From Saprospiraceae bacterium (GTDB taxonomy: Bacteria; Bacteroidota; Bacteroidia; Chitinophagales; Saprospiraceae): a DNA stretch of 64,000 nt. Location: positions 62,001 to 126,000 of the forward strand of contig JAHDIN010000001.1 of the NCBI GenBank assembly GCA_020630775.1. Reading direction: 5' to 3'. Of this stretch, positions 1 through 64,000 are shown piece by piece. Position 1 is the first letter of the stretch. Each line of letters begins with the position of its first letter. Position numbers and translations under genes: made by a program. The notes under the pieces were generated by a model. The model had not been told where the DNA came from, searched no databases, and worked only from the letters and a program-made list of their open reading frames with translations.

Positions 1-1
1 A

Positions 2-3000
2 CCTGTAGCATTTAGTCAAGTTATTAAAGCTCAGGACAATACTCCTCCAAGTATTCACGTAGAAGGATTTACGACTTCTGTAGACCCTTGGGGATGTTCG
101 ACTAAAGTTGTATTCCCAGAGCCTATTCATTTGACTGATAATTGTACTGACAATATTTCATACGTTGTAACGGGTTCAGGATCAACAGATGTCTACGATA
201 TTCATTATGATCCTACTGTTGGATATTATATCGATGAATTACCAGTGGGGCAGCATACATTCTTTTACAATGCTTATGATTGTTGTGATAACGTAGCATC
301 TGAAGGTGTTGTCGTTACAGTAAAGGATGCCACCCCTCCTGTTGCTATAACAAAGCAAGATATTGTTGTTTCATTGATTCCTAATCCAGGTAATACAATC
401 GAACCAGGCCTTACAAAGATATTCGCTGAGAATGTGGATAATGGTTCATTTGATGGTTGTGGTCCTGTGAAATTAGAAATTAGGAGAGAAGAAGAATACT
501 GTGGATTCTTAAATAACCTAACTTTTAATGATGACATGCATCCAAATGATGACACATTAGACTTAGATGAAGGTAAGTATGTTACATTCTGTTGTAATGA
601 CTTAGCGGAATTAGGTCAAGATAGTGATGGCGATGGTATCAATGACTTTGCTCAAATAAAAGTATGGTTAAGAGTTTGGGATGATGGTGATAGAGATGGC
701 ACTTTTGGTTCTGCAGGTGATAACTATAGTGAAGTTTGGTCTTATGTTAGATTAGAAGATAAGTCAAGACCTACTATTGTTTGTCCTGGAGATGTCACTA
801 TTGATTGCGATAGCGATTCTGGCGATCTTACTTTAACTGGTGAAGCTTATGCAGTAAGCTCATGTGGTTCCGCTGGAGTTTATTACGAAGACATAGACAG
901 AGACTTAACTAATTGCAATGAAGGCGTAATTACGAGAAGGTGGTATGTAGATGGAAATCCAGCTATTTTCTGTGATCAAAAAATAACTTTAAGCGGAACG
1001 CTTTATACTGGTCCGATTGAAGTATTCTTCCCTGCAGATACATTGATAGACTGTACTGAGGATCTTGAAAATATTAGACCATACTGGTCTTCTGGAAGAT
1101 GTGATCTTTTAGCTTACAGTGTTGATAGAGATACATTCTTTTTCGCAGATGGTGCATGTTTCAAAATATTGAATTACTGGACTGTAATTGACTGGTGTGT
1201 TTATAACCCAGATGTGGCTAATAGCCCAGGTATTTGGTCTGATGTACAAGTTGTGAAAGTTATTGATAACGATGCACCGATTTTAACTTCGTGTAATGAT
1301 GCTTCATTCCCAGTTGAGGCAGATTGTAAGAATGGAGCTGTAATGCTCACTAACTCTGCGGAAGACTTAGGCGTTTGTAATAGTCAAAAATTACTTTGGA
1401 CAGTTCAAGTCGATATTAATTCGGATTGGATAATTGATTATACATTTTCTAGTACGGCACCTTCTTCAAGCCCGTTCTATGTTCCTCCATCAGATTCTGG
1501 AGAGGAAGTAAAAGTAACATTGCCTGAAGAAGTACATGGAAGTATGGTGAACCACAGAGTTGTGTGGAAAGTAACTGATGGTTGTGGAAACAACACATCA
1601 TGTACATCTTACTTCATGGTTGTAGACCAAATTCCCCCTACACCTTACTGCGTAAACTTGAGTACTGCATTAATGCAAAACGGACAAGTAGAACTTTGGG
1701 CATGTGATTTTGATTTAGGAGCTTTTGATAATTGTACAGCACAAGAAGATTTAAGATTTACATTCTCTGATGTTAATCCAGCAGATGATCCATCTTATCT
1801 TCCAGATACAAAGTGTTCTTCAATGATTTTCACTTGTGAAGATCTTTCTAATCCTGCAGGTACTGTTGTTGAGTTGAAGGTGTATGTATGGGATGAAAAA
1901 GACAATTTTGATTATTGTACAGTATTCTTAACTCTAGTAGATAATCAAGATAGTTGTGATGATGTTGGAGCATTCCCGAGAGCAGATATTGGTGGTTATG
2001 TTGAAAATGAGATGGGAGAGATTGTTGAAGATGTAATGATGGAAATTATTTCTCCACAACCAAATTATCCTGAGTCTCAGATGACAGATAATTCTGGTCA
2101 TTACATGTTTGACAATAACAAATTTGATTTTAACTATCAAGTATCTGGTCACAGAGATAATGACTACTTGAATGGTGTTTCTACATTAGATATTATCGTT
2201 ATTCAAAGACATATATTAGGTCTTCAAACTTTAGATAGTCCATTTAAAATGGTGGCTGCAGATGTGAATAACGATGAATCAATTAGTGCAATTGACCTAA
2301 TCGAATTAAGAAAATTGATTTTAGGTATTTATGATGATCTTCCAAATAATACGAGTTGGAAAATGGTAGATGCTTCTACGATTGTTGATCCTCTAAATCC
2401 TTGGCCTGTAAGCGAGGTTAGAATAATCAATAGCTTAAGCCAAAATATGATGCAGGAGAATTTTGTAGGTGTGAAAGTAGGGGATGTAAATAATACAGCA
2501 ACTGCTAATGCACAACAAACTACAATAGATCGAAGGTCTGCGGATGTATTAGAATTACAATTTACAAATGCTACTTATGCTGAAGGTGACTTAGTTACAA
2601 TGACACTTTCAAACGCTTCTGTATCTAATTTGACAGGATTACAATTCACTTTAAATGCATTTGGATTAGAATTAGTGGAAGTAAAAGGTGAAAACATCTT
2701 TGTAGATGAATCAAATTTTGCTAAGCTTTCTAATACAACAACAACATTCTCTTTGAATTCAGATAGAATTCTAGAAAATGAATTGATATCATTAACTTTT
2801 AAAGCTACATCATCCGGTAAGTTGAGTGATAATGTAGCAATTTCATCTGAAATTACTAAAGCTGAAGCTTACAGCTTAAATTCGAATGAAATAATCCCCG
2901 TTAAACTTGCCGGCCGTAATAATCCTGAACAAGATTATGCATTGTTCCAGAACAACCCGAATCCATTTAGTGGTCAAACTAATATTGACTTCACTCTACC

Positions 3001-3193
3001 ACAACAAGATCAAGCAACGATCTCAGTTATGGATGTAAATGGAAAGGTTCTTTGGTCTATGCAAAATGTATTTGACAAAGGATTAAATACGATTACTATA
3101 GATGAAGAATTGCTTCCAGTTTCTGGAATCCTTTACTATAGATTAGATTCTGGTGACTTCACTGCGACTAAGAAGATGATCAAGATCGATTAA
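2..3193 (+). CDS. Giant secreted protein, 3' part (truncated by window start): Ig/HYR-like Cys-containing repeats, dockerin-like module, cohesin-like domain, T9SS type A C-terminal sorting domain
   Basis: Frame is open from nt 2 (PVAFSQVIKAQDNTPPSIHVEG...), so the listed TTG at 131 is not the start. DYLNGVSTLDI...DVNNDESISAIDLIELRKLILG dockerin-like Ca loops. C-terminal ALFQNNPNPFSGQTNIDFTLP...MDVNGKVL...KKMIKID sorting domain. Confidence 0.9.
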   Translation, partial: PVAFSQVIKAQDNTPPSIHVEGFTTSVDPWGCSTKVVFPEPIHLTDNCTDNISYVVTGSGSTDVYDIHYDPTVGYYIDELPVGQHTFFYNAYDCCDNVASEGVVVTVKDATPPVAITKQDIVVSLIPNPGNTIEPGLTKIFAENVDNGSFDGCGPVKLEIRREEEYCGFLNNLTFNDDMHPNDDTLDLDEGKYVTFCCNDLAELGQDSDGDGINDFAQIKVWLRVWDDGDRDGTFGSAGDNYSEVWSYVRLEDKSRPTIVCPGDVTIDCDSDSGDLTLTGEAYAVSSCGSAGVYYEDIDRDLTNCNEGVITRRWYVDGNPAIFCDQKITLSGTLYTGPIEVFFPADTLIDCTEDLENIRPYWSSGRCDLLAYSVDRDTFFFADGACFKILNYWTVIDWCVYNPDVANSPGIWSDVQVVKVIDNDAPILTSCNDASFPVEADCKNGAVMLTNSAEDLGVCNSQKLLWTVQVDINSDWIIDYTFSSTAPSSSPFYVPPSDSGEEVKVTLPEEVHGSMVNHRVVWKVTDGCGNNTSCTSYFMVVDQIPPTPYCVNLSTALMQNGQVELWACDFDLGAFDNCTAQEDLRFTFSDVNPADDPSYLPDTKCSSMIFTCEDLSNPAGTVVELKVYVWDEKDNFDYCTVFLTLVDNQDSCDDVGAFPRADIGGYVENEMGEIVEDVMMEIISPQPNYPESQMTDNSGHYMFDNNKFDFNYQVSGHRDNDYLNGVSTLDIIVIQRHILGLQTLDSPFKMVAADVNNDESISAIDLIELRKLILGIYDDLPNNTSWKMVDASTIVDPLNPWPVSEVRIINSLSQNMMQENFVGVKVGDVNNTATANAQQTTIDRRSADVLELQFTNATYAEGDLVTMTLSNASVSNLTGLQFTLNAFGLELVEVKGENIFVDESNFAKLSNTTTTFSLNSDRILENELISLTFKATSSGKLSDNVAISSEITKAEAYSLNSNEIIPVKLAGRNNPEQDYALFQNNPNPFSGQTNIDFTLPQQDQATISVMDVNGKVLWSMQNVFDKGLNTITIDEELLPVSGILYYRLDSGDFTATKKMIKID

Positions 3194-3216
3194 GATCGAT
3201 TTCAAAAATCGATTTT

Positions 3217-3248
3217 AGAGCCAGGCCTTTTGGTCTGGCTCTTTTTTT
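3217..3248 (+). terminator. Rho-independent terminator
   Basis: AGAGCCAG...CTGGCTCT stem followed by T7, just after the stop at 3193. Confidence 0.85.
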
Positions 3249-3316
3249 ATTTGAGACTTTCTATAGAACTTAAGTTAATTTTAAATTGATCTTTTAAATC
3301 ATTCTATATTTCTATC

Positions 3317-3991
3317 ATGTCTTTTTCTAAGCACATCATTCAATTTTACGAATCTATGTCTTCAGATTGGAAATTACCTTCTGGCGTAGATTTAATTTAT
3401 CCTTTTGCAGATGATAATGTATGGCATGTTTTCCGAAGCTTTTGTCATAAGTTTTATAACTCGAAAACCGAACGAACTTTTTTATTTGGTATTAATCCCG
3501 GAAGGTTTGGTGCAGGCATGACTGGAGTACCATTTACTGATCCAGTTATTTTAGAAACGCATTGCAATATTCCTAACAACATTAATAAACGACATGAACT
3601 TTCTTGTCTCTTTGTTTATGAAATGATTGAATTATTAGGAGGTGTACAAAGCTTTTACAAGCATTTTTATATTAGCTCTTTATGTCCATTAGGATTTATA
3701 AAGGACAAGAAAAATTACAACTATTATGATGATTCGGAGCTGTTTCTAAAGGTGAGACCTTACATGATCAAAGCGATGGATTATCAAATATCAAAATATT
3801 GCAATCGTCAGGTTGCTTTCTCACTAGGACAAGGAAAGAATTTTAAAGTTTTTAATGAATTAAATGCTGAATTCGGTTGGTTCGATAAAGTTGTTCCATT
3901 ACCTCATCCTAGGTGGGTAATGCAGTATAAGCGAAAAACTAAAGAGATTTACTTGAATGAATATTTAGTTAAATTGAAAGAATGGTGTTAA
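3317..3991 (+). CDS. SMUG2/DUF4918-like uracil-DNA glycosylase superfamily protein
   Basis: GINPGRFGAGMTGVPFTDP (SMUG-type G-x-NPG motif) and C-terminal LPHPRWVMQYKRK. Confidence 0.8.
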   Translation: MSFSKHIIQFYESMSSDWKLPSGVDLIYPFADDNVWHVFRSFCHKFYNSKTERTFLFGINPGRFGAGMTGVPFTDPVILETHCNIPNNINKRHELSCLFVYEMIELLGGVQSFYKHFYISSLCPLGFIKDKKNYNYYDDSELFLKVRPYMIKAMDYQISKYCNRQVAFSLGQGKNFKVFNELNAEFGWFDKVVPLPHPRWVMQYKRKTKEIYLNEYLVKLKEWC

Positions 3992-6633
3992 AACTCTCCG
4001 TCACCACCATCTCCTCTTTGACTTCCATTACCTCGCTGTTTCTTTTGATTAATTCGATAGCTTAAAGTAGCTGTCGCGGTTCTAGCTCGCCATTGAAATT
4101 CACTTTTATCAGCAAACTCATCAATAAGACTAATACTTCTTCTCTTTCTAGAATTAAATAAGTCTCTGACGCTTAACGTTAAGGTCATTCTCTTATTTAA
4201 AAAGTCCTTACTCCATCCTAGATTGACCGAAGCAACGGCTTCTCTAGATCCTTGACCAGATAATCTTGGTGCTCTATAATTAGCTCTAATTTGCAAGTCA
4301 GAATCAAGTACAGTAATTCTTGCCGTTAATCTACCAGTCCAACTTATGTTGTCAGTTTCATTGAAGTTTACATTAAAATCTTCTTTGAATGATTCTACAG
4401 TGCCTTCATAATTTCTAATTACTCTTATCGTATTAAAAAGTGATTGGTTGACTTCTTCTTGATTAAGTGTTAGTTGGTTTCTAAATATATTAGCATTGGC
4501 ATCCAGCCTTAACCACTTAATACCACTATAAGTAACTGAAAGATCTAATCCAGAGTCATATACGGTTCCTAAATTGGCTGGTAAGGTTAATGTATTGGTA
4601 GTTCTATTATCTAATAGTAAAACTCTTTGAATAGAGGCGTCTGTTTTTCTTACAAACAAACTTGTATTCAAAGTAATAGCATCCCAATATTTAATTTGTC
4701 CCAACTCATATGAGTCTGTAAATTCTGGATCAAGGTTAGGATTTCCAGAAAAGAAATTTCTATTATCGGTGAAGGTGAAAAAAGGATTTAAATCCCAAAA
4801 TCTTGGTCTTCTGATTCTTCTGCTATAACTTAATTGAATAGCGTTTGTTTCTGAAAAATTATAGTTTATGTGACCAGAAGGAAAGAAGCTTATATAATCT
4901 CTTTCATTGACACCATTAAGCTCAGATGCCAAAAGAGCAGTTTTAATTAGTGAAAGTTCAGATCTTAAGCCCACTTGATAACTAAACTTATCAATGGAGT
5001 TACCATAGATTCCATATAGGGCAAATACATCTTCGTCATAATTAAAATCATTATTTAAAGACTCAATTGGTGAAAAATTACCATCTATTTCTTCTTCAAC
5101 AAGAAAGTCGTTGCTAATTCTTCTTAATGAAGTTTGTGCGCCTAATTCATATTTGTGATCTTTCGAAATTGGCCTGACAAAATCCAAACGCATGAGCCAA
5201 GTTTTCTCTGCTTCGTCATTATTAGACCTTTGAAAAAGATCTGATCCTATATTGTCAAGATTAAATTCAGTTACCTCTTCAAAAATTGATGATTCTACTT
5301 CACTCTTTTCTCTAAACTGGGCTGAAAGATTAAGCGTATGTTCTCTAGATGAAAACTCTTTTCTATAGTTCAAACTATATTCTAAGTTTTTCTCATTTTC
5401 AATCTCATCATCAGTTCTTCTATTAATATTGTATAAAGGTTCTTGTCCAAGGTTGCTTTTAAAATTATCGAATTTAATGTCCTGCAATTGGGTAAGTGTA
5501 GATTCCCATAAGGGAGTTAATTCAAATAACCCTAAATCTCCGGTGTAGTCAGTGTATGTAATGCTGGATAAATTATTTTCTTTGGATCTCCGATATAAAA
5601 AGGCTCCAGTCAATTGTTCTTTATCGGTAAAAAAGTAATCAGCACCAAATCTATAACTGTGTGATAAGCCACCTCTATCTTGTATTCTTTGCTGGTAAGA
5701 CAATTGTCTGTTTTCGTTTCCTAGAGCATCATCAAAAATCTGGTCCATAATTCTTTGTCCACCCCCATCATATGATCTATCATTGAGGCCAACGTTCAGA
5801 AACCAGTTTAATTTACCTTTTCGATAATTAACATTACTTGATGCGCCCAATGCATATGGCGTGCCTGCTGTTACGTCAAAGGCACCATTAAATCCTGCAT
5901 TTTGATCTTTCTTTAAAATGATGTTTATAATACCAGCCATTCCTTCCGCTTCATACCGTGCAGAAGGGTTTGTGATAACTTCAACGCTTTCTATCATATT
6001 AGAAGGGATGCTCCTCAAGCCGTTTGTATTACCTACGCCTACCAATCCTGATGGTCTTCCATCCACAAGTATTCTAACGCCTTGACTTCCTCTAAGACTG
6101 ACATTACCATCAATATCTACCGTAACCGAGGGCACGTTATCTAACACGTCTTCAGCACTCCCACCTCTGTTAGCTAAATCCTTGCCTACAGTAAAAACCT
6201 TTTTATCCAAGGCAAACACTGTTTCACTGCGTTCAGCAGTTATTTCAATATTGTCTAAAATCGCTGCAGAAGGGCTTAGGTTGATAATACCTAAATCAAT
6301 AGTTTTTTCAGTATCAGTTACTTCGACGGGATCTATAATCAAAGATTCATAAGAAATGAAATCAATTTTAGCTTTATAGATTCCTGGTTTCACTTCAAGT
6401 CTAAACTTGCCATTCAATTCACTTAAGCCACCAGTGATAATTTTATCTTCAGAGTCAATAATTGAAATGGTAGCAAATTCAAGTGGACTTGAGGTCTCAT
6501 TATCTAATATCTGACCCTTAATTGTGATCAGAGATGAGATTGCTAACTGAGAATTATTCGGACCCGCATTTTGGCCCCAACCAATTGAATAAAAAGAAAG
6601 CGATAGCAGTAGAAAAGTAATCCTTAGTCTCAT
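3988..6633 (-). CDS. TonB-dependent receptor-like outer membrane beta-barrel protein with carboxypeptidase-regulatory-like N-terminal domain
   Basis: Signal peptide, ITIKGQILDNETSSPLEFATISI domain, plug (GGSAEDVLDNVPSVTVDIDGNVSLRGSQGVRILVDGRPSG), long barrel. Confidence 0.9.
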   Translation of the reverse strand: MRLRITFLLLSLSFYSIGWGQNAGPNNSQLAISSLITIKGQILDNETSSPLEFATISIIDSEDKIITGGLSELNGKFRLEVKPGIYKAKIDFISYESLIIDPVEVTDTEKTIDLGIINLSPSAAILDNIEITAERSETVFALDKKVFTVGKDLANRGGSAEDVLDNVPSVTVDIDGNVSLRGSQGVRILVDGRPSGLVGVGNTNGLRSIPSNMIESVEVITNPSARYEAEGMAGIINIILKKDQNAGFNGAFDVTAGTPYALGASSNVNYRKGKLNWFLNVGLNDRSYDGGGQRIMDQIFDDALGNENRQLSYQQRIQDRGGLSHSYRFGADYFFTDKEQLTGAFLYRRSKENNLSSITYTDYTGDLGLFELTPLWESTLTQLQDIKFDNFKSNLGQEPLYNINRRTDDEIENEKNLEYSLNYRKEFSSREHTLNLSAQFREKSEVESSIFEEVTEFNLDNIGSDLFQRSNNDEAEKTWLMRLDFVRPISKDHKYELGAQTSLRRISNDFLVEEEIDGNFSPIESLNNDFNYDEDVFALYGIYGNSIDKFSYQVGLRSELSLIKTALLASELNGVNERDYISFFPSGHINYNFSETNAIQLSYSRRIRRPRFWDLNPFFTFTDNRNFFSGNPNLDPEFTDSYELGQIKYWDAITLNTSLFVRKTDASIQRVLLLDNRTTNTLTLPANLGTVYDSGLDLSVTYSGIKWLRLDANANIFRNQLTLNQEEVNQSLFNTIRVIRNYEGTVESFKEDFNVNFNETDNISWTGRLTARITVLDSDLQIRANYRAPRLSGQGSREAVASVNLGWSKDFLNKRMTLTLSVRDLFNSRKRRSISLIDEFADKSEFQWRARTATATLSYRINQKKQRGNGSQRGDGGDGEF

Positions 6634-6800
6634 TGTATAAAATTGAGCAAATATGCTGAAATATGAACCTTTTTGGGGTTTGCCTGCTTAATTTAGCAGA
6701 GCATTAACACTGTATTCTCAAATAAATTCAACAAGCTTTTAGTTATTTAGTTAAGATTATTGAATTCTTGCGTAGAGAAAACATAACATAAAGTAAATAA

Positions 6801-7331
6801 ATGCATAAACCGCTTATAAGTTCAATAATGATTTTACTGATTTTATCAGTATTTCAATATGAAGCGCCAGCTCAGTCTAAATCTTATAAGCGATTTTCTA
6901 GGAAAGCTGTTTTGGAAAAAGTCAATAAATTAAGGGAAAATGGTTGTTATTGTGATGGAGAAAGAATGCCTCCTGTTCCAACTTTAGAATGGCATTCAAC
7001 CTTAGAAAAAAGTGCTTATATGCATGCAAAAGAAATGCAACGATATAATTATTTCGATCATATAAGCATAAATGGTAAGGACGTAGGACAAAGACTTGAT
7101 AAACTGGGATATAAATGGCATTACGTGGGCGAGAACTTAGCAGTCGGCCAAAAAGATTTCGATCATGCCATGAGGGACTGGATAAAAAGTCCTTCACATT
7201 GTAAAATGCTTATGAATCCTAATATGACCCAAATTGGTATTTCTAGATATGGTAAATATTGGGTTCAACATTTTGGCAAACCCATGCCTCCCAAAATGAA
7301 GAGAACAAAAGTTACCTACACCGAAGGTTAA
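6801..7331 (+). CDS. CAP (SCP/PR1) domain secreted protein
   Basis: LEWHSTLEKSAYMHAKEM, HISINGKDVGQRLDKLGYKWHYVGENLAVG, WIKSPSHCKMLMNPNMTQIGI. Confidence 0.88.
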   Translation: MHKPLISSIMILLILSVFQYEAPAQSKSYKRFSRKAVLEKVNKLRENGCYCDGERMPPVPTLEWHSTLEKSAYMHAKEMQRYNYFDHISINGKDVGQRLDKLGYKWHYVGENLAVGQKDFDHAMRDWIKSPSHCKMLMNPNMTQIGISRYGKYWVQHFGKPMPPKMKRTKVTYTEG

Positions 7332-7345
7332 TACTATATTTAAGT

Positions 7346-9238
7346 ATGCGCTTTAACATTGGCATATACATTCTAAGTTATTTCTCCTTGCTTTTGTGCT
7401 CATCACAGCTAAATGCTCAGCAAGAAAAAGTTAAGATTAAAAACGCAGATAGAGTTATTGCATCTGTTCAAGATCAAGAGCAAACGCTTTTAGGAAATGT
7501 AAAAATGGTCCATGACAGTATTTTCATGTTTTGTGATTCCGCTTGGGTACATGAAAACTATGTAATATCTGTAGGTGAGGTTATTATGGTTCAGGAAGAT
7601 ACAATTAATGTTTTTTCGGACTCACTATATTATAATAGTGAAAGCAAATTAGCTGAGCTTTATAAGAATGTTGTTTTGGAGAATGGCGAAAGAAATCTGT
7701 TTACAAATTTCCTCATTTATGACCTAGAATCTAAAATAGCCAACTTTAAGGATACGGCTATAATGCAAAATGGGTCTATGCAATTAAGCAGTATAAAGGG
7801 AGAATATTTTGTAGATAAAAAATTAGCATATTTCTATGAAGAGGTAACTATCATTGATGGGGAAATGCAGTTGAAAACGGATTCGCTTCGATATGATACA
7901 GATATTGATCGTGCATACTTTTTAGGACCCACATACATAACTGAAAATGATAGAAAGGTCTATTGTGAATCTGGTTACTATGACCAAAAAGAAGGAAGAG
8001 CATACTTTTCAGATAACGCAATTATAAACGAAAACGATAGGAAGGCTTCAGCACAATCAATTAGTTATAACAGCCAAGACAGCACAACCACTTTTAAGAA
8101 AGATGTAGTGATCATCGACTCAACAAGCACAACAAAGGGTAATGAAGTGATTTTAAACGAGTCAAATAATGAGGTAAGAATCATTGGAAATGGTAGCTAT
8201 GAAGATACGAATACGAAGATTTTAGGAGAGGATATTTTATATAATAAGGAAACAAAAGCGCTTCAAGTTTCTGGACCCAATACTGTATTTAAAGAGGACG
8301 GTACACTTTATTCTGAAGCATTAGATTATAATGATGAAAGTGATTTCGGTATAGCTACAGGCAATGTCATTTGGCGTGATACAGTTGAAAGTAGAATATT
8401 GGATACAGATATTTTGCATTACAGAGATAGTTCTAGTTATTTTAAGGCGATAGTAGGGGAGAGGAGACCATTATTAAAGCAATTAATTGAAGATGATACG
8501 CTTTACATTAGTGCAGATACGCTTATGTCTTTTTCAGTTGGAGATACCATGAGTTATTTGGAGGCGCTAGGTGATGTACGCATCTTTAAATCAGACTTAC
8601 AAGGTGTTTGTGATTCCTTATCTTTTTCTGATCAAGATTCCATATTGCAATTATTTAAGAACCCCATTACTTGGTCAGATTCAACGCAGTTTCTTGGAGA
8701 CACTATTAGAATTTATTTAGAAAATGAGGAAGTATCTGAAATTGTGGCTGAAGTAAATGGATTTCTGATTACAAAAGATCAAGGTAAATACTATAACCAA
8801 ATAAAAGCGAAATACCTTCATTCATATCTCGACAGTAACAAGTTAACTTCGCTTTTAAGTAAAGGAAATGCAGAGTCTTTATATTTGGTTAAAGATGAAG
8901 AAGAGGCTTATGTTGGTCCGAATAAAACACTTTGTAGTGAAATGACTTTCTATTTTAAAAACGACGAGATAGAAACAATACACTTTATCACAGAACCTTC
9001 AAATATACTGAAGCCTATTGAAAAAACTAGTGATTCAGATTTGTATTTAGATGGATTTATATGGCATGAAAAGAAAAGACCTTTAACGATTCAACAAGTG
9101 AGAAATCGCAAGGGACAAAATTCTTCAAATCAGAAATTTCAATCTGAGCCAGAGGATGAATTTGAGGCTAAGATTAATGAATTAACGACCAAAGAAAATA
9201 TGAGGCAAGATTCTATTAAATCAAAAGAAAAGAAGTAA
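7346..9238 (+). CDS. OstA/LptA-like protein
   Basis: Listed ORF 7259..9238; likely start is ATG 7346 (MRFNIGIYILSYFSLLLCSSQLNAQ signal peptide). Repeated beta-jellyroll strands (LYYNSESKLAELYKNVVLENGERNLFTNFLIYDLESKIANF). Confidence 0.75.
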   Translation: MRFNIGIYILSYFSLLLCSSQLNAQQEKVKIKNADRVIASVQDQEQTLLGNVKMVHDSIFMFCDSAWVHENYVISVGEVIMVQEDTINVFSDSLYYNSESKLAELYKNVVLENGERNLFTNFLIYDLESKIANFKDTAIMQNGSMQLSSIKGEYFVDKKLAYFYEEVTIIDGEMQLKTDSLRYDTDIDRAYFLGPTYITENDRKVYCESGYYDQKEGRAYFSDNAIINENDRKASAQSISYNSQDSTTTFKKDVVIIDSTSTTKGNEVILNESNNEVRIIGNGSYEDTNTKILGEDILYNKETKALQVSGPNTVFKEDGTLYSEALDYNDESDFGIATGNVIWRDTVESRILDTDILHYRDSSSYFKAIVGERRPLLKQLIEDDTLYISADTLMSFSVGDTMSYLEALGDVRIFKSDLQGVCDSLSFSDQDSILQLFKNPITWSDSTQFLGDTIRIYLENEEVSEIVAEVNGFLITKDQGKYYNQIKAKYLHSYLDSNKLTSLLSKGNAESLYLVKDEEEAYVGPNKTLCSEMTFYFKNDEIETIHFITEPSNILKPIEKTSDSDLYLDGFIWHEKKRPLTIQQVRNRKGQNSSNQKFQSEPEDEFEAKINELTTKENMRQDSIKSKEKK

Positions 9239-9981
9239 TGAAAATAGCAGTTGTCTTTTATTTAATGTTGACTTCATTTTTTTGTCTAAGTCAAACGCAA
9301 AGTGAACAATTTGAAAAAGGTGTAAAGCTTTTTAATGAAAAAGATTATGCAGGGGCAGTCGCTTCTTTTGAACAGATTACATCAACTAAGCAATCTCCTG
9401 AGCTGTATTATAATTTAGCAAATGCTTATATAAAAAATAAACAATTAGCCAAGGCTATATTGAATTATGAGCGGGCAATTAAGTTAGCTCCAAATAATAA
9501 AAAGATTAAGCAAAATTTATCTATTGCGAGGGAACAAGTGGATGATGATGTTATTGAGATACCTGATTTTTTGCCTGTAAGAGTATGGAATGGTTTTTCT
9601 CAATTACTTACTCCTAAGTATTGGATTGTCCTTCAAGCAATATTTGGCTTACTAAGTTTATTAATTGTTTTTCTTCTACTGTTTAAAAGCGTACAAAAAA
9701 GACGACAATACCTTTTATTGCTTTTATTAGCTATTGTTGGATTTAGTTTTGCTTTGGCTGCAAGTTATAGTGCACATCAAAATTTTCAATATAATGACAA
9801 GGCTATTTTAATGGAGTCTTCAAATTTAATGGCATCTCCTGATGAAAGATCCGAGTTAATAAAAACTATTAATGAGGGTGCAAAATTGAAAATTCTAGAT
9901 CGTATTGACCCTTGGGTAAAAGTAAGCCTTTTGAATAAAGAAATTGGCTGGATACTTGAAAGTGATCTGGAAAGGATATAA
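9238..9981 (+). CDS. TPR protein with two TM segments and C-terminal SH3-like domain (BatE-like)
   Basis: Signal peptide, TPRs (PELYYNLANAYIKNKQLAKAILNYERAIKLAPNN), SH3-like SNLMASPDERSELIKTINEGAKLKILDRIDPWVKVSLLNKEIGWI; overlaps the preceding stop. Confidence 0.75.
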   Translation: MKIAVVFYLMLTSFFCLSQTQSEQFEKGVKLFNEKDYAGAVASFEQITSTKQSPELYYNLANAYIKNKQLAKAILNYERAIKLAPNNKKIKQNLSIAREQVDDDVIEIPDFLPVRVWNGFSQLLTPKYWIVLQAIFGLLSLLIVFLLLFKSVQKRRQYLLLLLLAIVGFSFALAASYSAHQNFQYNDKAILMESSNLMASPDERSELIKTINEGAKLKILDRIDPWVKVSLLNKEIGWILESDLERI

Positions 9982-9985
9982 AAAA

Positions 9986-10007
9986 AGCGGATAATTACTT
10001 ATCCGCT
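9986..10007. terminator. Bidirectional terminator hairpin
   Basis: AGCGGATAA-TTAC-TTATCCGCT perfect 9-bp stem between convergent genes. Confidence 0.75.
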
Positions 10008-10033
10008 GATTTATTTTGGTTCAATATTATTTC

Positions 10034-10684
10034 TTATTCTTCTTCGCTATCTACTACAACTCTTCCTCCGTCAAGTTTGTCTTGAAGCACTTGTAGTTCA
10101 TCCCATTTGCCGTCTCTTGCCAATTCAGCTTGTTGTGGCCATGTTTGAGGATCATGCATTTTAAACCTAGGACCAGCATTTGTTAATACTTCTTTGAGTT
10201 TATCAATATTAGCTGATGCTAAATCTGCGAAAGTAATAATCCCAGCAGCACTCAAATGTTCTGCAATTTTTGGACCGATACCCTCAATCTTTCTTAAATC
10301 ATCTGGTTTAGAAGATCCAGTTGACGGTGAAGGACTTGTGGCAGCTGGAGCAGCTTTAGCTGCGCTAGTAGCTGGGGCGCTTTTAGGAGCAGAAGCTTTT
10401 ACCTTAGTAGTATTTGTTGCAGCTGCAGCATCACTAGGTATGATATTGACATACGTTCTACCAAGTCTTTTCTTTTTAAAATCAACTAAGCCTTCAATCT
10501 TTGCATGAAGAGTAAAGTCTTTACCCATATAAACATTATCTCCAGGATGAAATTTTGTTCCTCTTTGTCTGACGATTATATTTCCAGCCTTAGCATATTG
10601 TCCGCCGAATAATTTTACGCCCAGTCGTTTACTAATACTGTCACGTCCGTTATCCGTACTACCTACACCTTTTTTATGAGCCAT
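10034..10684 (-). CDS. rpmA: 50S ribosomal protein bL27 with Ala/Pro/Ser linker and C-terminal helix-hairpin-helix domain
   Basis: [61 protein letters not shown] is bL27; the C-terminal [31 protein letters not shown] is HhH-like. Confidence 0.95.
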
Positions 10685-10703
10685 TTTTTAAGCTTTTGAA
10701 TGA

Positions 10704-11015
10704 TTATCCAGTAATGGAATCAATTTTAATTTTCGATAAGTATTGTCTGTGGCCATTTTTTACCCTGTAGCCTTTTCTTCTCTTCTTTTTAAATACTATG
10801 ACCTTGTCTCCTTTTAGATGTTTGATTACAGTTGCTGTAACCTTTGCTCCACTTAAATTTGGAGCACCAATATTTGTCGTGCCACCGTTTGAAGTTAAAA
10901 GAACATTGTCAAATTGGACACTTTTTCCTTCTTCAGTGTCTAATCTGTGAACATAATATTCTTTGTCAGCTTCGACTTTCATTTGTTGTCCAGCAATATC
11001 TACTATAGCAAACAT
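10704..11015 (-). CDS. rplU: 50S ribosomal protein bL21
   Basis: MFAIVDIAGQQMKVEADKEYYVHRL...KVIVFKKKRRKGYRVKNGHRQYLSKIKI. Confidence 0.97.
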   Translation of the reverse strand: MFAIVDIAGQQMKVEADKEYYVHRLDTEEGKSVQFDNVLLTSNGGTTNIGAPNLSGAKVTATVIKHLKGDKVIVFKKKRRKGYRVKNGHRQYLSKIKIDSITG

Positions 11016-11046
11016 GATTATTCAGTTATTTTTGAAAAATGGACTG

Positions 11047-11077
11047 CAAAGATATGTTTTTTAACCACTAAATCAAA
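11047..11077 (-). promoter_or_regulatory. Bacteroidota sigma-ABfr-type promoter for rplU-rpmA
   Basis: Minus strand TTTG-N19-TATCTTTG, matching TTTG/TAnnTTTG, ~30 nt upstream of rplU. Confidence 0.8.
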
Positions 11078-11146
11078 TAGAATAAGCGCATAGCATAGAT
11101 ATTAATATTCATATAAGTTAAAATCATATATAATGCTGATAATCAA

Positions 11147-12391
11147 TCATTTATTGTCAAGAACATCTTGTAGGTAAAGTGTTTTTCTTAACTTTTGACC
11201 ATTTCTTTCGACAGTGATTTTAATATGCTTGTTTTTACGTTTTATAAGCTTACGATAAATTCCGTTTATATTATAAAAGCTTGTTGATAGTAGGCCCACT
11301 CTTTTAATAATATCTCCAGATTTAATTCCAGCTTTTTCTGCCGGAGAACCTGACATCACTTCTTTGACAAAGAAGTCTCTGAGTTCTGGTCCAAAAGCAT
11401 ATATAATCAAACCACTGACATCGTATTGAAAATCTTTATTGAAATTTTTATTTGGTTTGAAATAGAGCTTATTGTTAACGTAGTCTATGACAATTTTAAA
11501 TCTTTCTAATAATGGATTTCCTAATAAGCCATTACGTACGATAAATTCATTATCAAGGCTATCAAGATCGTATCTCTGATAACTGGTAATGATGTTATTA
11601 AAAGTAAATTCTTGACTTAGATTTAAAGATGATATTTTACCAATATATCCTTCAATATCTCCACCAAGTCCTTTGCCCAAATTACCAGAGAGAAATTTAC
11701 CTGGAAGATTTACTTCAGCATATTCATTTAAAAAGAGCAATAATGGTATGGCTGCTCCAGTATCCAACAACATAATAATATCGACACTATCACCTTGAGT
11801 TGTTTCAATGCTACACTCGATATATGGCTTGTGCTTTATTATTCTCATATTGAGAGGGTGGTAGCCTTTTTTAAGGATATCTGAAGGGGTTTTTCGCATA
11901 AGTCTCAGCTTTCTTCTTTTGTAGTCAATTTCTACCGAAAGACCTCTAAAAAATCTTCCACCTATTATACCATCAATTCGTTTACCCGTTAACTCTTCTA
12001 GATGTAGAAAGTCATCTTCCAAAACAATCAAGTCACGATTGACTTTTTTAGTGTTTTCAAGTTTGATAGGTACGCCTCTAGTAATATGTGCAACGACATT
12101 CTGTTGTAGATCAGCTCCAAATATCTCTATGGTCTTATCATATGGATATCCTAGAATATCTGCTATTTCTTTCTTAAATAGTATAATGTGTTCGGCACCA
12201 GTATCGAATATAAAAGTGAAAGGTAAGTTAGAAAGCCTTGTTTTTAAAAGAATAAAGTTTCGGTCGTACTCGAATTCTAGCTCTACTTCATTCTTGTCTC
12301 CAAGTAATTCGAGCCCTAGTACCTGAGTGTATCCGGTATGATAATATCCTAGAACCACCCAAAAAATTAAAAACTTAATTCTAGTCAACAA
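11147..12391 (-). CDS. Retropepsin-like aspartyl protease with C-terminal PDZ domain
   Basis: Two aspartyl motifs (FTFIFDTGAEHIILF, IIMLLDTGAAIPLLL) and PDZ (VMSGSPAEKAGIKSGDIIKRVG). Confidence 0.88.
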   Translation of the reverse strand: MLTRIKFLIFWVVLGYYHTGYTQVLGLELLGDKNEVELEFEYDRNFILLKTRLSNLPFTFIFDTGAEHIILFKKEIADILGYPYDKTIEIFGADLQQNVVAHITRGVPIKLENTKKVNRDLIVLEDDFLHLEELTGKRIDGIIGGRFFRGLSVEIDYKRRKLRLMRKTPSDILKKGYHPLNMRIIKHKPYIECSIETTQGDSVDIIMLLDTGAAIPLLLFLNEYAEVNLPGKFLSGNLGKGLGGDIEGYIGKISSLNLSQEFTFNNIITSYQRYDLDSLDNEFIVRNGLLGNPLLERFKIVIDYVNNKLYFKPNKNFNKDFQYDVSGLIIYAFGPELRDFFVKEVMSGSPAEKAGIKSGDIIKRVGLLSTSFYNINGIYRKLIKRKNKHIKITVERNGQKLRKTLYLQDVLDNK

Positions 12392-12439
12392 AGGAAGTTT
12401 TATAAATGGAAAATACCTATAACACTATAATAAAACAAA

Positions 12440-12471
12440 AAAGCCTGCTGATTAGTCAATCAGCAGGCTTT
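12440..12471 (-). terminator. Rho-independent terminator
   Basis: AAAGCCTGCTGATT/AATCAGCAGGCTTT 14-bp stem with T run on minus strand, downstream of the OmpA-like gene. Confidence 0.85.
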
Positions 12472-12492
12472 CAATATACTTTAACAGAATAA

Positions 12493-13893
12493 TTATTTCA
12501 ATATTGAAATTTCAATTCTTCTGTTTTGTTTTCTACCTTCTTCAGTATCATTAGAAGCAGCAGGATCAGAAGATCCTAATCCTTTAGTTGTAATTCTATC
12601 TGGACCAACACCAGCTTTCATTAATCTTCTTTTTACAGAAGCCGCTCTTTCATTTGAAAGCTTCACATTACCAGCAGCATCACCTGTATTATCAGTATGA
12701 CCAGTTACGTGAACTTTCACATTTGGGTATGCTTTTAGAATGGCAGCGATATTATCAACCTCAACACCAGTTTCTCCAGAAATTGCTGCAGATCCCGTAT
12801 CAAAAGTTAAATTGTTGAATCTAAATTTAGAATCTCCTTTAAATCCGCCATCAATAAATTTCATCATTTGATCACCAGCAGAACCAGCTGCGAACTTAAT
12901 GCCATCTAATGTTTTCTTAGCAGCCTCATCTATTGTTGAGAATACTGATCCGATCGCATCTCCTGCAGCATCAACTACAGAGCCAGCAGCATCTCCTACT
13001 GCTCCAGCAGCATCTCCTGCAGCGTCAACTACAGAGCCAGCAGCATCACCTACCATGTTTTTCGTGTCACCTGCAATGTCTCCAACTGATTTTTCGCCTC
13101 CAAGCATTTTGTATGCGCCAAATGCAACAGCTGCTAAAATCAATAGTGGTAATAAGATTTTCATCAATCCACCACCAGCAGCTTTACCAGCATCTACAGC
13201 ACCACCAGCTAAATCAGCGGCACCACCTACTACTTTCTTACCTGCATCCATAGTGCCTTTTGCGGCGTCACCAGCTAAATCAGCTGCGCCACCTACTACT
13301 TTTTTACCAGCATCACCAAGATCACCAGCTAAGCCTGTAACTGCATCGAATCCTTTACCTAAGAATCCCGCACCTAGAGAACTTAAAAGACCACCTGGCA
13401 TTGCAGATTTTACAGCTCCTCTTTGAGAACCTAAAAACTTGCCTAAGCCTACAGCATCTAAAGCCTTGTCTTTGATATGGCGACCGATCATACTCATTAA
13501 AAATGGAGCAGCCATTTTAATTAAAGATGATGCTGCACTGCCTTTTAGACCACTAAAACCAGCGATTTTATCAATAAACCCGCCAGAGTTACTTCCTAAA
13601 AGTAGATTTAAAACTCCTGAACCTCCGTTCATAAGTTTTGCTACATTACCTGCTCCACCGCCGAACAGACTGCCTACATTGTCAAGGATGCCAGTATCAG
13701 CTCCTTTGGCCATGTCAAACAATTTGCTCAAACCATCACTATCATCAGAAGTATCAATCATTTTGCCCATTAATGCTGGAAAAATACCATCCAATGCTTT
13801 ACCTACACCAGACTCTGATTCACCTAGAAATTTTGAAGCGCTTGATATTAAAGAACCAGACACCTGGTCTTTCATCATATCGAGTAAATTCAT
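12493..13893 (-). CDS. DUF937 + Ala/Gly/Asp-rich repeats + single TM + OmpA C-terminal domain protein
   Basis: N-terminal DUF937-like (LDMMKDQVSGSLISSASKFLGES), TM (LMKILLPLLILAAVAFGAYKML), OmpA (VKVHVTGHTDNTGDAAGNVKLSNERAASVKRRLMKAGV). Confidence 0.85.
   Translation of the reverse strand: MNLLDMMKDQVSGSLISSASKFLGESESGVGKALDGIFPALMGKMIDTSDDSDGLSKLFDMAKGADTGILDNVGSLFGGGAGNVAKLMNGGSGVLNLLLGSNSGGFIDKIAGFSGLKGSAASSLIKMAAPFLMSMIGRHIKDKALDAVGLGKFLGSQRGAVKSAMPGGLLSSLGAGFLGKGFDAVTGLAGDLGDAGKKVVGGAADLAGDAAKGTMDAGKKVVGGAADLAGGAVDAGKAAGGGLMKILLPLLILAAVAFGAYKMLGGEKSVGDIAGDTKNMVGDAAGSVVDAAGDAAGAVGDAAGSVVDAAGDAIGSVFSTIDEAAKKTLDGIKFAAGSAGDQMMKFIDGGFKGDSKFRFNNLTFDTGSAAISGETGVEVDNIAAILKAYPNVKVHVTGHTDNTGDAAGNVKLSNERAASVKRRLMKAGVGPDRITTKGLGSSDPAASNDTEEGRKQNRRIEISILK
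12961..13053. repeat. Intragenic direct repeat, 39 bp, period 54
   Basis: tcctgcagc[a/g]tcaactacagagccagcagcatc[t/a]cctac at 12961-12999 and 13015-13053, 2 mismatches. Confidence 0.9.
13203..13314. repeat. Intragenic direct repeat, 46 bp, period 66
   Basis: caccagctaaatcagc..c.ccacctactacttt.ttacc.gcatc at 13203-13248 and 13269-13314. Confidence 0.85.
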
Positions 13894-14091
13894 TTATAAA
13901 AGTTATTTAAGGTTAGAAATAAATAATTTAGTTTTTAATGAAACATACCTGTCTAGGTAGATTCAATGTTTTTTCGTTTCGTTTTTGGAATAGGAAAGGG
14001 AAAGCACCTTTAGGAATGACTAACAATGCGATATAACTGCTAATGTTTACAATTGGTTCCCAAAAGTATTAATATTATCGCATAATTTCAT

Positions 14092-17000
14092 ATGTCTCAA
14101 ATTCTAATAGATAAGAAAGAACTGACCGTTTTGCTCTCTCAATTTGATGAAATTGAGCAAAGGCAGGAATTTGGAAGGGATCAATTGAATAGATCATTTA
14201 AGTTATACAACTTGTTTTTTGAAATTATATCGCAAAATGATCCGGTCCAGTTTACCACCTTGTTTTCGAGAATTGCCTTCATTTCAACTAAGTTTCAATG
14301 GTCAGGAGACCTCATTTCACAAAATCATTACTACAGAAGGCGGTTAGAGAATAGGATATATAAAGAAGAACAGTTTAAAGAATTGATTTTACTAGCTCCC
14401 AAGTTGGTTAAGATTAATATAAACCATATTGCAGATCTGGATTTACATTTTGACGTCGAACCATTTTTTCAAAAACTATCTAGAGGTAAATCAACTTTAA
14501 AGAAAAAAAGGTTTGAACGGATATTACGTGGAATGGCTTTCTCCGTTAATGAGCAATTAGAGTTTTTGGTTGTTCTCGAAAATGATCCAGAACAACATTC
14601 AAAAGTTACACTTAAATCTGAACAAGCAAAAAGACATTTAAAAGGTATACTTAAGTTTATTGAGTTCCCAGTAGTTGTATCTTTTGTTGACAATAGTATA
14701 AGTGATGAAGGATTTATTCAAGCTAATATGTTTGTCATTCAACCTGACTTTTTGTTTGGCGTGACTTCTGTTTCAGAATGTTTTCAAAGTGGTGCGAGTA
14801 ATGCATTAAAATATCTTTCAAGTAAGCTTATACCCCAAGATTATAGCGTTCATTTATTGCTAGGGAATATTGTGAATTTTTTCTTAGATGAATTAATTTC
14901 TAATCCTGAAGTAAGTTTTAAAAGAATCCTTCCTTCAATTTTTAAATTAGCTCCTACGCAATTTGCACTTTTAAGCGATATACAATTGGCTGATTTATTA
15001 GGTAAGTTAAAAACGCACTTCCTTAATCTTCAAGACTCTGTGAAAAATGGTTTGATCAATTTAAAAATTCATAATTCAAACTCATATTTAGAGCCAAGTT
15101 TTTATTCAAACGAATTTGGTCTTCAAGGAAGATTGGATCTCCTGCATGATAGTTCTTCTGACGAAAATTTAGATATCGTCGAATTGAAAAGTGGTAGATT
15201 ATTTAGGGCTAATGCATATGGATTAAATGCAAATCATTATACCCAAACTTTGCTTTACGATTTATTAGCGGAATCAGTTTATCGAGGAAAACGAAAGGCT
15301 AATAGCTATATCCTATATTCCGCCTTAACGTCTGATCAATTGAAATATGCTCCAAAAGTAAGGAAGAAACAATACGAAGCGCTTAAGGTCAGAAATGAGT
15401 TGTATATTCTAGAATCAGTATTAGCAAAATCTGAAGAAGGTAATTTTCAATCTTTAACATCGTTTCTCGATCCTTCGAAAGTATCAACTGATTTTAGATT
15501 CCTTAAGAAAGGTGCTGAACAATTTTCAAATACTATTCAGAAATTAGATGCATTAGAAATAGCTTATTATTCAAACTTCTTGGGATTTGTTTCGAGAGAA
15601 TTTCAATTGTCCAAGACGGGAGAGCATGGCATATTTAAATCCAATGGTTTAGCATCCATTTGGCTTGACTCTACAGAAGAGAAAATGGAAGCATTTAGGA
15701 TGCTTTCCTATTTAAATATAAAAGAACATATAACTGAAGATCAAGACTCTCTTATAGTACTCACGTACTCAGATAGGTCCAATATCTTGTCTAGATTTAG
15801 GAACGGAGATATTGCAGTATTCTATCCAGATAAATCTGATGTACATTCAGCACTTTTATCTCAAGTCTTTAAATGCACGATTATATCAATTAATTCAGAA
15901 GAGATCACCATAAGGCTTAGGGCAAAGCAAGGCAATTTTCAAATCTTCGACGAAAATAGATTTTGGCATTTAGAGCCCGATATGCTAGAAAGTGGATTCA
16001 CAAAACAATTGCATGGATTATATGAATTCATAAATGCATCGAAGCGATTTAGAGATTTGATTTTAACCAGGATAAAACCTGATAAGCCAAATACTAAAGG
16101 CCAATTCTTTAATAACCCTCATTTGACTCAACAACAAAAAGAAATTCTAAATGAGGCCATAGTAAGTCCAGATTATTATTTGTTGTGGGGCCCTCCTGGA
16201 ACGGGTAAGACTAGCGTAATGATTAAAAATTTGGCAGATTTTTATATGAATAAAACTAAGCTGAATGTTTTATTCTTAGCATATACAAATAAAGCAGTTG
16301 ATGAAATATCAGATGCGGTCAGCAGTATTCAGAATGCAAAATTTATAAGAATTGGATCGCGTTTTTCTACCAAGGAAAAGTTTAAATCCCGTTTATTAAG
16401 TACTATCATGGAAAAGGTAAAGTCACGAAAAACTTTATTGAATATGATAAATGAAACACGATTTTTTGTGTCGACCGTGTCTTCTTTTCAAAGTAATCTA
16501 CCTCTTCTTAAAATTAAGAAATTCGATATCGTCATAATAGATGAAGCTTCTCAATTATTAGAACCAATGATTGTTGGCTTATTGACTAAGTTTAAAAAGT
16601 TCATCTTGATTGGTGATCATAAACAGTTGCCAGCAGTTGTCACCCAAAAACCAGATCAATCCTTTTGCAAAAGCCATGAATTAGATGCCATAGGTCTAGT
16701 GGATATGCGTATCTCATTATTTGAAAGAATGTATAAGTGTTGCGAGAGAAATGAATGGAATTGGGTGATAGGAGCATTACGAAAACAAGGTCGAATGCAT
16801 CAAACCATTCAACAATTTGTAAGTCCTGTATTTTATGAAAACAATTTGGGTTTATTAGATATTGAAAGACTTACTCAAAAGCCGGCTTTAAAGGATTTTA
16901 ATACTCAATCAGCATTTCTCATTCAGAATCGAATGATATTTATAGATGTTCCAATAGATCATTTGTTGACAAATAAAACAAATCAAAGAGAGGCAAAGCT

Positions 17001-17415
17001 TGCTGTCGAAATAATTGATTTATGGGGCAATATTTACATGCAAAATAATTTACAAATCGAAGAGGATTCTATTGGGGTCATAACACCATTTAGATCACAG
17101 ATTGCTCTTATCAAGGAAGGATTAGATAACTTACCTTCGAGGCACATAATTACAGTTGATACTATTGAAAGATATCAAGGAGGTTCTAGAAATCAAATTG
17201 TTATTTCCTTATCTGTGAATCAGAATTATGCTTTAAGGCAAATTTCTAGCCTTACTGATGAAGGAATAGATCGCAAACTCAATGTAGCACTAACAAGAGC
17301 GAAAGAGCACGTAATTATACTTGGAAATAAAAAAGTGTTGGAGACAAATCCGCTTTATGCTCAATTGATTGATTATTGTAGATGTATTAATTTAGCAGAC
17401 TTTGAGCAATTATAA
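14092..17415 (+). CDS. Dna2-like PD-(D/E)XK nuclease / UPF1-type SF1 helicase fusion
   Basis: LQGRLDLLHDSSSDENLDIVELKSGRL + HYTQTLLYDLL (PD-(D/E)XK and QxxxY); WGPPGTGKTS Walker A; DIVIIDEASQ Walker B; IGDHKQLPAVV; NVALTRAKEHVIILG. Confidence 0.88.
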   Translation: MSQILIDKKELTVLLSQFDEIEQRQEFGRDQLNRSFKLYNLFFEIISQNDPVQFTTLFSRIAFISTKFQWSGDLISQNHYYRRRLENRIYKEEQFKELILLAPKLVKININHIADLDLHFDVEPFFQKLSRGKSTLKKKRFERILRGMAFSVNEQLEFLVVLENDPEQHSKVTLKSEQAKRHLKGILKFIEFPVVVSFVDNSISDEGFIQANMFVIQPDFLFGVTSVSECFQSGASNALKYLSSKLIPQDYSVHLLLGNIVNFFLDELISNPEVSFKRILPSIFKLAPTQFALLSDIQLADLLGKLKTHFLNLQDSVKNGLINLKIHNSNSYLEPSFYSNEFGLQGRLDLLHDSSSDENLDIVELKSGRLFRANAYGLNANHYTQTLLYDLLAESVYRGKRKANSYILYSALTSDQLKYAPKVRKKQYEALKVRNELYILESVLAKSEEGNFQSLTSFLDPSKVSTDFRFLKKGAEQFSNTIQKLDALEIAYYSNFLGFVSREFQLSKTGEHGIFKSNGLASIWLDSTEEKMEAFRMLSYLNIKEHITEDQDSLIVLTYSDRSNILSRFRNGDIAVFYPDKSDVHSALLSQVFKCTIISINSEEITIRLRAKQGNFQIFDENRFWHLEPDMLESGFTKQLHGLYEFINASKRFRDLILTRIKPDKPNTKGQFFNNPHLTQQQKEILNEAIVSPDYYLLWGPPGTGKTSVMIKNLADFYMNKTKLNVLFLAYTNKAVDEISDAVSSIQNAKFIRIGSRFSTKEKFKSRLLSTIMEKVKSRKTLLNMINETRFFVSTVSSFQSNLPLLKIKKFDIVIIDEASQLLEPMIVGLLTKFKKFILIGDHKQLPAVVTQKPDQSFCKSHELDAIGLVDMRISLFERMYKCCERNEWNWVIGALRKQGRMHQTIQQFVSPVFYENNLGLLDIERLTQKPALKDFNTQSAFLIQNRMIFIDVPIDHLLTNKTNQREAKLAVEIIDLWGNIYMQNNLQIEEDSIGVITPFRSQIALIKEGLDNLPSRHIITVDTIERYQGGSRNQIVISLSVNQNYALRQISSLTDEGIDRKLNVALTRAKEHVIILGNKKVLETNPLYAQLIDYCRCINLADFEQL

Positions 17416-17424
17416 ATACAGCAC

Positions 17425-17874
17425 TTGAAAGTTTTAATGGTTTGTTTAGGGAATATTTGTAGATCTCCTCTTGCACATGGTATTCTTCAAAGGGAAATAG
17501 ATGATAAAGGATTAGGATGGGAAGTAGATAGTGCAGGTACTTCAGGATGGCATGTAGGAGAACAACCTGATGCTCGATCTATAGAAGTAGCCATGCAAAA
17601 TGGCATCAATATTACGTGCCAAAAATCAAGAAAATTTTTAAAATCTGATCTTGAGGATTTTGATTTAATCATTGCTATGGATGCCCAAAATTATCAAGAC
17701 ATTTGTGCTTTGTCCTCAAGTGAAGTTGAAAAAAAGAAAGTAAAAATGCTTCTTAATTATTCTTATCCTGGTGAAAATAGAGCGGTCCCTGATCCATATT
17801 ATTCCGGAGGATTTGATTATGTCTATGATTTGATAAATGATGCGGTAAAAAAACTTATAGAGGTTGAAAGCTAA
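17425..17874 (+). CDS. Low-molecular-weight protein-tyrosine phosphatase (TTG start)
   Basis: VCLGNICRSPLA P-loop; VPDPYYSGGFDYVYDLINDA. Confidence 0.93.
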   Translation: MKVLMVCLGNICRSPLAHGILQREIDDKGLGWEVDSAGTSGWHVGEQPDARSIEVAMQNGINITCQKSRKFLKSDLEDFDLIIAMDAQNYQDICALSSSEVEKKKVKMLLNYSYPGENRAVPDPYYSGGFDYVYDLINDAVKKLIEVES

Positions 17875-18139
17875 AAGTTTTAAAATCAATGTAGTCGGGA
17901 GAGTTCAAGGTGTAGGTTTTCGATATTTTACCAAAAAGAAAGCTGATGAATTAGGTTTGTTTGGAAGGGTTAAAAACTTATACGATGGATCAGTTGAAAT
18001 CCATATTGAGGGAGATGAATATTTAGTATTGGAATTTTTGGAATGGTGCCATGATGGACCTTCTTCAGCAATTGTTAATTCTCTTTCTTATATAGTAGAT
18101 GAACTTAAATCTTTCAAATCTTTTGAAATAATTAGATAA
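17864..18139 (+). CDS. acyP: Acylphosphatase (TTG start)
   Basis: VVGRVQGVGFRYFTKKKADELGLFGRVKNLYDGSVEI. Confidence 0.95.
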   Translation: MKAKSFKINVVGRVQGVGFRYFTKKKADELGLFGRVKNLYDGSVEIHIEGDEYLVLEFLEWCHDGPSSAIVNSLSYIVDELKSFKSFEIIR

Positions 18140-18162
18140 CTTTTACAAATACAGTATCCAAC

Positions 18163-18531
18163 TTGTCAAATAAACCTGGATTTATAAAATATTGTTCCAT
18201 AACATTCTTCATTTTAACTTTAGTTGGGAGTGGTCTGTATTACTTCTTTGGTGATAATGTATACGGAGGTTTAGGCGTTGGTGTTGCATTAATGAGCATG
18301 TTTTCTTTTTTTCATCTACGTCAACAACTTCAGAATAAATCCTCAGCTATAGAATCGTCGTTCACTTGGTTGCTGCTAGGATTGTCTATAGGAGGCATAG
18401 TAATGGCTCTGTTAAATAATTATGTTTTTGACAGTGATTTTGGTGTGGGGTTAGGTGTTGGTATTTGCTTTATTTCAGCTGCTATTTATTGCTGTGAATT
18501 ATTAATTAGGTTTCTTGATTCTGTTAAATAA
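18163..18531 (+). CDS. Small four-TM hypothetical membrane protein (TTG start)
   Basis: Open frame in same direction as acyP; repeated GLGVGVALMSMFSFF / GLGVGICFISAAIY hydrophobic units. Confidence 0.6.
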   Translation: MSNKPGFIKYCSITFFILTLVGSGLYYFFGDNVYGGLGVGVALMSMFSFFHLRQQLQNKSSAIESSFTWLLLGLSIGGIVMALLNNYVFDSDFGVGLGVGICFISAAIYCCELLIRFLDSVK

Positions 18532-18645
18532 ATAGAATTTAATTATACAAATTTTGATCTAGCCGAATAATCCGTTTCTGCTTTGAAATTGGAATGATTA
18601 TAAAAAGTACTAAACGATTTGATTTATTATATCATTCCATTAGGT

Positions 18646-19782
18646 CTATATATTACCATATACTTGAGCCACAAAGTGTCCATTTAGGAAAGCGTTGGTT
18701 TCAATCTGGCTCTGGAATATAGGTCCCTTATATTTTCCTGTAGCTAATAATTTTGCTGCTTCACATAGTGGTGCAGCAGTAGTTGTTTGAATGGCTCTTA
18801 ATGTTTGCTTACCTACAGTTGAAGGATAAATTTGAATACTTTTCTCTATAGCTCTTAGAACCCCTTTTTGATCTCTTCCTTTAACAGAAGAAAAAACGAC
18901 AACTTTATCATCTTCAACAGCCGGTATGATATCTAACATAGTTTGATTTAAGAAACTTACCTTATCCTTATTTTCAGGCGTTGAATCAATAATGCTTCTT
19001 ACCCAATTATAATGACCTGGATATCTTATTGTTTTATAGTTTAGATTTTTGACCTTTCCAGCTAAGGCAATTGGCAGATCTGCAGCTCCCCCAGAGGTAA
19101 AATCATCTTCGTAGACAACACCCTCAATTAATAACTTTTCAGTTTTTGATAAAGAAGATATCGTGCTTGTTTCAAAATTATTAACAACAAGCGCATCTTT
19201 TATATACTCTGTGGCAACGCCAATGGGACTCCAAGTGTATGCATAGAAGTGAGGTTCTCTTGCATGTCGTGATAGTGCACCCACCTTCATATCTATAGAA
19301 TCAACTTCTTCAACATTATACGTTTCGGTAAACTGCTTAAATAAATGATGGCTAAGCACATTTATATAACCTGGTGCTAAACCAGTTTGGAGAATAAAAC
19401 CAGTTTCTGCACCTTGAGCGATCTTAGTAACTTCCTCTGTCTCTTGAACATACTCTGTTAAGTTCGCATAATGACATTTAAAATCCTTTGCAAACTGTGC
19501 TAATCTTGGAGCTTCACTTCCTGGAAGGCAATCTAGAATGATATTTGTTTCCTTTAGATAAGATGTTAATGTCTCAGAATGACCATTCTCTGGAAATTTG
19601 AATCCAATTGCCTTATTTGATTCTGAATTTGTATTAACAAAATTAGCTGCTTCGAGAGCCGTTTGTTCAAATCTATCTCCGATATATATAACACCATCAA
19701 ATGATGCATCTGATGCTAATATCAATCCTGCAGCTTGACCAATTCCTCCAGCCCCTGCAATTAATATATTGGTTTGTTTCAT
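18646..19782 (-). CDS. Saccharopine dehydrogenase family NAD(P)-binding protein
   Basis: ILIAGAGGIGQAAGLILASD Rossmann motif; TGLAPGYINVLSHHLF; saccharopine-reductase-like C-terminal half. Confidence 0.85.
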   Translation of the reverse strand: MKQTNILIAGAGGIGQAAGLILASDASFDGVIYIGDRFEQTALEAANFVNTNSESNKAIGFKFPENGHSETLTSYLKETNIILDCLPGSEAPRLAQFAKDFKCHYANLTEYVQETEEVTKIAQGAETGFILQTGLAPGYINVLSHHLFKQFTETYNVEEVDSIDMKVGALSRHAREPHFYAYTWSPIGVATEYIKDALVVNNFETSTISSLSKTEKLLIEGVVYEDDFTSGGAADLPIALAGKVKNLNYKTIRYPGHYNWVRSIIDSTPENKDKVSFLNQTMLDIIPAVEDDKVVVFSSVKGRDQKGVLRAIEKSIQIYPSTVGKQTLRAIQTTTAAPLCEAAKLLATGKYKGPIFQSQIETNAFLNGHFVAQVYGNI

Positions 19783-19799
19783 TCAGTTAGAATTTATGC

Positions 19800-19832
19800 C
19801 AAATATAAGTCTCCTTTCTTGCACAGGAAAGG
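19800..19832 (-). promoter_or_regulatory. Putative promoter -7 element TATATTTG with CCTTTC/GAAAGG inverted repeat in the spacer
   Basis: Minus strand TATATTTG (19800-19807); CCTTTC-N8-GAAAGG at 19813-19832. Confidence 0.45.
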
Positions 19833-20022
19833 CATCATATGGGTATATCTGACACTAAGTAGTAAGGTTTTCAGTTTAGAAGAATTGAGCGATAATTACA
19901 TATTATATAATATACATATGCGTTAAATACTGATTATCAATAAAAAATACTTGTAATATTTTTTTAATATGAAATAAAAGCTTTTATATTCGCCCTACAT
20001 TTTATTCCAATACCGATTAACT

Positions 20023-22539
20023 ATGGCTAAAAAGCGCTCGAAAAAGAATTCGAAGGGAAGGTTATCCAGTTTTAGTTTTAAAGATGAAAGGTTCCTCAAG
20101 ATATTTGGGGTTTTCCTGCTGTTTTTCAGCTTATTCATGGCCATTTCATTTTTCTCCTATTTCTTTACTTGGAAGTTTGATCAAGATAAAGTAATGACTT
20201 TATCAAGTTCGATTTTATTTGATGGAGAGGTTCAAGTGCAGAATCTATTGGGTCGACTTGGTGCATTTATTTCGCACACATTTTTCTATTGGGGATTTGG
20301 ATTAGCATCCTTTGGTATTGTAATATTACTTATTAGACTAGCACATGATTTAATTAAGAAAGTACCTCTAAGACCATTCGTTAATTTTTCTTTTCATGTC
20401 TTGTTTATCATGACATTCATTTCTATTGTACTAGAATTTTTCGCCTACAAATCTGAATTTAGCTGGGGAGGATTTATGGGATATTCAATCTGTAATTATT
20501 TATCAAGTTTCCTTGGTCAGATTGGATTGATTCTTTTTATGGTACTATTAATTGCGGCAGTATTTATTTGGGTGGTTAACCCACTCTTAAGATTTGAAGG
20601 AATAAAAATGGCAACGGGGTTTGATAATATCTCGTTTCCTAAACTTGATTTTAATTTTGGTTCAAACAATGGTTCAGCTGGTGTTGAAGAATATCTAAAA
20701 CCTAAGAAGAAAGTAAAAAAGAGAAAGAACTTGTTTGAAGGCCTCGAAGGGTCCATGCCAAAAACCGATGAAGGAATTGAGGAAGCTTTAGAGTCATCTG
20801 ATTCAATTGAACTGAAGCTTCCTGATTCCAATCCTAAACCTAAATCTGCATCTATTGATCCTGAGCAACTTCAATTGGAGTTATCTGAAACAAATATCGA
20901 AGAGACAATCCCTGCTCCTGAACCAGCTAGCGATCTTCCAGTGGAGCTAAATAAAGCTAGTGTTCCTGATATGGACAGCGAGCGGATGTATGTAACAGAA
21001 GAAAATCAAGACAATTTTGAACCTTATGATCCAATAAAAGAATTGTCATCTTATAAGTTTCCTGAATTGGAATTATTACAAGATTATTCAGAACATAAGG
21101 TTGAAATCAATAGACAAGAATTAGAGGAAAATAAAAATCAGATAGTCAGTACGCTTCTAAACTATAAGATTAAAATCACTAAAATTAAAGCGACAATCGG
21201 TCCTACTGTAACGCTTTATGAAATCGTACCGGCACCTGGTGTGAAGATCTCCTCTATTAAAAAATTAGAGAATGACATAGCATTAAGTTTATCTGCATTA
21301 GGGATTAGAATCATTGCACCTATACCTGGGAAGGGTACTGTAGGTATTGAAGTGCCAAACAAGAATAAACAAATAGTCTCTTTTAAGGAAGTAGCAGCAT
21401 CTTCTAAGTTTAATACTATCAAGATGGACCTTCCGATAGTTTTAGGGAAGACTATTTCTAATGAAGTATTTGTAGCTGATTTAGCGAAGATGCCTCACCT
21501 TTTAATTGCTGGTGCTACAGGTCAAGGTAAATCAGTAGGTATCAATACAATTTTGATGTCGATACTTTATAAGAAGCATCCATCTCAGGTAAAGTTGGTC
21601 ATGATTGATCCTAAGAAAGTCGAACTATTTCCATATAGTTCGTTAGACAAACATTTCTTAGGATTTCTTCCGAATGAAGATGAACCTATCGTAACAGATA
21701 CTCAAAAGGTTATCCAAACATTAAATTCTCTTACTGTAGAGATGGATACCAGATATGACTTACTTAAGAAAGCAAGAGCAAGAAATATTAAGGAATATAA
21801 TGAGAAGTTCATCGCAAGGAAACTGAATCCAAAAGATGGGCACAGGTTCTTGCCTTTTATAGTTTTAGTAATTGATGAGTTTGCTGACTTGATCATGACT
21901 GCAGGTAATCAGATAGAGTTACCTATAGCAAGATTGGCGCAGTTAGCAAGAGCGATAGGTATTCACTTAATAATAGCTACTCAGAGACCTTCAGTAAAAA
22001 TTATTACTGGTATGATCAAGGCTAATTTCCCTGCAAGGATTGCTTATAAAGTGACTTCCCAAATTGATTCTAGAACAATTTTAGATACTAAAGGTGCAGA
22101 GCAATTGATAGGGAAGGGAGACATGCTATTGTCAGTGGGAAGTGATGTTGTAAGACTGCAATGTGCTTTTGTTGACACACCAGAAGTTGAAGCTGTAATC
22201 GATCATATATCGAATCAAAGAGGATTCGCTGAACCATATCATTTACCTGAAGTCGCTGATGAAAATGCTGAGTTAGGATCTTCAAATTTAAAATGGGGTG
22301 ATTTAGATCCTATGTTTGAAGAGGCTGCTAGATTGGTTGTGTCAAATCAACATGGGTCGACATCTTCATTACAGAGAAAACTACAGTTAGGCTATAACAG
22401 AGCAGGCCGAATCATGGATCAAATGGAATGTTTGGGCATTGTCGGCGAATCTAACGGGTCAAAGCCTCGACAAGTTTTATTTACTAGTGAGATGGAATTA
22501 ATGCACTATATCGAGCATCTTAAAGCTGGTAAAGTATAG
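20023..22539 (+). CDS. ftsK: FtsK/SpoIIIE DNA translocase
   Basis: N-terminal TM helices, LIAGATGQGKSVGINTIL, VLVIDEFADLIM, ATQRPSVKIITGMIKANFPARIAYKV, C-terminal gamma winged helix. Confidence 0.96.
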   Translation: MAKKRSKKNSKGRLSSFSFKDERFLKIFGVFLLFFSLFMAISFFSYFFTWKFDQDKVMTLSSSILFDGEVQVQNLLGRLGAFISHTFFYWGFGLASFGIVILLIRLAHDLIKKVPLRPFVNFSFHVLFIMTFISIVLEFFAYKSEFSWGGFMGYSICNYLSSFLGQIGLILFMVLLIAAVFIWVVNPLLRFEGIKMATGFDNISFPKLDFNFGSNNGSAGVEEYLKPKKKVKKRKNLFEGLEGSMPKTDEGIEEALESSDSIELKLPDSNPKPKSASIDPEQLQLELSETNIEETIPAPEPASDLPVELNKASVPDMDSERMYVTEENQDNFEPYDPIKELSSYKFPELELLQDYSEHKVEINRQELEENKNQIVSTLLNYKIKITKIKATIGPTVTLYEIVPAPGVKISSIKKLENDIALSLSALGIRIIAPIPGKGTVGIEVPNKNKQIVSFKEVAASSKFNTIKMDLPIVLGKTISNEVFVADLAKMPHLLIAGATGQGKSVGINTILMSILYKKHPSQVKLVMIDPKKVELFPYSSLDKHFLGFLPNEDEPIVTDTQKVIQTLNSLTVEMDTRYDLLKKARARNIKEYNEKFIARKLNPKDGHRFLPFIVLVIDEFADLIMTAGNQIELPIARLAQLARAIGIHLIIATQRPSVKIITGMIKANFPARIAYKVTSQIDSRTILDTKGAEQLIGKGDMLLSVGSDVVRLQCAFVDTPEVEAVIDHISNQRGFAEPYHLPEVADENAELGSSNLKWGDLDPMFEEAARLVVSNQHGSTSSLQRKLQLGYNRAGRIMDQMECLGIVGESNGSKPRQVLFTSEMELMHYIEHLKAGKV

Positions 22540-22540
22540 A

Positions 22541-23104
22541 CTAACCTTCGCTTTGATTAGATTGAATTTCTTGACCTTTTTCTTTGACGGAATCCATAAC
22601 GTCTATCAGCTTATTCCAGAATTCTTTGAATACAGGCTGTAAAGATTGACCGATATCTTGTGTCATTCTTGGTAAAGGTTCTAGTAAGCTGTAGGAGAAA
22701 GATTGAGCTTTTTGTTCTTCTGAAATCAAATCTATTTTATCAACTAGACTAACTGCAAAGCTGATAAGTATGGCATAGAACAATCCCATTAACCCAGCAC
22801 CTAATAATTTATCAAGTAAACCGATATTCATTGATTTAGCCGCTTTTTCTAATTTATTGCCGATAAATCGAATAAGTGCCATAACGCCAATAAATGTGAT
22901 CACAAAACCCAAAACAAAGGTTATCCCTCTATGGATATTGGTCATGTTTTCTAGTGCTGTAATGACTATTGGAGACAGCTTCATGGCTGCGACAATAGCG
23001 ACAACTAGTGATAGAGTAGCAAAAACAGTTTTAATTAAACCCTTAGTGAATCCTTGATATAAGCCATAAGCGACTATTATTCCAGCAATAAGATCTAGTA
23101 TCAT
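22541..23104 (-). CDS. CvpA family membrane protein
   Basis: DLIAGIIVAYGLYQGFTKGLIKTVFATLSLVVAIVAA; four TM helices. Confidence 0.88.
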   Translation of the reverse strand: MILDLIAGIIVAYGLYQGFTKGLIKTVFATLSLVVAIVAAMKLSPIVITALENMTNIHRGITFVLGFVITFIGVMALIRFIGNKLEKAAKSMNIGLLDKLLGAGLMGLFYAILISFAVSLVDKIDLISEEQKAQSFSYSLLEPLPRMTQDIGQSLQPVFKEFWNKLIDVMDSVKEKGQEIQSNQSEG

Positions 23105-23225
23105 GATTCTATAAAAAATTGTTAATTAAGGATAATACGGCACTAAGTGGAAACAAAGATTGATTATTGATGTAGTAAATATTGTATATTTTTAAGTTTT
23201 AATAGAATTTGAGTCAATAAATACC

Positions 23226-23723
23226 TTGAAAATCTTTATAAAATCAATTCTTTTTGTAGTAATACTTCTTCAGGGAGTGGCCCTCAAAGCTGATATAAAC
23301 TCTAGTAGGATAGATTCTCTACCTTCTGTTTTTATGATTGGTCAGAATGAAGTTGAGTATGAAGACTTAGTCGCTGACTGTAATGATCTTTTATTATCAG
23401 TATGTGATGATTCTATGGATGAAGCCTACAGAAAGTGGCTTAGCTTATTAAGTGAAATGGAAAAGTATGCGGAAAAGCGTGAATTTGATATCAAGGGCAT
23501 AAAAATTTGGCTTAACGTATTTTGGAAACCTGATGGTACTATTAAGCATCTCGTGTTTTACCCAAAGCCTAATTCGAGAAATATGAACTTTGATCAACTC
23601 ACTGAATTTTTTAATGAGTTTCAGAGTGAATATAAAATGGACTTTTCTTATCAAAAGTGCTTTAGTCATTATGGAAGTGCAGCATTCCCTTCATTTGCAG
23701 ACCTTTATCTAGGCAAACAATAA
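23226..23723 (+). CDS. Secreted hypothetical protein (TTG start)
   Basis: Signal peptide FIKSILFVVILLQGVALKA; no recognised domain. Confidence 0.65.
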   Translation: MKIFIKSILFVVILLQGVALKADINSSRIDSLPSVFMIGQNEVEYEDLVADCNDLLLSVCDDSMDEAYRKWLSLLSEMEKYAEKREFDIKGIKIWLNVFWKPDGTIKHLVFYPKPNSRNMNFDQLTEFFNEFQSEYKMDFSYQKCFSHYGSAAFPSFADLYLGKQ

Positions 23724-23808
23724 TTTGATTTAACAGAGTTTTAAATCTTCTTAATAGTTCAAAAACATATTTTTGATAAGCCATTGAGTCTTTATTTAAA
23801 AGCATAGT

Positions 23809-24477
23809 ATGAGAATACTCTTATTTTTTTCCATCCAATTAACTTTTTTCATTTCAAGTGTTGCGCAAGAACCAGCTATTGAATTATCGGATGAAAAAGC
23901 GGTTGAGATATTTGAAGTTATCAAACAAGAATATGATCAATACGATTCTCATAAATTTAATTTCGACATCCTAGTTCAGAGCCCAGATTATGATGATTCT
24001 AGTTTTAAAGCTGAATTAATACAATCTGGAGATAAGTTTTCTTTAGACATGGATGATAGAATGATTATTTCTGATGAAGAGACAGTCTGGGTTTATTTTA
24101 AAGAGAGAAATGAACTACAAATTAATGACGCTGATTTTGATGAGGATTCAGGAGTAATTACTCCAAGTGATTTATTCTCTTTACATACTTCAGGTAATTA
24201 TATTTTCATGTTGTCGAATAGTTACATGAAAGGAACACATACAGTATCTGAGATTGAGTGTAAGCCTATTTCAAGTGATTCTGAATTTTTTAAAATTCGT
24301 ATAGTCATTGATGAGACTTTAAAGCAGCCATTGGAGGCCATTATCTTTTCTAAGGATGGTTCGAGGATGACAATGAAAATGAAAGATCACCTAAAAGGAT
24401 TCAAATGTACTGATGATACTTTTTCATTTGATGAAAGCGCTTTCGAAGGTATACTAGTGGAAGATTTAAGATTCTAA
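23809..24477 (+). CDS. LolA-like outer-membrane lipoprotein carrier family protein
   Basis: Signal peptide; DSHKFNFDILVQSP..., SDEETVWVYFKERNELQINDADFD..., SPSDLFSLHTSGNY. Confidence 0.8.
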   Translation: MRILLFFSIQLTFFISSVAQEPAIELSDEKAVEIFEVIKQEYDQYDSHKFNFDILVQSPDYDDSSFKAELIQSGDKFSLDMDDRMIISDEETVWVYFKERNELQINDADFDEDSGVITPSDLFSLHTSGNYIFMLSNSYMKGTHTVSEIECKPISSDSEFFKIRIVIDETLKQPLEAIIFSKDGSRMTMKMKDHLKGFKCTDDTFSFDESAFEGILVEDLRF

Positions 24478-24492
24478 TACTTCTGGGGTCTT

Positions 24493-25263
24493 TTACGATA
24501 TAATTTTTTCTCGAATTATATATTCTGCAGTTTCTTTTCCCCATAGTTGATAAGTTAATGCGGAAGGGTGGACGCCATCTGAAAAGAAATCTTCTTCTGT
24601 GTATTTGTTATCAAGCCTTTGCATCCAATCTTTGAGTATAATTTTCTCATTGTTAAAATAAATGTTTTCAAATTTCGAAGTGACATCTTCCACAATTTCT
24701 CTCATCCAGTTGATATTACTTCCAATAGATCTTCTGAGTAGAAAATTAAAAGCTGGAAAATCTTCAATAGGAGGCATATTAAGGTATACGATAGGTGTAG
24801 AAGGAAACCTTTGAATTAGACTTTGATTAAGTGACATCAAATCACTTTTCCATTTAGAAGGTGAGGTGTACTTAAAGGCATCATTGCCTCCAAGTCCTAT
24901 TATTACAATATCATAAGTTTGATCAGGTACTTTTGGAAGGATTCGTGTTTCTACCAATTTAGCTGTAAATCCATTTCTCGCATTTACATTCCAATTGAAA
25001 GAAGATTTTAAGTAGCTTTTTAATGTTTCACAAAGATGTCCTCCAAATCCTTCACGGTGGGTTTTAGCACCTATGCCCGCCATGGTACTTTCGCCTAGTA
25101 TTAGAATTTCTTTAGCATTTTGTTGATTTTCACCTCTAGTGTCTTTTGGTGGCTGTAAGACTGATATAGCGCCATACAGTCTTTTGCCTTCCAGATATAA
25201 TAAGGGTAAAAATGGTGTTATTAAGAGCGTTGTTAAAAAATATCTTAATTTATATTTAAGCAC
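24493..25263 (-). CDS. SGNH/GDSL hydrolase
   Basis: ILILGESTMAGIGA, IVIIGLGGNDAF, FFSDGVHPSALTYQLWG. Confidence 0.9.
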   Translation of the reverse strand: MLKYKLRYFLTTLLITPFLPLLYLEGKRLYGAISVLQPPKDTRGENQQNAKEILILGESTMAGIGAKTHREGFGGHLCETLKSYLKSSFNWNVNARNGFTAKLVETRILPKVPDQTYDIVIIGLGGNDAFKYTSPSKWKSDLMSLNQSLIQRFPSTPIVYLNMPPIEDFPAFNFLLRRSIGSNINWMREIVEDVTSKFENIYFNNEKIILKDWMQRLDNKYTEEDFFSDGVHPSALTYQLWGKETAEYIIREKIIS

Positions 25264-25338
25264 AAAAGTTTATTTAACCACGTAATAAATATTTTCATCT
25301 AAGTCATTAGACTTTGTCTAAATTCACTACTATTGAGT

Positions 25339-26550
25339 ATGGAATTTTGGTTCAAGTTACTGTTCCTTATTTGTACATCATCAATTTTGTATACTTATTT
25401 AGTCTATCCCTTGTTGATGTACTTTCTTTCACGAGGAAAGTTGTCCAATCAAGAGGTTTTTGATGCGGATGCTTCTTGGCCTGATGTAGCTGTGTTAATG
25501 GCTGCACATAATGAAGAGAAGGTTATTGAAAGTAAATTGAAATCATTGCTCTCTCAAAATTATAAAGGACAACTCAAGTACTTTATTGGATCGGATAATT
25601 CAACTGACAAGACAAATGAGATAATTACGACATTTCAGGAAAAAGAGCCTGCCATATATTTTATAAATTTTGAAAAACGGAGAGGGAAGCCTGCCATTCT
25701 TAATGACCTGAATAAATACGCTCAATCCCTTGATAATTTTAAACCTACCATTTACATAATAACTGATGCCAATGTGATATTAGACCCTAGTGTGATTCAA
25801 GGTCTGGTCCAGCACTTTAAAAATGATCAGATTGGATTGGTAGATGCGCATATGATTTATACAGATATGGTATCTGAGGGTATATCCAAAGCAGAGTCTA
25901 GTTACTTAGTTTCAGAAATGCGTTTGAAGGATTTTGAGAGTAAAGTAGGCCAGCGTATGATAGGTCCATTTGGTGGTTGCTATGCAATAAGGGCGAAGTT
26001 ATTTAAAGATATTCCTGATAACTTTTTAGTAGATGATTTCTATTTAGCCATGAATGTTTTTAAAAAAGGATTTTCAGCTATTAATGAATTATCAGCAAAA
26101 GCTTACGAGCCAGTTACACATGGATTTTCTCAAGAATTTAAAAGAAAAAAGAGAATAGGTGCTGGTAATTTTCAAAATGTTATGGCTTATCCAAGTTTAA
26201 TGCTGCCATTTAGCAAAGTCGGATTTAATATTTTCTCCCACAAATTGCTACGGTGGTTAGGTCCTTTTTTCTTGTTAGGGATTTTTATCTCATTTAGTTA
26301 TTTCAGTTTTGGCAATGATGCCATATTAAAAGTGATTTCTATAATAGGCATATTGGGAATGATTGCTATACCTCTTTTAGATTGGATTTTAACACGTTTT
26401 GGGTTGAATTTTATGTTGCTTAGAGGCCTTAATTATTTCCTCATTATGAACATTGCCTTGCTTATGGGATTCATCAAGTTTTTAAAAGGAATAGATGAAG
26501 GTAAATGGGATAGAACAGAGAGAACAGCTTATCAATCTTCCAATATTTGA
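25339..26550 (+). CDS. Membrane-associated family 2 glycosyltransferase
   Basis: Listed ORF begins at TTG 25333, ATG at 25339. VAVLMAAHNEEKVIESKL, TDANVILDPSVI, KRKKRIGAGNFQ, C-terminal TMs. Confidence 0.9.
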   Translation: MEFWFKLLFLICTSSILYTYLVYPLLMYFLSRGKLSNQEVFDADASWPDVAVLMAAHNEEKVIESKLKSLLSQNYKGQLKYFIGSDNSTDKTNEIITTFQEKEPAIYFINFEKRRGKPAILNDLNKYAQSLDNFKPTIYIITDANVILDPSVIQGLVQHFKNDQIGLVDAHMIYTDMVSEGISKAESSYLVSEMRLKDFESKVGQRMIGPFGGCYAIRAKLFKDIPDNFLVDDFYLAMNVFKKGFSAINELSAKAYEPVTHGFSQEFKRKKRIGAGNFQNVMAYPSLMLPFSKVGFNIFSHKLLRWLGPFFLLGIFISFSYFSFGNDAILKVISIIGILGMIAIPLLDWILTRFGLNFMLLRGLNYFLIMNIALLMGFIKFLKGIDEGKWDRTERTAYQSSNI

Positions 26551-28811
26551 AGTCTGGCATATTCTAACATGATTCTCTTTTCAGGATTTTCTAAAGATTC
26601 ATCAAATTTTATTGTAGCCACATTCCGTTCATCTATAGATAGAACTTTACCGATGCCAAATTTTAAATGGATTATCTTTTGACCTTCCTTAATTTCTGAA
26701 GCTAAGTTCGGTTTGAAGTCTTTAACATCTACAGGTAGTGTTTTTAGTTTTGCGGATTTCAATGGACGAAGATTACCTAACTTTTTAGGAGGTCCAAAAT
26801 CAGGTTTCTGTTTGATTGAGATATTTGCTTCAATATTGTGGTCAGATATTTCTTCTAAGAACCTACTGGGGTCGTTATATCTTACTTGACCATATTGATA
26901 TCGACTACTGGCATATGATAGCTGTAAGTGTTCTTTAGCGCGGGTTAATGCTACGTAAAATAACCTTCTTTCTTCTTCAAGTTGATCTGGTGATGAGAGT
27001 GACATGTAAGAAGGAAACAAGTTTTCTTCCATACCGACAACAAATACGGATTTATACTCCAAGCCTTTAGCAGCATGAACAGATAAAAGTGTGACGGTGT
27101 CATTATTATCCTTATTCTCATCTTGATCGGTCATCAAGGAAATAGTTTGTAAGAAATTGGCTAATCCTCGATCTTGATTATTAATATCTTCACCTTCGTC
27201 TAGTACATCGTCTTCAGTAAACTGTTGTATACCATCTAAAAGTGCATTAATATTCTCAATTCTATTTTTTGATTCTAAAGTATTTTCTGCTTTAAGTAAG
27301 TCTACAATCCCCGATCTTTTGACAATATGCAGTGCTGCTTTATAGGCATTATTTGTAGCGGCTTTTTCTTGGCTATCTCTGACTATTTTTACAAAATCAC
27401 CCAGTGATTTTTTTGATCGAACATTTAATTCTATTTGATTGAGGCATTGCCACATAGAAAGTTCATTGTCATCAGCTAATTGCGTCAGTTTACCAATGGT
27501 AGTCTGACCGATTCCTCTTCTTGGATAATTTATAACCCGTTTTAATGCTTCATCATCTCTAGTATTTATGGCTAACCTAAGATATGCGATGACGTCTTTG
27601 ACTTCTTTTCTTTGGTAGAAAGAAAGACCTCCATAAATTCTATAAGGAATATCATATCTTCTTAAGTGCTCTTCAAATACTCTTGACTGTGCATTGGTCC
27701 TGTATAAGATGGCTATTTCATGGTTCGGTAAATTGAACCTGTTTTTTTGTTCAATAATTTTATCAGCTACCAATTTGCCCTCTTCATTTTCTGTCATGGC
27801 TTTGACCAACTTCACTTTATGTCCACCATCATTTTCAGTCCAAATTTTCTTTTGAATTTGGCGTTTATTGTAATCGATAACTTCATTGGCTGCTTCAACA
27901 ATAAAACTCGTTGACCTATAATTTTGCTCTAATTTAAATGTTTGGACTTCAGGAAAATCATTTTCAAATTGAAGTATGTTTTCAATCGTTGCACCCCTAA
28001 ATGAATAGATACTTTGAGCGTCATCACCGACTATACAAACATTTTGTGGACTCTTGTCATAAATAGCAAAAAGCTTCAAGATTTCGTATTGAAGGAAATT
28101 GGTGTCTTGAAACTCATCTACCATCAAGTATTTAAATTGACCTTGATATTTTGATCTGATATTGTCCGGATTAGTATAAAGGAGTTTAAACATTTGTAAT
28201 AGTAAATCATCAAAATCCATTGCTCCTGATCGTAGACATTTAGCTACATACTTTTCATAAATTTTGTATGTCATAGGACGACGATTCATTTGGTCATGAT
28301 TCATCAACTCCTCATTTGCTACGTACATTTTAGGAGTAATTAAGTTGCTCTTTGCACTAGAAATGCGCGATTTGATAGCACCTACGTTATAAGCTTTTGA
28401 ATCGAGATTCAATGTTTTTATGATCTCCTTTATGACACTTTTACTATCATCAGTATCGTAAATACTAAAATCATTTGGATAACCAATTCTATGTGCTTCA
28501 ACTCTGAGGATTCTGGCAAAAAGAGAGTGGAAAGTTCCTGCCCAAACTTTGTATGCATCTGGGCCAACTACCTTTTCTATTCTCTCTTTCATTTCTCTGG
28601 CAGCTTTGTTAGTAAAGGTCAAAGCCAAAATTTGCCAAGGAGCAACACCTGATTGTATGAGGTGTGCAATACGATATGTCAAAACACGTGTTTTCCCGGA
28701 GCCTGGGCCTGCTATTACCATTACAGGACCATTTATGGTAGTAACAGCTTGTCTTTGAATATCATTTAGTTCATTAAGATAATCCATCGAGGTTGTAGTG
28801 TTTTTAATCAT
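26532..28811 (-). CDS. uvrD: UvrD/PcrA family SF1 DNA helicase
   Basis: LNDIQRQAVTTINGPVMVIAGPGSGKTRVLTYRIAHL, VDEFQDTNFLQYEIL, QNYRST, LLSVHAAKGLEYKSVFVVGMEE. Confidence 0.96.
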   Translation of the reverse strand: MIKNTTTSMDYLNELNDIQRQAVTTINGPVMVIAGPGSGKTRVLTYRIAHLIQSGVAPWQILALTFTNKAAREMKERIEKVVGPDAYKVWAGTFHSLFARILRVEAHRIGYPNDFSIYDTDDSKSVIKEIIKTLNLDSKAYNVGAIKSRISSAKSNLITPKMYVANEELMNHDQMNRRPMTYKIYEKYVAKCLRSGAMDFDDLLLQMFKLLYTNPDNIRSKYQGQFKYLMVDEFQDTNFLQYEILKLFAIYDKSPQNVCIVGDDAQSIYSFRGATIENILQFENDFPEVQTFKLEQNYRSTSFIVEAANEVIDYNKRQIQKKIWTENDGGHKVKLVKAMTENEEGKLVADKIIEQKNRFNLPNHEIAILYRTNAQSRVFEEHLRRYDIPYRIYGGLSFYQRKEVKDVIAYLRLAINTRDDEALKRVINYPRRGIGQTTIGKLTQLADDNELSMWQCLNQIELNVRSKKSLGDFVKIVRDSQEKAATNNAYKAALHIVKRSGIVDLLKAENTLESKNRIENINALLDGIQQFTEDDVLDEGEDINNQDRGLANFLQTISLMTDQDENKDNNDTVTLLSVHAAKGLEYKSVFVVGMEENLFPSYMSLSSPDQLEEERRLFYVALTRAKEHLQLSYASSRYQYGQVRYNDPSRFLEEISDHNIEANISIKQKPDFGPPKKLGNLRPLKSAKLKTLPVDVKDFKPNLASEIKEGQKIIHLKFGIGKVLSIDERNVATIKFDESLENPEKRIMLEYARLQILED

Positions 28812-28917
28812 ATAGAGCGCTAAATTACATTATTCACAATGCATATATGAACAATGTTGTTGATCAATTTATACCATTCATTAATTAAAATTACTTTTAG
28901 CATGATATGTAAACACA

Positions 28918-29631
28918 ATGGATATTTCAAAAAGCATATTTGAATTTCTAAGGTTTTTAAAGCAACCTCAGTTTAATTATAAGAATGATCAACCTGAGAC
29001 ATTTGGGATGTTATTCATATTATATGGGTTTGTTTTTTTAACTGTTTTTTTTGTAGCTATTCCCGTTATGGCTTTAGCTGGGGTTGATGATATGGGACAT
29101 GCTATAACAGATGTTTTAAAGGAGTATCCGATATGGATGTTTTTTTTGTTTACAGTTTTGATGGCACCGATTTTAGAAGAATTCATATTTAGATTCCCTT
29201 TAAGATATCCCTTAGTAGGACTTGTGTTTTTGGTTTTATTTATTCTTGGTGTTTTGGGTATTGCGAATAACACTTATTATTTTCTATCGTGGCTACATTT
29301 TGGAATTCTATCTTTTTTGATATTAATAATTGCGTTGATAACATGTTTACGATTTCAATTAGAATACCTAAGACTAGTATGGGTTAACTATTTTCCCTTT
29401 TTCTTCTACAGCTTTTTGGCATTGTTTGCATTAGCCCACATTTTTAATTTTTCTGATGTAGAACACTGGTATCTAGCTCCTGTTCTTGTGTTACCTCAAG
29501 CGATTTTAAGCCTCTTTCTTGGTTATGTGCGCGTACGAAATAATATTTGGCAAAGTATCTTTTTCCATGCTTTCCATAACCTTATTCCTTCATTAATGGT
29601 CTTGCTGGTTCCTGTTTCGGAATTTCAGTAA
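28918..29631 (+). CDS. CPBP family intramembrane metalloprotease
   Basis: APILEEFIFRFPLR (EExxxR), ALAHIFNF, FFHAFHNLIPSL. Confidence 0.85.
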   Translation: MDISKSIFEFLRFLKQPQFNYKNDQPETFGMLFILYGFVFLTVFFVAIPVMALAGVDDMGHAITDVLKEYPIWMFFLFTVLMAPILEEFIFRFPLRYPLVGLVFLVLFILGVLGIANNTYYFLSWLHFGILSFLILIIALITCLRFQLEYLRLVWVNYFPFFFYSFLALFALAHIFNFSDVEHWYLAPVLVLPQAILSLFLGYVRVRNNIWQSIFFHAFHNLIPSLMVLLVPVSEFQ

Positions 29632-29686
29632 TATGATTTGAGCTTTTAGTATATATTTGTGACCTGTTTAATCTCTTAAATACGGT

Positions 29687-30055
29687 ATGTCTGAGAAAAC
29701 CAGATATAGTGATAGCGAACTAAAAGAATTCGATGATTTGATTGTTGAGCGCATTGACAAAGCTCAAAAGGAATTAGAATTTTATTTAATTCAAATTCAG
29801 GAATTAGCCGATAATGAAGGCACTAAAATCAAAGGATTAGATGACGGCCTTGGAACCGTCGAGAGTGAAAGGTTACAAAATATGGCAGCGCGCCAAAGAA
29901 AGCTTATTCAACATCTCAGTAATGCAAGATTAAGAATACAGAATAAGGTTTACGGTATATGTAGAGAAACGAATAAACTAATTTCGAAAGAAAGACTCAA
30001 AGCAGTTCCACACGCTACCTTAAGTATAGAGGCGAAAAAGAAAAAGATCAGATAA
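29687..30055 (+). CDS. TraR/DksA-family protein, Bacteroidota type with degenerate zinc finger
   Basis: YGICRETNKLISKERLKAVPHATLSIEAK. Confidence 0.88.
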   Translation: MSEKTRYSDSELKEFDDLIVERIDKAQKELEFYLIQIQELADNEGTKIKGLDDGLGTVESERLQNMAARQRKLIQHLSNARLRIQNKVYGICRETNKLISKERLKAVPHATLSIEAKKKKIR

Positions 30056-30081
30056 TTTTTAAGCACACTGAAATATAAATT

Positions 30082-30753
30082 TTGAAAAGATCCTCTATCC
30101 TCATTTTCTTGATACTCTTTGTTGTCATTGTAGACCAAGCACTAAAGGTTTATATCAAGTTAAATTATAATTTGCAAGGGGGCTTCAATATCCTAGGATT
30201 AGATTGGGCAAAGATCTATTTCATTGAAAATGATGGAATGGCTTTCGGTTTATCATTTGGTGGTAAATTAGGTAAGTATATGCTGAGTATATTCAGGATA
30301 TTCTTAGTCGGTTTTCTTATATATTTCTTGAAGCTGATTATAAATTCTAAAGAATCATTCGGTTTACAAATCAGTTTTGCACTCATTATTGCGGGTGCAT
30401 TAGGTAATATTATTGATTCAGCTTTTTATGGGATGATTTTCTCAGAATCACCATATCATTCTGGTGCTGCAACTTTTTTACCGGAGGGTGGGGGATATGC
30501 TGGCTTTCTGCAAGGTAAAGTTGTGGATATGTTTTACTTCCCTATGATCAGATCTACTTTCCCTAATTGGTTCCCTTTTTGGGGAGGAGAACAATTTCTA
30601 TTTTTTAGACCTGTTTTTAATGTTGCAGATTCAGCTATTTCCATAGGAGTAGCTATCATTTTAATCTTTTACAGGTCTTTCTTTATGTCTGACAAGAAGA
30701 AAACAGAGTCAGAAAGCGCTAATACAATAGTCAAACAAGAGGATATGAGTTAA
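30082..30753 (+). CDS. lspA: Lipoprotein signal peptidase (TTG start)
   Basis: VIVDQALKVYIK, IENDGMAFGLSFGGKLGKY, GALGNIIDSAFYG, VVDMFYFP, FNVADSAISIG. Confidence 0.95.
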   Translation: MKRSSILIFLILFVVIVDQALKVYIKLNYNLQGGFNILGLDWAKIYFIENDGMAFGLSFGGKLGKYMLSIFRIFLVGFLIYFLKLIINSKESFGLQISFALIIAGALGNIIDSAFYGMIFSESPYHSGAATFLPEGGGYAGFLQGKVVDMFYFPMIRSTFPNWFPFWGGEQFLFFRPVFNVADSAISIGVAIILIFYRSFFMSDKKKTESESANTIVKQEDMS

Positions 30754-30880
30754 TAGATACCATGTGGTATTTATTATAGCTCTCTTTCATTTCCTAAACC
30801 ATTTTATATTGATATTCAGCTATTTAGGTTACAATACTTCAACTATTAAGTAGTAATCCTGTTGGTGCAGATGTTAATTC

Positions 30881-31043
30881 TTATACCATTTGAATTTTCA
30901 AATTGTCGCTTTAGATTTTTAGATTATTTTTTCAAATTCAAGGTAGAAAACGCAGGCATAGCTTAAGCTACGGCGAGGCGTTTTAACGAAAACTTGGAGA
31001 AATAATCTCAGATATAAAGCGTTTTGATGTTCAAATATTATTA
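30881..31043. repeat. ~163-bp long imperfect inverted repeat (REP/MITE-like)
   Basis: Symmetric about TAGCTTAAGCTA (30959-30970). Left GCTTTAGAT...AGATTATTTTTTCAA...AAAACGC pairs with right GCGTTTT...TTGGAGAAATAATCTCAGATATAAAGC; outer arms TTATACCATTTGAA / TTCAAATATTATTA. Confidence 0.8.
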
Positions 31044-31115
31044 GATAGAACTAATTTGAAATCAACCATTTGTGTTGATTTCTTGCTATTAAAATCTATT
31101 GAATGTGATATACTT

Positions 31116-31430
31116 TTAAATACCAGAGGCTGAAAGGAAATTATTGACAGCTATTTCTGCCTTTTTTATCACGTCATAATTGATGTGATAGTGTACAAAT
31201 TTTCCTTCTTTTTCTGACTTTACAACTCCAGCCATCTTCAGAAGACTTAGATGTTGTGACGTAACTGACTGTTCTATTTTCAAGGTATTATATATCCTGT
31301 TTACATTTATAACACCTTGGCTATCAATGTATTCTAGAATTTTTAACCTGAGGGGATGTGCGAGCGCTTTGACCAATGTTGAGGAATATTGCAATTTCTC
31401 ATTATTGAACCTAACCTTAGTTTGCTTCAT
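31116..31430 (-). CDS. ArsR-type winged-helix transcriptional regulator
   Basis: LVKALAHPLRLKILEYIDSQGVINVNRIYNTLKIEQSVTSQHLSLLKMAGVVKSEKEGKFVHYHI. Confidence 0.88.
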   Translation of the reverse strand: MKQTKVRFNNEKLQYSSTLVKALAHPLRLKILEYIDSQGVINVNRIYNTLKIEQSVTSQHLSLLKMAGVVKSEKEGKFVHYHINYDVIKKAEIAVNNFLSASGI

Positions 31431-31554
31431 CAGTTCTGCGTGTTTTCTAATTCTGTTAAGACCCTAAGTACAAAGAAAAGGAATAATCTCGGAAAAAGAA
31501 AATATTACGAAAAAAAGTAATTTGTAAATAGCACTTATATAGAGAGGTATATAT

Positions 31555-31590
31555 GAAAAAAGATGCTAATTCGTAAAAATTAGCATCTTC
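31555..31590 (-). terminator. Rho-independent terminator
   Basis: AAGATGCTAATT/AATTAGCATCTT stem; minus strand continues CTTTTTTC. Confidence 0.8.
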
Positions 31591-31658
31591 CTGTTAAAAC
31601 TTTATGAGAAAGTAATATTCGTGAAAATATTACCCGTTGTTCAGATGATGATATTAAT

Positions 31659-31997
31659 CTATCCAGCTAGATCTTCAACGAGTTTGGATATTTGGTCTAA
31701 CCTATCGGTATCTAATGAGTAGTAAATAAATTTACCCTGTCTTTCAGTCAAGACTACTCCCGCACGTCTTAGGATGGCTAAATGTTGCGACGCAACCGAC
31801 TGCTCTAATCTTAATTTGATGTAGATATCAGTTACAGTCATAGTTTGACTCTCTTCTAAGAGGTCAATAATTCTTTGTCGTAATTTGTGGTTAACGGCTC
31901 TGAGAACCAATACAGCCTTCCGTAAATCCGCGTAATCGAGTCTAATCTCACTACTGCCTTTTTTCAGGGTAACAGTCTCGTTCTTTTTATTTCTCAT
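31659..31997 (-). CDS. ArsR-type winged-helix transcriptional regulator (paralog of 31116-31430)
   Basis: VLRAVNHKLRQRIIDLLEESQTMTVTDIYIKLRLEQSVASQHLAILRRAGVVLTERQGKFIYYSL. Confidence 0.9.
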   Translation of the reverse strand: MRNKKNETVTLKKGSSEIRLDYADLRKAVLVLRAVNHKLRQRIIDLLEESQTMTVTDIYIKLRLEQSVASQHLAILRRAGVVLTERQGKFIYYSLDTDRLDQISKLVEDLAG

Positions 31998-32253
31998 CGG
32001 TAAGTTTTAAAATAAAGTTGATTCAATACATAGCCTTTATTACCAAAACTGTACCAAAAACGTTAAAGGATCTTAACTCCATAATATTCTAACATTTAAA
32101 GCGATCGTTTAAAGAATATCTATCTAAATATTCTAGACCCCTTTCACTTCTTATATATCTAACAGATAAATTCGTAATTAGTTCTATATCAATTATATAT
32201 ATATAGAAATAATAATGGATTTGTTAGACTTTAGTAGTTAAGCTACCATAGTA

Positions 32254-32946
32254 TTAAACCAACTTTTTGCTTTGGGTTATGTTTGGAGGCTTTAGATAGA
32301 ATGGAGAGAAATAAGCTAAATCCTCAAAAGATTGAGTTTCTAGCTTCCTTGAAGCTAATTCAACCATGTTTTCTGCATGCGGGTAACTTACTTGAAAACA
32401 ATCAGCAGATAGACTTTTAATAATATCTCTTGCCTTTAAAGCACCATCTCCGCATATGATTGTATTATACTCAGCATACTCATTAAAGCTGCGATCATTA
32501 AGAATGAGGTTATTGGTATCTGAAATATGATTCAATTCATTATCAAATACAGTATAATATACTTCTTCTCTGCGTGCATCAATTAGTGGTATTATTCGTA
32601 ATTCTTCTTTTGAAGAAATTTGCTTCCATATATCAAAAGCAATAATCTTTAGTGTATCAATCGCTATCAATGGTATGCCTACTGCGTAGCATAATCCCTT
32701 AGCTGTAGACGCTCCGACACGGAGCCCAGTATAAGAACCAGGTCCTTTACTTATAGCAATACCGCTTAAATCTGTAGGTTGTAATCCTGCAGCAGAAAGT
32801 GCTTGATCTATATATGCTGACAAATATTGACTGTGACTCCAGTCTCCTTCGGCTGATATTTTAGCTAAAATCTGGTTCGAGTTACCGATTGCAACAGAGC
32901 ATTTTGGTCCCGAAGTTTCTAAACACAGTAGGATCTCTTCTTTCAT
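32254..32946 (-). CDS. tsaB: tRNA threonylcarbamoyladenosine biosynthesis protein TsaB
   Basis: LCLETSGPKCSVAIGNS, LSGIAISKGPGSYTGLRVGASTAKGLCYAVGIPLIAIDTL. Confidence 0.94.
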   Translation of the reverse strand: MKEEILLCLETSGPKCSVAIGNSNQILAKISAEGDWSHSQYLSAYIDQALSAAGLQPTDLSGIAISKGPGSYTGLRVGASTAKGLCYAVGIPLIAIDTLKIIAFDIWKQISSKEELRIIPLIDARREEVYYTVFDNELNHISDTNNLILNDRSFNEYAEYNTIICGDGALKARDIIKSLSADCFQVSYPHAENMVELASRKLETQSFEDLAYFSPFYLKPPNITQSKKLV

Positions 32947-34574
32947 TACTTTTTCAAAATAGAATTATATCTCCCAGAATCCTTTAATAATGCCACTGCA
33001 TCATCAATTTCTTTATCATCTACAAGCTTTTGATAAGTTTTACCTTTTTGTAAATCTCTTCTTGTAGCGATTTCCAATTCTATTGCATTGATGATTTCCG
33101 CTTTATTTTTATCTAATGCCGTTGTTTTAAAATTATTTATTTTCCCTTTGATAGCATTGATGTCATTTGCAATGAGTACCTCATCACTTGATTCAAGGTT
33201 TGCAGTGATTTCTTCTAATAGCTTTTCATTATCCGTTTTGTATTCAAATCCAATTTTATTCACAAAGGATTTGAAATCAGCATAGTCACTGAATACAACT
33301 TCTTCAACCTCAGCATTTGAAGTATCAACTTTTGACATATAGTTGTTTACATACTTAAAAATTATATAATCTGATTTTAATGCTTTAAGTAAGTCAGACT
33401 CAGGGACTGGTATTAATTTAACATCTGGAGAAACGCCTCCTCCATCTAGTACCGTACGACCGCCTCGCGTTTTAAACTTAGATCTTTTTTCATCAGGAAT
33501 ATCGACAGGTTCACCATCTTTGTACTCAACTGACTGTATGCATCTGCCACTCGGAATATAGTATTTAGAGGTAGTTACTTTTACTCTAGAATTGTATCCA
33601 ACATCAAGCGTGTTTTGTACGAGTCCTTTTCCATAGCTTTTTTGACCCATTAAAACACCTCTATCAAAATCTTGAATAACACCTGATACAATTTCAGAAG
33701 CAGATGCAGAGCTTTTATTTATTAATACTACAAGAGGAATTTCTAAATCTAGAGGTTGAGCCATTGTTTTATATGCCTCATTTCGATCTCTTACCTTGCT
33801 TTTTACACTAACTACTTCTTCATTTTGAGGAACGAATATATTCGAAACACTAATAGCTTCTCTTAAAAGACCACCTCCATTATTTCTAAGATCAAGGATG
33901 AGACCTTCAATATTATTGTTTTCATTCTTTAAGGTTCTGATGGCCTTTCGAATATTTTTACCTGCATCTGCCGTGAATGTTGTAAGAGCCACATATCCAA
34001 TATTATCATCAACGAAACCTGAGTAAGGGACATTGGGGATTTTTACTTGAGATCTGGTCAAATTCACGTCAAATTCACCTTTCCCTTCTCTAAATATGGT
34101 CATCAAAACTTTTGTGCCAGGTATACCTCGAAAAAAAGTAGTGACCTCTTCTTGAGATTTCCCTTTGGTTGATCTGCCTTCAATCGCCCTAATTTGATCA
34201 CCTGCTTGTAGTCCTGCATTTAAAACAGCACTATTCTCTTGAGGCTCAACAATTGTGACGTAGTCATCAATTTTTTGGACTATTGCACCAATTCCCTCGT
34301 ATTTACCTTCATTATTGATTCGATAGCTTTCAATTTGAGATTCAGATATATAATTCGTGTAGGGGTCAAGAGAATTGACCATAGCATCTATACCGATTCT
34401 CATCAATTGATTAGGATCTATATCATCTACATATTCAGCATTCAAGATTTTATAGACTTGAACGAAAATGTCAATGTTTTTGGCAATTTCATATAGTTTA
34501 TCATTCTTAACAGTTGTAAATGATATGGCTAAAGAGGAAGCTATGACTAAGCATAGAATCTTAAAATGTTTCAT
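32946..34574 (-). CDS. S41 family C-terminal processing peptidase (CtpA-like, PDZ)
   Basis: GIGAIVQKIDDYVTIVEPQENSAVLNAGLQAGDQI PDZ; LVVLINKSSASASEIVSGVIQDFDRGVLMGQKSYGKGLVQ. Confidence 0.94.
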   Translation of the reverse strand: MKHFKILCLVIASSLAISFTTVKNDKLYEIAKNIDIFVQVYKILNAEYVDDIDPNQLMRIGIDAMVNSLDPYTNYISESQIESYRINNEGKYEGIGAIVQKIDDYVTIVEPQENSAVLNAGLQAGDQIRAIEGRSTKGKSQEEVTTFFRGIPGTKVLMTIFREGKGEFDVNLTRSQVKIPNVPYSGFVDDNIGYVALTTFTADAGKNIRKAIRTLKNENNNIEGLILDLRNNGGGLLREAISVSNIFVPQNEEVVSVKSKVRDRNEAYKTMAQPLDLEIPLVVLINKSSASASEIVSGVIQDFDRGVLMGQKSYGKGLVQNTLDVGYNSRVKVTTSKYYIPSGRCIQSVEYKDGEPVDIPDEKRSKFKTRGGRTVLDGGGVSPDVKLIPVPESDLLKALKSDYIIFKYVNNYMSKVDTSNAEVEEVVFSDYADFKSFVNKIGFEYKTDNEKLLEEITANLESSDEVLIANDINAIKGKINNFKTTALDKNKAEIINAIELEIATRRDLQKGKTYQKLVDDKEIDDAVALLKDSGRYNSILKK

Positions 34575-34620
34575 TTCTCAAAAATTCTTCTTGTAAATAT
34601 AACGGATTGACCATAATAGA

Positions 34621-34668
34621 AAATTGCAGCTCATCGATCATTTATAACAATCGATTGAACTGCAATTT
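34621..34668 (-). terminator. Probable terminator hairpin
   Basis: AAATTGCAG/CTGCAATTT arms with inner ATCGAT pairing, downstream of 34695-35354. Confidence 0.55.
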
Positions 34669-34694
34669 AGTTCACATCAAAATCTTCAATAACA

Positions 34695-35354
34695 TTATTC
34701 TAATTCACGATTGATTTTTAGTCTGTCATTATACAATTGGTCTTTTATTTCATCCATTGCCATTTTAAAAGCTTGGGCATGAGCTAATCTTCTGGCATCA
34801 CTACGCTGATATCCTGAGTAAAGCGCTTCTTTAGCTTCTCCAGTTCCAAATCCGGCATAACTTGCAACGACCTTATCGTCCATGTCATAGATGTCAACAA
34901 TTAATTCTAATTCATCTCGGTGAACGGCTACAGGATATCCAAATAAGTTGGCAATGCCTAATGACAATATAGAGACAACTGGGTTCACATAGGATTTGAT
35001 TCCTTTGGTTCTCATTCCCCTTCTCACAACAGCTACACCTTTGGTTTCGCCAACTCTTTCAGAAATATTTTTTGTGATTTCTGTATAGTAAATACGTTTA
35101 GTATCCTCTGCTATTTTAAATTGATCTGTAGTATTTCTTACAGTGGACTCTAAAGTTGGGCCACCAAATATAATATCAACTGGGAAGTCGTAAAGGTCTG
35201 CATAATCCGGACCAAAGCTTTCGAAATCAAACTCTGGTTTAAGGGGTACAATTTTGTCCTGAAGGACAGTACCATTAGGAATACTAGAAAATTGAAGCGT
35301 CTTGCAAGAGCTCAGAAATAATAGTCCTGTAATGATGATCAGTATTTTTTTCAT
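34695..35354 (-). CDS. Lipoprotein, unknown function
   Basis: Lipobox IIITGLLFLSSCK. Confidence 0.75.
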   Translation of the reverse strand: MKKILIIITGLLFLSSCKTLQFSSIPNGTVLQDKIVPLKPEFDFESFGPDYADLYDFPVDIIFGGPTLESTVRNTTDQFKIAEDTKRIYYTEITKNISERVGETKGVAVVRRGMRTKGIKSYVNPVVSILSLGIANLFGYPVAVHRDELELIVDIYDMDDKVVASYAGFGTGEAKEALYSGYQRSDARRLAHAQAFKMAMDEIKDQLYNDRLKINRELE

Positions 35355-35479
35355 GGCAGTTAGTTTTATAAGTCAAGGAATTTATAACAAAGACCAACTT
35401 TTATGACTAATCTGCTAGAAGATTGTAGACTTTAAACCCTATTTAACGGCTCCTTAATTTCAATTTAAGAGAATTCAAA

Positions 35480-36256
35480 TTATGATAAATAATCTTTAAC
35501 AATTTTCAATAATTCATTTGGTTTCTCAGCGTGTATCCAATGTCCAGCTTCTTGGACTACTTCTATTGTAGCACTTACGAAAATTGAATGGATAATATCA
35601 TGGTCTTCTTCTTGAATATAATTCGATTTCGAGCCTGCGACAAACAAAGTTGGCGTGGTAATATATTTATCTTCTAATGGGTTAGATAAAATAGTTTCAT
35701 AGTTTTCGTACAAGGCATTGACGTTAGCTTTCCATTTGAAAGTATTATCTGCATCTCTTTGAAGATTTTTTAGGAGAAATTGGACCACACCCAAGTCTGA
35801 AAGAGACTTAAGGAGTTGTTCTGTGGCTTGTTGTCTACTTGTAAGATTGTTTAAGTCTAAAGACATTAATGCTTTGAAAATATTGTCATGACCTCTTTGG
35901 TATTCTCTTGGAGAGATATCAATAATAATAGCTTTATCAATTCTGTAAGGTATGTCACTAAGCAATTGCATTACCGTCTTTCCGCCCATAGAGTGGCCAA
36001 TTATGGTTGCTTGTTCAATATTGAGCTCTGACATTAAAGCGTCTATATCTTTAGCTAACAGTGATAAACTAAATTCGTCACTATGAAAAGACTTACCGTG
36101 ATTTCGCTGATCAACACTTATAATTCTGTACTCATGAGATAACTTTTTTGAAAACGAGTGCCAATTATCTAGCATTCCTAGTAATCCATGTAGGATAATT
36201 ATAGGTTCTCCTTCTCCGTATGTTTTGAAATTAAGAGTATTCAATTTTTGATTCAA
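35480..36256 (-). CDS. Alpha/beta hydrolase (YbfF-like esterase)
   Basis: IILHGLLGMLDNWHSFSKKL, DQRNHGKS, TIIGHSMGGKTVMQL, EAGHWIHAEKP. Confidence 0.92.
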   Translation of the reverse strand: MNQKLNTLNFKTYGEGEPIIILHGLLGMLDNWHSFSKKLSHEYRIISVDQRNHGKSFHSDEFSLSLLAKDIDALMSELNIEQATIIGHSMGGKTVMQLLSDIPYRIDKAIIIDISPREYQRGHDNIFKALMSLDLNNLTSRQQATEQLLKSLSDLGVVQFLLKNLQRDADNTFKWKANVNALYENYETILSNPLEDKYITTPTLFVAGSKSNYIQEEDHDIIHSIFVSATIEVVQEAGHWIHAEKPNELLKIVKDYLS

Positions 36257-36300
36257 AATAAATGCTTTTATAAAGATTCAAGGTAATATATATTTGCATA

Positions 36301-38325
36301 ATGGCTTACGAACTTATTTCAAAGTATAAACCTACGGGTGATCAACCTCAAGCCATTAAGCAGCTTGTTGATGGTGTGAATACAGGTGACCGGTCTCAGG
36401 TCTTATTAGGTGTTACAGGATCAGGTAAAACATTCACAGTTGCGAATGTTATTTCTCAAGTGGAAAAACCTACACTTATACTTACGCATAATAAAACATT
36501 GACGGCTCAGCTTTATAGTGAATTGCAAGAGTTTTTTCCAAATAATGCAGTAGAGTATTTTGTATCTTATTACGACTATTATCAACCTGAGGCTTACATT
36601 TCACATAACGATACTTACATAGAGAAAGATTTATCCATTAATGAAGAGATTGATAAATTAAGGCTAAGAGCCACCTCTTCATTATTGTCGGGCAGAAGGG
36701 ATGTTATTATAGTAGCTTCTGTCAGTTGTATTTTTGGAATGGGTAATCCAGAGGATTATAAGTCGGGCATTATCAGACTGCAAAAAGGCCAAATATTTTC
36801 TAGGAATCAGTTCCTCTATAAGTTGGTCGAAATCCTATATTCTCGTACTGAGACAGATTTTAAAAGAGGCACCTTTAGAGTAAAAGGTGATACCGTTGAT
36901 ATAAACTTGCCTTATGTTGATTATGGATATCGCATCACTTTTTTTGGTGATGAAATTGAAACTATAGATCAGTTTGAAAAAGAAACGGGAAAGCGTATCA
37001 TGTCTCTAGATTTCGCAGCTATTTTTCCAGCGAATCTTTATGTTGCACCCAAGGATCGTTTTAATCATATTATCAAAGAAATCGAAGATGAGCTTTTCCA
37101 GCATGAAAAGTTTTTCGAATCGGAAGGTAGATATATTGAAGCAAAGCGTATAAAGGAGCGTGTCACTTTTGATTTAGAAATGATGCGTGAGCTAGGATAT
37201 TGTAATGGAATTGAAAACTATTCCAGGTTTTTTGATGGTCGTAATCCTGGTACTAGGCCATTCTGTCTCATTGATTATTTTCCTGATGATTTCTTAATTG
37301 TTATTGATGAAAGCCACGTAACCATTCCTCAAGTTAGAGGTATGTGGGGTGGTGATAGAGCAAGGAAATTGAATTTGGTCAATTTTGGTTTCAGGCTTCC
37401 TTCAGCCTTGGATAATCGGCCACTAGATTTTAATGAATTTCAAATGCTCATAAATCAAATCATTTATGTGAGCGCTACTCCCGGTGATTTTGAATTAGAG
37501 CAAACGGAAGGGTTAGTTGTTGAACAAATTGTTAGGCCGACAGGATTGCTAGATCCACCTATAGATGTCAGGCCAAGTTTGAATCAAATTGATGATCTAC
37601 TAGAAGAGATTAATAAAAGAATTAATCTAGAAGAACGTGTTTTAGTGACCACGCTTACTAAACGTATGGCTGAAGAATTAACTAAATACTTGGTTAAACT
37701 GGATATTAAAGTACGTTATATACATTCAGAAGTAGATACTTTAGATAGAGTTGAAATCATCAGAGATTTACGATTAGGTGTATTTGATGTATTAGTGGGT
37801 GTTAATTTATTGAGAGAAGGTTTAGATCTTCCCGAAGTATCATTGGTTGCTGTATTAGACGCAGATAAAGAGGGCTTCCTTAGGAATAATCGATCATTAA
37901 CTCAGACTGCAGGTCGGGCAGCAAGAAATTCAAATGGTTTGGTAATTTTCTATGCAGATAAAATTACTCAGAGCATGCAAGAAACAATAGATGAGACGAA
38001 TAGAAGAAGAGCAGTTCAGATAGCTTATAATGAAGAGCATGGTATTACGCCAACAACCATTAGTAAAACAAGAGAAGAGATTTTAGCTCAAAAGTCAATA
38101 TTGGATATTCGTGGTGGTAAGTCCAAAGCTTACATTGAACCTGAGGAACCAAATATAGCTGCAGACCCTATCATATCATATATGAGTAGAGATCAGCTAG
38201 AAGGAACAATAAAAGATACTGAAGCTAAAATGAAAAAGGCAGCTAAAGAATTAGACTTTATAACTGCGGCACAATACAGAGATGAGTTATTCGCTTTGAA
38301 AAAGAAACTTAAAGCATCTGTATAA
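36301..38325 (+). CDS. uvrB: Excinuclease ABC subunit B
   Basis: [41 protein letters not shown]-terminal UVR motif. Confidence 0.98.
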
Positions 38326-38327
38326 AA

Positions 38328-38357
38328 AAAAGGGAACCTCTATTGAAGTTCCCTTTT
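38328..38357. terminator. Bidirectional terminator between convergent uvrB and prc-like gene
   Basis: AAAAGGGAAC/GTTCCCTTTT stem with flanking A/T runs. Confidence 0.85.
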
Positions 38358-38376
38358 AAATAAATGCTAATTTATT

Positions 38377-40557
38377 CTAAAGTCGGGCAATCTTAGCACC
38401 GCTCTGAGTATTTATCATGTCCTTCATAATCATCAAGGCTTCTTCTATATAGAAGTCCTTTTCTATGCCTTCAATCCAATCTTTATTTCTCGCAATTCTT
38501 GAATCATCGAAGTTGATATATTCTTTATCAATATCAAGATTGTAGACATTAAAACTTGAAAGTTTGTCTTCAAACAAATTTTCATATTTCTTAGATTCTA
38601 ACTCTCGTGTATCTATGTACCTGCTATATCCATCGAAGTCGATAGGGTAGGCAGTCATATCTTTATTGTCTTTTAATCTTTGAGCATTTTCAAGAATCAA
38701 TTCAAATTTGTCATTTGTTTTTATTCTTTCATTACTCTTGTTCACTATTTCCGATTTATTATTGATGTTATAAACATCTTGAGCATAATTAACGGGATCA
38801 ATTTCTGACCATTCCATAGCGTGATCGTAGTCTTTTTCTCCAGTATCTATGTAGTGATAGTTATTAGGAAGTATAATGTCTGGTTCTACACCTTTAAGTT
38901 GAGTAGAGCCTCCATTCACTCTATAAAACTTCTGCATTGTAATTTTTAAGTTACCTAAGTTTAAATCACTTTGATCTCTATATACTCTATCCAAGTCTAC
39001 AAATCTTTGCACAGTACCTTTGCCGAAAGTAGAGTTGCTTCCGATAATTACAGCTCTATTATAATCTTGCAAAGCTGCTGCTAAAATTTCAGATGCTGAG
39101 GCACTAAATTGATTAACCATAACAATTAACGGGCCGTCATAATGTACATCCTCATCTTCATCTTCATATAAGTAAGCATCTCTGTTTCTTGGTTTTACTT
39201 GTACAATTGGTCCATCTTTCACAAATAAGCCGCTCATGTCAACAACATCTTTCAATGAACCTCCTCCATTGCTTCTCAGGTCCAAGATGATACCGTTAAC
39301 ATTAGCATTCTTAAGTTTAGATATCTCGTTTTTAATATCTTCCGCACAAGAGTTTCCATCTTCTTTTTCGAAACTGCTGTAAAATTTAGGAAGGCTTATA
39401 TAGCCAACCTTATCAAGTTTGCCTGGCATATCCATTAAGAGAGATCTTGCAAAAGCATCATCAATATTAACAACATCTCTTGTAATTGCTACGTCAACTA
39501 TGCTGCCATCTGGCTTCTTCACTTTAAGTGTAACTATAGAACCTTTAGGTCCTCTAATTTTCTGAACAACATCATCTAACCTCCAACCTGTGATATCTAT
39601 AGGATCTTCCTCTTCTTGTTTGACAGAAAGTATAAGATCATCAACAGCTAATTCTTTACCTTTCCATGCTGGACCTCCAACGACAATTGATACAACTTTG
39701 GTGAATTCATCTTCAGGTGAAAGTCTTGCTCCAATACCTTCTAATTTTCCACCCATTCTAATATCAAAATCCTCCTTTTCCTTAGGGCTAAAATAATCCG
39801 TATGTGGATCAAAGACTGTTGTAATGGCATTGACATATCTTGCGAATTTATCCGCTCTTCTGTCTTTAGCCATGGTCTCAAACCAACTATCGTATGATTT
39901 CCGCATAGCATCTAAAGCGTCTTGTCTTAATTCTTCTACTGATTTTAATGGTTCTTTTTCAGCAACTTCGCTATTTGCCTCTTTTGCTTCGGAAGGATTT
40001 TCAGCCTCTTCTTTTTCGAGTTCTACTCTTTTTTCTTGAGCTGATATTTTTTCTTTTAATCTTTTTACAAGATCGTATTTAATTAATTTTCTCCAGTAGT
40101 CTTTTAGTTCAGATTCGCTAGCCGGATAAGTTCTTTTATCTGAATCTAATTCTATAGTTTCTTCCTTTTCTAAATTGATCTCTTCACTGAAGACTTGGTT
40201 AAACAATCTTTCAGCTCTTTCATGTGATTGATCAATAATGCCGATCGAAAGCTCAAAAAGCTCGAAAGTTTTCGCATTAGTTTCATCATCTATTTTAAGC
40301 TTGTATGCTTCTAATTGATCAACTTCTGATTGGATAAGAAAGCGTTTTCTGCCATCAATACTTTTAAGGTAATTATCGAAAGCTTTTTCAGAAAACGCGT
40401 CATCTATTTCAATAGGTTCAAAGTGGTATAGCTCCAGGTACTTAAGAATGGCATTAACTATTAATGTTTCTTTTTCCTTTGGATCTCCAGGATCGAATCC
40501 ACTGAATAAAAATGATCCAGCTATCAAAAACACAAATGCAAATCTCTTCCAATTCAT
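38377..40557 (-). CDS. Carboxy-terminal processing (tail-specific) protease, Prc/Tsp-like S41
   Basis: GKLEGIGARLSPEDEFTKVVSIVVGGPAWKGKELAVDDLILSV; MVNQFSASASEILAAALQDYNRAVIIGSNSTFGKGTVQ. Confidence 0.94.
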   Translation of the reverse strand: MNWKRFAFVFLIAGSFLFSGFDPGDPKEKETLIVNAILKYLELYHFEPIEIDDAFSEKAFDNYLKSIDGRKRFLIQSEVDQLEAYKLKIDDETNAKTFELFELSIGIIDQSHERAERLFNQVFSEEINLEKEETIELDSDKRTYPASESELKDYWRKLIKYDLVKRLKEKISAQEKRVELEKEEAENPSEAKEANSEVAEKEPLKSVEELRQDALDAMRKSYDSWFETMAKDRRADKFARYVNAITTVFDPHTDYFSPKEKEDFDIRMGGKLEGIGARLSPEDEFTKVVSIVVGGPAWKGKELAVDDLILSVKQEEEDPIDITGWRLDDVVQKIRGPKGSIVTLKVKKPDGSIVDVAITRDVVNIDDAFARSLLMDMPGKLDKVGYISLPKFYSSFEKEDGNSCAEDIKNEISKLKNANVNGIILDLRSNGGGSLKDVVDMSGLFVKDGPIVQVKPRNRDAYLYEDEDEDVHYDGPLIVMVNQFSASASEILAAALQDYNRAVIIGSNSTFGKGTVQRFVDLDRVYRDQSDLNLGNLKITMQKFYRVNGGSTQLKGVEPDIILPNNYHYIDTGEKDYDHAMEWSEIDPVNYAQDVYNINNKSEIVNKSNERIKTNDKFELILENAQRLKDNKDMTAYPIDFDGYSRYIDTRELESKKYENLFEDKLSSFNVYNLDIDKEYINFDDSRIARNKDWIEGIEKDFYIEEALMIMKDMINTQSGAKIARL

Positions 40558-40640
40558 TATCTATATTTTATTCTAATTTATAACTTTCAATACTTTCATG
40601 ATTGTATTTCTAAATACATATCAATTAAAATTTTCATAGC

Positions 40641-41858
40641 TTACCCCATGCTGATAATTTTAATTTCAACACGTTGATTTCTTTTTCTACCTACTGGCGT
40701 TTTATCTGAGGCTATTCTTTTCCTTTTGCCGTAGCCTTTATATTCTAATCTCTCCTTTTCTACACCACGAGAAATAAGATAGTCGGTAACTGCTTTGGCT
40801 CTTACTTCAGATAAACTATCACAAAATGACTCTTTAGGTAATCCATTAGTATGGCCACCAACTTCTATTTTAATATCAGGGTTGTCTCTCATGAAGAAAA
40901 ATATTTCGTCTAATACTTCATACGAATCCTGCTTGATATTCGAATCATTAGCATCAAAATATAATTTATCAATTCTTATCTTCTGGCCCTTTTTGATAGT
41001 TTTTCTATCTAATGCCAATACATTATCTTTTTTTGGTCTTACGTAAGTTATGGTATCAACTTGAGCTTGTTGTTGCTCCCTGATAAATGTTTTTCTTTTT
41101 TGAGCAGCAGCTTTATGAGCGGGCATTTTTTTTCGAGGCGGTTCAGGTCTAGCGATTCTTTCTCTCACATAAACTTCATAATTAGTTTCACATTCTACTA
41201 AATCTAAATGACTAGCATTATCTAGAAGTATGTGTCCATTGTAAGAAAAAAGAACTGGTGTTTTGTAAAACGCCTCTAGAGTAATGACTTGATAATCATC
41301 ATCAGGTTCAAATTGAAAAACGTATTCTCTCCAATCGCTATGATCTATCGGTAAAGATTCGCCTAGTAACTGAGAAGTACCACAATAACCATTTCCAGCC
41401 CATATTCTTAAAACTGCAGGTTCAGTAAAACTGGCCTTAGGAGCATTTTTACGATCACCCATACGATTACTGTTATAGGTTTCTGATCTTGTTATATAAA
41501 TAGAAAAGGCATAGCATTTACCTTTTTTTAATGGTGTAGAGACTCTCTGAGAAACTGATTCCCACGATTCATTATCTCGGACTACCATACCTAAGTATGT
41601 TTTTCCATGTGAAGTGGCCACGGTATTATCCCAAAAAGCAGTATCCCTATTAACTCCAGCATGAACGTCTGGTGGTGAAGCTGTAGGAAAATTAATTATA
41701 CCGCAATCGTACCATCCTTCTAGGTTAAGATTATATCCAGCTTCACCCATATAAGGACGACCTTCAAAAGAAGGATTTTTCAATCTAATATCTTGGGCTT
41801 GAATACCAACTAATAAAGTCGAAAGCAAAATTGTTATCGTAAGCTTGTAAAGAGTCAT
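40641..41858 (-). CDS. OmpA-family protein with N-terminal carbohydrate-binding-like beta domain
   Basis: LKNPSFEGRPYMGEAGYNLNLEGWYDCG N-terminal domain; OmpA motif IKIEVGGHTNGLPKESFCDSLSEVRAKAVTDYLISRGVEKERLEYKGYG. Confidence 0.88.
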   Translation of the reverse strand: MTLYKLTITILLSTLLVGIQAQDIRLKNPSFEGRPYMGEAGYNLNLEGWYDCGIINFPTASPPDVHAGVNRDTAFWDNTVATSHGKTYLGMVVRDNESWESVSQRVSTPLKKGKCYAFSIYITRSETYNSNRMGDRKNAPKASFTEPAVLRIWAGNGYCGTSQLLGESLPIDHSDWREYVFQFEPDDDYQVITLEAFYKTPVLFSYNGHILLDNASHLDLVECETNYEVYVRERIARPEPPRKKMPAHKAAAQKRKTFIREQQQAQVDTITYVRPKKDNVLALDRKTIKKGQKIRIDKLYFDANDSNIKQDSYEVLDEIFFFMRDNPDIKIEVGGHTNGLPKESFCDSLSEVRAKAVTDYLISRGVEKERLEYKGYGKRKRIASDKTPVGRKRNQRVEIKIISMG

Positions 41859-42007
41859 AAATCTTTGACGAATTGATGAATTAAAGGTTAATTCAATTAT
41901 ATAATGTAAATAATTCGAAACTTAGTGTATTTGTTTCTTTGGAATGAATTATTATAGAAATATTAACCTTAGAATTCTACAAACAACAAATTTTACTTTG
42001 TTTAGTA

Positions 42008-42670
42008 TCAAATATTGATCCTTTCTATAATATGTTCGGTGTCAATATTTAGAATCATCAAATAATTGCCTTGTTTGAGGGCACTTATGTCATATTTCAA
42101 TTCGTTCAGGCCAGCATTTATGGAGGCTACCTCAATAGATTGGATGATTTCACCTTTAGAATCATAAAAACCGCCATTTAAGTGTGTTTTTTTATTAGAT
42201 ATGAGTCTTAAGAAAACAAAATTCTGTGTAGAATCTACATACATATATTTATGAATTTCTGTTTTCTTGTTTTTTAAGTTATTTACCTCAATACTACTAT
42301 TAAGTTCTATTGCTTTTTCAGAATCCGATTTTGAGAAAAGTATTTTATAATTATAAATTCCCGTCTGAGTAAGATCGGTATCTGTAAACTTATATTCTTG
42401 CTTGTTCTCAATAGATAAGACATTGCCTATTTCAGTAAAATGGCTTTCAGTGAAGTGTTTACGTAAAATGTAAAAGTGATTTGGAAGGGTTTTTATCTTA
42501 GAATCAGTATTCCAATAAATAGAATTTGTGCCCGCTTGAGCATTGTATTTTATAGTTATTGATGTATCAAAAGATTCATTCGGAATAGCATTAGTTTGTC
42601 CAAAAGAGCAATTTATGCTCAATAAAAGCATTGAAATCAATTGTAATACTCCATGTCTGCCGCGCATCAT
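42008..42670 (-). CDS. Secreted protein with C-terminal T9SS-like domain
   Basis: Signal peptide; C-terminal GGFYDSKGEIIQSIEVASINAGLNELKYDISALKQGNYLMILN. Confidence 0.65.
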   Translation of the reverse strand: MMRGRHGVLQLISMLLLSINCSFGQTNAIPNESFDTSITIKYNAQAGTNSIYWNTDSKIKTLPNHFYILRKHFTESHFTEIGNVLSIENKQEYKFTDTDLTQTGIYNYKILFSKSDSEKAIELNSSIEVNNLKNKKTEIHKYMYVDSTQNFVFLRLISNKKTHLNGGFYDSKGEIIQSIEVASINAGLNELKYDISALKQGNYLMILNIDTEHIIERINI

Positions 42671-42808
42671 GTCTAGATCTTTCAGGTTAAAAACACATCT
42701 AAGTGCTTTTTAATTGGTTTTAACAATAATTTGTTAACCCAAAAGAATGCCACTTTTTACTGAAAAAAGTAATTCAGATGACAATGGATATTGTATAGCT
42801 TGTTTTAC

Positions 42809-44638
42809 TTAGTTTTTAATGATTTGATCTGTGTGAATTATATCATTTCCAACTTTAACGGAGAATAAATAAAGTCCAGTTTCTAGTGCATCTACATTGA
42901 AGGAAAACTTAATTAATCCAAGTTTTTTAGGTTGATCTTTGTAAAGTAATTCTACTAACTGGCCATTTACATTGAAGATTGCAATTTCAATTGGTTCGTA
43001 ATCAAATACTTCAAAGCTAAATTGCATCTTATTATAGGCCGGATTAGGAAATAATTTAGCGTCTAAACTTTCTTTAAGCGGCTCTTCAGTATTAGAAACT
43101 ACATTAGGTGAACTGATTTCATTAATAAATGTAAAACTTCGGTTAATAATTGATCCATAAGTACCACTGGTCCAAACTTTACCAGGCTCATTGTATTTCC
43201 TTTGTATACCAATATAGTCTCCCCATCTATCTGTTAATCCTCCAAAATTGCTAATGAAATCCATACCTTCTTTGATCTCTGTTCTTTCAGATAGTTCTCC
43301 GTTCCTGTAAAGAAATGCAGAAATGCCAGGATTGCGATCTAAAGCTGTGTGAGAGACAACAATTATAGATTCGTCTTCGCTTAAATCGTTTCCTGACCAG
43401 GCAATTCCCGGGTAACCATATTCAATATTAGAACCACCTATCAATTGACCAGAAATACTTGGATTAGAAGAAACATTACTGATAACCCCATGATAAGCGT
43501 CTGCAAAACCATTTATAGTATTTAGGCTATTTCCAACAAATTGAATTTGATCTTCAATTAGTATACCATCTAAAACTCTTGCATCATTAGTTTGCAATGC
43601 GCCAGTAGTTTGGTTTGCGTTTGGTGGCGCGCCGTAAGAAAAATCTGCACTAACATGTTGAATGTCTAAAGTTGCATTAGTCTGCTCGGTATCGATTGTC
43701 AATAAGAAAAAGGTATCGTTTTGAATGGCAAAATTTCTATTCGAAAGGAAATACATTTTTTCATTTAAATTTTCTCCAGCATATTTTATAGGACATAGAT
43801 TTCGGATAGCTTTACCTTCGAAATTTATATCAGACCAGTATCTAATAGTTAAAGCTTCGCCATTATAGCCGTTGTTTTTATCTATTTGATAGATAACAGA
43901 CTCTTCAAATCCATTTTGCCAAGACTCATTGTCTCTAAGAAGATTCATGGTTAGAAAAAACTCAGTATCAGTTACAGAAATCATTGGATAATCTGACCAA
44001 GTATTATCGCCTCTTGGGTTACCGTTTAATTCATAAATATTCCAATCACCATTGACATCGTTGGTTTGTGAAAATGCAAGAATAATAACAGTAGAGGTGC
44101 TGTTATTGCCTGCAAGACAAGTAAAAATAAATTTATCCATTTCAGGGTCATATATTACTCTAGGGTCAAATTTCGAAAGACCATCTGCAGCAGTACCTGT
44201 AAAAGAGTCTAATGTTCTATTTCTAATTACAGTGCCATCTATTTCTCTTAATGCTACATTGCTATTAGCCACTGCTATAATTTTACCTTCATTAGATATT
44301 GCAATATGATTGTCTTCTGGTAGAGATCCATCATTAACATTTCCTGCAAATCCATTTAATAATATAGGACCATCAACTGACCTTGATTCTAGTTCAGGAA
44401 TCAGATCATATTTTTTTGGATATAATTTCTTTATCGTCTGTTTAACCTTTTCTAATTCCGTACTTGTTTGTTTTGGTCCTTCTATATATTGAATATTTGG
44501 AATAAAATCTGGTGAGTTGGCTCCGATATTCACTACTTCTCTAAGAGGTACTTTTTCAATAAAATTTGAAGAGTATTCAACTTGAGAAACAAGCATATAA
44601 GGCGAAAGGAATAAAATTGTAAGAACGATAATTCTCAT
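42809..44638 (-). CDS. T9SS type A sorting domain-containing secreted protein
   Basis: Signal peptide; C-terminal LFPNPAYNKMQFSFEVFDYEPIEIAIFNVNGQLVELL...LETGLYLFSVKVG. Confidence 0.88.
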   Translation of the reverse strand: MRIIVLTILFLSPYMLVSQVEYSSNFIEKVPLREVVNIGANSPDFIPNIQYIEGPKQTSTELEKVKQTIKKLYPKKYDLIPELESRSVDGPILLNGFAGNVNDGSLPEDNHIAISNEGKIIAVANSNVALREIDGTVIRNRTLDSFTGTAADGLSKFDPRVIYDPEMDKFIFTCLAGNNSTSTVIILAFSQTNDVNGDWNIYELNGNPRGDNTWSDYPMISVTDTEFFLTMNLLRDNESWQNGFEESVIYQIDKNNGYNGEALTIRYWSDINFEGKAIRNLCPIKYAGENLNEKMYFLSNRNFAIQNDTFFLLTIDTEQTNATLDIQHVSADFSYGAPPNANQTTGALQTNDARVLDGILIEDQIQFVGNSLNTINGFADAYHGVISNVSSNPSISGQLIGGSNIEYGYPGIAWSGNDLSEDESIIVVSHTALDRNPGISAFLYRNGELSERTEIKEGMDFISNFGGLTDRWGDYIGIQRKYNEPGKVWTSGTYGSIINRSFTFINEISSPNVVSNTEEPLKESLDAKLFPNPAYNKMQFSFEVFDYEPIEIAIFNVNGQLVELLYKDQPKKLGLIKFSFNVDALETGLYLFSVKVGNDIIHTDQIIKN

Positions 44639-44696
44639 GTGGGTGTAGTTTATTCCAAGATATACAGCTTTTTGATAAGTACAATAAAAAAAGTCT

Positions 44697-45314
44697 TTAT
44701 TGTAATTGGAATATCATATAACAACCAAATCCTATTAAAATTATACCTGAAAAATTGAATAAATAATTTAAAATTCTAATAGTCAGTTTTTTCCTTAGCA
44801 GACTTGATAAAAATACCTTTATAAGATCGGACGAGACGATAATAAATAAAATAGTTCCAAGTAAAAGAGCAGACTCTGAATGGCTTATTTGTCTACCAAT
44901 GATATAAGTCGAAATAATAAAAATCCAAAATACGAAAGTGAATGGGTTAACTGTATTTACGGTAAAGCCCTTGATAAAAAAACCTATATAATTTCGAACT
45001 GTATATTTGCTTTGATCAAAGTTTATTTCAGGTTTTCTAAATATCAAATAAATACCAAATAGGATTAGGAAAATAGCTCCCGACAAACCCATCCAAAAAA
45101 CAAATGAAGGAGATTCTATGGTTTCTTTTATCTTACTTATAAAGAAGTAAAAGAATCCAACAAACAAAATATCACTAACCCAAATGCCTGCCCCTACCAA
45201 TATACCTGCCAACGTACCTTTTTGAATTGAAGTCTCGGTTAAGGCTATAAATATAGGCCCTAGCGAAAATGCTAGACTTAAACCTAATACTAAACCTTCA
45301 AGTATAAATGACAT
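44697..45314 (-). CDS. LysE family translocator
   Basis: GLVLGLSLAFSLGPIFIALTETSIQKGTLAGILVGAGIWVSDILF; VNPFTFVFWI. Confidence 0.88.
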   Translation of the reverse strand: MSFILEGLVLGLSLAFSLGPIFIALTETSIQKGTLAGILVGAGIWVSDILFVGFFYFFISKIKETIESPSFVFWMGLSGAIFLILFGIYLIFRKPEINFDQSKYTVRNYIGFFIKGFTVNTVNPFTFVFWIFIISTYIIGRQISHSESALLLGTILFIIVSSDLIKVFLSSLLRKKLTIRILNYLFNFSGIILIGFGCYMIFQLQ

Positions 45315-45317
45315 TTG

Positions 45318-45725
45318 CTAAGTTATTACAGTTGCAATTAGTTTTCTTGAACCTCCATTGTTTCTAAATTCACAAAGATAAATGCCTTGCCAAGTACCTA
45401 AGGCTAATTGTCTATCTATTATCGGGATCTCGACAGATTGGCCAATAAATGCTGCTTTTATGTGAGCAGGCATGTCATCTGGACCTTCTAAGGTGTGCTT
45501 TAGAAAAGGAAGATTTTCTGGGATTATGTGATTTATAATATTTTCAAAATCCTCTCTTACATCAGGATCGGCATTTTCATTTATGGTAAGTGCAGCCGAA
45601 GTATGTTTGATAAATACTTTCAAGTAACCTATCTCAGGTAAGTTAATTATGTTTTGAAGAATTTCCTTTGTAATTAAGTGATAACCTCTTGGTTTGGGTG
45701 AGAGTTGGATTTCGTAGTGTTTGAT
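45318..45725 (-). CDS. YjbQ family (secondary thiamine-phosphate synthase-like) protein; probable AUC start
   Basis: HTSAALTINENADPDVREDFENIINHIIPENLPFLKHTLEGPDDMPAHIKAAFIGQSVEIPI. Listed start TTG 45623 cuts off conserved in-frame upstream sequence (I)KHYEIQLSPKPRGYHLITKEILQNIINLPEIGYLK. Confidence 0.85.
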   Translation of the reverse strand: MKHYEIQLSPKPRGYHLITKEILQNIINLPEIGYLKVFIKHTSAALTINENADPDVREDFENIINHIIPENLPFLKHTLEGPDDMPAHIKAAFIGQSVEIPIIDRQLALGTWQGIYLCEFRNNGGSRKLIATVIT

Positions 45726-45729
45726 GTGC

Positions 45730-46560
45730 TTACTTCTTTTTGATTTTTGAAATGGGTGGACATTCTAGTTGTCCGAAGTATTTCATAATCCCAATATTAA
45801 GAAAATAAACTACATCATTACTTTTTCCATTTCCTCTTTGCATATTCGGAACGGCGAAATCAGGATCTGGGGATCTATTGGATAAGCGCACAGCTTCTTG
45901 ACCTCTCTGGATTTCTAAGCTTGCAAATTCTGGATATCTTAGACTAACATCATCTATATAATCACTAGCAATATTTCGACCACTCAATTGTACATTAAAA
46001 CTCCAATCTCTATTGATATCCCACTTGAAGCCAATGCCGAAAACAAAAGCCGCCGATACTAAACCATATTCATTGCCTATAAATTGACCTTCAGTCCCTA
46101 AGTCTCTTAAGTCGTAAGTAACGCCATCGAGTTCAGACTTAGGATTGAACTTCATAAATGAAATACCACCAAAGAGATATGGCGTGTAATATTCTTCACT
46201 GGAACCGTGGAAGTATGGAAAAAAATTGAATTCTAAAACTGTGCTTAGATCAAATATTTGACTGAAGAAATCCAAATTTCTTTGCCTTTCGAAGTTGTTA
46301 TTAGAGTTGGCATCAGATGCACTAATCCTTCCATAATCTAAAGCTATAGCTAGGGAAAGTCGTTCATTAAAGTTTCTTCTGCCCTTAATGCCAAATGCAA
46401 AGCCAGGATCAGATAACCTGTAACTTGTATTTAAGTCACCGAAATAATGACTAATACCTAAATGTCCTCCGAGTTCATAGCCTTTTTGGGCATTACCTTC
46501 ATTTAAGCCAATAAAGCTGAGAAATAGAAAAACAATGATAAATTTTGAGCATTTTCCCAT
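45730..46560 (-). CDS. DUF6089/PorG-like outer membrane beta-barrel protein
   Basis: GYELGGHLGISHYFGDLNTSYRLSDPGFAFGIKGRRNFNERLSLAIALDYGRISASDA. Confidence 0.8.
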   Translation of the reverse strand: MGKCSKFIIVFLFLSFIGLNEGNAQKGYELGGHLGISHYFGDLNTSYRLSDPGFAFGIKGRRNFNERLSLAIALDYGRISASDANSNNNFERQRNLDFFSQIFDLSTVLEFNFFPYFHGSSEEYYTPYLFGGISFMKFNPKSELDGVTYDLRDLGTEGQFIGNEYGLVSAAFVFGIGFKWDINRDWSFNVQLSGRNIASDYIDDVSLRYPEFASLEIQRGQEAVRLSNRSPDPDFAVPNMQRGNGKSNDVVYFLNIGIMKYFGQLECPPISKIKKK

Positions 46561-46595
46561 GGAATACTTAAACGTTTTTCAGATGGATCTTGGTA

Positions 46596-48416
46596 TTAGT
46601 TCAATTTGTATCGAGACCTAAACAACAAAGTTAATATAGTGTAGGTAATCAAAGCAATAAAGCTATACCCTAAATCTATAAAACGTACTTTCTTTTCTGA
46701 TTTTGGAATATTTAAGGTTGAGGCGTAGATAGAGGTGCCAAGTTGAACATCTGACATCTCAACATGAATTTTTTCAATCTTATCTTGATCTATATGATGT
46801 TGACTTGAACGACTCCATTTAACTTTATCATGAGTAGAATCTGTGCCATCAAATGTGAATTCAAATATCTTGTCGTTGGGTAGATAATTATTTGTGTGGC
46901 ATTTTAATGCTTTATTATTTTCCAAAAAGCAATAAAGCCTCTGATTCGATTTAAAAAATTTTGATGGATTAAATTGAAAACTCCTATGATCTGAATTAAT
47001 CCAGTACTTGCCTAATAATTTATAAAATTGTCCATTGTCAAGGTTGTCTCCTAAGTACAAGTACTCAAGAGGTATATCAAGATGCCTATTTAAAATTTGC
47101 TGTAGATTATATTTTAGGATATAGTTGGCAGTTAGTACAAAGAGGTTATCCTCGTTGATCAGAATGTCGAATACTTGAGAGTTGTTAGATAGTAGTTGAC
47201 TAGTTGATTCGGAAATTAAGTCAAAAGCATAAACTTTGTGATTTGATATGAATATTATTAGGTCTCCAGCCTTATTTATGTTGTGAGAGTAAGAGATATT
47301 TATAGTTTTTAATTTCTTAAGGTTTTGGTTTGACCATTTATAAATTCCGGATTTAGAAATAGCAAAAGCGTCTTTGTTGTATTGAAAAACTTTATAAAAA
47401 GGCTCGGCTGAATGAGATATCCTGGTATTCTTAAAGTAAAGCCCTTTAGAGCTAGCTGTTAATTCATTTGACTTATCAAAAACTTGACCTATAAGACTAG
47501 AGGACTTATTTGTTACTTTTCCTGAATCTTTATCTACAAACCAATTTTCATTTTTGAAGGAAAGAATAACTTGATTAGTGTCAGATAAAGCCACATGCTT
47601 GGGATTGCCCTGAGTTGTCTGCTTCCATTCGTTATTTTGAAATTTTAGGAGCTGATTTTTATGGCGCTTGAAAAGTGATTGGTTGATCTCAAATAACTGG
47701 CTAGCTGAAGTGTCGAAAGAGTAGAAGTATTTAATTGAAAAATTTCCATAGAATTTGAGTTTCTTATTAGTAGCTATCCATACCCCTTCATTATGGTCAA
47801 CTATAAAATCAAATAAAATCTCTTCTGAGCGGAGCAATTCTTGAGTATTGTGACTGTTGATTTTTAATAGCTGATGATCTGTTATGATGTAAATGTCTTG
47901 ATGATTGATTTGAATGACTTTTCTAATAGCTGCTCCTTTTTTTAGAAATTTTGCAAGAGATATTCTTTTCAGGAGTTTTTCTTTTTCGAAAACGAATATT
48001 TCGTTGCTCCCACCTACAATCAAGGTGTTATCGAAGGAACAGATAGTTTTTGGACTAAATCCTGATAAAATTTGAGTTTCTGAGTCAACTAATTTTGAAT
48101 TAATAATCCCATTTGATTGATGGAAGGCTAATTTTTTTTCATCAAAATCAACATAACTCCATGGGTTATTAGGGCAGTTTAAGTTGAATCTACAGTCTGC
48201 AACCGTTATTTGTCGACTCTTAATAACTTGAAATCTGTTGTCTGATAGTATATATTTTTTGGAAGGCGAGATTAAGAAAATGAATCCATTTTGTTCTAAG
48301 ATTTTAAAGCTATGAACACTATCAGGTAATGGTATTTCAAAAAGCGCTTTTGAATAGATTTTTAAAGAAAAAATCAAAAAAATTATAAGGGATATATATT
48401 TTAATCTTTGATTCAA
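46596..48416 (-). CDS. Periplasmic beta-propeller-like protein with C-terminal TM; no cytoplasmic signalling domain
   Basis: Signal peptide; repeats such as SNEIFVFEKEKLLKRISL, DIYIITDHQLLKINSHN; C-terminal FIALITYTILTLLFRSRYKLN. Confidence 0.65.
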   Translation of the reverse strand: MNQRLKYISLIIFLIFSLKIYSKALFEIPLPDSVHSFKILEQNGFIFLISPSKKYILSDNRFQVIKSRQITVADCRFNLNCPNNPWSYVDFDEKKLAFHQSNGIINSKLVDSETQILSGFSPKTICSFDNTLIVGGSNEIFVFEKEKLLKRISLAKFLKKGAAIRKVIQINHQDIYIITDHQLLKINSHNTQELLRSEEILFDFIVDHNEGVWIATNKKLKFYGNFSIKYFYSFDTSASQLFEINQSLFKRHKNQLLKFQNNEWKQTTQGNPKHVALSDTNQVILSFKNENWFVDKDSGKVTNKSSSLIGQVFDKSNELTASSKGLYFKNTRISHSAEPFYKVFQYNKDAFAISKSGIYKWSNQNLKKLKTINISYSHNINKAGDLIIFISNHKVYAFDLISESTSQLLSNNSQVFDILINEDNLFVLTANYILKYNLQQILNRHLDIPLEYLYLGDNLDNGQFYKLLGKYWINSDHRSFQFNPSKFFKSNQRLYCFLENNKALKCHTNNYLPNDKIFEFTFDGTDSTHDKVKWSRSSQHHIDQDKIEKIHVEMSDVQLGTSIYASTLNIPKSEKKVRFIDLGYSFIALITYTILTLLFRSRYKLN

Positions 48417-48570
48417 ACTATTAATATGAAAAATATAATCATTTGATAATCAGGTGTATATAAATTATAACTCCCATAATTTACGGTATTATTCATATAT
48501 GGAATAATTATATATGAATTAATCTTATTTTTCTTCTTCATGACTGCGTTTAATTTTTTCTAAAAACTAT

Positions 48571-48598
48571 TTGGATACAACATATTTTACTACCTTTA
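48571..48598 (+). promoter_or_regulatory. Bacteroidota-type promoter upstream of the giant secreted protein operon
   Basis: TTG-N17-TACCTTTA, close to TTTG/TAnnTTTG. Confidence 0.55.
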
Positions 48599-48604
48599 CT
48601 GCCT

Positions 48605-48621
48605 GAGAACGTAGTGTTCTC
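48605..48621 (+). promoter_or_regulatory. Perfect inverted repeat GAGAAC-GTAGT-GTTCTC at the predicted transcript 5' end
   Basis: 6-bp perfect arms, 5-nt loop, ~7 nt after the -7 element. Confidence 0.7.
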
Positions 48622-48654
48622 GATAATAAACTCAAACTCAAACTCAATCAAAAA

Positions 48655-48936
48655 ATGAATCTCTATACAAAAGAGAGTAGTAATACTCTGTTTTTCAGAA
48701 GATTATGTGTGTGCTTGTTACTTTGTCTCGCCCTTGTTTTCTTGGGAGGACCATTGACAGCACAAACAGCTCTGATCTCCTCAGAGGCTCATGCAGGATT
48801 AAGTTCTGAGTTTCAGCAACAAGATTTAAATATTGAAGTCATTCAAATCATCGCAAAGACGAAAAATGATGATCTGAGTGGCTTTTGTGCTTTTAAGCTT
48901 AGCACAGTATTTAAGCTTGAGGAATTTAGTAAATGA
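48655..48936 (+). CDS. Small signal-peptide-containing ORF upstream of and overlapping the giant gene
   Basis: FFRRLCVCLLLCLALVFLGGPLTAQ signal peptide; stop overlaps next start (ATGA). Confidence 0.55.
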   Translation: MNLYTKESSNTLFFRRLCVCLLLCLALVFLGGPLTAQTALISSEAHAGLSSEFQQQDLNIEVIQIIAKTKNDDLSGFCAFKLSTVFKLEEFSK

Positions 48937-48956
48937 TAATTTTCAAACTCAATCTC

Positions 48957-51900
48957 ATGGTTTACCTAAAGAAGGTATTTTACGTATTAGCGTTAATAGG
49001 GATGACATTTGCTTTGAACGGGCAATGTGTTCTAATTGACCAAAGTTGTAATTCTAATGGGCCTTTAGGTCCGAATATACTCCCGAATGGAAGTTTTGAA
49101 GACAATGCACTAGGTGGCAGATTTGGTGGCTTTAACCCCAATGATGCTGGTTGGAATTTTTTCGGTGCAGGATTTGGTAACATTTTCGTAGAGAATGGAG
49201 CGAATCCATTTTCTCCATGTGGAGCCTTTCAACCACAGCCTCAGAACGGGAGCAATATGGTAAAGATTTTTGGGCAGTTTACGGGCGGATTCAACGCATC
49301 GGGAGCTTTTTCAAATCCAGTTCCAGTAACACCAGGCAGGACTTATGTAGCTGGTATTTATATGCAATCCCCAAGTGCGGCTACATGTCCAATAGATCAT
49401 ATTGGTAATGGTAGCAATTTTGCAGAAGTACACTTAGAGTGGTACAATGCAGATGGAGACTGTTCATTCACGACATCGCAACAATTCAGAGGCAGCTGGG
49501 CTAATGGAGGTTGGTACGATTTCAGTACTATCTCAGTAGCGCCAGACGATGCTGTATCATGTCAAGTAAGCTACTTCTTTTTCCAGGAGCCTGGATTTGA
49601 TGGAGGAGCTATTTATTATGATAATGCTTATTTACAAGAGCGTTTAGACGGTACAGGAGCTGTAGCGCCATCATTAGCATGTAATGACGCTGTTAATATA
49701 ACAGTAGGATCAGCATGTGAGGCAGCAGTAACGCCGGATTTCTTTTTAGAGAACTATGATGATTTTACAAACGCAGACTTAACCTTAGAAGTATCATTTA
49801 CAGATCATGCTGGCAATGTGTACAATTTGGATGATTTAAGTGGAGCGATAAGCAGCTCATTAACATATACAGTAACAGAGATATGCAGTGGCAACTCATG
49901 TTGGGGTAATGTAACATTTGAAGACAAGACAGAGCCAACAGTAGACTGTGAGTTTTGTCCAGTAGGCGGTATGGGAGATGTCGACGGAGATGGTGTTATT
50001 GATTACGCACCAGAGTGTCAATTAATGTGTTATGAGTTACCATTATTTGAAGAAGGTTACTGGGATAGACTAAGAGATAACTTAATACCAGAAGCAACGG
50101 ATGATTTTGCGGATGACCACACATCAGATAACTGTGAAGAATACAATGAATTCGATATCAGCTACTATGATGTATATGCGAAGAATGGTTGCGATGGCGA
50201 TATCTTACAAAGAACATTCACATTAACGTATACGAAGCCAGATGGTACAATAGGCTATGCAAGTTGTACAAGAGAGTACTTCTTTACACCATTAGATTTA
50301 AGCAGAGTAATAGAAGCACCATTTGTAGAGTTTGGTTCATTATGCATACCTACACCAGTAGAGGACACATTATTACTACCAAAGAAGGTAGTAGAGATTC
50401 CTACATGTAATGTAGATATCAGTCCAGAAGGTATACAAGCGTTTTTTGATATTTCAGGGACAGAAGACCAAGATACAGATGATGATGGTGACGATCCACC
50501 ATTAGATGTAGACTGTGTAGTAGAGAATAACGAAGGGACATGGTTTGCATACCCACACTTTTATATAGAAGGAAGAAACCCAACAGGCCCTCATGCACAA
50601 GCAGTGACATCAGAGATCTGCAACATGATTGTTGGTTATACAGACTTAGAAACAGAAGCATGTGCACCTGGTTGTATGGGTAATATGAAAGTTGTAAGAA
50701 CATGGACAATATTAGATTGGTGTGCTGGAGACTTCATTACATATGATCAAGTGATCAAGTTGGTAGATGATATAGCACCAGACTTAAGCATTAATGATGT
50801 ATTCATGAGTGTAGACCCATGGAAATGTTCAGTAGACGTACCTGTTCCAACTCCAGAACACTTATCAGATAATTGTGATGATAACCTAACAGTAGAGGTA
50901 GTTGGAATCGAAGGCGGATTAAATGTAGTAGGCGGTGTCATCAGAGATGTACCAGTAGGTACAACAACGGTTACGGTACAAACTGCCGATTGCTGTGGTA
51001 ATGTCACAAAAGCAACATTTACAATAACAGTAGAAGATTTAACACCACCAGTACCAGTAGTTAAGCAAAACGTAGTAACGACGTTAACAAACTTAGGTAA
51101 CCCAGTAGATGGAGATGCGAATGGCATAGGAAAAATCTTTGCTACAGATATCGATAACGGAAGTTATGATGGCTGTACAAATGTGACAATAGAAATCAGA
51201 AGACCAAGTGATGATTACTGTGAGGCACAAGATACGTTATGGGGCGATCACGTAGTATTCTGTTGTGCGGACTTAGGAGAGAAAGAAGTAATGTTCAGAG
51301 TAACCGATGTAGCGGGTAATGAAAATATCAGTTGGGCTACAGTACTAGTAGAAAGTAAAGTAGGGACATCAGTATTCTGTCCTGAGAGCATGGTCGTGAC
51401 ATGCGATATGGATTTATTCAATTTTGACATGACAGGCTTTGTAGATGTATACGGACCATGTGGCAGAATAGATATAGATATCGATACACAAGATGTAAGA
51501 GATAGAACAGAGCCAAGAGATAAGCCAGCGACGACACCACCATTATATGATGTTGACGGAGATGGACTACCTGACTTGGTACCTGAGTTCAATACAAGTT
51601 GTGGATTTGGAGCTATCAGAAGACAGTTCAGATCAGATGGAGCGACAATATGCGAGCAGTGGTTTGTTGTAGAACCGATAGACGCCTTTGATGCATCGAC
51701 GATAAGATTCCCTGGTGATGTAGAAGTAGATTGTGACGATTACGACACAGGCGAGCCAACGTGGGAAGCACCAGTATGTAACTTAGTAGGCATGGCTATG
51801 GAGAGTGACACGTTCTTATTCGAGGATGGTGCTTGCTTCAAGATATTAAACCACTGGAGTGTGATTGACTGGTGTGTATTCAACCCAGATGATCCATTTG

Positions 51901-53999
51901 CAGGCGGTAAGTATGGCCACACACAGGTGATCAAAGTAATAGATACAGAAGATCCAGTGGTAAGTGTACCGGATAGTTTATGCTTTGCAGTGACACAAGA
52001 GTGTACAAGTAAAGGGGTAGTACTAACAGGTAGCGCAGAAGATAATGGCGACTGTTCAAGTGATTGGTTAGCATGGCAGATAGTGATAGATGCGTTTGCA
52101 GATTGGACAGAAGACTTTACATATAGCACAGAGCAGCCACAATTAACACCAGCAGGAGAGCCGAATCCATTCCACGTACCAAAGAGTTCAAATGGAGAGG
52201 AGATCAGCATCGTCTTACCTGATGGTATCCAGAGTAGCAAGGTATGGCACAGAGCTGTATGGAGAGCTTATGATGGATGTGGTAACACAAGTAGTGTAAC
52301 GAGATACTTCCAGATTACAGATAAGAAGGCACCAACGCCATACTGCTTGAACTTAAGTACAGCATTAATGTCAAATGGTCAAGTAGAATTATGGGCTATA
52401 GATTTTGATAGAGGAAGTTTTGATAACTGTACAGATAGCGAGAACTTATTATTCACATTTACAGATGTAGCACCACCTGTAAGATGTGATGAGGAATATT
52501 CAAGAGAAGATTGGTATGATGGTACCTTCTGGTACTATGATGCAAGTGAAGCTGTGAATGTAGATCCAGAGGATGACGATGAGGATTGTCCGAACAATGG
52601 CTTTGGAGAGTACCAAGACTTAGGCGACTATGGCGGTGATGTACACAGATGGGAGCCATCAACAAGAAGTTCAGGAAAAGTATTTACAGCTGCAGATGCA
52701 GATGCAAATGGTTTTGTACAAGTACCGATCTATGTATGGGATGAGTGTGGTAACAAAGACTTCTGTTTAGTGAATTTAAGGTTAGTAGACAATGCAGGAG
52801 GCGGAAGTGCAAGAATCACAGGATCGATCAAGACAGAGCAAGGAGAGAGTGTAGAGAATGTGGTGACGCACTTAGATGGGCCGATCAACTTCAGCATGGA
52901 TTACATGACGAATGTAAGTGGCGAGTATGCCTTTGAGAATATGCCGATGTATACAGACTACATGGTAAGTGGTGAGAAGAATGATGACTACTTAAATGGT
53001 GTAAGTACATTGGATATCATCTTAATCCAGAAGCACATCTTAGGAGACGAGTTATTACAGAGTCCTTATCAGATGATAGCAGCGGATGTAAACAATGATA
53101 GAAACATAACAGCACTAGATTTAATAGAATTAAGAAAGCTGATATTAGGCATCAACCAAGCGTTACCAAATAATGGAAGTTGGAAGTTTGTAGATGCAGA
53201 CCAAGAGTTGACAACGATCAATCCATGGTTGTATGATGAGACAAGAATGGTATCAGACTTAGAAGAAGATGCAATAGGGATTGACTTTGTAGGAGTTAAA
53301 GTAGGAGATGTAAACGGAAGTGTCCAATTAGCACAGAGTCAAGAAATAGATAAGAGAAGCGAGAATATCGAGATTGTATTCGAAGATAGAGCTGTAGTGG
53401 AAGGTGAATTAGTAGAGTTAGTATTGAAGACAGAGAGAACAGATGTATATGGTTACCAGTTCACGATGAATACAACAGGCTTAAGTCTAGAGTCAGTGAG
53501 TGGAACAGGAATAGGTGAGGAGCATGTAGCGAGCCATGGCGATAAATTGACGATGAGTTATGGACAATTGAGTCCAATAGCTGAAGGGGAGATGATGGTA
53601 GTAACGATGAAGGCATCAGTTGCAGGTCAGTTAAGTGAAATGATCACATTGAGTAATACAATTACAAGAAGTGAGGCTTATGTAGGCTCAAGCTTAGAAG
53701 AGGTGAATATAGAGTTAAGAGGCGGCGAGCAAGTTGGCGAGTTTGGTTTATATCAGAATGAGCCAAATCCATTTGCAGATCAGACGGTAATAGGATTTGA
53801 TTTACCTGAGGCGGGAAGTGCGAAGATGACGATGTATGATGTAACGGGTAAGATCATAAAAGTGATAGATGGAGATTATGCTAAAGGCTACAACGAGATA
53901 AGAGTAAGCCAAAGCGAGATCAATGCAACAGGCTTAATCTACTACAGATTAGAAACAAACGAACACACTGCAACTCGTCACATGATTGTGATTGAGTAA
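48957..53999 (+). CDS. Giant secreted protein: Ig/HYR-like Cys-rich domains, DxDGDGxxD Ca loops, dockerin-like module, cohesin-like domain, T9SS C-terminal domain; paralog of the 5' edge gene
   Basis: Listed ORF 48933..53999; likely start ATG 48957 (MVYLKKVFYVLALIGMTFALNGQ). DYLNGVSTLDIILIQKHILG...DVNNDRNITALDLIELRKLILG; LYQNEPNPFADQTVIGFDLPEAGSAKMTMYDVTGKIIKV. Confidence 0.92.
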   Translation: MVYLKKVFYVLALIGMTFALNGQCVLIDQSCNSNGPLGPNILPNGSFEDNALGGRFGGFNPNDAGWNFFGAGFGNIFVENGANPFSPCGAFQPQPQNGSNMVKIFGQFTGGFNASGAFSNPVPVTPGRTYVAGIYMQSPSAATCPIDHIGNGSNFAEVHLEWYNADGDCSFTTSQQFRGSWANGGWYDFSTISVAPDDAVSCQVSYFFFQEPGFDGGAIYYDNAYLQERLDGTGAVAPSLACNDAVNITVGSACEAAVTPDFFLENYDDFTNADLTLEVSFTDHAGNVYNLDDLSGAISSSLTYTVTEICSGNSCWGNVTFEDKTEPTVDCEFCPVGGMGDVDGDGVIDYAPECQLMCYELPLFEEGYWDRLRDNLIPEATDDFADDHTSDNCEEYNEFDISYYDVYAKNGCDGDILQRTFTLTYTKPDGTIGYASCTREYFFTPLDLSRVIEAPFVEFGSLCIPTPVEDTLLLPKKVVEIPTCNVDISPEGIQAFFDISGTEDQDTDDDGDDPPLDVDCVVENNEGTWFAYPHFYIEGRNPTGPHAQAVTSEICNMIVGYTDLETEACAPGCMGNMKVVRTWTILDWCAGDFITYDQVIKLVDDIAPDLSINDVFMSVDPWKCSVDVPVPTPEHLSDNCDDNLTVEVVGIEGGLNVVGGVIRDVPVGTTTVTVQTADCCGNVTKATFTITVEDLTPPVPVVKQNVVTTLTNLGNPVDGDANGIGKIFATDIDNGSYDGCTNVTIEIRRPSDDYCEAQDTLWGDHVVFCCADLGEKEVMFRVTDVAGNENISWATVLVESKVGTSVFCPESMVVTCDMDLFNFDMTGFVDVYGPCGRIDIDIDTQDVRDRTEPRDKPATTPPLYDVDGDGLPDLVPEFNTSCGFGAIRRQFRSDGATICEQWFVVEPIDAFDASTIRFPGDVEVDCDDYDTGEPTWEAPVCNLVGMAMESDTFLFEDGACFKILNHWSVIDWCVFNPDDPFAGGKYGHTQVIKVIDTEDPVVSVPDSLCFAVTQECTSKGVVLTGSAEDNGDCSSDWLAWQIVIDAFADWTEDFTYSTEQPQLTPAGEPNPFHVPKSSNGEEISIVLPDGIQSSKVWHRAVWRAYDGCGNTSSVTRYFQITDKKAPTPYCLNLSTALMSNGQVELWAIDFDRGSFDNCTDSENLLFTFTDVAPPVRCDEEYSREDWYDGTFWYYDASEAVNVDPEDDDEDCPNNGFGEYQDLGDYGGDVHRWEPSTRSSGKVFTAADADANGFVQVPIYVWDECGNKDFCLVNLRLVDNAGGGSARITGSIKTEQGESVENVVTHLDGPINFSMDYMTNVSGEYAFENMPMYTDYMVSGEKNDDYLNGVSTLDIILIQKHILGDELLQSPYQMIAADVNNDRNITALDLIELRKLILGINQALPNNGSWKFVDADQELTTINPWLYDETRMVSDLEEDAIGIDFVGVKVGDVNGSVQLAQSQEIDKRSENIEIVFEDRAVVEGELVELVLKTERTDVYGYQFTMNTTGLSLESVSGTGIGEEHVASHGDKLTMSYGQLSPIAEGEMMVVTMKASVAGQLSEMITLSNTITRSEAYVGSSLEEVNIELRGGEQVGEFGLYQNEPNPFADQTVIGFDLPEAGSAKMTMYDVTGKIIKVIDGDYAKGYNEIRVSQSEINATGLIYYRLETNEHTATRHMIVIE

Positions 54000-54020
54000 G
54001 CATTTTGGTTTATTATCTAT

Positions 54021-54052
54021 AAAGCCAGTCTTGAAAAAGACTGGCTTTTTTT
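54021..54052 (+). terminator. Rho-independent terminator
   Basis: AAAGCCAGTCTT/AAGACTGGCTTT stem followed by T run. Confidence 0.88.
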
Positions 54053-54192
54053 ATGTTGCATACTATTTGATCAATAAACGCAGTATATAATTCGCCACTT
54101 CTTCGGCTGAAAGCCTTTCCAAAGCCACTAGCCTTGCTAAACCTTTGCCCTAACTTGATTAGATCTAAAAACTCCGAATCGATATTTCAAAA

Positions 54193-54933
54193 TCAACTAG
54201 TTTTGGAACCAACAGTAATAACAGATAGACCAATTTTATTCATTGCTATTTTATCAATTGTCTTAGCTACGAATAATAAATTATCATAAATCTTCATCTG
54301 TTTGATAGGAATTGTTTTTTTTCGAAGAATTCTACCAGATACAAACCAGCCAAGCATACCAAAGGCGTTGAAGTATTGATTATGCTCAATTTTTAATTCG
54401 TTGTTTACGAATAATTTATTTAGGCTTTTTGATGTGTATCTACGATAGTGTTCCAAAGCTTTGTCAAATGAATTATATAGTATCTGATAAGCAGGAACGA
54501 GTATTATGAGTTTACCAGATGGCTTTAATAGTTTTTTTGCATTCTTTATAGCTAAGTTGTCATCAAGTATATGTTCAACAACATTCAGTGCGAATATTGT
54601 ATCGTATTTATTGAATAACTTCTGATGTTTTTGATCAAAGTCCTCATCTGTAAGATCGAGTTTTAGAACAGAGTCATGCTCTAATTGAAATTTATCACGA
54701 AGTTCATTTACATAATTATCTCTTATGTCACTAAGTGTTATGTCTTTATTGTCTGATATGAAATGACTAGAAATATTCCCTATCCCCGAGCCGATTTCTA
54801 ATATTTTGCCTTTGCAGAATGACGAGATTGTTTTGTACATCCACGCGTTAAAATTTACTGCAATGGAAACAGCTTCTAAAGTTTCAATTCCGATTTCGTC
54901 GATTTCTGGGAAAGAAAAATTGTCAGGATTCAT
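54193..54933 (-). CDS. Class I SAM-dependent methyltransferase
   Basis: [58 protein letters not shown]. Confidence 0.9.
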
Positions 54934-55631
54934 TTGAATAAATTGTAGCGAACAATACAGTATAATGCTCTAAAACCATCTTTCCAGTTAATTTTCTTTC
55001 CTTCCTCATATGTACGGCCATAATAGGATATACCTACTTCATATATTCTTATAGATTTAATCTTAGAGATTTTAGCTGTAATCTCTGGCTCTATACCGAA
55101 TCGCTTTTCCTTTATTGATATTGATTTTATTATTTCTGACTTGAACATTTTATAACATGTTTCCATATCCGTAAGATTTAGATTAGAGAACATGTTAGAA
55201 AGTGCAGTTAGAATTTTATTACCGATAGTATGCCAAAAGAATAAGATTCTATGCGGTTTGCCTCCTTGAAATCTACTACCATAGACTACATCAGCAAATC
55301 CGTCAATTATCGGCTTTAGAAGTAAATTATATTCATTAGGGTCATATTCTAAATCGGCATCTTGAATGATGACTAGATCGCCTGTTGCTTTCTGTATACC
55401 GGTATTTATAGCAGCGCCTTTTCCAGCATTCTTTTCATGTTGGTAGAACACTACTTTATTATTAGCCTCAAGAGTTCGAGCAATTTGAGCTGTAGAGTCA
55501 GTTGAGCAATCATCAATGATAATTATTTCTTTTTCAATTTGATTGAGTAGTTCTACATTTAAAACTCTGTTTACAATATCTGACAAAGTTTTCTCTTCAT
55601 TATAGGCAGGGATGAGGATTGATAATTTCAA
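54930..55631 (-). CDS. Family 2 glycosyltransferase, polyprenyl-phosphate mannose synthase (DPM1)-like
   Basis: [74 protein letters not shown]. Confidence 0.9.
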
Positions 55632-55636
55632 GAGGT

Positions 55637-57691
55637 TTAATTTGTTTGAAGTATCTGATTAGTTATATCTGCAGGGCCCTTATACCCAAGCTGGTTAGAT
55701 ATATTAAGCTCTCTTTTAGCTTCGTTATATCTTCCTAGTGAAAACAAAACTTTAGCTTTTTCAAAATAGTAAATTCCATTACGCTGCATTTGAATAGCTC
55801 TATTTAGCGCTTCTAGTGCTTCATTGTATTGTTTGAAATAGTTATGAATCCGTCCCTTTTCATACCACATATCAGATCTATTATATGGTTTGTAAGCCAA
55901 ATACTTATTAATGTCTTTTAAAGCAGCAGAAAAATTTGATTGCATGTTATAAATGACAGACCTATTCAAATATATATTAGCCCAAGTTTGATCTATGTTT
56001 TCTGCCTCATTCAATACTTGTAATGATTTATTGAAGTCTCCAAGCTTGGCATAAGTAGCCCCTAAATTTACACGGTATTCTACATCCCTTGGTTTTAGAG
56101 TGATAGCTTGATTGTAGTTATCCAAGGCTTTTAGCAATGAGTCTCTTTGGTCAAAGTTGAAATACAACCTTGCTCTAGAATTATAGGGTTCCGGCTTATT
56201 GGGTTTAAGTCTGATGACTTGAGAATAATCATCTAAAGCAGCTACAACATATTTATTACTCTCTTGTCTTAAACGTTGAGCCTCTTGTGGGTTTGAATTC
56301 TGAATTTTATTTGCTTTTCTTAATAGCTCTTGACTATAGTCCCTTCTATAATTAGCTCTATTCCCAAATGGTAGTGTCGTTCTGTCGTAGTATTTAAGTA
56401 CATGACTCCAAAGGGTATCGCTATTTTTCCAAACTTTATTTTGATTGAAATTTTGAAACGCATATAAGGCAAATAAACAGCCTAAGCAGATATATAGAGG
56501 TAGTTTAAAATTTGGCTTTTTATTGATGATTTTATTTATATAAAAACTGTAAATGAAGAATAATCCAAAGTAGGCTATGTAAGTAAATCTATCAGCTAAG
56601 AACCCTTGTCCAGCACCTAATATTTGAAGCAGTAAAAAGACGTTGCTAAAGAAAAATGCTATACCAAAGAACATCACTTTTCTTTTCTTCATATAACTCC
56701 ACCAAAGTAAACCACCAGTTGCAAAGAACGATAGTAATGAAGCATACATATACCAAGGCAGACTGGAAGGATATGGATATAATGGTGACAATCTGAAAGG
56801 TATTAATGACTTAACATAGTATATAGCTAATTGGTAGCCGCCAATAAATATTCTTGAGATTCCATGATATTCTTGTTGTTCTATCGACCCTTGTTTGCTC
56901 AAGAAATAAATATTGACAAGACCTATTGTTAAGGAGCCTAATAGAAATGGAGCCTTTGAAATAATACTTTTAAAAGTAATTTTCGAACTCCTACTCAAAT
57001 AGTAGTCAACCAATATCATAGATATTGGTAAGAAAACAGCCTGAATTTTAGATAACAAAGAGAATAGAAAACAAATGGAAATAATAATCCACTTTTTCTT
57101 ATTGAATCCTTCTTGCTTCCCTTTTATATAAAAGTATAAAGCCGCCATATAGTAGGCTCCAAATAAAACATCCTTTCTTTCTGTGACCCAGGCCACTGAC
57201 TCAACCCTCATAGGTTGTATGCCAAATAACATGGCTAAGATTATAGCCCCTAAAAGACCAAGCCTTAATCTATAACCTATTAGAAATACAAAAGCAGTTG
57301 TTATTAAATGAAGAAGGATATTATGAAGATGCCAATACTGAGGTTTTTCAAAGCCAAAGATTAATTTATCAACGGCAAAACTAAAAACGGTCAAAGGATT
57401 ATATCCTCCAATCACATCAGACTTGAAAATTTTACTTGTATTAGACCAGAAATTCTCTTTCTGTATGGTAGATACTAACTCATTTTCTAAAAAGTTCTTG
57501 TCATCATCCCAGTTGACAAATTCATTCTGCAAACTTGGAATATAGGTGCAAAAGGTAATGATTAGAATTAAGCCTAAAGCTAAAAACTTAGGTCCTTTTG
57601 GCTGAGGTTTCGCAGGAATTGAGCTTTTAGTATTCTTCAGCTTTTCGCTTGCTTTATGCTTCTTTTTTATTTTGTTCTTTTTCTTAGCCAT
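55637..57691 (-). CDS. TMTC-like GT-C glycosyltransferase: polytopic membrane domain with C-terminal TPR repeats
   Basis: [15 protein letters not shown] (GT-C acidic loop), [49 protein letters not shown], many TMs, then TPRs. Confidence 0.8.
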
Positions 57692-57764
57692 TTAATTTAT
57701 TTAGCTAAAAACATATAAAACAAAAATAAATATATTGTACGTTGATTTTTAATAATATTTAAGC

Positions 57765-57801
57765 AAAAAAAAAAGCTCCCGTCAATTTGACGAGAGCTTT
57801 T
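57765..57801 (-). terminator. Rho-independent terminator
   Basis: AAAAGCTC(CCGTCAATTTGACGA)GAGCTTTT stem; minus strand followed by T10. Confidence 0.88.
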
Positions 57802-57822
57802 TATTTTGAAGAACTTAAAATT

Positions 57823-58278
57823 TTAAGCTCCTACTTTTTTCTTACTTGCACAACATTTTTTACCTGATTTTGCGCATTTTTTTGTTTCACTTGAAGAAGT
57901 TTTAACAACTTTTGCCTCCTTGTTCATAGCATCAGAAGGAGAAACATTAACGAATGAAGCAGACTTGACGTCATAAAGTACTTCGTCTTTTGAAACTTTA
58001 CCTGACTTAGAACAAACAGATTTCTTGTAGAAACTGATTTTTCCAGACTTTGAGCAAACAGACTTCTCAATGTTTTCATCATTGTCAGCAGCTAATTCAG
58101 CAGTTGCTAAAGCAGAAGCTACACTTGTAGTAGATCCTTCTTCCATGATGATACAAGTAACACCAGCTTTTTTGCAAGCCGCTGCTTGATCTTTAGTGCA
58201 TACTTTCGAGCATGACTTCTGAGCTGAGATTCCACCTGCAAAAAGTACAAAAGTGAAAAGGAATAATAATTTTCTCAT
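57823..58278 (-). CDS. Small secreted Cys/Lys/Ser-rich protein
   Basis: Signal peptide MRKLLFLFTFVLFAGGISAQ; CSKVCTKDQAAACKKAGVTC; two copies of KSVCSKSGK; KKCAKSGKKCCASKKK. Confidence 0.75.
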   Translation of the reverse strand: MRKLLFLFTFVLFAGGISAQKSCSKVCTKDQAAACKKAGVTCIIMEEGSTTSVASALATAELAADNDENIEKSVCSKSGKISFYKKSVCSKSGKVSKDEVLYDVKSASFVNVSPSDAMNKEAKVVKTSSSETKKCAKSGKKCCASKKKVGA

Positions 58279-58456
58279 TATTGTTTATTATTTAGATAAT
58301 TAGTAATTGCGATTCACGCATTAATTATAACATCAATAAGAACTATTTCGTATTTCTAATTGACATATTAACATAAATTTATTAAAAATAGAGTCATCAA
58401 TCAAAAAAAATAGCATATGAGCTTATTACATTTGCTCATATAAGTCATTTTTATAT

Positions 58457-58933
58457 ATGAGACTACTTTTTAATTATAACATAGTAACAGGATTACTGCT
58501 TTTCATGTTTTCTTTGAATAGCTGTAAATCTACCCATCAGTCGCCATACGACTTTAAAGGTGAAAAGATCATTTTTGGAAGTGGTGGTGGGTTTTCTGGT
58601 AAAGTAACCGAATACACTTTACTATCTAATGGTGAATTTTATAAAGGCACCAATACAGATCAAGTGTATGCATTTAAGCATAAACAAAATGCTAGAGTTG
58701 AACAGATTTTTAATTCCTACAAAGAATTAAATTTTGGAAATTTGGATATTAATCGATCAGGCAATATCTATAATTTTATCGTTAGGTATAAAGAAGGGGA
58801 AGCTTCACACAAGATTCAATGGGGAGATTACGATACTGAAGTTCCTGAATCACTCAGGATATATTTTAAGAATCTAATGGCATTTGCAAAAGAAATGAAT
58901 AAAAGTGCCAATAATAATATGCCAGTTAAATAG
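58457..58933 (+). CDS. Lipoprotein, unknown function
   Basis: Lipobox-like LLFMFSLNSCKS; 5-nt gap to the M4 protease gene. Confidence 0.7.
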   Translation: MRLLFNYNIVTGLLLFMFSLNSCKSTHQSPYDFKGEKIIFGSGGGFSGKVTEYTLLSNGEFYKGTNTDQVYAFKHKQNARVEQIFNSYKELNFGNLDINRSGNIYNFIVRYKEGEASHKIQWGDYDTEVPESLRIYFKNLMAFAKEMNKSANNNMPVK

Positions 58934-58938
58934 ACACT

Positions 58939-61900
58939 ATGAAGAATATATTGACCATTTCTTTAATATGCTTAAGCTTTATGCTTCATGGACAAAAAGA
59001 AAAGCATATCAATCCACTTTTAGAAAATATTGATATTAAACCAATTATAGTGACTCAAGATTTAAGAGTCAAAAACATGGAAGCAACTAAAGGTTTTGAT
59101 ATCAATATGTTCCAGAAACCTGATATATCAAAACTGAACGGATTAAATATTGATGTAAAGGCGTCTGAAGATGGAATTTTATCTTGGTTTACTGCTGATG
59201 TCTCTCAAAATAAAAGTGCTTCGATGAAAGCCAAAGTTGATAATTGGTTTTCAAGTCTTTCTAAAAAATTGAATATAGACTTAGAAAAAGAATCATTTCA
59301 AATAAAAAATGTCTCCATTGATAAAAATGGAAACAAACACATCAAAGTCCAACAATATCATAATGGAATAAAGGTATTAGGTGGAGAGATAATATTACAT
59401 ACTAAAGAAGAAGAGATTTATTTGCAAAATGGTAGATACATACCATCTGAATCTTTTATTAAAGAGAATGATCAGCCAATATCTGAAGACAGAGTTCTTG
59501 AAAACATTAAATCTACTTTATCAAATTTCGATGAGCAATGGAATACCTTGAATAAATTGGAGTATACCTTTAATGCTGATCAGATTTCAAAGGAATTGGT
59601 TTATACAAAAATCAATAGTGAATATAAAAAAGCATATCACATAGAGATCTATCCTAACCTAGGCGAACATTTGACTTACATTATTGATGCAGTAACTGGA
59701 AAGACAATAAAAGAATATTCTACTGTATGTAGATTTCATAATCATGACAATGAAGGATTTGCTCCATCTACCGATAATAGTAATAAACATCATGACCATT
59801 CACAATGTAAACATAATACAGCTCTTGATGGATTAGCAGAAGCAGATGCATTCGATTTGCTCAATCAAGTGCGTAGAATTAATACTTACGATGTATCCGA
59901 TAACTTCTTTTTAATTGATGCATCTAGAACAATGTTTAATCAATCAAATTCTAACATGCCGGATAATCCGAGTGGTGTAATTTGGACGATTGACATGAAT
60001 AATGCCTCACCAATTAATAATGATGCAGATTATTTTCATGTTGTCTCTCAAGATAATACTTGGGGTGAATCACGAGAAGGTGTATCCGCTCATTATAATG
60101 CAGGCGAAGCTTATGAGTATTTTAAAAATGTTCATGGTAGAGAATCTATAAGTGGTAATGGGCAGAATATTATATCATTTGTTAATGTTGCCAACGAAGA
60201 TGGTACTTCAATGGGAAATGCCTTTTGGAATGGTTTGGGAATATTTTATGGTAATGGTGATTCAGATTTTCTGCCGTTAGGAAGAGGCTTAGATGTTGCA
60301 GGTCATGAGATTTCTCATGGTGTTATTCAGGCAACAGGAAACATGGAGTATTTTGGTGAACCAGGTGCTCTAAATGAATCTTTTGCAGATATTTTTGGTG
60401 CTATGATTGATAGGGAAGATTGGTTAATCGGGGAAGATGTATTAAGATCTGGAAGTGCATTAAGAAGTATGCAAGACCCGCATAATGGAGCAGCAACTGG
60501 TGATATAAGAGGTGGTTGGCAACCAAAACATTATAATGAAAGGTATACAGGCTCCGAAGATAACGGGGGTGTTCATATAAATAGTGGTATCCCTAATCAT
60601 GCCTTTTATCTTTTTGCGACCAATACTTCCAAAGAAATTGCGGAAAGAACTTACTATCACGCACTTATTAATTACATGACGAGGTCGTCTAATTTTACAG
60701 ATTGCCGTAACGCGATAATTCAGTCTTCTCAGGATCTTTATGGGAATAATCCTTCAGTAGCACAAGCAGCTGCATCAGCATTTGATCAAGTAGGTATTAC
60801 TGGAAATGGTGGCGGAGGAACAAATCTTCAAAACTTAGAAACCAATCCAGGGGATGATCTTCTATTATTTGCGGATCCAGATTTATCAAATCTATTTCTT
60901 ATAAATATCACTACAGCAAGTGTAGTTTTTAATCCTTTGACAACTACAGATATACATTCTAAACCTTCGGTTACTGATGATGGAAGTGCTATTGTATTTA
61001 TTGGTGCAGATCGAAGAGCTTATGTCATTAATATTGACTGGTCTGTGGATCCCCCAGTTATGCAAGAGCGCGTATTAATTGATCAACCGATCTGGGATAA
61101 TATTATTGTATCTAAAGATGGATCCAGAATTGCTGGAACCTTCAGCTTACAAAACCCTGAAGATAATCCTCAAAATAGAACTATCTGGGTATATGATTTT
61201 GCTACTGATTCAGAACAAGAATTCGTTTTGTTCAATCCTACTTTTACAGAAGGTCTTTCTACTGGAAATGTACTCTATCCAGATGCAATGGAGTTTGATG
61301 CTTCAGGAAATTATGTAATGTATGATGCCTTAAATAGAATTAATGGATCTACTGGAGGGGAGATCGAGTATTGGGATGTTGGATTCCTTGAAGTGTGGAA
61401 TCAAAATGCAAATACATGGTCTTTAGGCAAAATTGAAAAACTGTTTGGATCACTTCCAGAGGGCATAAGTGTCGGCAATCCTACATTTTCTAAAAATTCA
61501 CCATTCATTATTGCCTTAGATTATATTGAAGAAAATAATAACCAAATTTTAGGTGTAAATATTGAAACTGGAGATATAGGTGAGATATTCGAAAATATAG
61601 GACTCGGCTATCCAGCTTATTCAAAAGATGATCAGTTTTTAATTTATGATTACAATGTATTCAGTCCAACAGAATTAGGAATATTACAATTGGATCAGAC
61701 AAAAATTGGGCGAGTTCCGAACTCTGATAATTTTTTCTTTTCAAATTCTCAGCCTTCAAAATGGGGGGTTTGGTTTAGTAATGGAAATAGAGTTCTTACA
61801 AGCTCAGAGGAAGTTCAACTTAATGAATCTGAATGGAGAATAACACCTAATCCAGCATCTGATATTATTCATTTAATTAATGGAGACAATAGCTTTTCGG

Positions 61901-62076
61901 GAACAGCAGAGTTTCAGATTTATGATATATCAGGTAAGTTAGTTTTATCTAATTCACTTGATTTACGAGGTAGTATTTCTGAGGATATTGAAATTAGATC
62001 TTTGCAAAATGGCCTTTATGTTTTTCATCTTAAATATAAAGACCAACTATGGACGACAACTTTTGTGAAAGAATAG
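58939..62076 (+). CDS. M4 (thermolysin) family metallopeptidase with propeptide, TolB/propeller-like C-terminal region and T9SS sorting domain
   Basis: [35 protein letters not shown] (HExxH...E); C-terminal [18 protein letters not shown]...[13 protein letters not shown]. Confidence 0.92.
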   Translation: [1045 protein letters not shown]

Positions 62077-62091
62077 TTTAGCCAAATATTT

Positions 62092-63063
62092 TTGAGGAAA
62101 CCTAAAGTATTAATTATAAGATTCAATTCTATTGGAGATATCGTATTGACTTCTCCAGTAATTAATGCTTTATCAGAAAATGGCTATGAAATACATTATT
62201 TATGTAAAGCACTTTTTTCAAGCTTACTAGACAATAATCCAAAAGTTGAGAAAGTTTGGGAATTAAAAGATTCACTTGACGAAGTAGTCAACGAATTGAA
62301 AAAACAGTCTTTCGACTATGTCCTTGATTTGCATAATAATTTAAGATCAACTCAAGTAAAAAGAGCTTTAGGTGTCAAGTCTTTTAAGCTCGATAAACCA
62401 AGAGTTCAAAATTGGCTCTTGACAAACGTAGGTTTATTTAAGAAGCAGCGGAAGCATATAGTTGATAGGTTTATAGAAGTAGCTCAACCATTATTAAAAA
62501 CTTACGATAAGCCTAAAGTTCAATTCTTTATTCCTAAACAAATAAGAGAAGAATGTGATCAGTTACACTTACCCGATAAGTTCATTTGTATAAATGTGGG
62601 CGCTGCGTTCTATACTAAGGCTATACCCAAAGAACATCTTGAAAGGATAATTAAAAGTATAAAACTACCATCAGTGTTGATTGGTGGACCTAACGAATTA
62701 TCAATAGGTGAGTTTTTAGTTAGGGCAAATTCTAAGACTATAAATTTAGTTGGTCAATTAAAAATCGAAGGATCAGCTGAGATTATATCAAGGTCATTAG
62801 GAGTTGTTACAGGTGATACTGGAATGATGCATATAGCGGCTGCACTAAATAAAAAAGTATGGGCAGTATTTGGAAGTACACATCCACTATTGGGATTTAC
62901 ACCTTATTATAATTCAGGGAATAAGAGTACGATATTTAGAAATACGAATATTTCTTGCAGTCCTTGCACAAAACAAGGGAGAAAGAAATGTCCTAAAACT
63001 CATTTTAAGTGCATGTTCGAATTAGATATCAATCAAATTATTGAATCCATAAATTTAGCATAG
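62092..63063 (+). CDS. Family 9 glycosyltransferase (heptosyltransferase-like; TTG start)
   Basis: VLIIRFNSIGDIVLTSPVINAL; VTGDTGMMHIAAALNKKVWAVFGSTHP. Confidence 0.92.
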   Translation: MRKPKVLIIRFNSIGDIVLTSPVINALSENGYEIHYLCKALFSSLLDNNPKVEKVWELKDSLDEVVNELKKQSFDYVLDLHNNLRSTQVKRALGVKSFKLDKPRVQNWLLTNVGLFKKQRKHIVDRFIEVAQPLLKTYDKPKVQFFIPKQIREECDQLHLPDKFICINVGAAFYTKAIPKEHLERIIKSIKLPSVLIGGPNELSIGEFLVRANSKTINLVGQLKIEGSAEIISRSLGVVTGDTGMMHIAAALNKKVWAVFGSTHPLLGFTPYYNSGNKSTIFRNTNISCSPCTKQGRKKCPKTHFKCMFELDINQIIESINLA

Positions 63064-63073
63064 CATTTAAGCT

Positions 63074-64000
63074 CTAATTATCAATCCAATCCATTGTTTT
63101 TCTAACTGCTTTTTGCCATTGTGTATATAGCATATCTATTTTTGATTCTTCTATATTTGGTTCGAATGATTTTTCTACGTTCCTATTCTGCTCTATTACC
63201 TCATCTGTCCAAATTCCTAAAGTAATACCTGCTAAGTAAGCGGCACCCATAGCAGTAGATTCTACATTCTCAGGACGTTCGACTGCACAATTCAATATAT
63301 CGGATTGGAATTGCATTAGATAATTGTTTTGCGTCGCTCCTCCATCAACCTTCAAAACATTTAAGACTACATTACTGTCCTTAATCATGGCATCCAATAC
63401 ATCTTTTGTTTGATATGCTAATGAGTCTAAGGTTGCTTTTGCTATATGGTTTTGACTTGTACCTCTTGTTAAACCAAAAATGGCGCCTCTTGCGTACATG
63501 TTCCAGTAGGGTGCGCCAAGACCAGCGAATGCAGGAACAACGACAACGTCATGGTCGTCTTTGACTTCCTCAGCCATTGATTGTGTTTGCGCAGAATCCG
63601 ATATTATCTTTAATCCATCTCTCAGCCATTGTATGGCTGCACCAGCAATGAAAATGGATCCTTCAAGGGCATAGCTAGGTTCTCCTAGTTCATTACAGCA
63701 AAGAGTTGTAAGTAGTCCAGATTGGGACTTAACATAGTCGTCTCCAATATTCATTAAAAGAAAACATCCAGTACCATAAGTATTTTTCGCACTTCCTTTG
63801 TCAAAACATGCTTGGCCAAAAAGGGCAGCCTGCTGATCTCCAGCCACCCCACAAATCGGAATTTCGTAACCTTCATATCTGAAAACACCAAAATGCGAAG
63901 CAGAATTTTGCACATTTGGAAGGACAGTTGCTGGGACGTCTAATAAATCCAACATCTTTGTATCCCAAGTCTTTGATTTAATATTATATAATAAGGTCCT
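63074..64000 (-). CDS. glpK: Glycerol kinase, C-terminal part (truncated by window end)
   Basis: Frame stays open to the edge (RTLLYNIKSKTWDTKMLDLLDVPATVLPNV); GVAGDQQAALFGQACF; NTYGTGCFLLMN; VDGGATQNNYLMQFQSDIL. Confidence 0.95.
   Translation of the reverse strand, partial: RTLLYNIKSKTWDTKMLDLLDVPATVLPNVQNSASHFGVFRYEGYEIPICGVAGDQQAALFGQACFDKGSAKNTYGTGCFLLMNIGDDYVKSQSGLLTTLCCNELGEPSYALEGSIFIAGAAIQWLRDGLKIISDSAQTQSMAEEVKDDHDVVVVPAFAGLGAPYWNMYARGAIFGLTRGTSQNHIAKATLDSLAYQTKDVLDAMIKDSNVVLNVLKVDGGATQNNYLMQFQSDILNCAVERPENVESTAMGAAYLAGITLGIWTDEVIEQNRNVEKSFEPNIEESKIDMLYTQWQKAVRKTMDWIDN

Follow-up and report, generated by a model that had tools for sequence, protein, structure and literature searches.

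A family-wide dockerin-cohesin cassette on T9SS-exported proteins of Saprospiraceae and linked multi-cohesin proteins as candidate scaffoldins

Introduction

Cohesin-dockerin pairs are best known from cellulosomes. A survey by Peer et al. in 2009 reportedly described 'noncellulosomal' cohesins and dockerins, including both in one protein, and Archaeoglobus fulgidus has a cohesin and a dockerin in one polypeptide, with few copies per genome and no known arrays. ANME archaea encode scaffoldin-like, non-cellulosomal dockerin/cohesin proteins, some of which combine a single dockerin with as many as five cohesins, and cohesin-dockerin binding has been verified for archaeal versions (PMC9012536). 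For Candidatus Stygibacter (Cloacimonadota), a cellulosome-like complex has been inferred, in which a surface-anchored scaffoldin with CBMs holds enzyme cargo and the secreted dockerin proteins are glycosidases and peptidases (PMC8542988). Non-cellulosomal cohesins and dockerins, and scaffoldin-like proteins, are already known in these other lineages.

Here we describe a dockerin-cohesin set of the Saprospiraceae, examined around a 64,000-nucleotide stretch of DNA (the window; C5:62001-126000 of the source assembly). The set shares with the clostridial cellulosome (type I/II; CipA/CipC, ScaB) the same dockerin and cohesin families and tandem-cohesin scaffoldin-like proteins, and its dockerin matches those of ScaB and the Cel proteins. 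Unlike in clostridia, export is by the T9SS, every T9SS dockerin protein has a cohesin as well, with the dockerin embedded in an Ig composite, and where clostridia use SLH or sortase anchors the multi-cohesin arrays bear SprB repeats and CHU_C. A Pfam scan of dockerin and array proteins returned Ig, HYR, PKD, DUF11 and SprB domains plus one redoxin, with no GH and no CBM among the proteins covered, so that we reject a cellulosome and class the set as non-cellulosomal.

Secreted dockerin proteins are a point of likeness to the Stygibacter complex, for which no cis dockerin-cohesin cassette has been described (PMC8542988). The ANME proteins resemble two proteins described below (L040 and L266) in domain content, but they are archaeal, occur in S-layer and ABC-transporter contexts without a T9SS, and their cargo varies between close relatives (PMC9012536). 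In contrast to Archaeoglobus fulgidus, the Saprospiraceae have roughly twelve copies per genome as well as arrays, and the set is conserved across the whole family. In the literature accessible to our search, one paper mentioned a dockerin once in connection with Saprospiraceae and none dealt with the set described here, and as far as we have checked its new features are the universal cis cassette, the Ig-dockerin composite, the SprB/CHU_C scaffoldins accompanied by PorP/SprF, a cargo mostly without enzymes, and the family-wide conservation.

Results and discussion

The window protein ends in an Ig-dockerin composite, a cohesin and a type A sorting domain

The frame that is open at the window start (2..3193, + strand) encodes the C-terminal 1063 aa of a dockerin-cohesin protein of 1399 aa, whose whole gene occupies G000:C5:60994-65193 and starts upstream of the window. 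Its C-terminal modules, all on the + strand, follow in the order Ig-like domain, dockerin, 60-aa tail, cohesin and type A T9SS sorting domain, the last of which (2942..3190) matched Pfam Por_Secre_tail (PF18962) at 28.7 bits and the NCBIfam T9SS type A model TIGR04183 at 39.4 bits. Directly downstream of this gene, with no evident link to it, lies a gene for a uracil-DNA glycosylase superfamily protein (3317-3991). A second paralog of 1688 aa (48933..53999, + strand) consists of a signal peptide, an Ig/HYR-like body, an Ig-dockerin composite, a cohesin and a type A sorting domain; its dockerin (52974..53156, + strand) scored 27.7 bits with Pfam and E 5e-34 with our own-family profile, and its cohesin (53358..53732, + strand) reached E 7.6e-36 with our own cohesin profile. 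The window also contains an M4/thermolysin-like metalloprotease bearing a type A T9SS sorting domain (58939-62076).

The initial annotation had noted paired calcium-loop/helix repeats typical of type I dockerins in the window protein. Repeats of this kind are present at 2156..2328 (+ strand), where Pfam Dockerin_1 (PF00404) matched residues 726-774 at 25.8 bits, above its cutoff of 22.9, and the own-family profile matched with E = 8e-35. This profile matched dockerins in the PDB with E values down to 6.5e-8, and the source genome contains 16 dockerin matches above the PF00404 cutoff. The designation as typical suits loop 2 (2261-2296, + strand), which is canonical and follows the pattern D-x-N-x-D...S/T-x-x-D, but not loop 1 (2156-2191, + strand), which has Leu at position 5; across 251 sequences, Leu or Met occupies this position in most cases, with D12 conserved in 100% and D3 in 72%. 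Given the atypical loop 1, one of the two dockerin calcium sites may have been lost. The helices (segment residues 72-82, 91-97 and 107-118) carry polar residues conserved in the same 251 sequences, namely His, Arg/Lys and Arg-Lys, of which the Arg-Lys of helix 3 lies at what we take to be known recognition positions.

This dockerin is not free-standing, being part of a composite of ~180 aa with an Ig-like domain before it and a conserved '...GVKxGDVN' tail after it. The Ig-like (SdrD_B/CarboxypepD_reg-like) domain (1979..2155, + strand) has a weak Pfam SdrD_B match, AlphaFold2 strands at segment residues 4-62 with a pLDDT of ~97, and Foldseek fold matches to the SdrD B domain and CnaB-type structures. 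The tail (2329..2515, + strand; SWKMV...NFVGVKVGDVNN) is also modelled with strands, and its ~60 residues include an invariant Trp, Lys, Gly and Asp in 79 relatives, where the conservation is biased because dockerin and tail patterns were used to collect them, and equally in 15 own-genome paralogs collected by Pfam dockerin. AlphaFold modelled 182 residues of the composite as one rigid unit (pLDDT 95, pTM 0.88), and in mean-field DCA (251 sequences, effective 243) the Ig-tail, Ig-dockerin and dockerin-tail pairs were among the strongest. When Foldseek was run with the Ig-dockerin model, the best 50 matches comprised Ig/CnaB-type and other unrelated structures and no dockerin, so that the identity of the dockerin rests on sequence.

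Profiles and models identify the segment after the dockerin as a cohesin

The ~130 residues that follow the composite (2540..2926, + strand), initially described as cohesin-like, were identified as a cohesin by the Pfam matches of relatives, by profile and by fold. Since the window segment by itself reached 18.5 bits with PF00963 (E 0.0023; cutoff 24.1 bits) and was missed in a single-protein Pfam scan, we used profiles. A lack of cohesin similarity in a profile search had been named at the outset, together with a lack of binding, as an outcome that would refute head-to-tail assembly; PF00963 matched 21 of 45 aligned homologous segments at E <= 0.01, the best at 2.2e-12. Six places in the own genome exceed the Pfam cohesin cutoff, several of them (such as C21, C27 and C5:48779) immediately after one of the dockerins described here, and scores above the cutoff include 45.6 bits for the C21 paralog and 110.4 bits for the array protein L269 described below.

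Compared with solved structures, the cis cohesin profile matched the type II cohesin 3l8q with E 6.6e-8, and 1qzn and others more weakly. AlphaFold2 modelled residues 657-1063 from 79 sequences with pLDDT 93 and pTM 0.78, and Foldseek related the cohesin model to cohesins from several cellulosomes, including 5nrk_A (TM 0.67 by target length, rmsd 3.3), 4dh2 and 4ums, with 2w1n at rank 1. We therefore regard the segment as a cohesin, with a predicted jelly-roll fold. Residues on its face are conserved (Gln 98%, Ser 88%, Glu 94%, Tyr 98%), and face residues covary among themselves in DCA (T227-T296, T259-T296 and G223-S261). The near-invariant Gln sits on the third strand, presumably at the position of a dockerin-contacting residue in clostridial cohesins.

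Cis pairing is systematic throughout the Saprospiraceae

The dockerin profile was found in 135 of 150 sampled Saprospiraceae genomes, with about a dozen copies per genome, and in 102 of 112 genera. It gave no match in six genomes from other families of the same order, and among 196 genomes from the rest of the class it matched 3; named relatives were nearly all Saprospiraceae, which is the probable family of the remaining ones. Two contigs with Saprospiraceae-like dockerin-cohesin genes that are filed under Alphaproteobacteria and Acidimicrobiales MAGs (L059, L062) are probably misbinned. A chance resemblance to dockerins and cohesins is ruled out by conservation over about 100 genera.

Among 169 sites selected by dockerin alone, and restricted to those with enough downstream sequence, a cohesin followed 20-150 aa downstream by profile in 160, and the other nine showed a divergent cohesin by eye. 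The presence of a dockerin and a cohesin in cis in a T9SS-exported protein, as first proposed for the window protein, is therefore borne out and systematic. Cohesin-dockerin pairs are the rule in this abundant environmental family of Bacteroidota, on T9SS-exported proteins, and none of the scanned proteins bore signs of a cellulase.

Several variants of this arrangement were also observed. Single frames in the own genome (G000:C5:188386-188562) and in two others (G002, G001) encode giant dockerin-cohesin proteins of 4000-7700 aa, and such frames reach up to 9227 aa in other genomes (G099:C15). An unrelated and looser dockerin-then-cohesin order with a sorting-domain-like tail (L051; G000:C77:48384-50889) suggests either repeated origins of the cis order or a greater age. 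In L040 (G000:C7:377-5380, - strand) and L266, a cohesin at the N-terminus and one or two in mid-protein precede a C-terminal dockerin and cohesin and a type A tail, an arrangement that by its domain order is adaptor-scaffoldin-like.

Separate multi-cohesin genes are linked to dockerin genes

A search for cohesins without a preceding dockerin identified tandem-cohesin proteins, with eight cohesins in L269 and seven in L247 and L250, all from sister genomes, and three in the own-genome protein L267 (C5:36191-40051). These array proteins consist of a signal peptide, N-terminal cohesins, SprB repeats (2.5e-13) and a CHU_C type B sorting domain (CHU_C 7.8e-20; TIGR04131 40.5 bits), and Pfam Cohesin matched them with E values down to 1.1e-31. 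For the three own-genome cohesins, located at C5:36251-36616, 36749-37099 and 37187-37519, Pfam reported nothing at E <= 0.01; they are supported by the array profile (E 1.7e-38, 3.4e-35 and 1.7e-29) and by the ortholog L268 (Pfam E 1.1e-13). Over its full length the array profile matched the cohesin 2vn5_A of the dockerin-binding scaffoldin CipC (E 1.3e-8), and it aligned with the cis cohesin profile at an hhalign probability of 97.5%. Two further tandem-cohesin proteins differ in layout, one with two cohesins and a type A sorting domain (L136; G000:C36), the other with two cohesins and a second, weak dockerin (L271; G008:C313).

In the own genome, the order of genes is LuxR-type regulator, dockerin protein, array protein, PorP/SprF (PorP_SprF E 4.5e-47, directly after the array gene), small protein, dockerin protein and dockerin protein; the window gene lies beyond unrelated genes and starts about 21 kb past the end of the array gene. 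Of the nine genomes of the genus that bear an array, six have it on the same strand in immediate adjacency to a dockerin gene, starting about 1.2 kb past the dockerin module, and two more have it within 5 kb of a dockerin. Such adjacency recurs in other genera (G032, G084, G096, G099, G108, G115 and G123), these occurrences not being phylogenetically independent, and ten loci have PorP/SprF after the array. Dockerins and array-profile cohesins were both present in 135 of 150 genomes and both missing from 13, with two genomes having the cohesin only and none the dockerin only (Fisher p 6e-17, a value inflated by phylogeny and from a partly circular test, as the array profile also hits cis cohesins, scoring some in the own genome at 1e-18 to 1e-7).

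With its SprB repeats, type B sorting domain and PorP/SprF gene directly downstream, the array gene resembles that of the SprB gliding adhesin, from which it differs in the N-terminal tandem cohesins of its product. To our knowledge, tandem N-terminal cohesins are not part of described SprB proteins.

The initial annotation had proposed that the dockerin could bind the cis-type cohesin of another molecule, of the same protein or a paralog, and so build a head-to-tail surface scaffold 'without a separate scaffoldin'; binding of this kind would give head-to-tail or lateral chains. The last element of the proposal is wrong, as multi-cohesin proteins that combine SprB repeats with a type B sorting domain are encoded on the same contig and throughout the genus. 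A scaffoldin-free system is ruled out by the tandem-cohesin arrays. Universal cis pairing, together with cohesin face residues that stay conserved and covary among themselves, speak for such chains; the separate arrays linked to dockerin genes, and the coupling analysis given next, make them an improbable principal mode of assembly.

No coevolutionary trace of a dedicated dockerin-cis cohesin pair

Dockerin-cis cohesin couplings made up one of the top 150 DCA pairs, a relative frequency of 0.07 that does not exceed the background level seen for unrelated module pairs, in a test weakened by near-uniform dockerin columns, which cannot covary. The mean pairwise difference was 0.75 among cis cohesins compared to 0.38 among dockerins, and a mirror-tree comparison was uninformative, with r = 0.24 for dockerin and cohesin, not above the r = 0.31 for dockerin and sorting domain. 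Coevolution below background speaks against a dedicated lid or a self-specific pair, and the uniformity of the dockerins is as expected for promiscuous docking.

A permanent intramolecular lid, raised initially as an outcome that would undermine docking between molecules, thus finds no support from coevolution. A related possibility is that each dockerin is capped by its own cohesin and freed on export, cleavage or a change in calcium. The joint between composite and cohesin is short (about 15 residues) and flexible, and the four-part chain, with its pTM of 0.78, seems to place its modules in a fairly definite arrangement, both of which such a closed state could accommodate; the lack of dockerin-cohesin coupling, although couplings within the composite and within the cohesin were recovered, renders it very improbable.

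The same results bear on a purely structural role, in which a calcium-stabilised Ig-dockerin composite and a cohesin-fold spacer would act as a stalk, displaying the adhesive body and leading over to the sorting domain, with no dockerin-cohesin recognition. Tight coupling of Ig domain, dockerin and tail in one rigid unit, a divergent cohesin that does not coevolve with the dockerin, and the pTM of the chain would all agree with a stalk. We regard this role as unlikely, somewhat more so than the chains discussed above, as it leaves unexplained the tandem-cohesin arrays beside dockerin genes, the joint presence and absence of dockerins and cohesins, and a dockerin protein that has no cohesin at all.

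That protein is an AhpC/TSA (redoxin)-dockerin fusion (L309; G000:C67:53371-54396) with orthologs in six sister genomes (L310-L315). It has a signal peptide and a shortened form of the dockerin composite, ending at 'KTGDVDGK' just past it, and neither it nor its orthologs contain a cohesin or a T9SS sorting domain. Having no cohesin of its own, it could dock only in trans; given the missing T9SS domain, it may act in the periplasm and not reach the cell surface.

Dockerins probably dock in trans onto scaffoldin arrays

Trans docking is favoured by the scaffoldin arrays and by the redoxin-dockerin protein without a cohesin. We consider it probable, at roughly 0.6, that the window region is a docking cassette whose dockerin docks in trans onto scaffoldin arrays, possibly also between neighbours, a reading drawn from sequence comparison. 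Surface assembly is the most likely use of a dockerin and a cohesin in a T9SS-exported protein. From the modules, their cis pairing, and the scaffoldin genes with their linkage and co-occurrence, we infer binding, its direction, its calcium dependence, the surface location and the adhesive role.

The region would serve as a docking cassette at the C-terminus of a surface protein that is exported by the T9SS and probably adhesive, with the Ig-dockerin composite as plug and the adjoining cohesin as socket; the type A sorting domain would export the protein and allow its anchoring to the cell. Each cell would have a dozen or more such proteins, and their dockerins, which are nearly identical, would dock onto cohesins in trans and in a calcium-dependent manner. 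As main sockets we propose the three to eight tandem cohesins of the scaffoldin-like proteins, which start with a signal peptide, contain SprB repeats, end in a type B sorting domain and are encoded beside dockerin genes and PorP/SprF. The cis cohesins could provide a second level by cross-linking neighbours. The conserved residues of the dockerin helices and the near-invariant cohesin Gln would fit a shared interface.

Some observations count against docking in trans. Loop 1 is atypical, the cis cohesin divergence of 0.75 is odd for a shared socket, and the pTM of 0.78 would also fit intramolecular packing. Cohesin domains may be plain spacers, and the surface location of the redoxin-dockerin protein may be doubted for want of a T9SS domain.

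A more speculative extension, which we hold to be doubtful, is a family-wide, non-enzymatic 'adhesosome'. Here, a dozen or more T9SS type A adhesins would plug via their Ig-dockerin composites into SprB-like type B scaffoldins, perhaps borne by the gliding machinery, and the cis cohesins would cross-link neighbours into a surface net. If binding is true, it would offer a concrete mechanism by which these bacteria could arrange their large surface proteins, as well as new plug-and-socket modules for protein engineering. The set also occurs in a cultured species, Portibacter marinus, which makes the binding mechanism testable; its genome encodes 12 dockerins and, ~6.6 kb from a dockerin module, a protein of 1019 aa that contains three cohesins in tandem.
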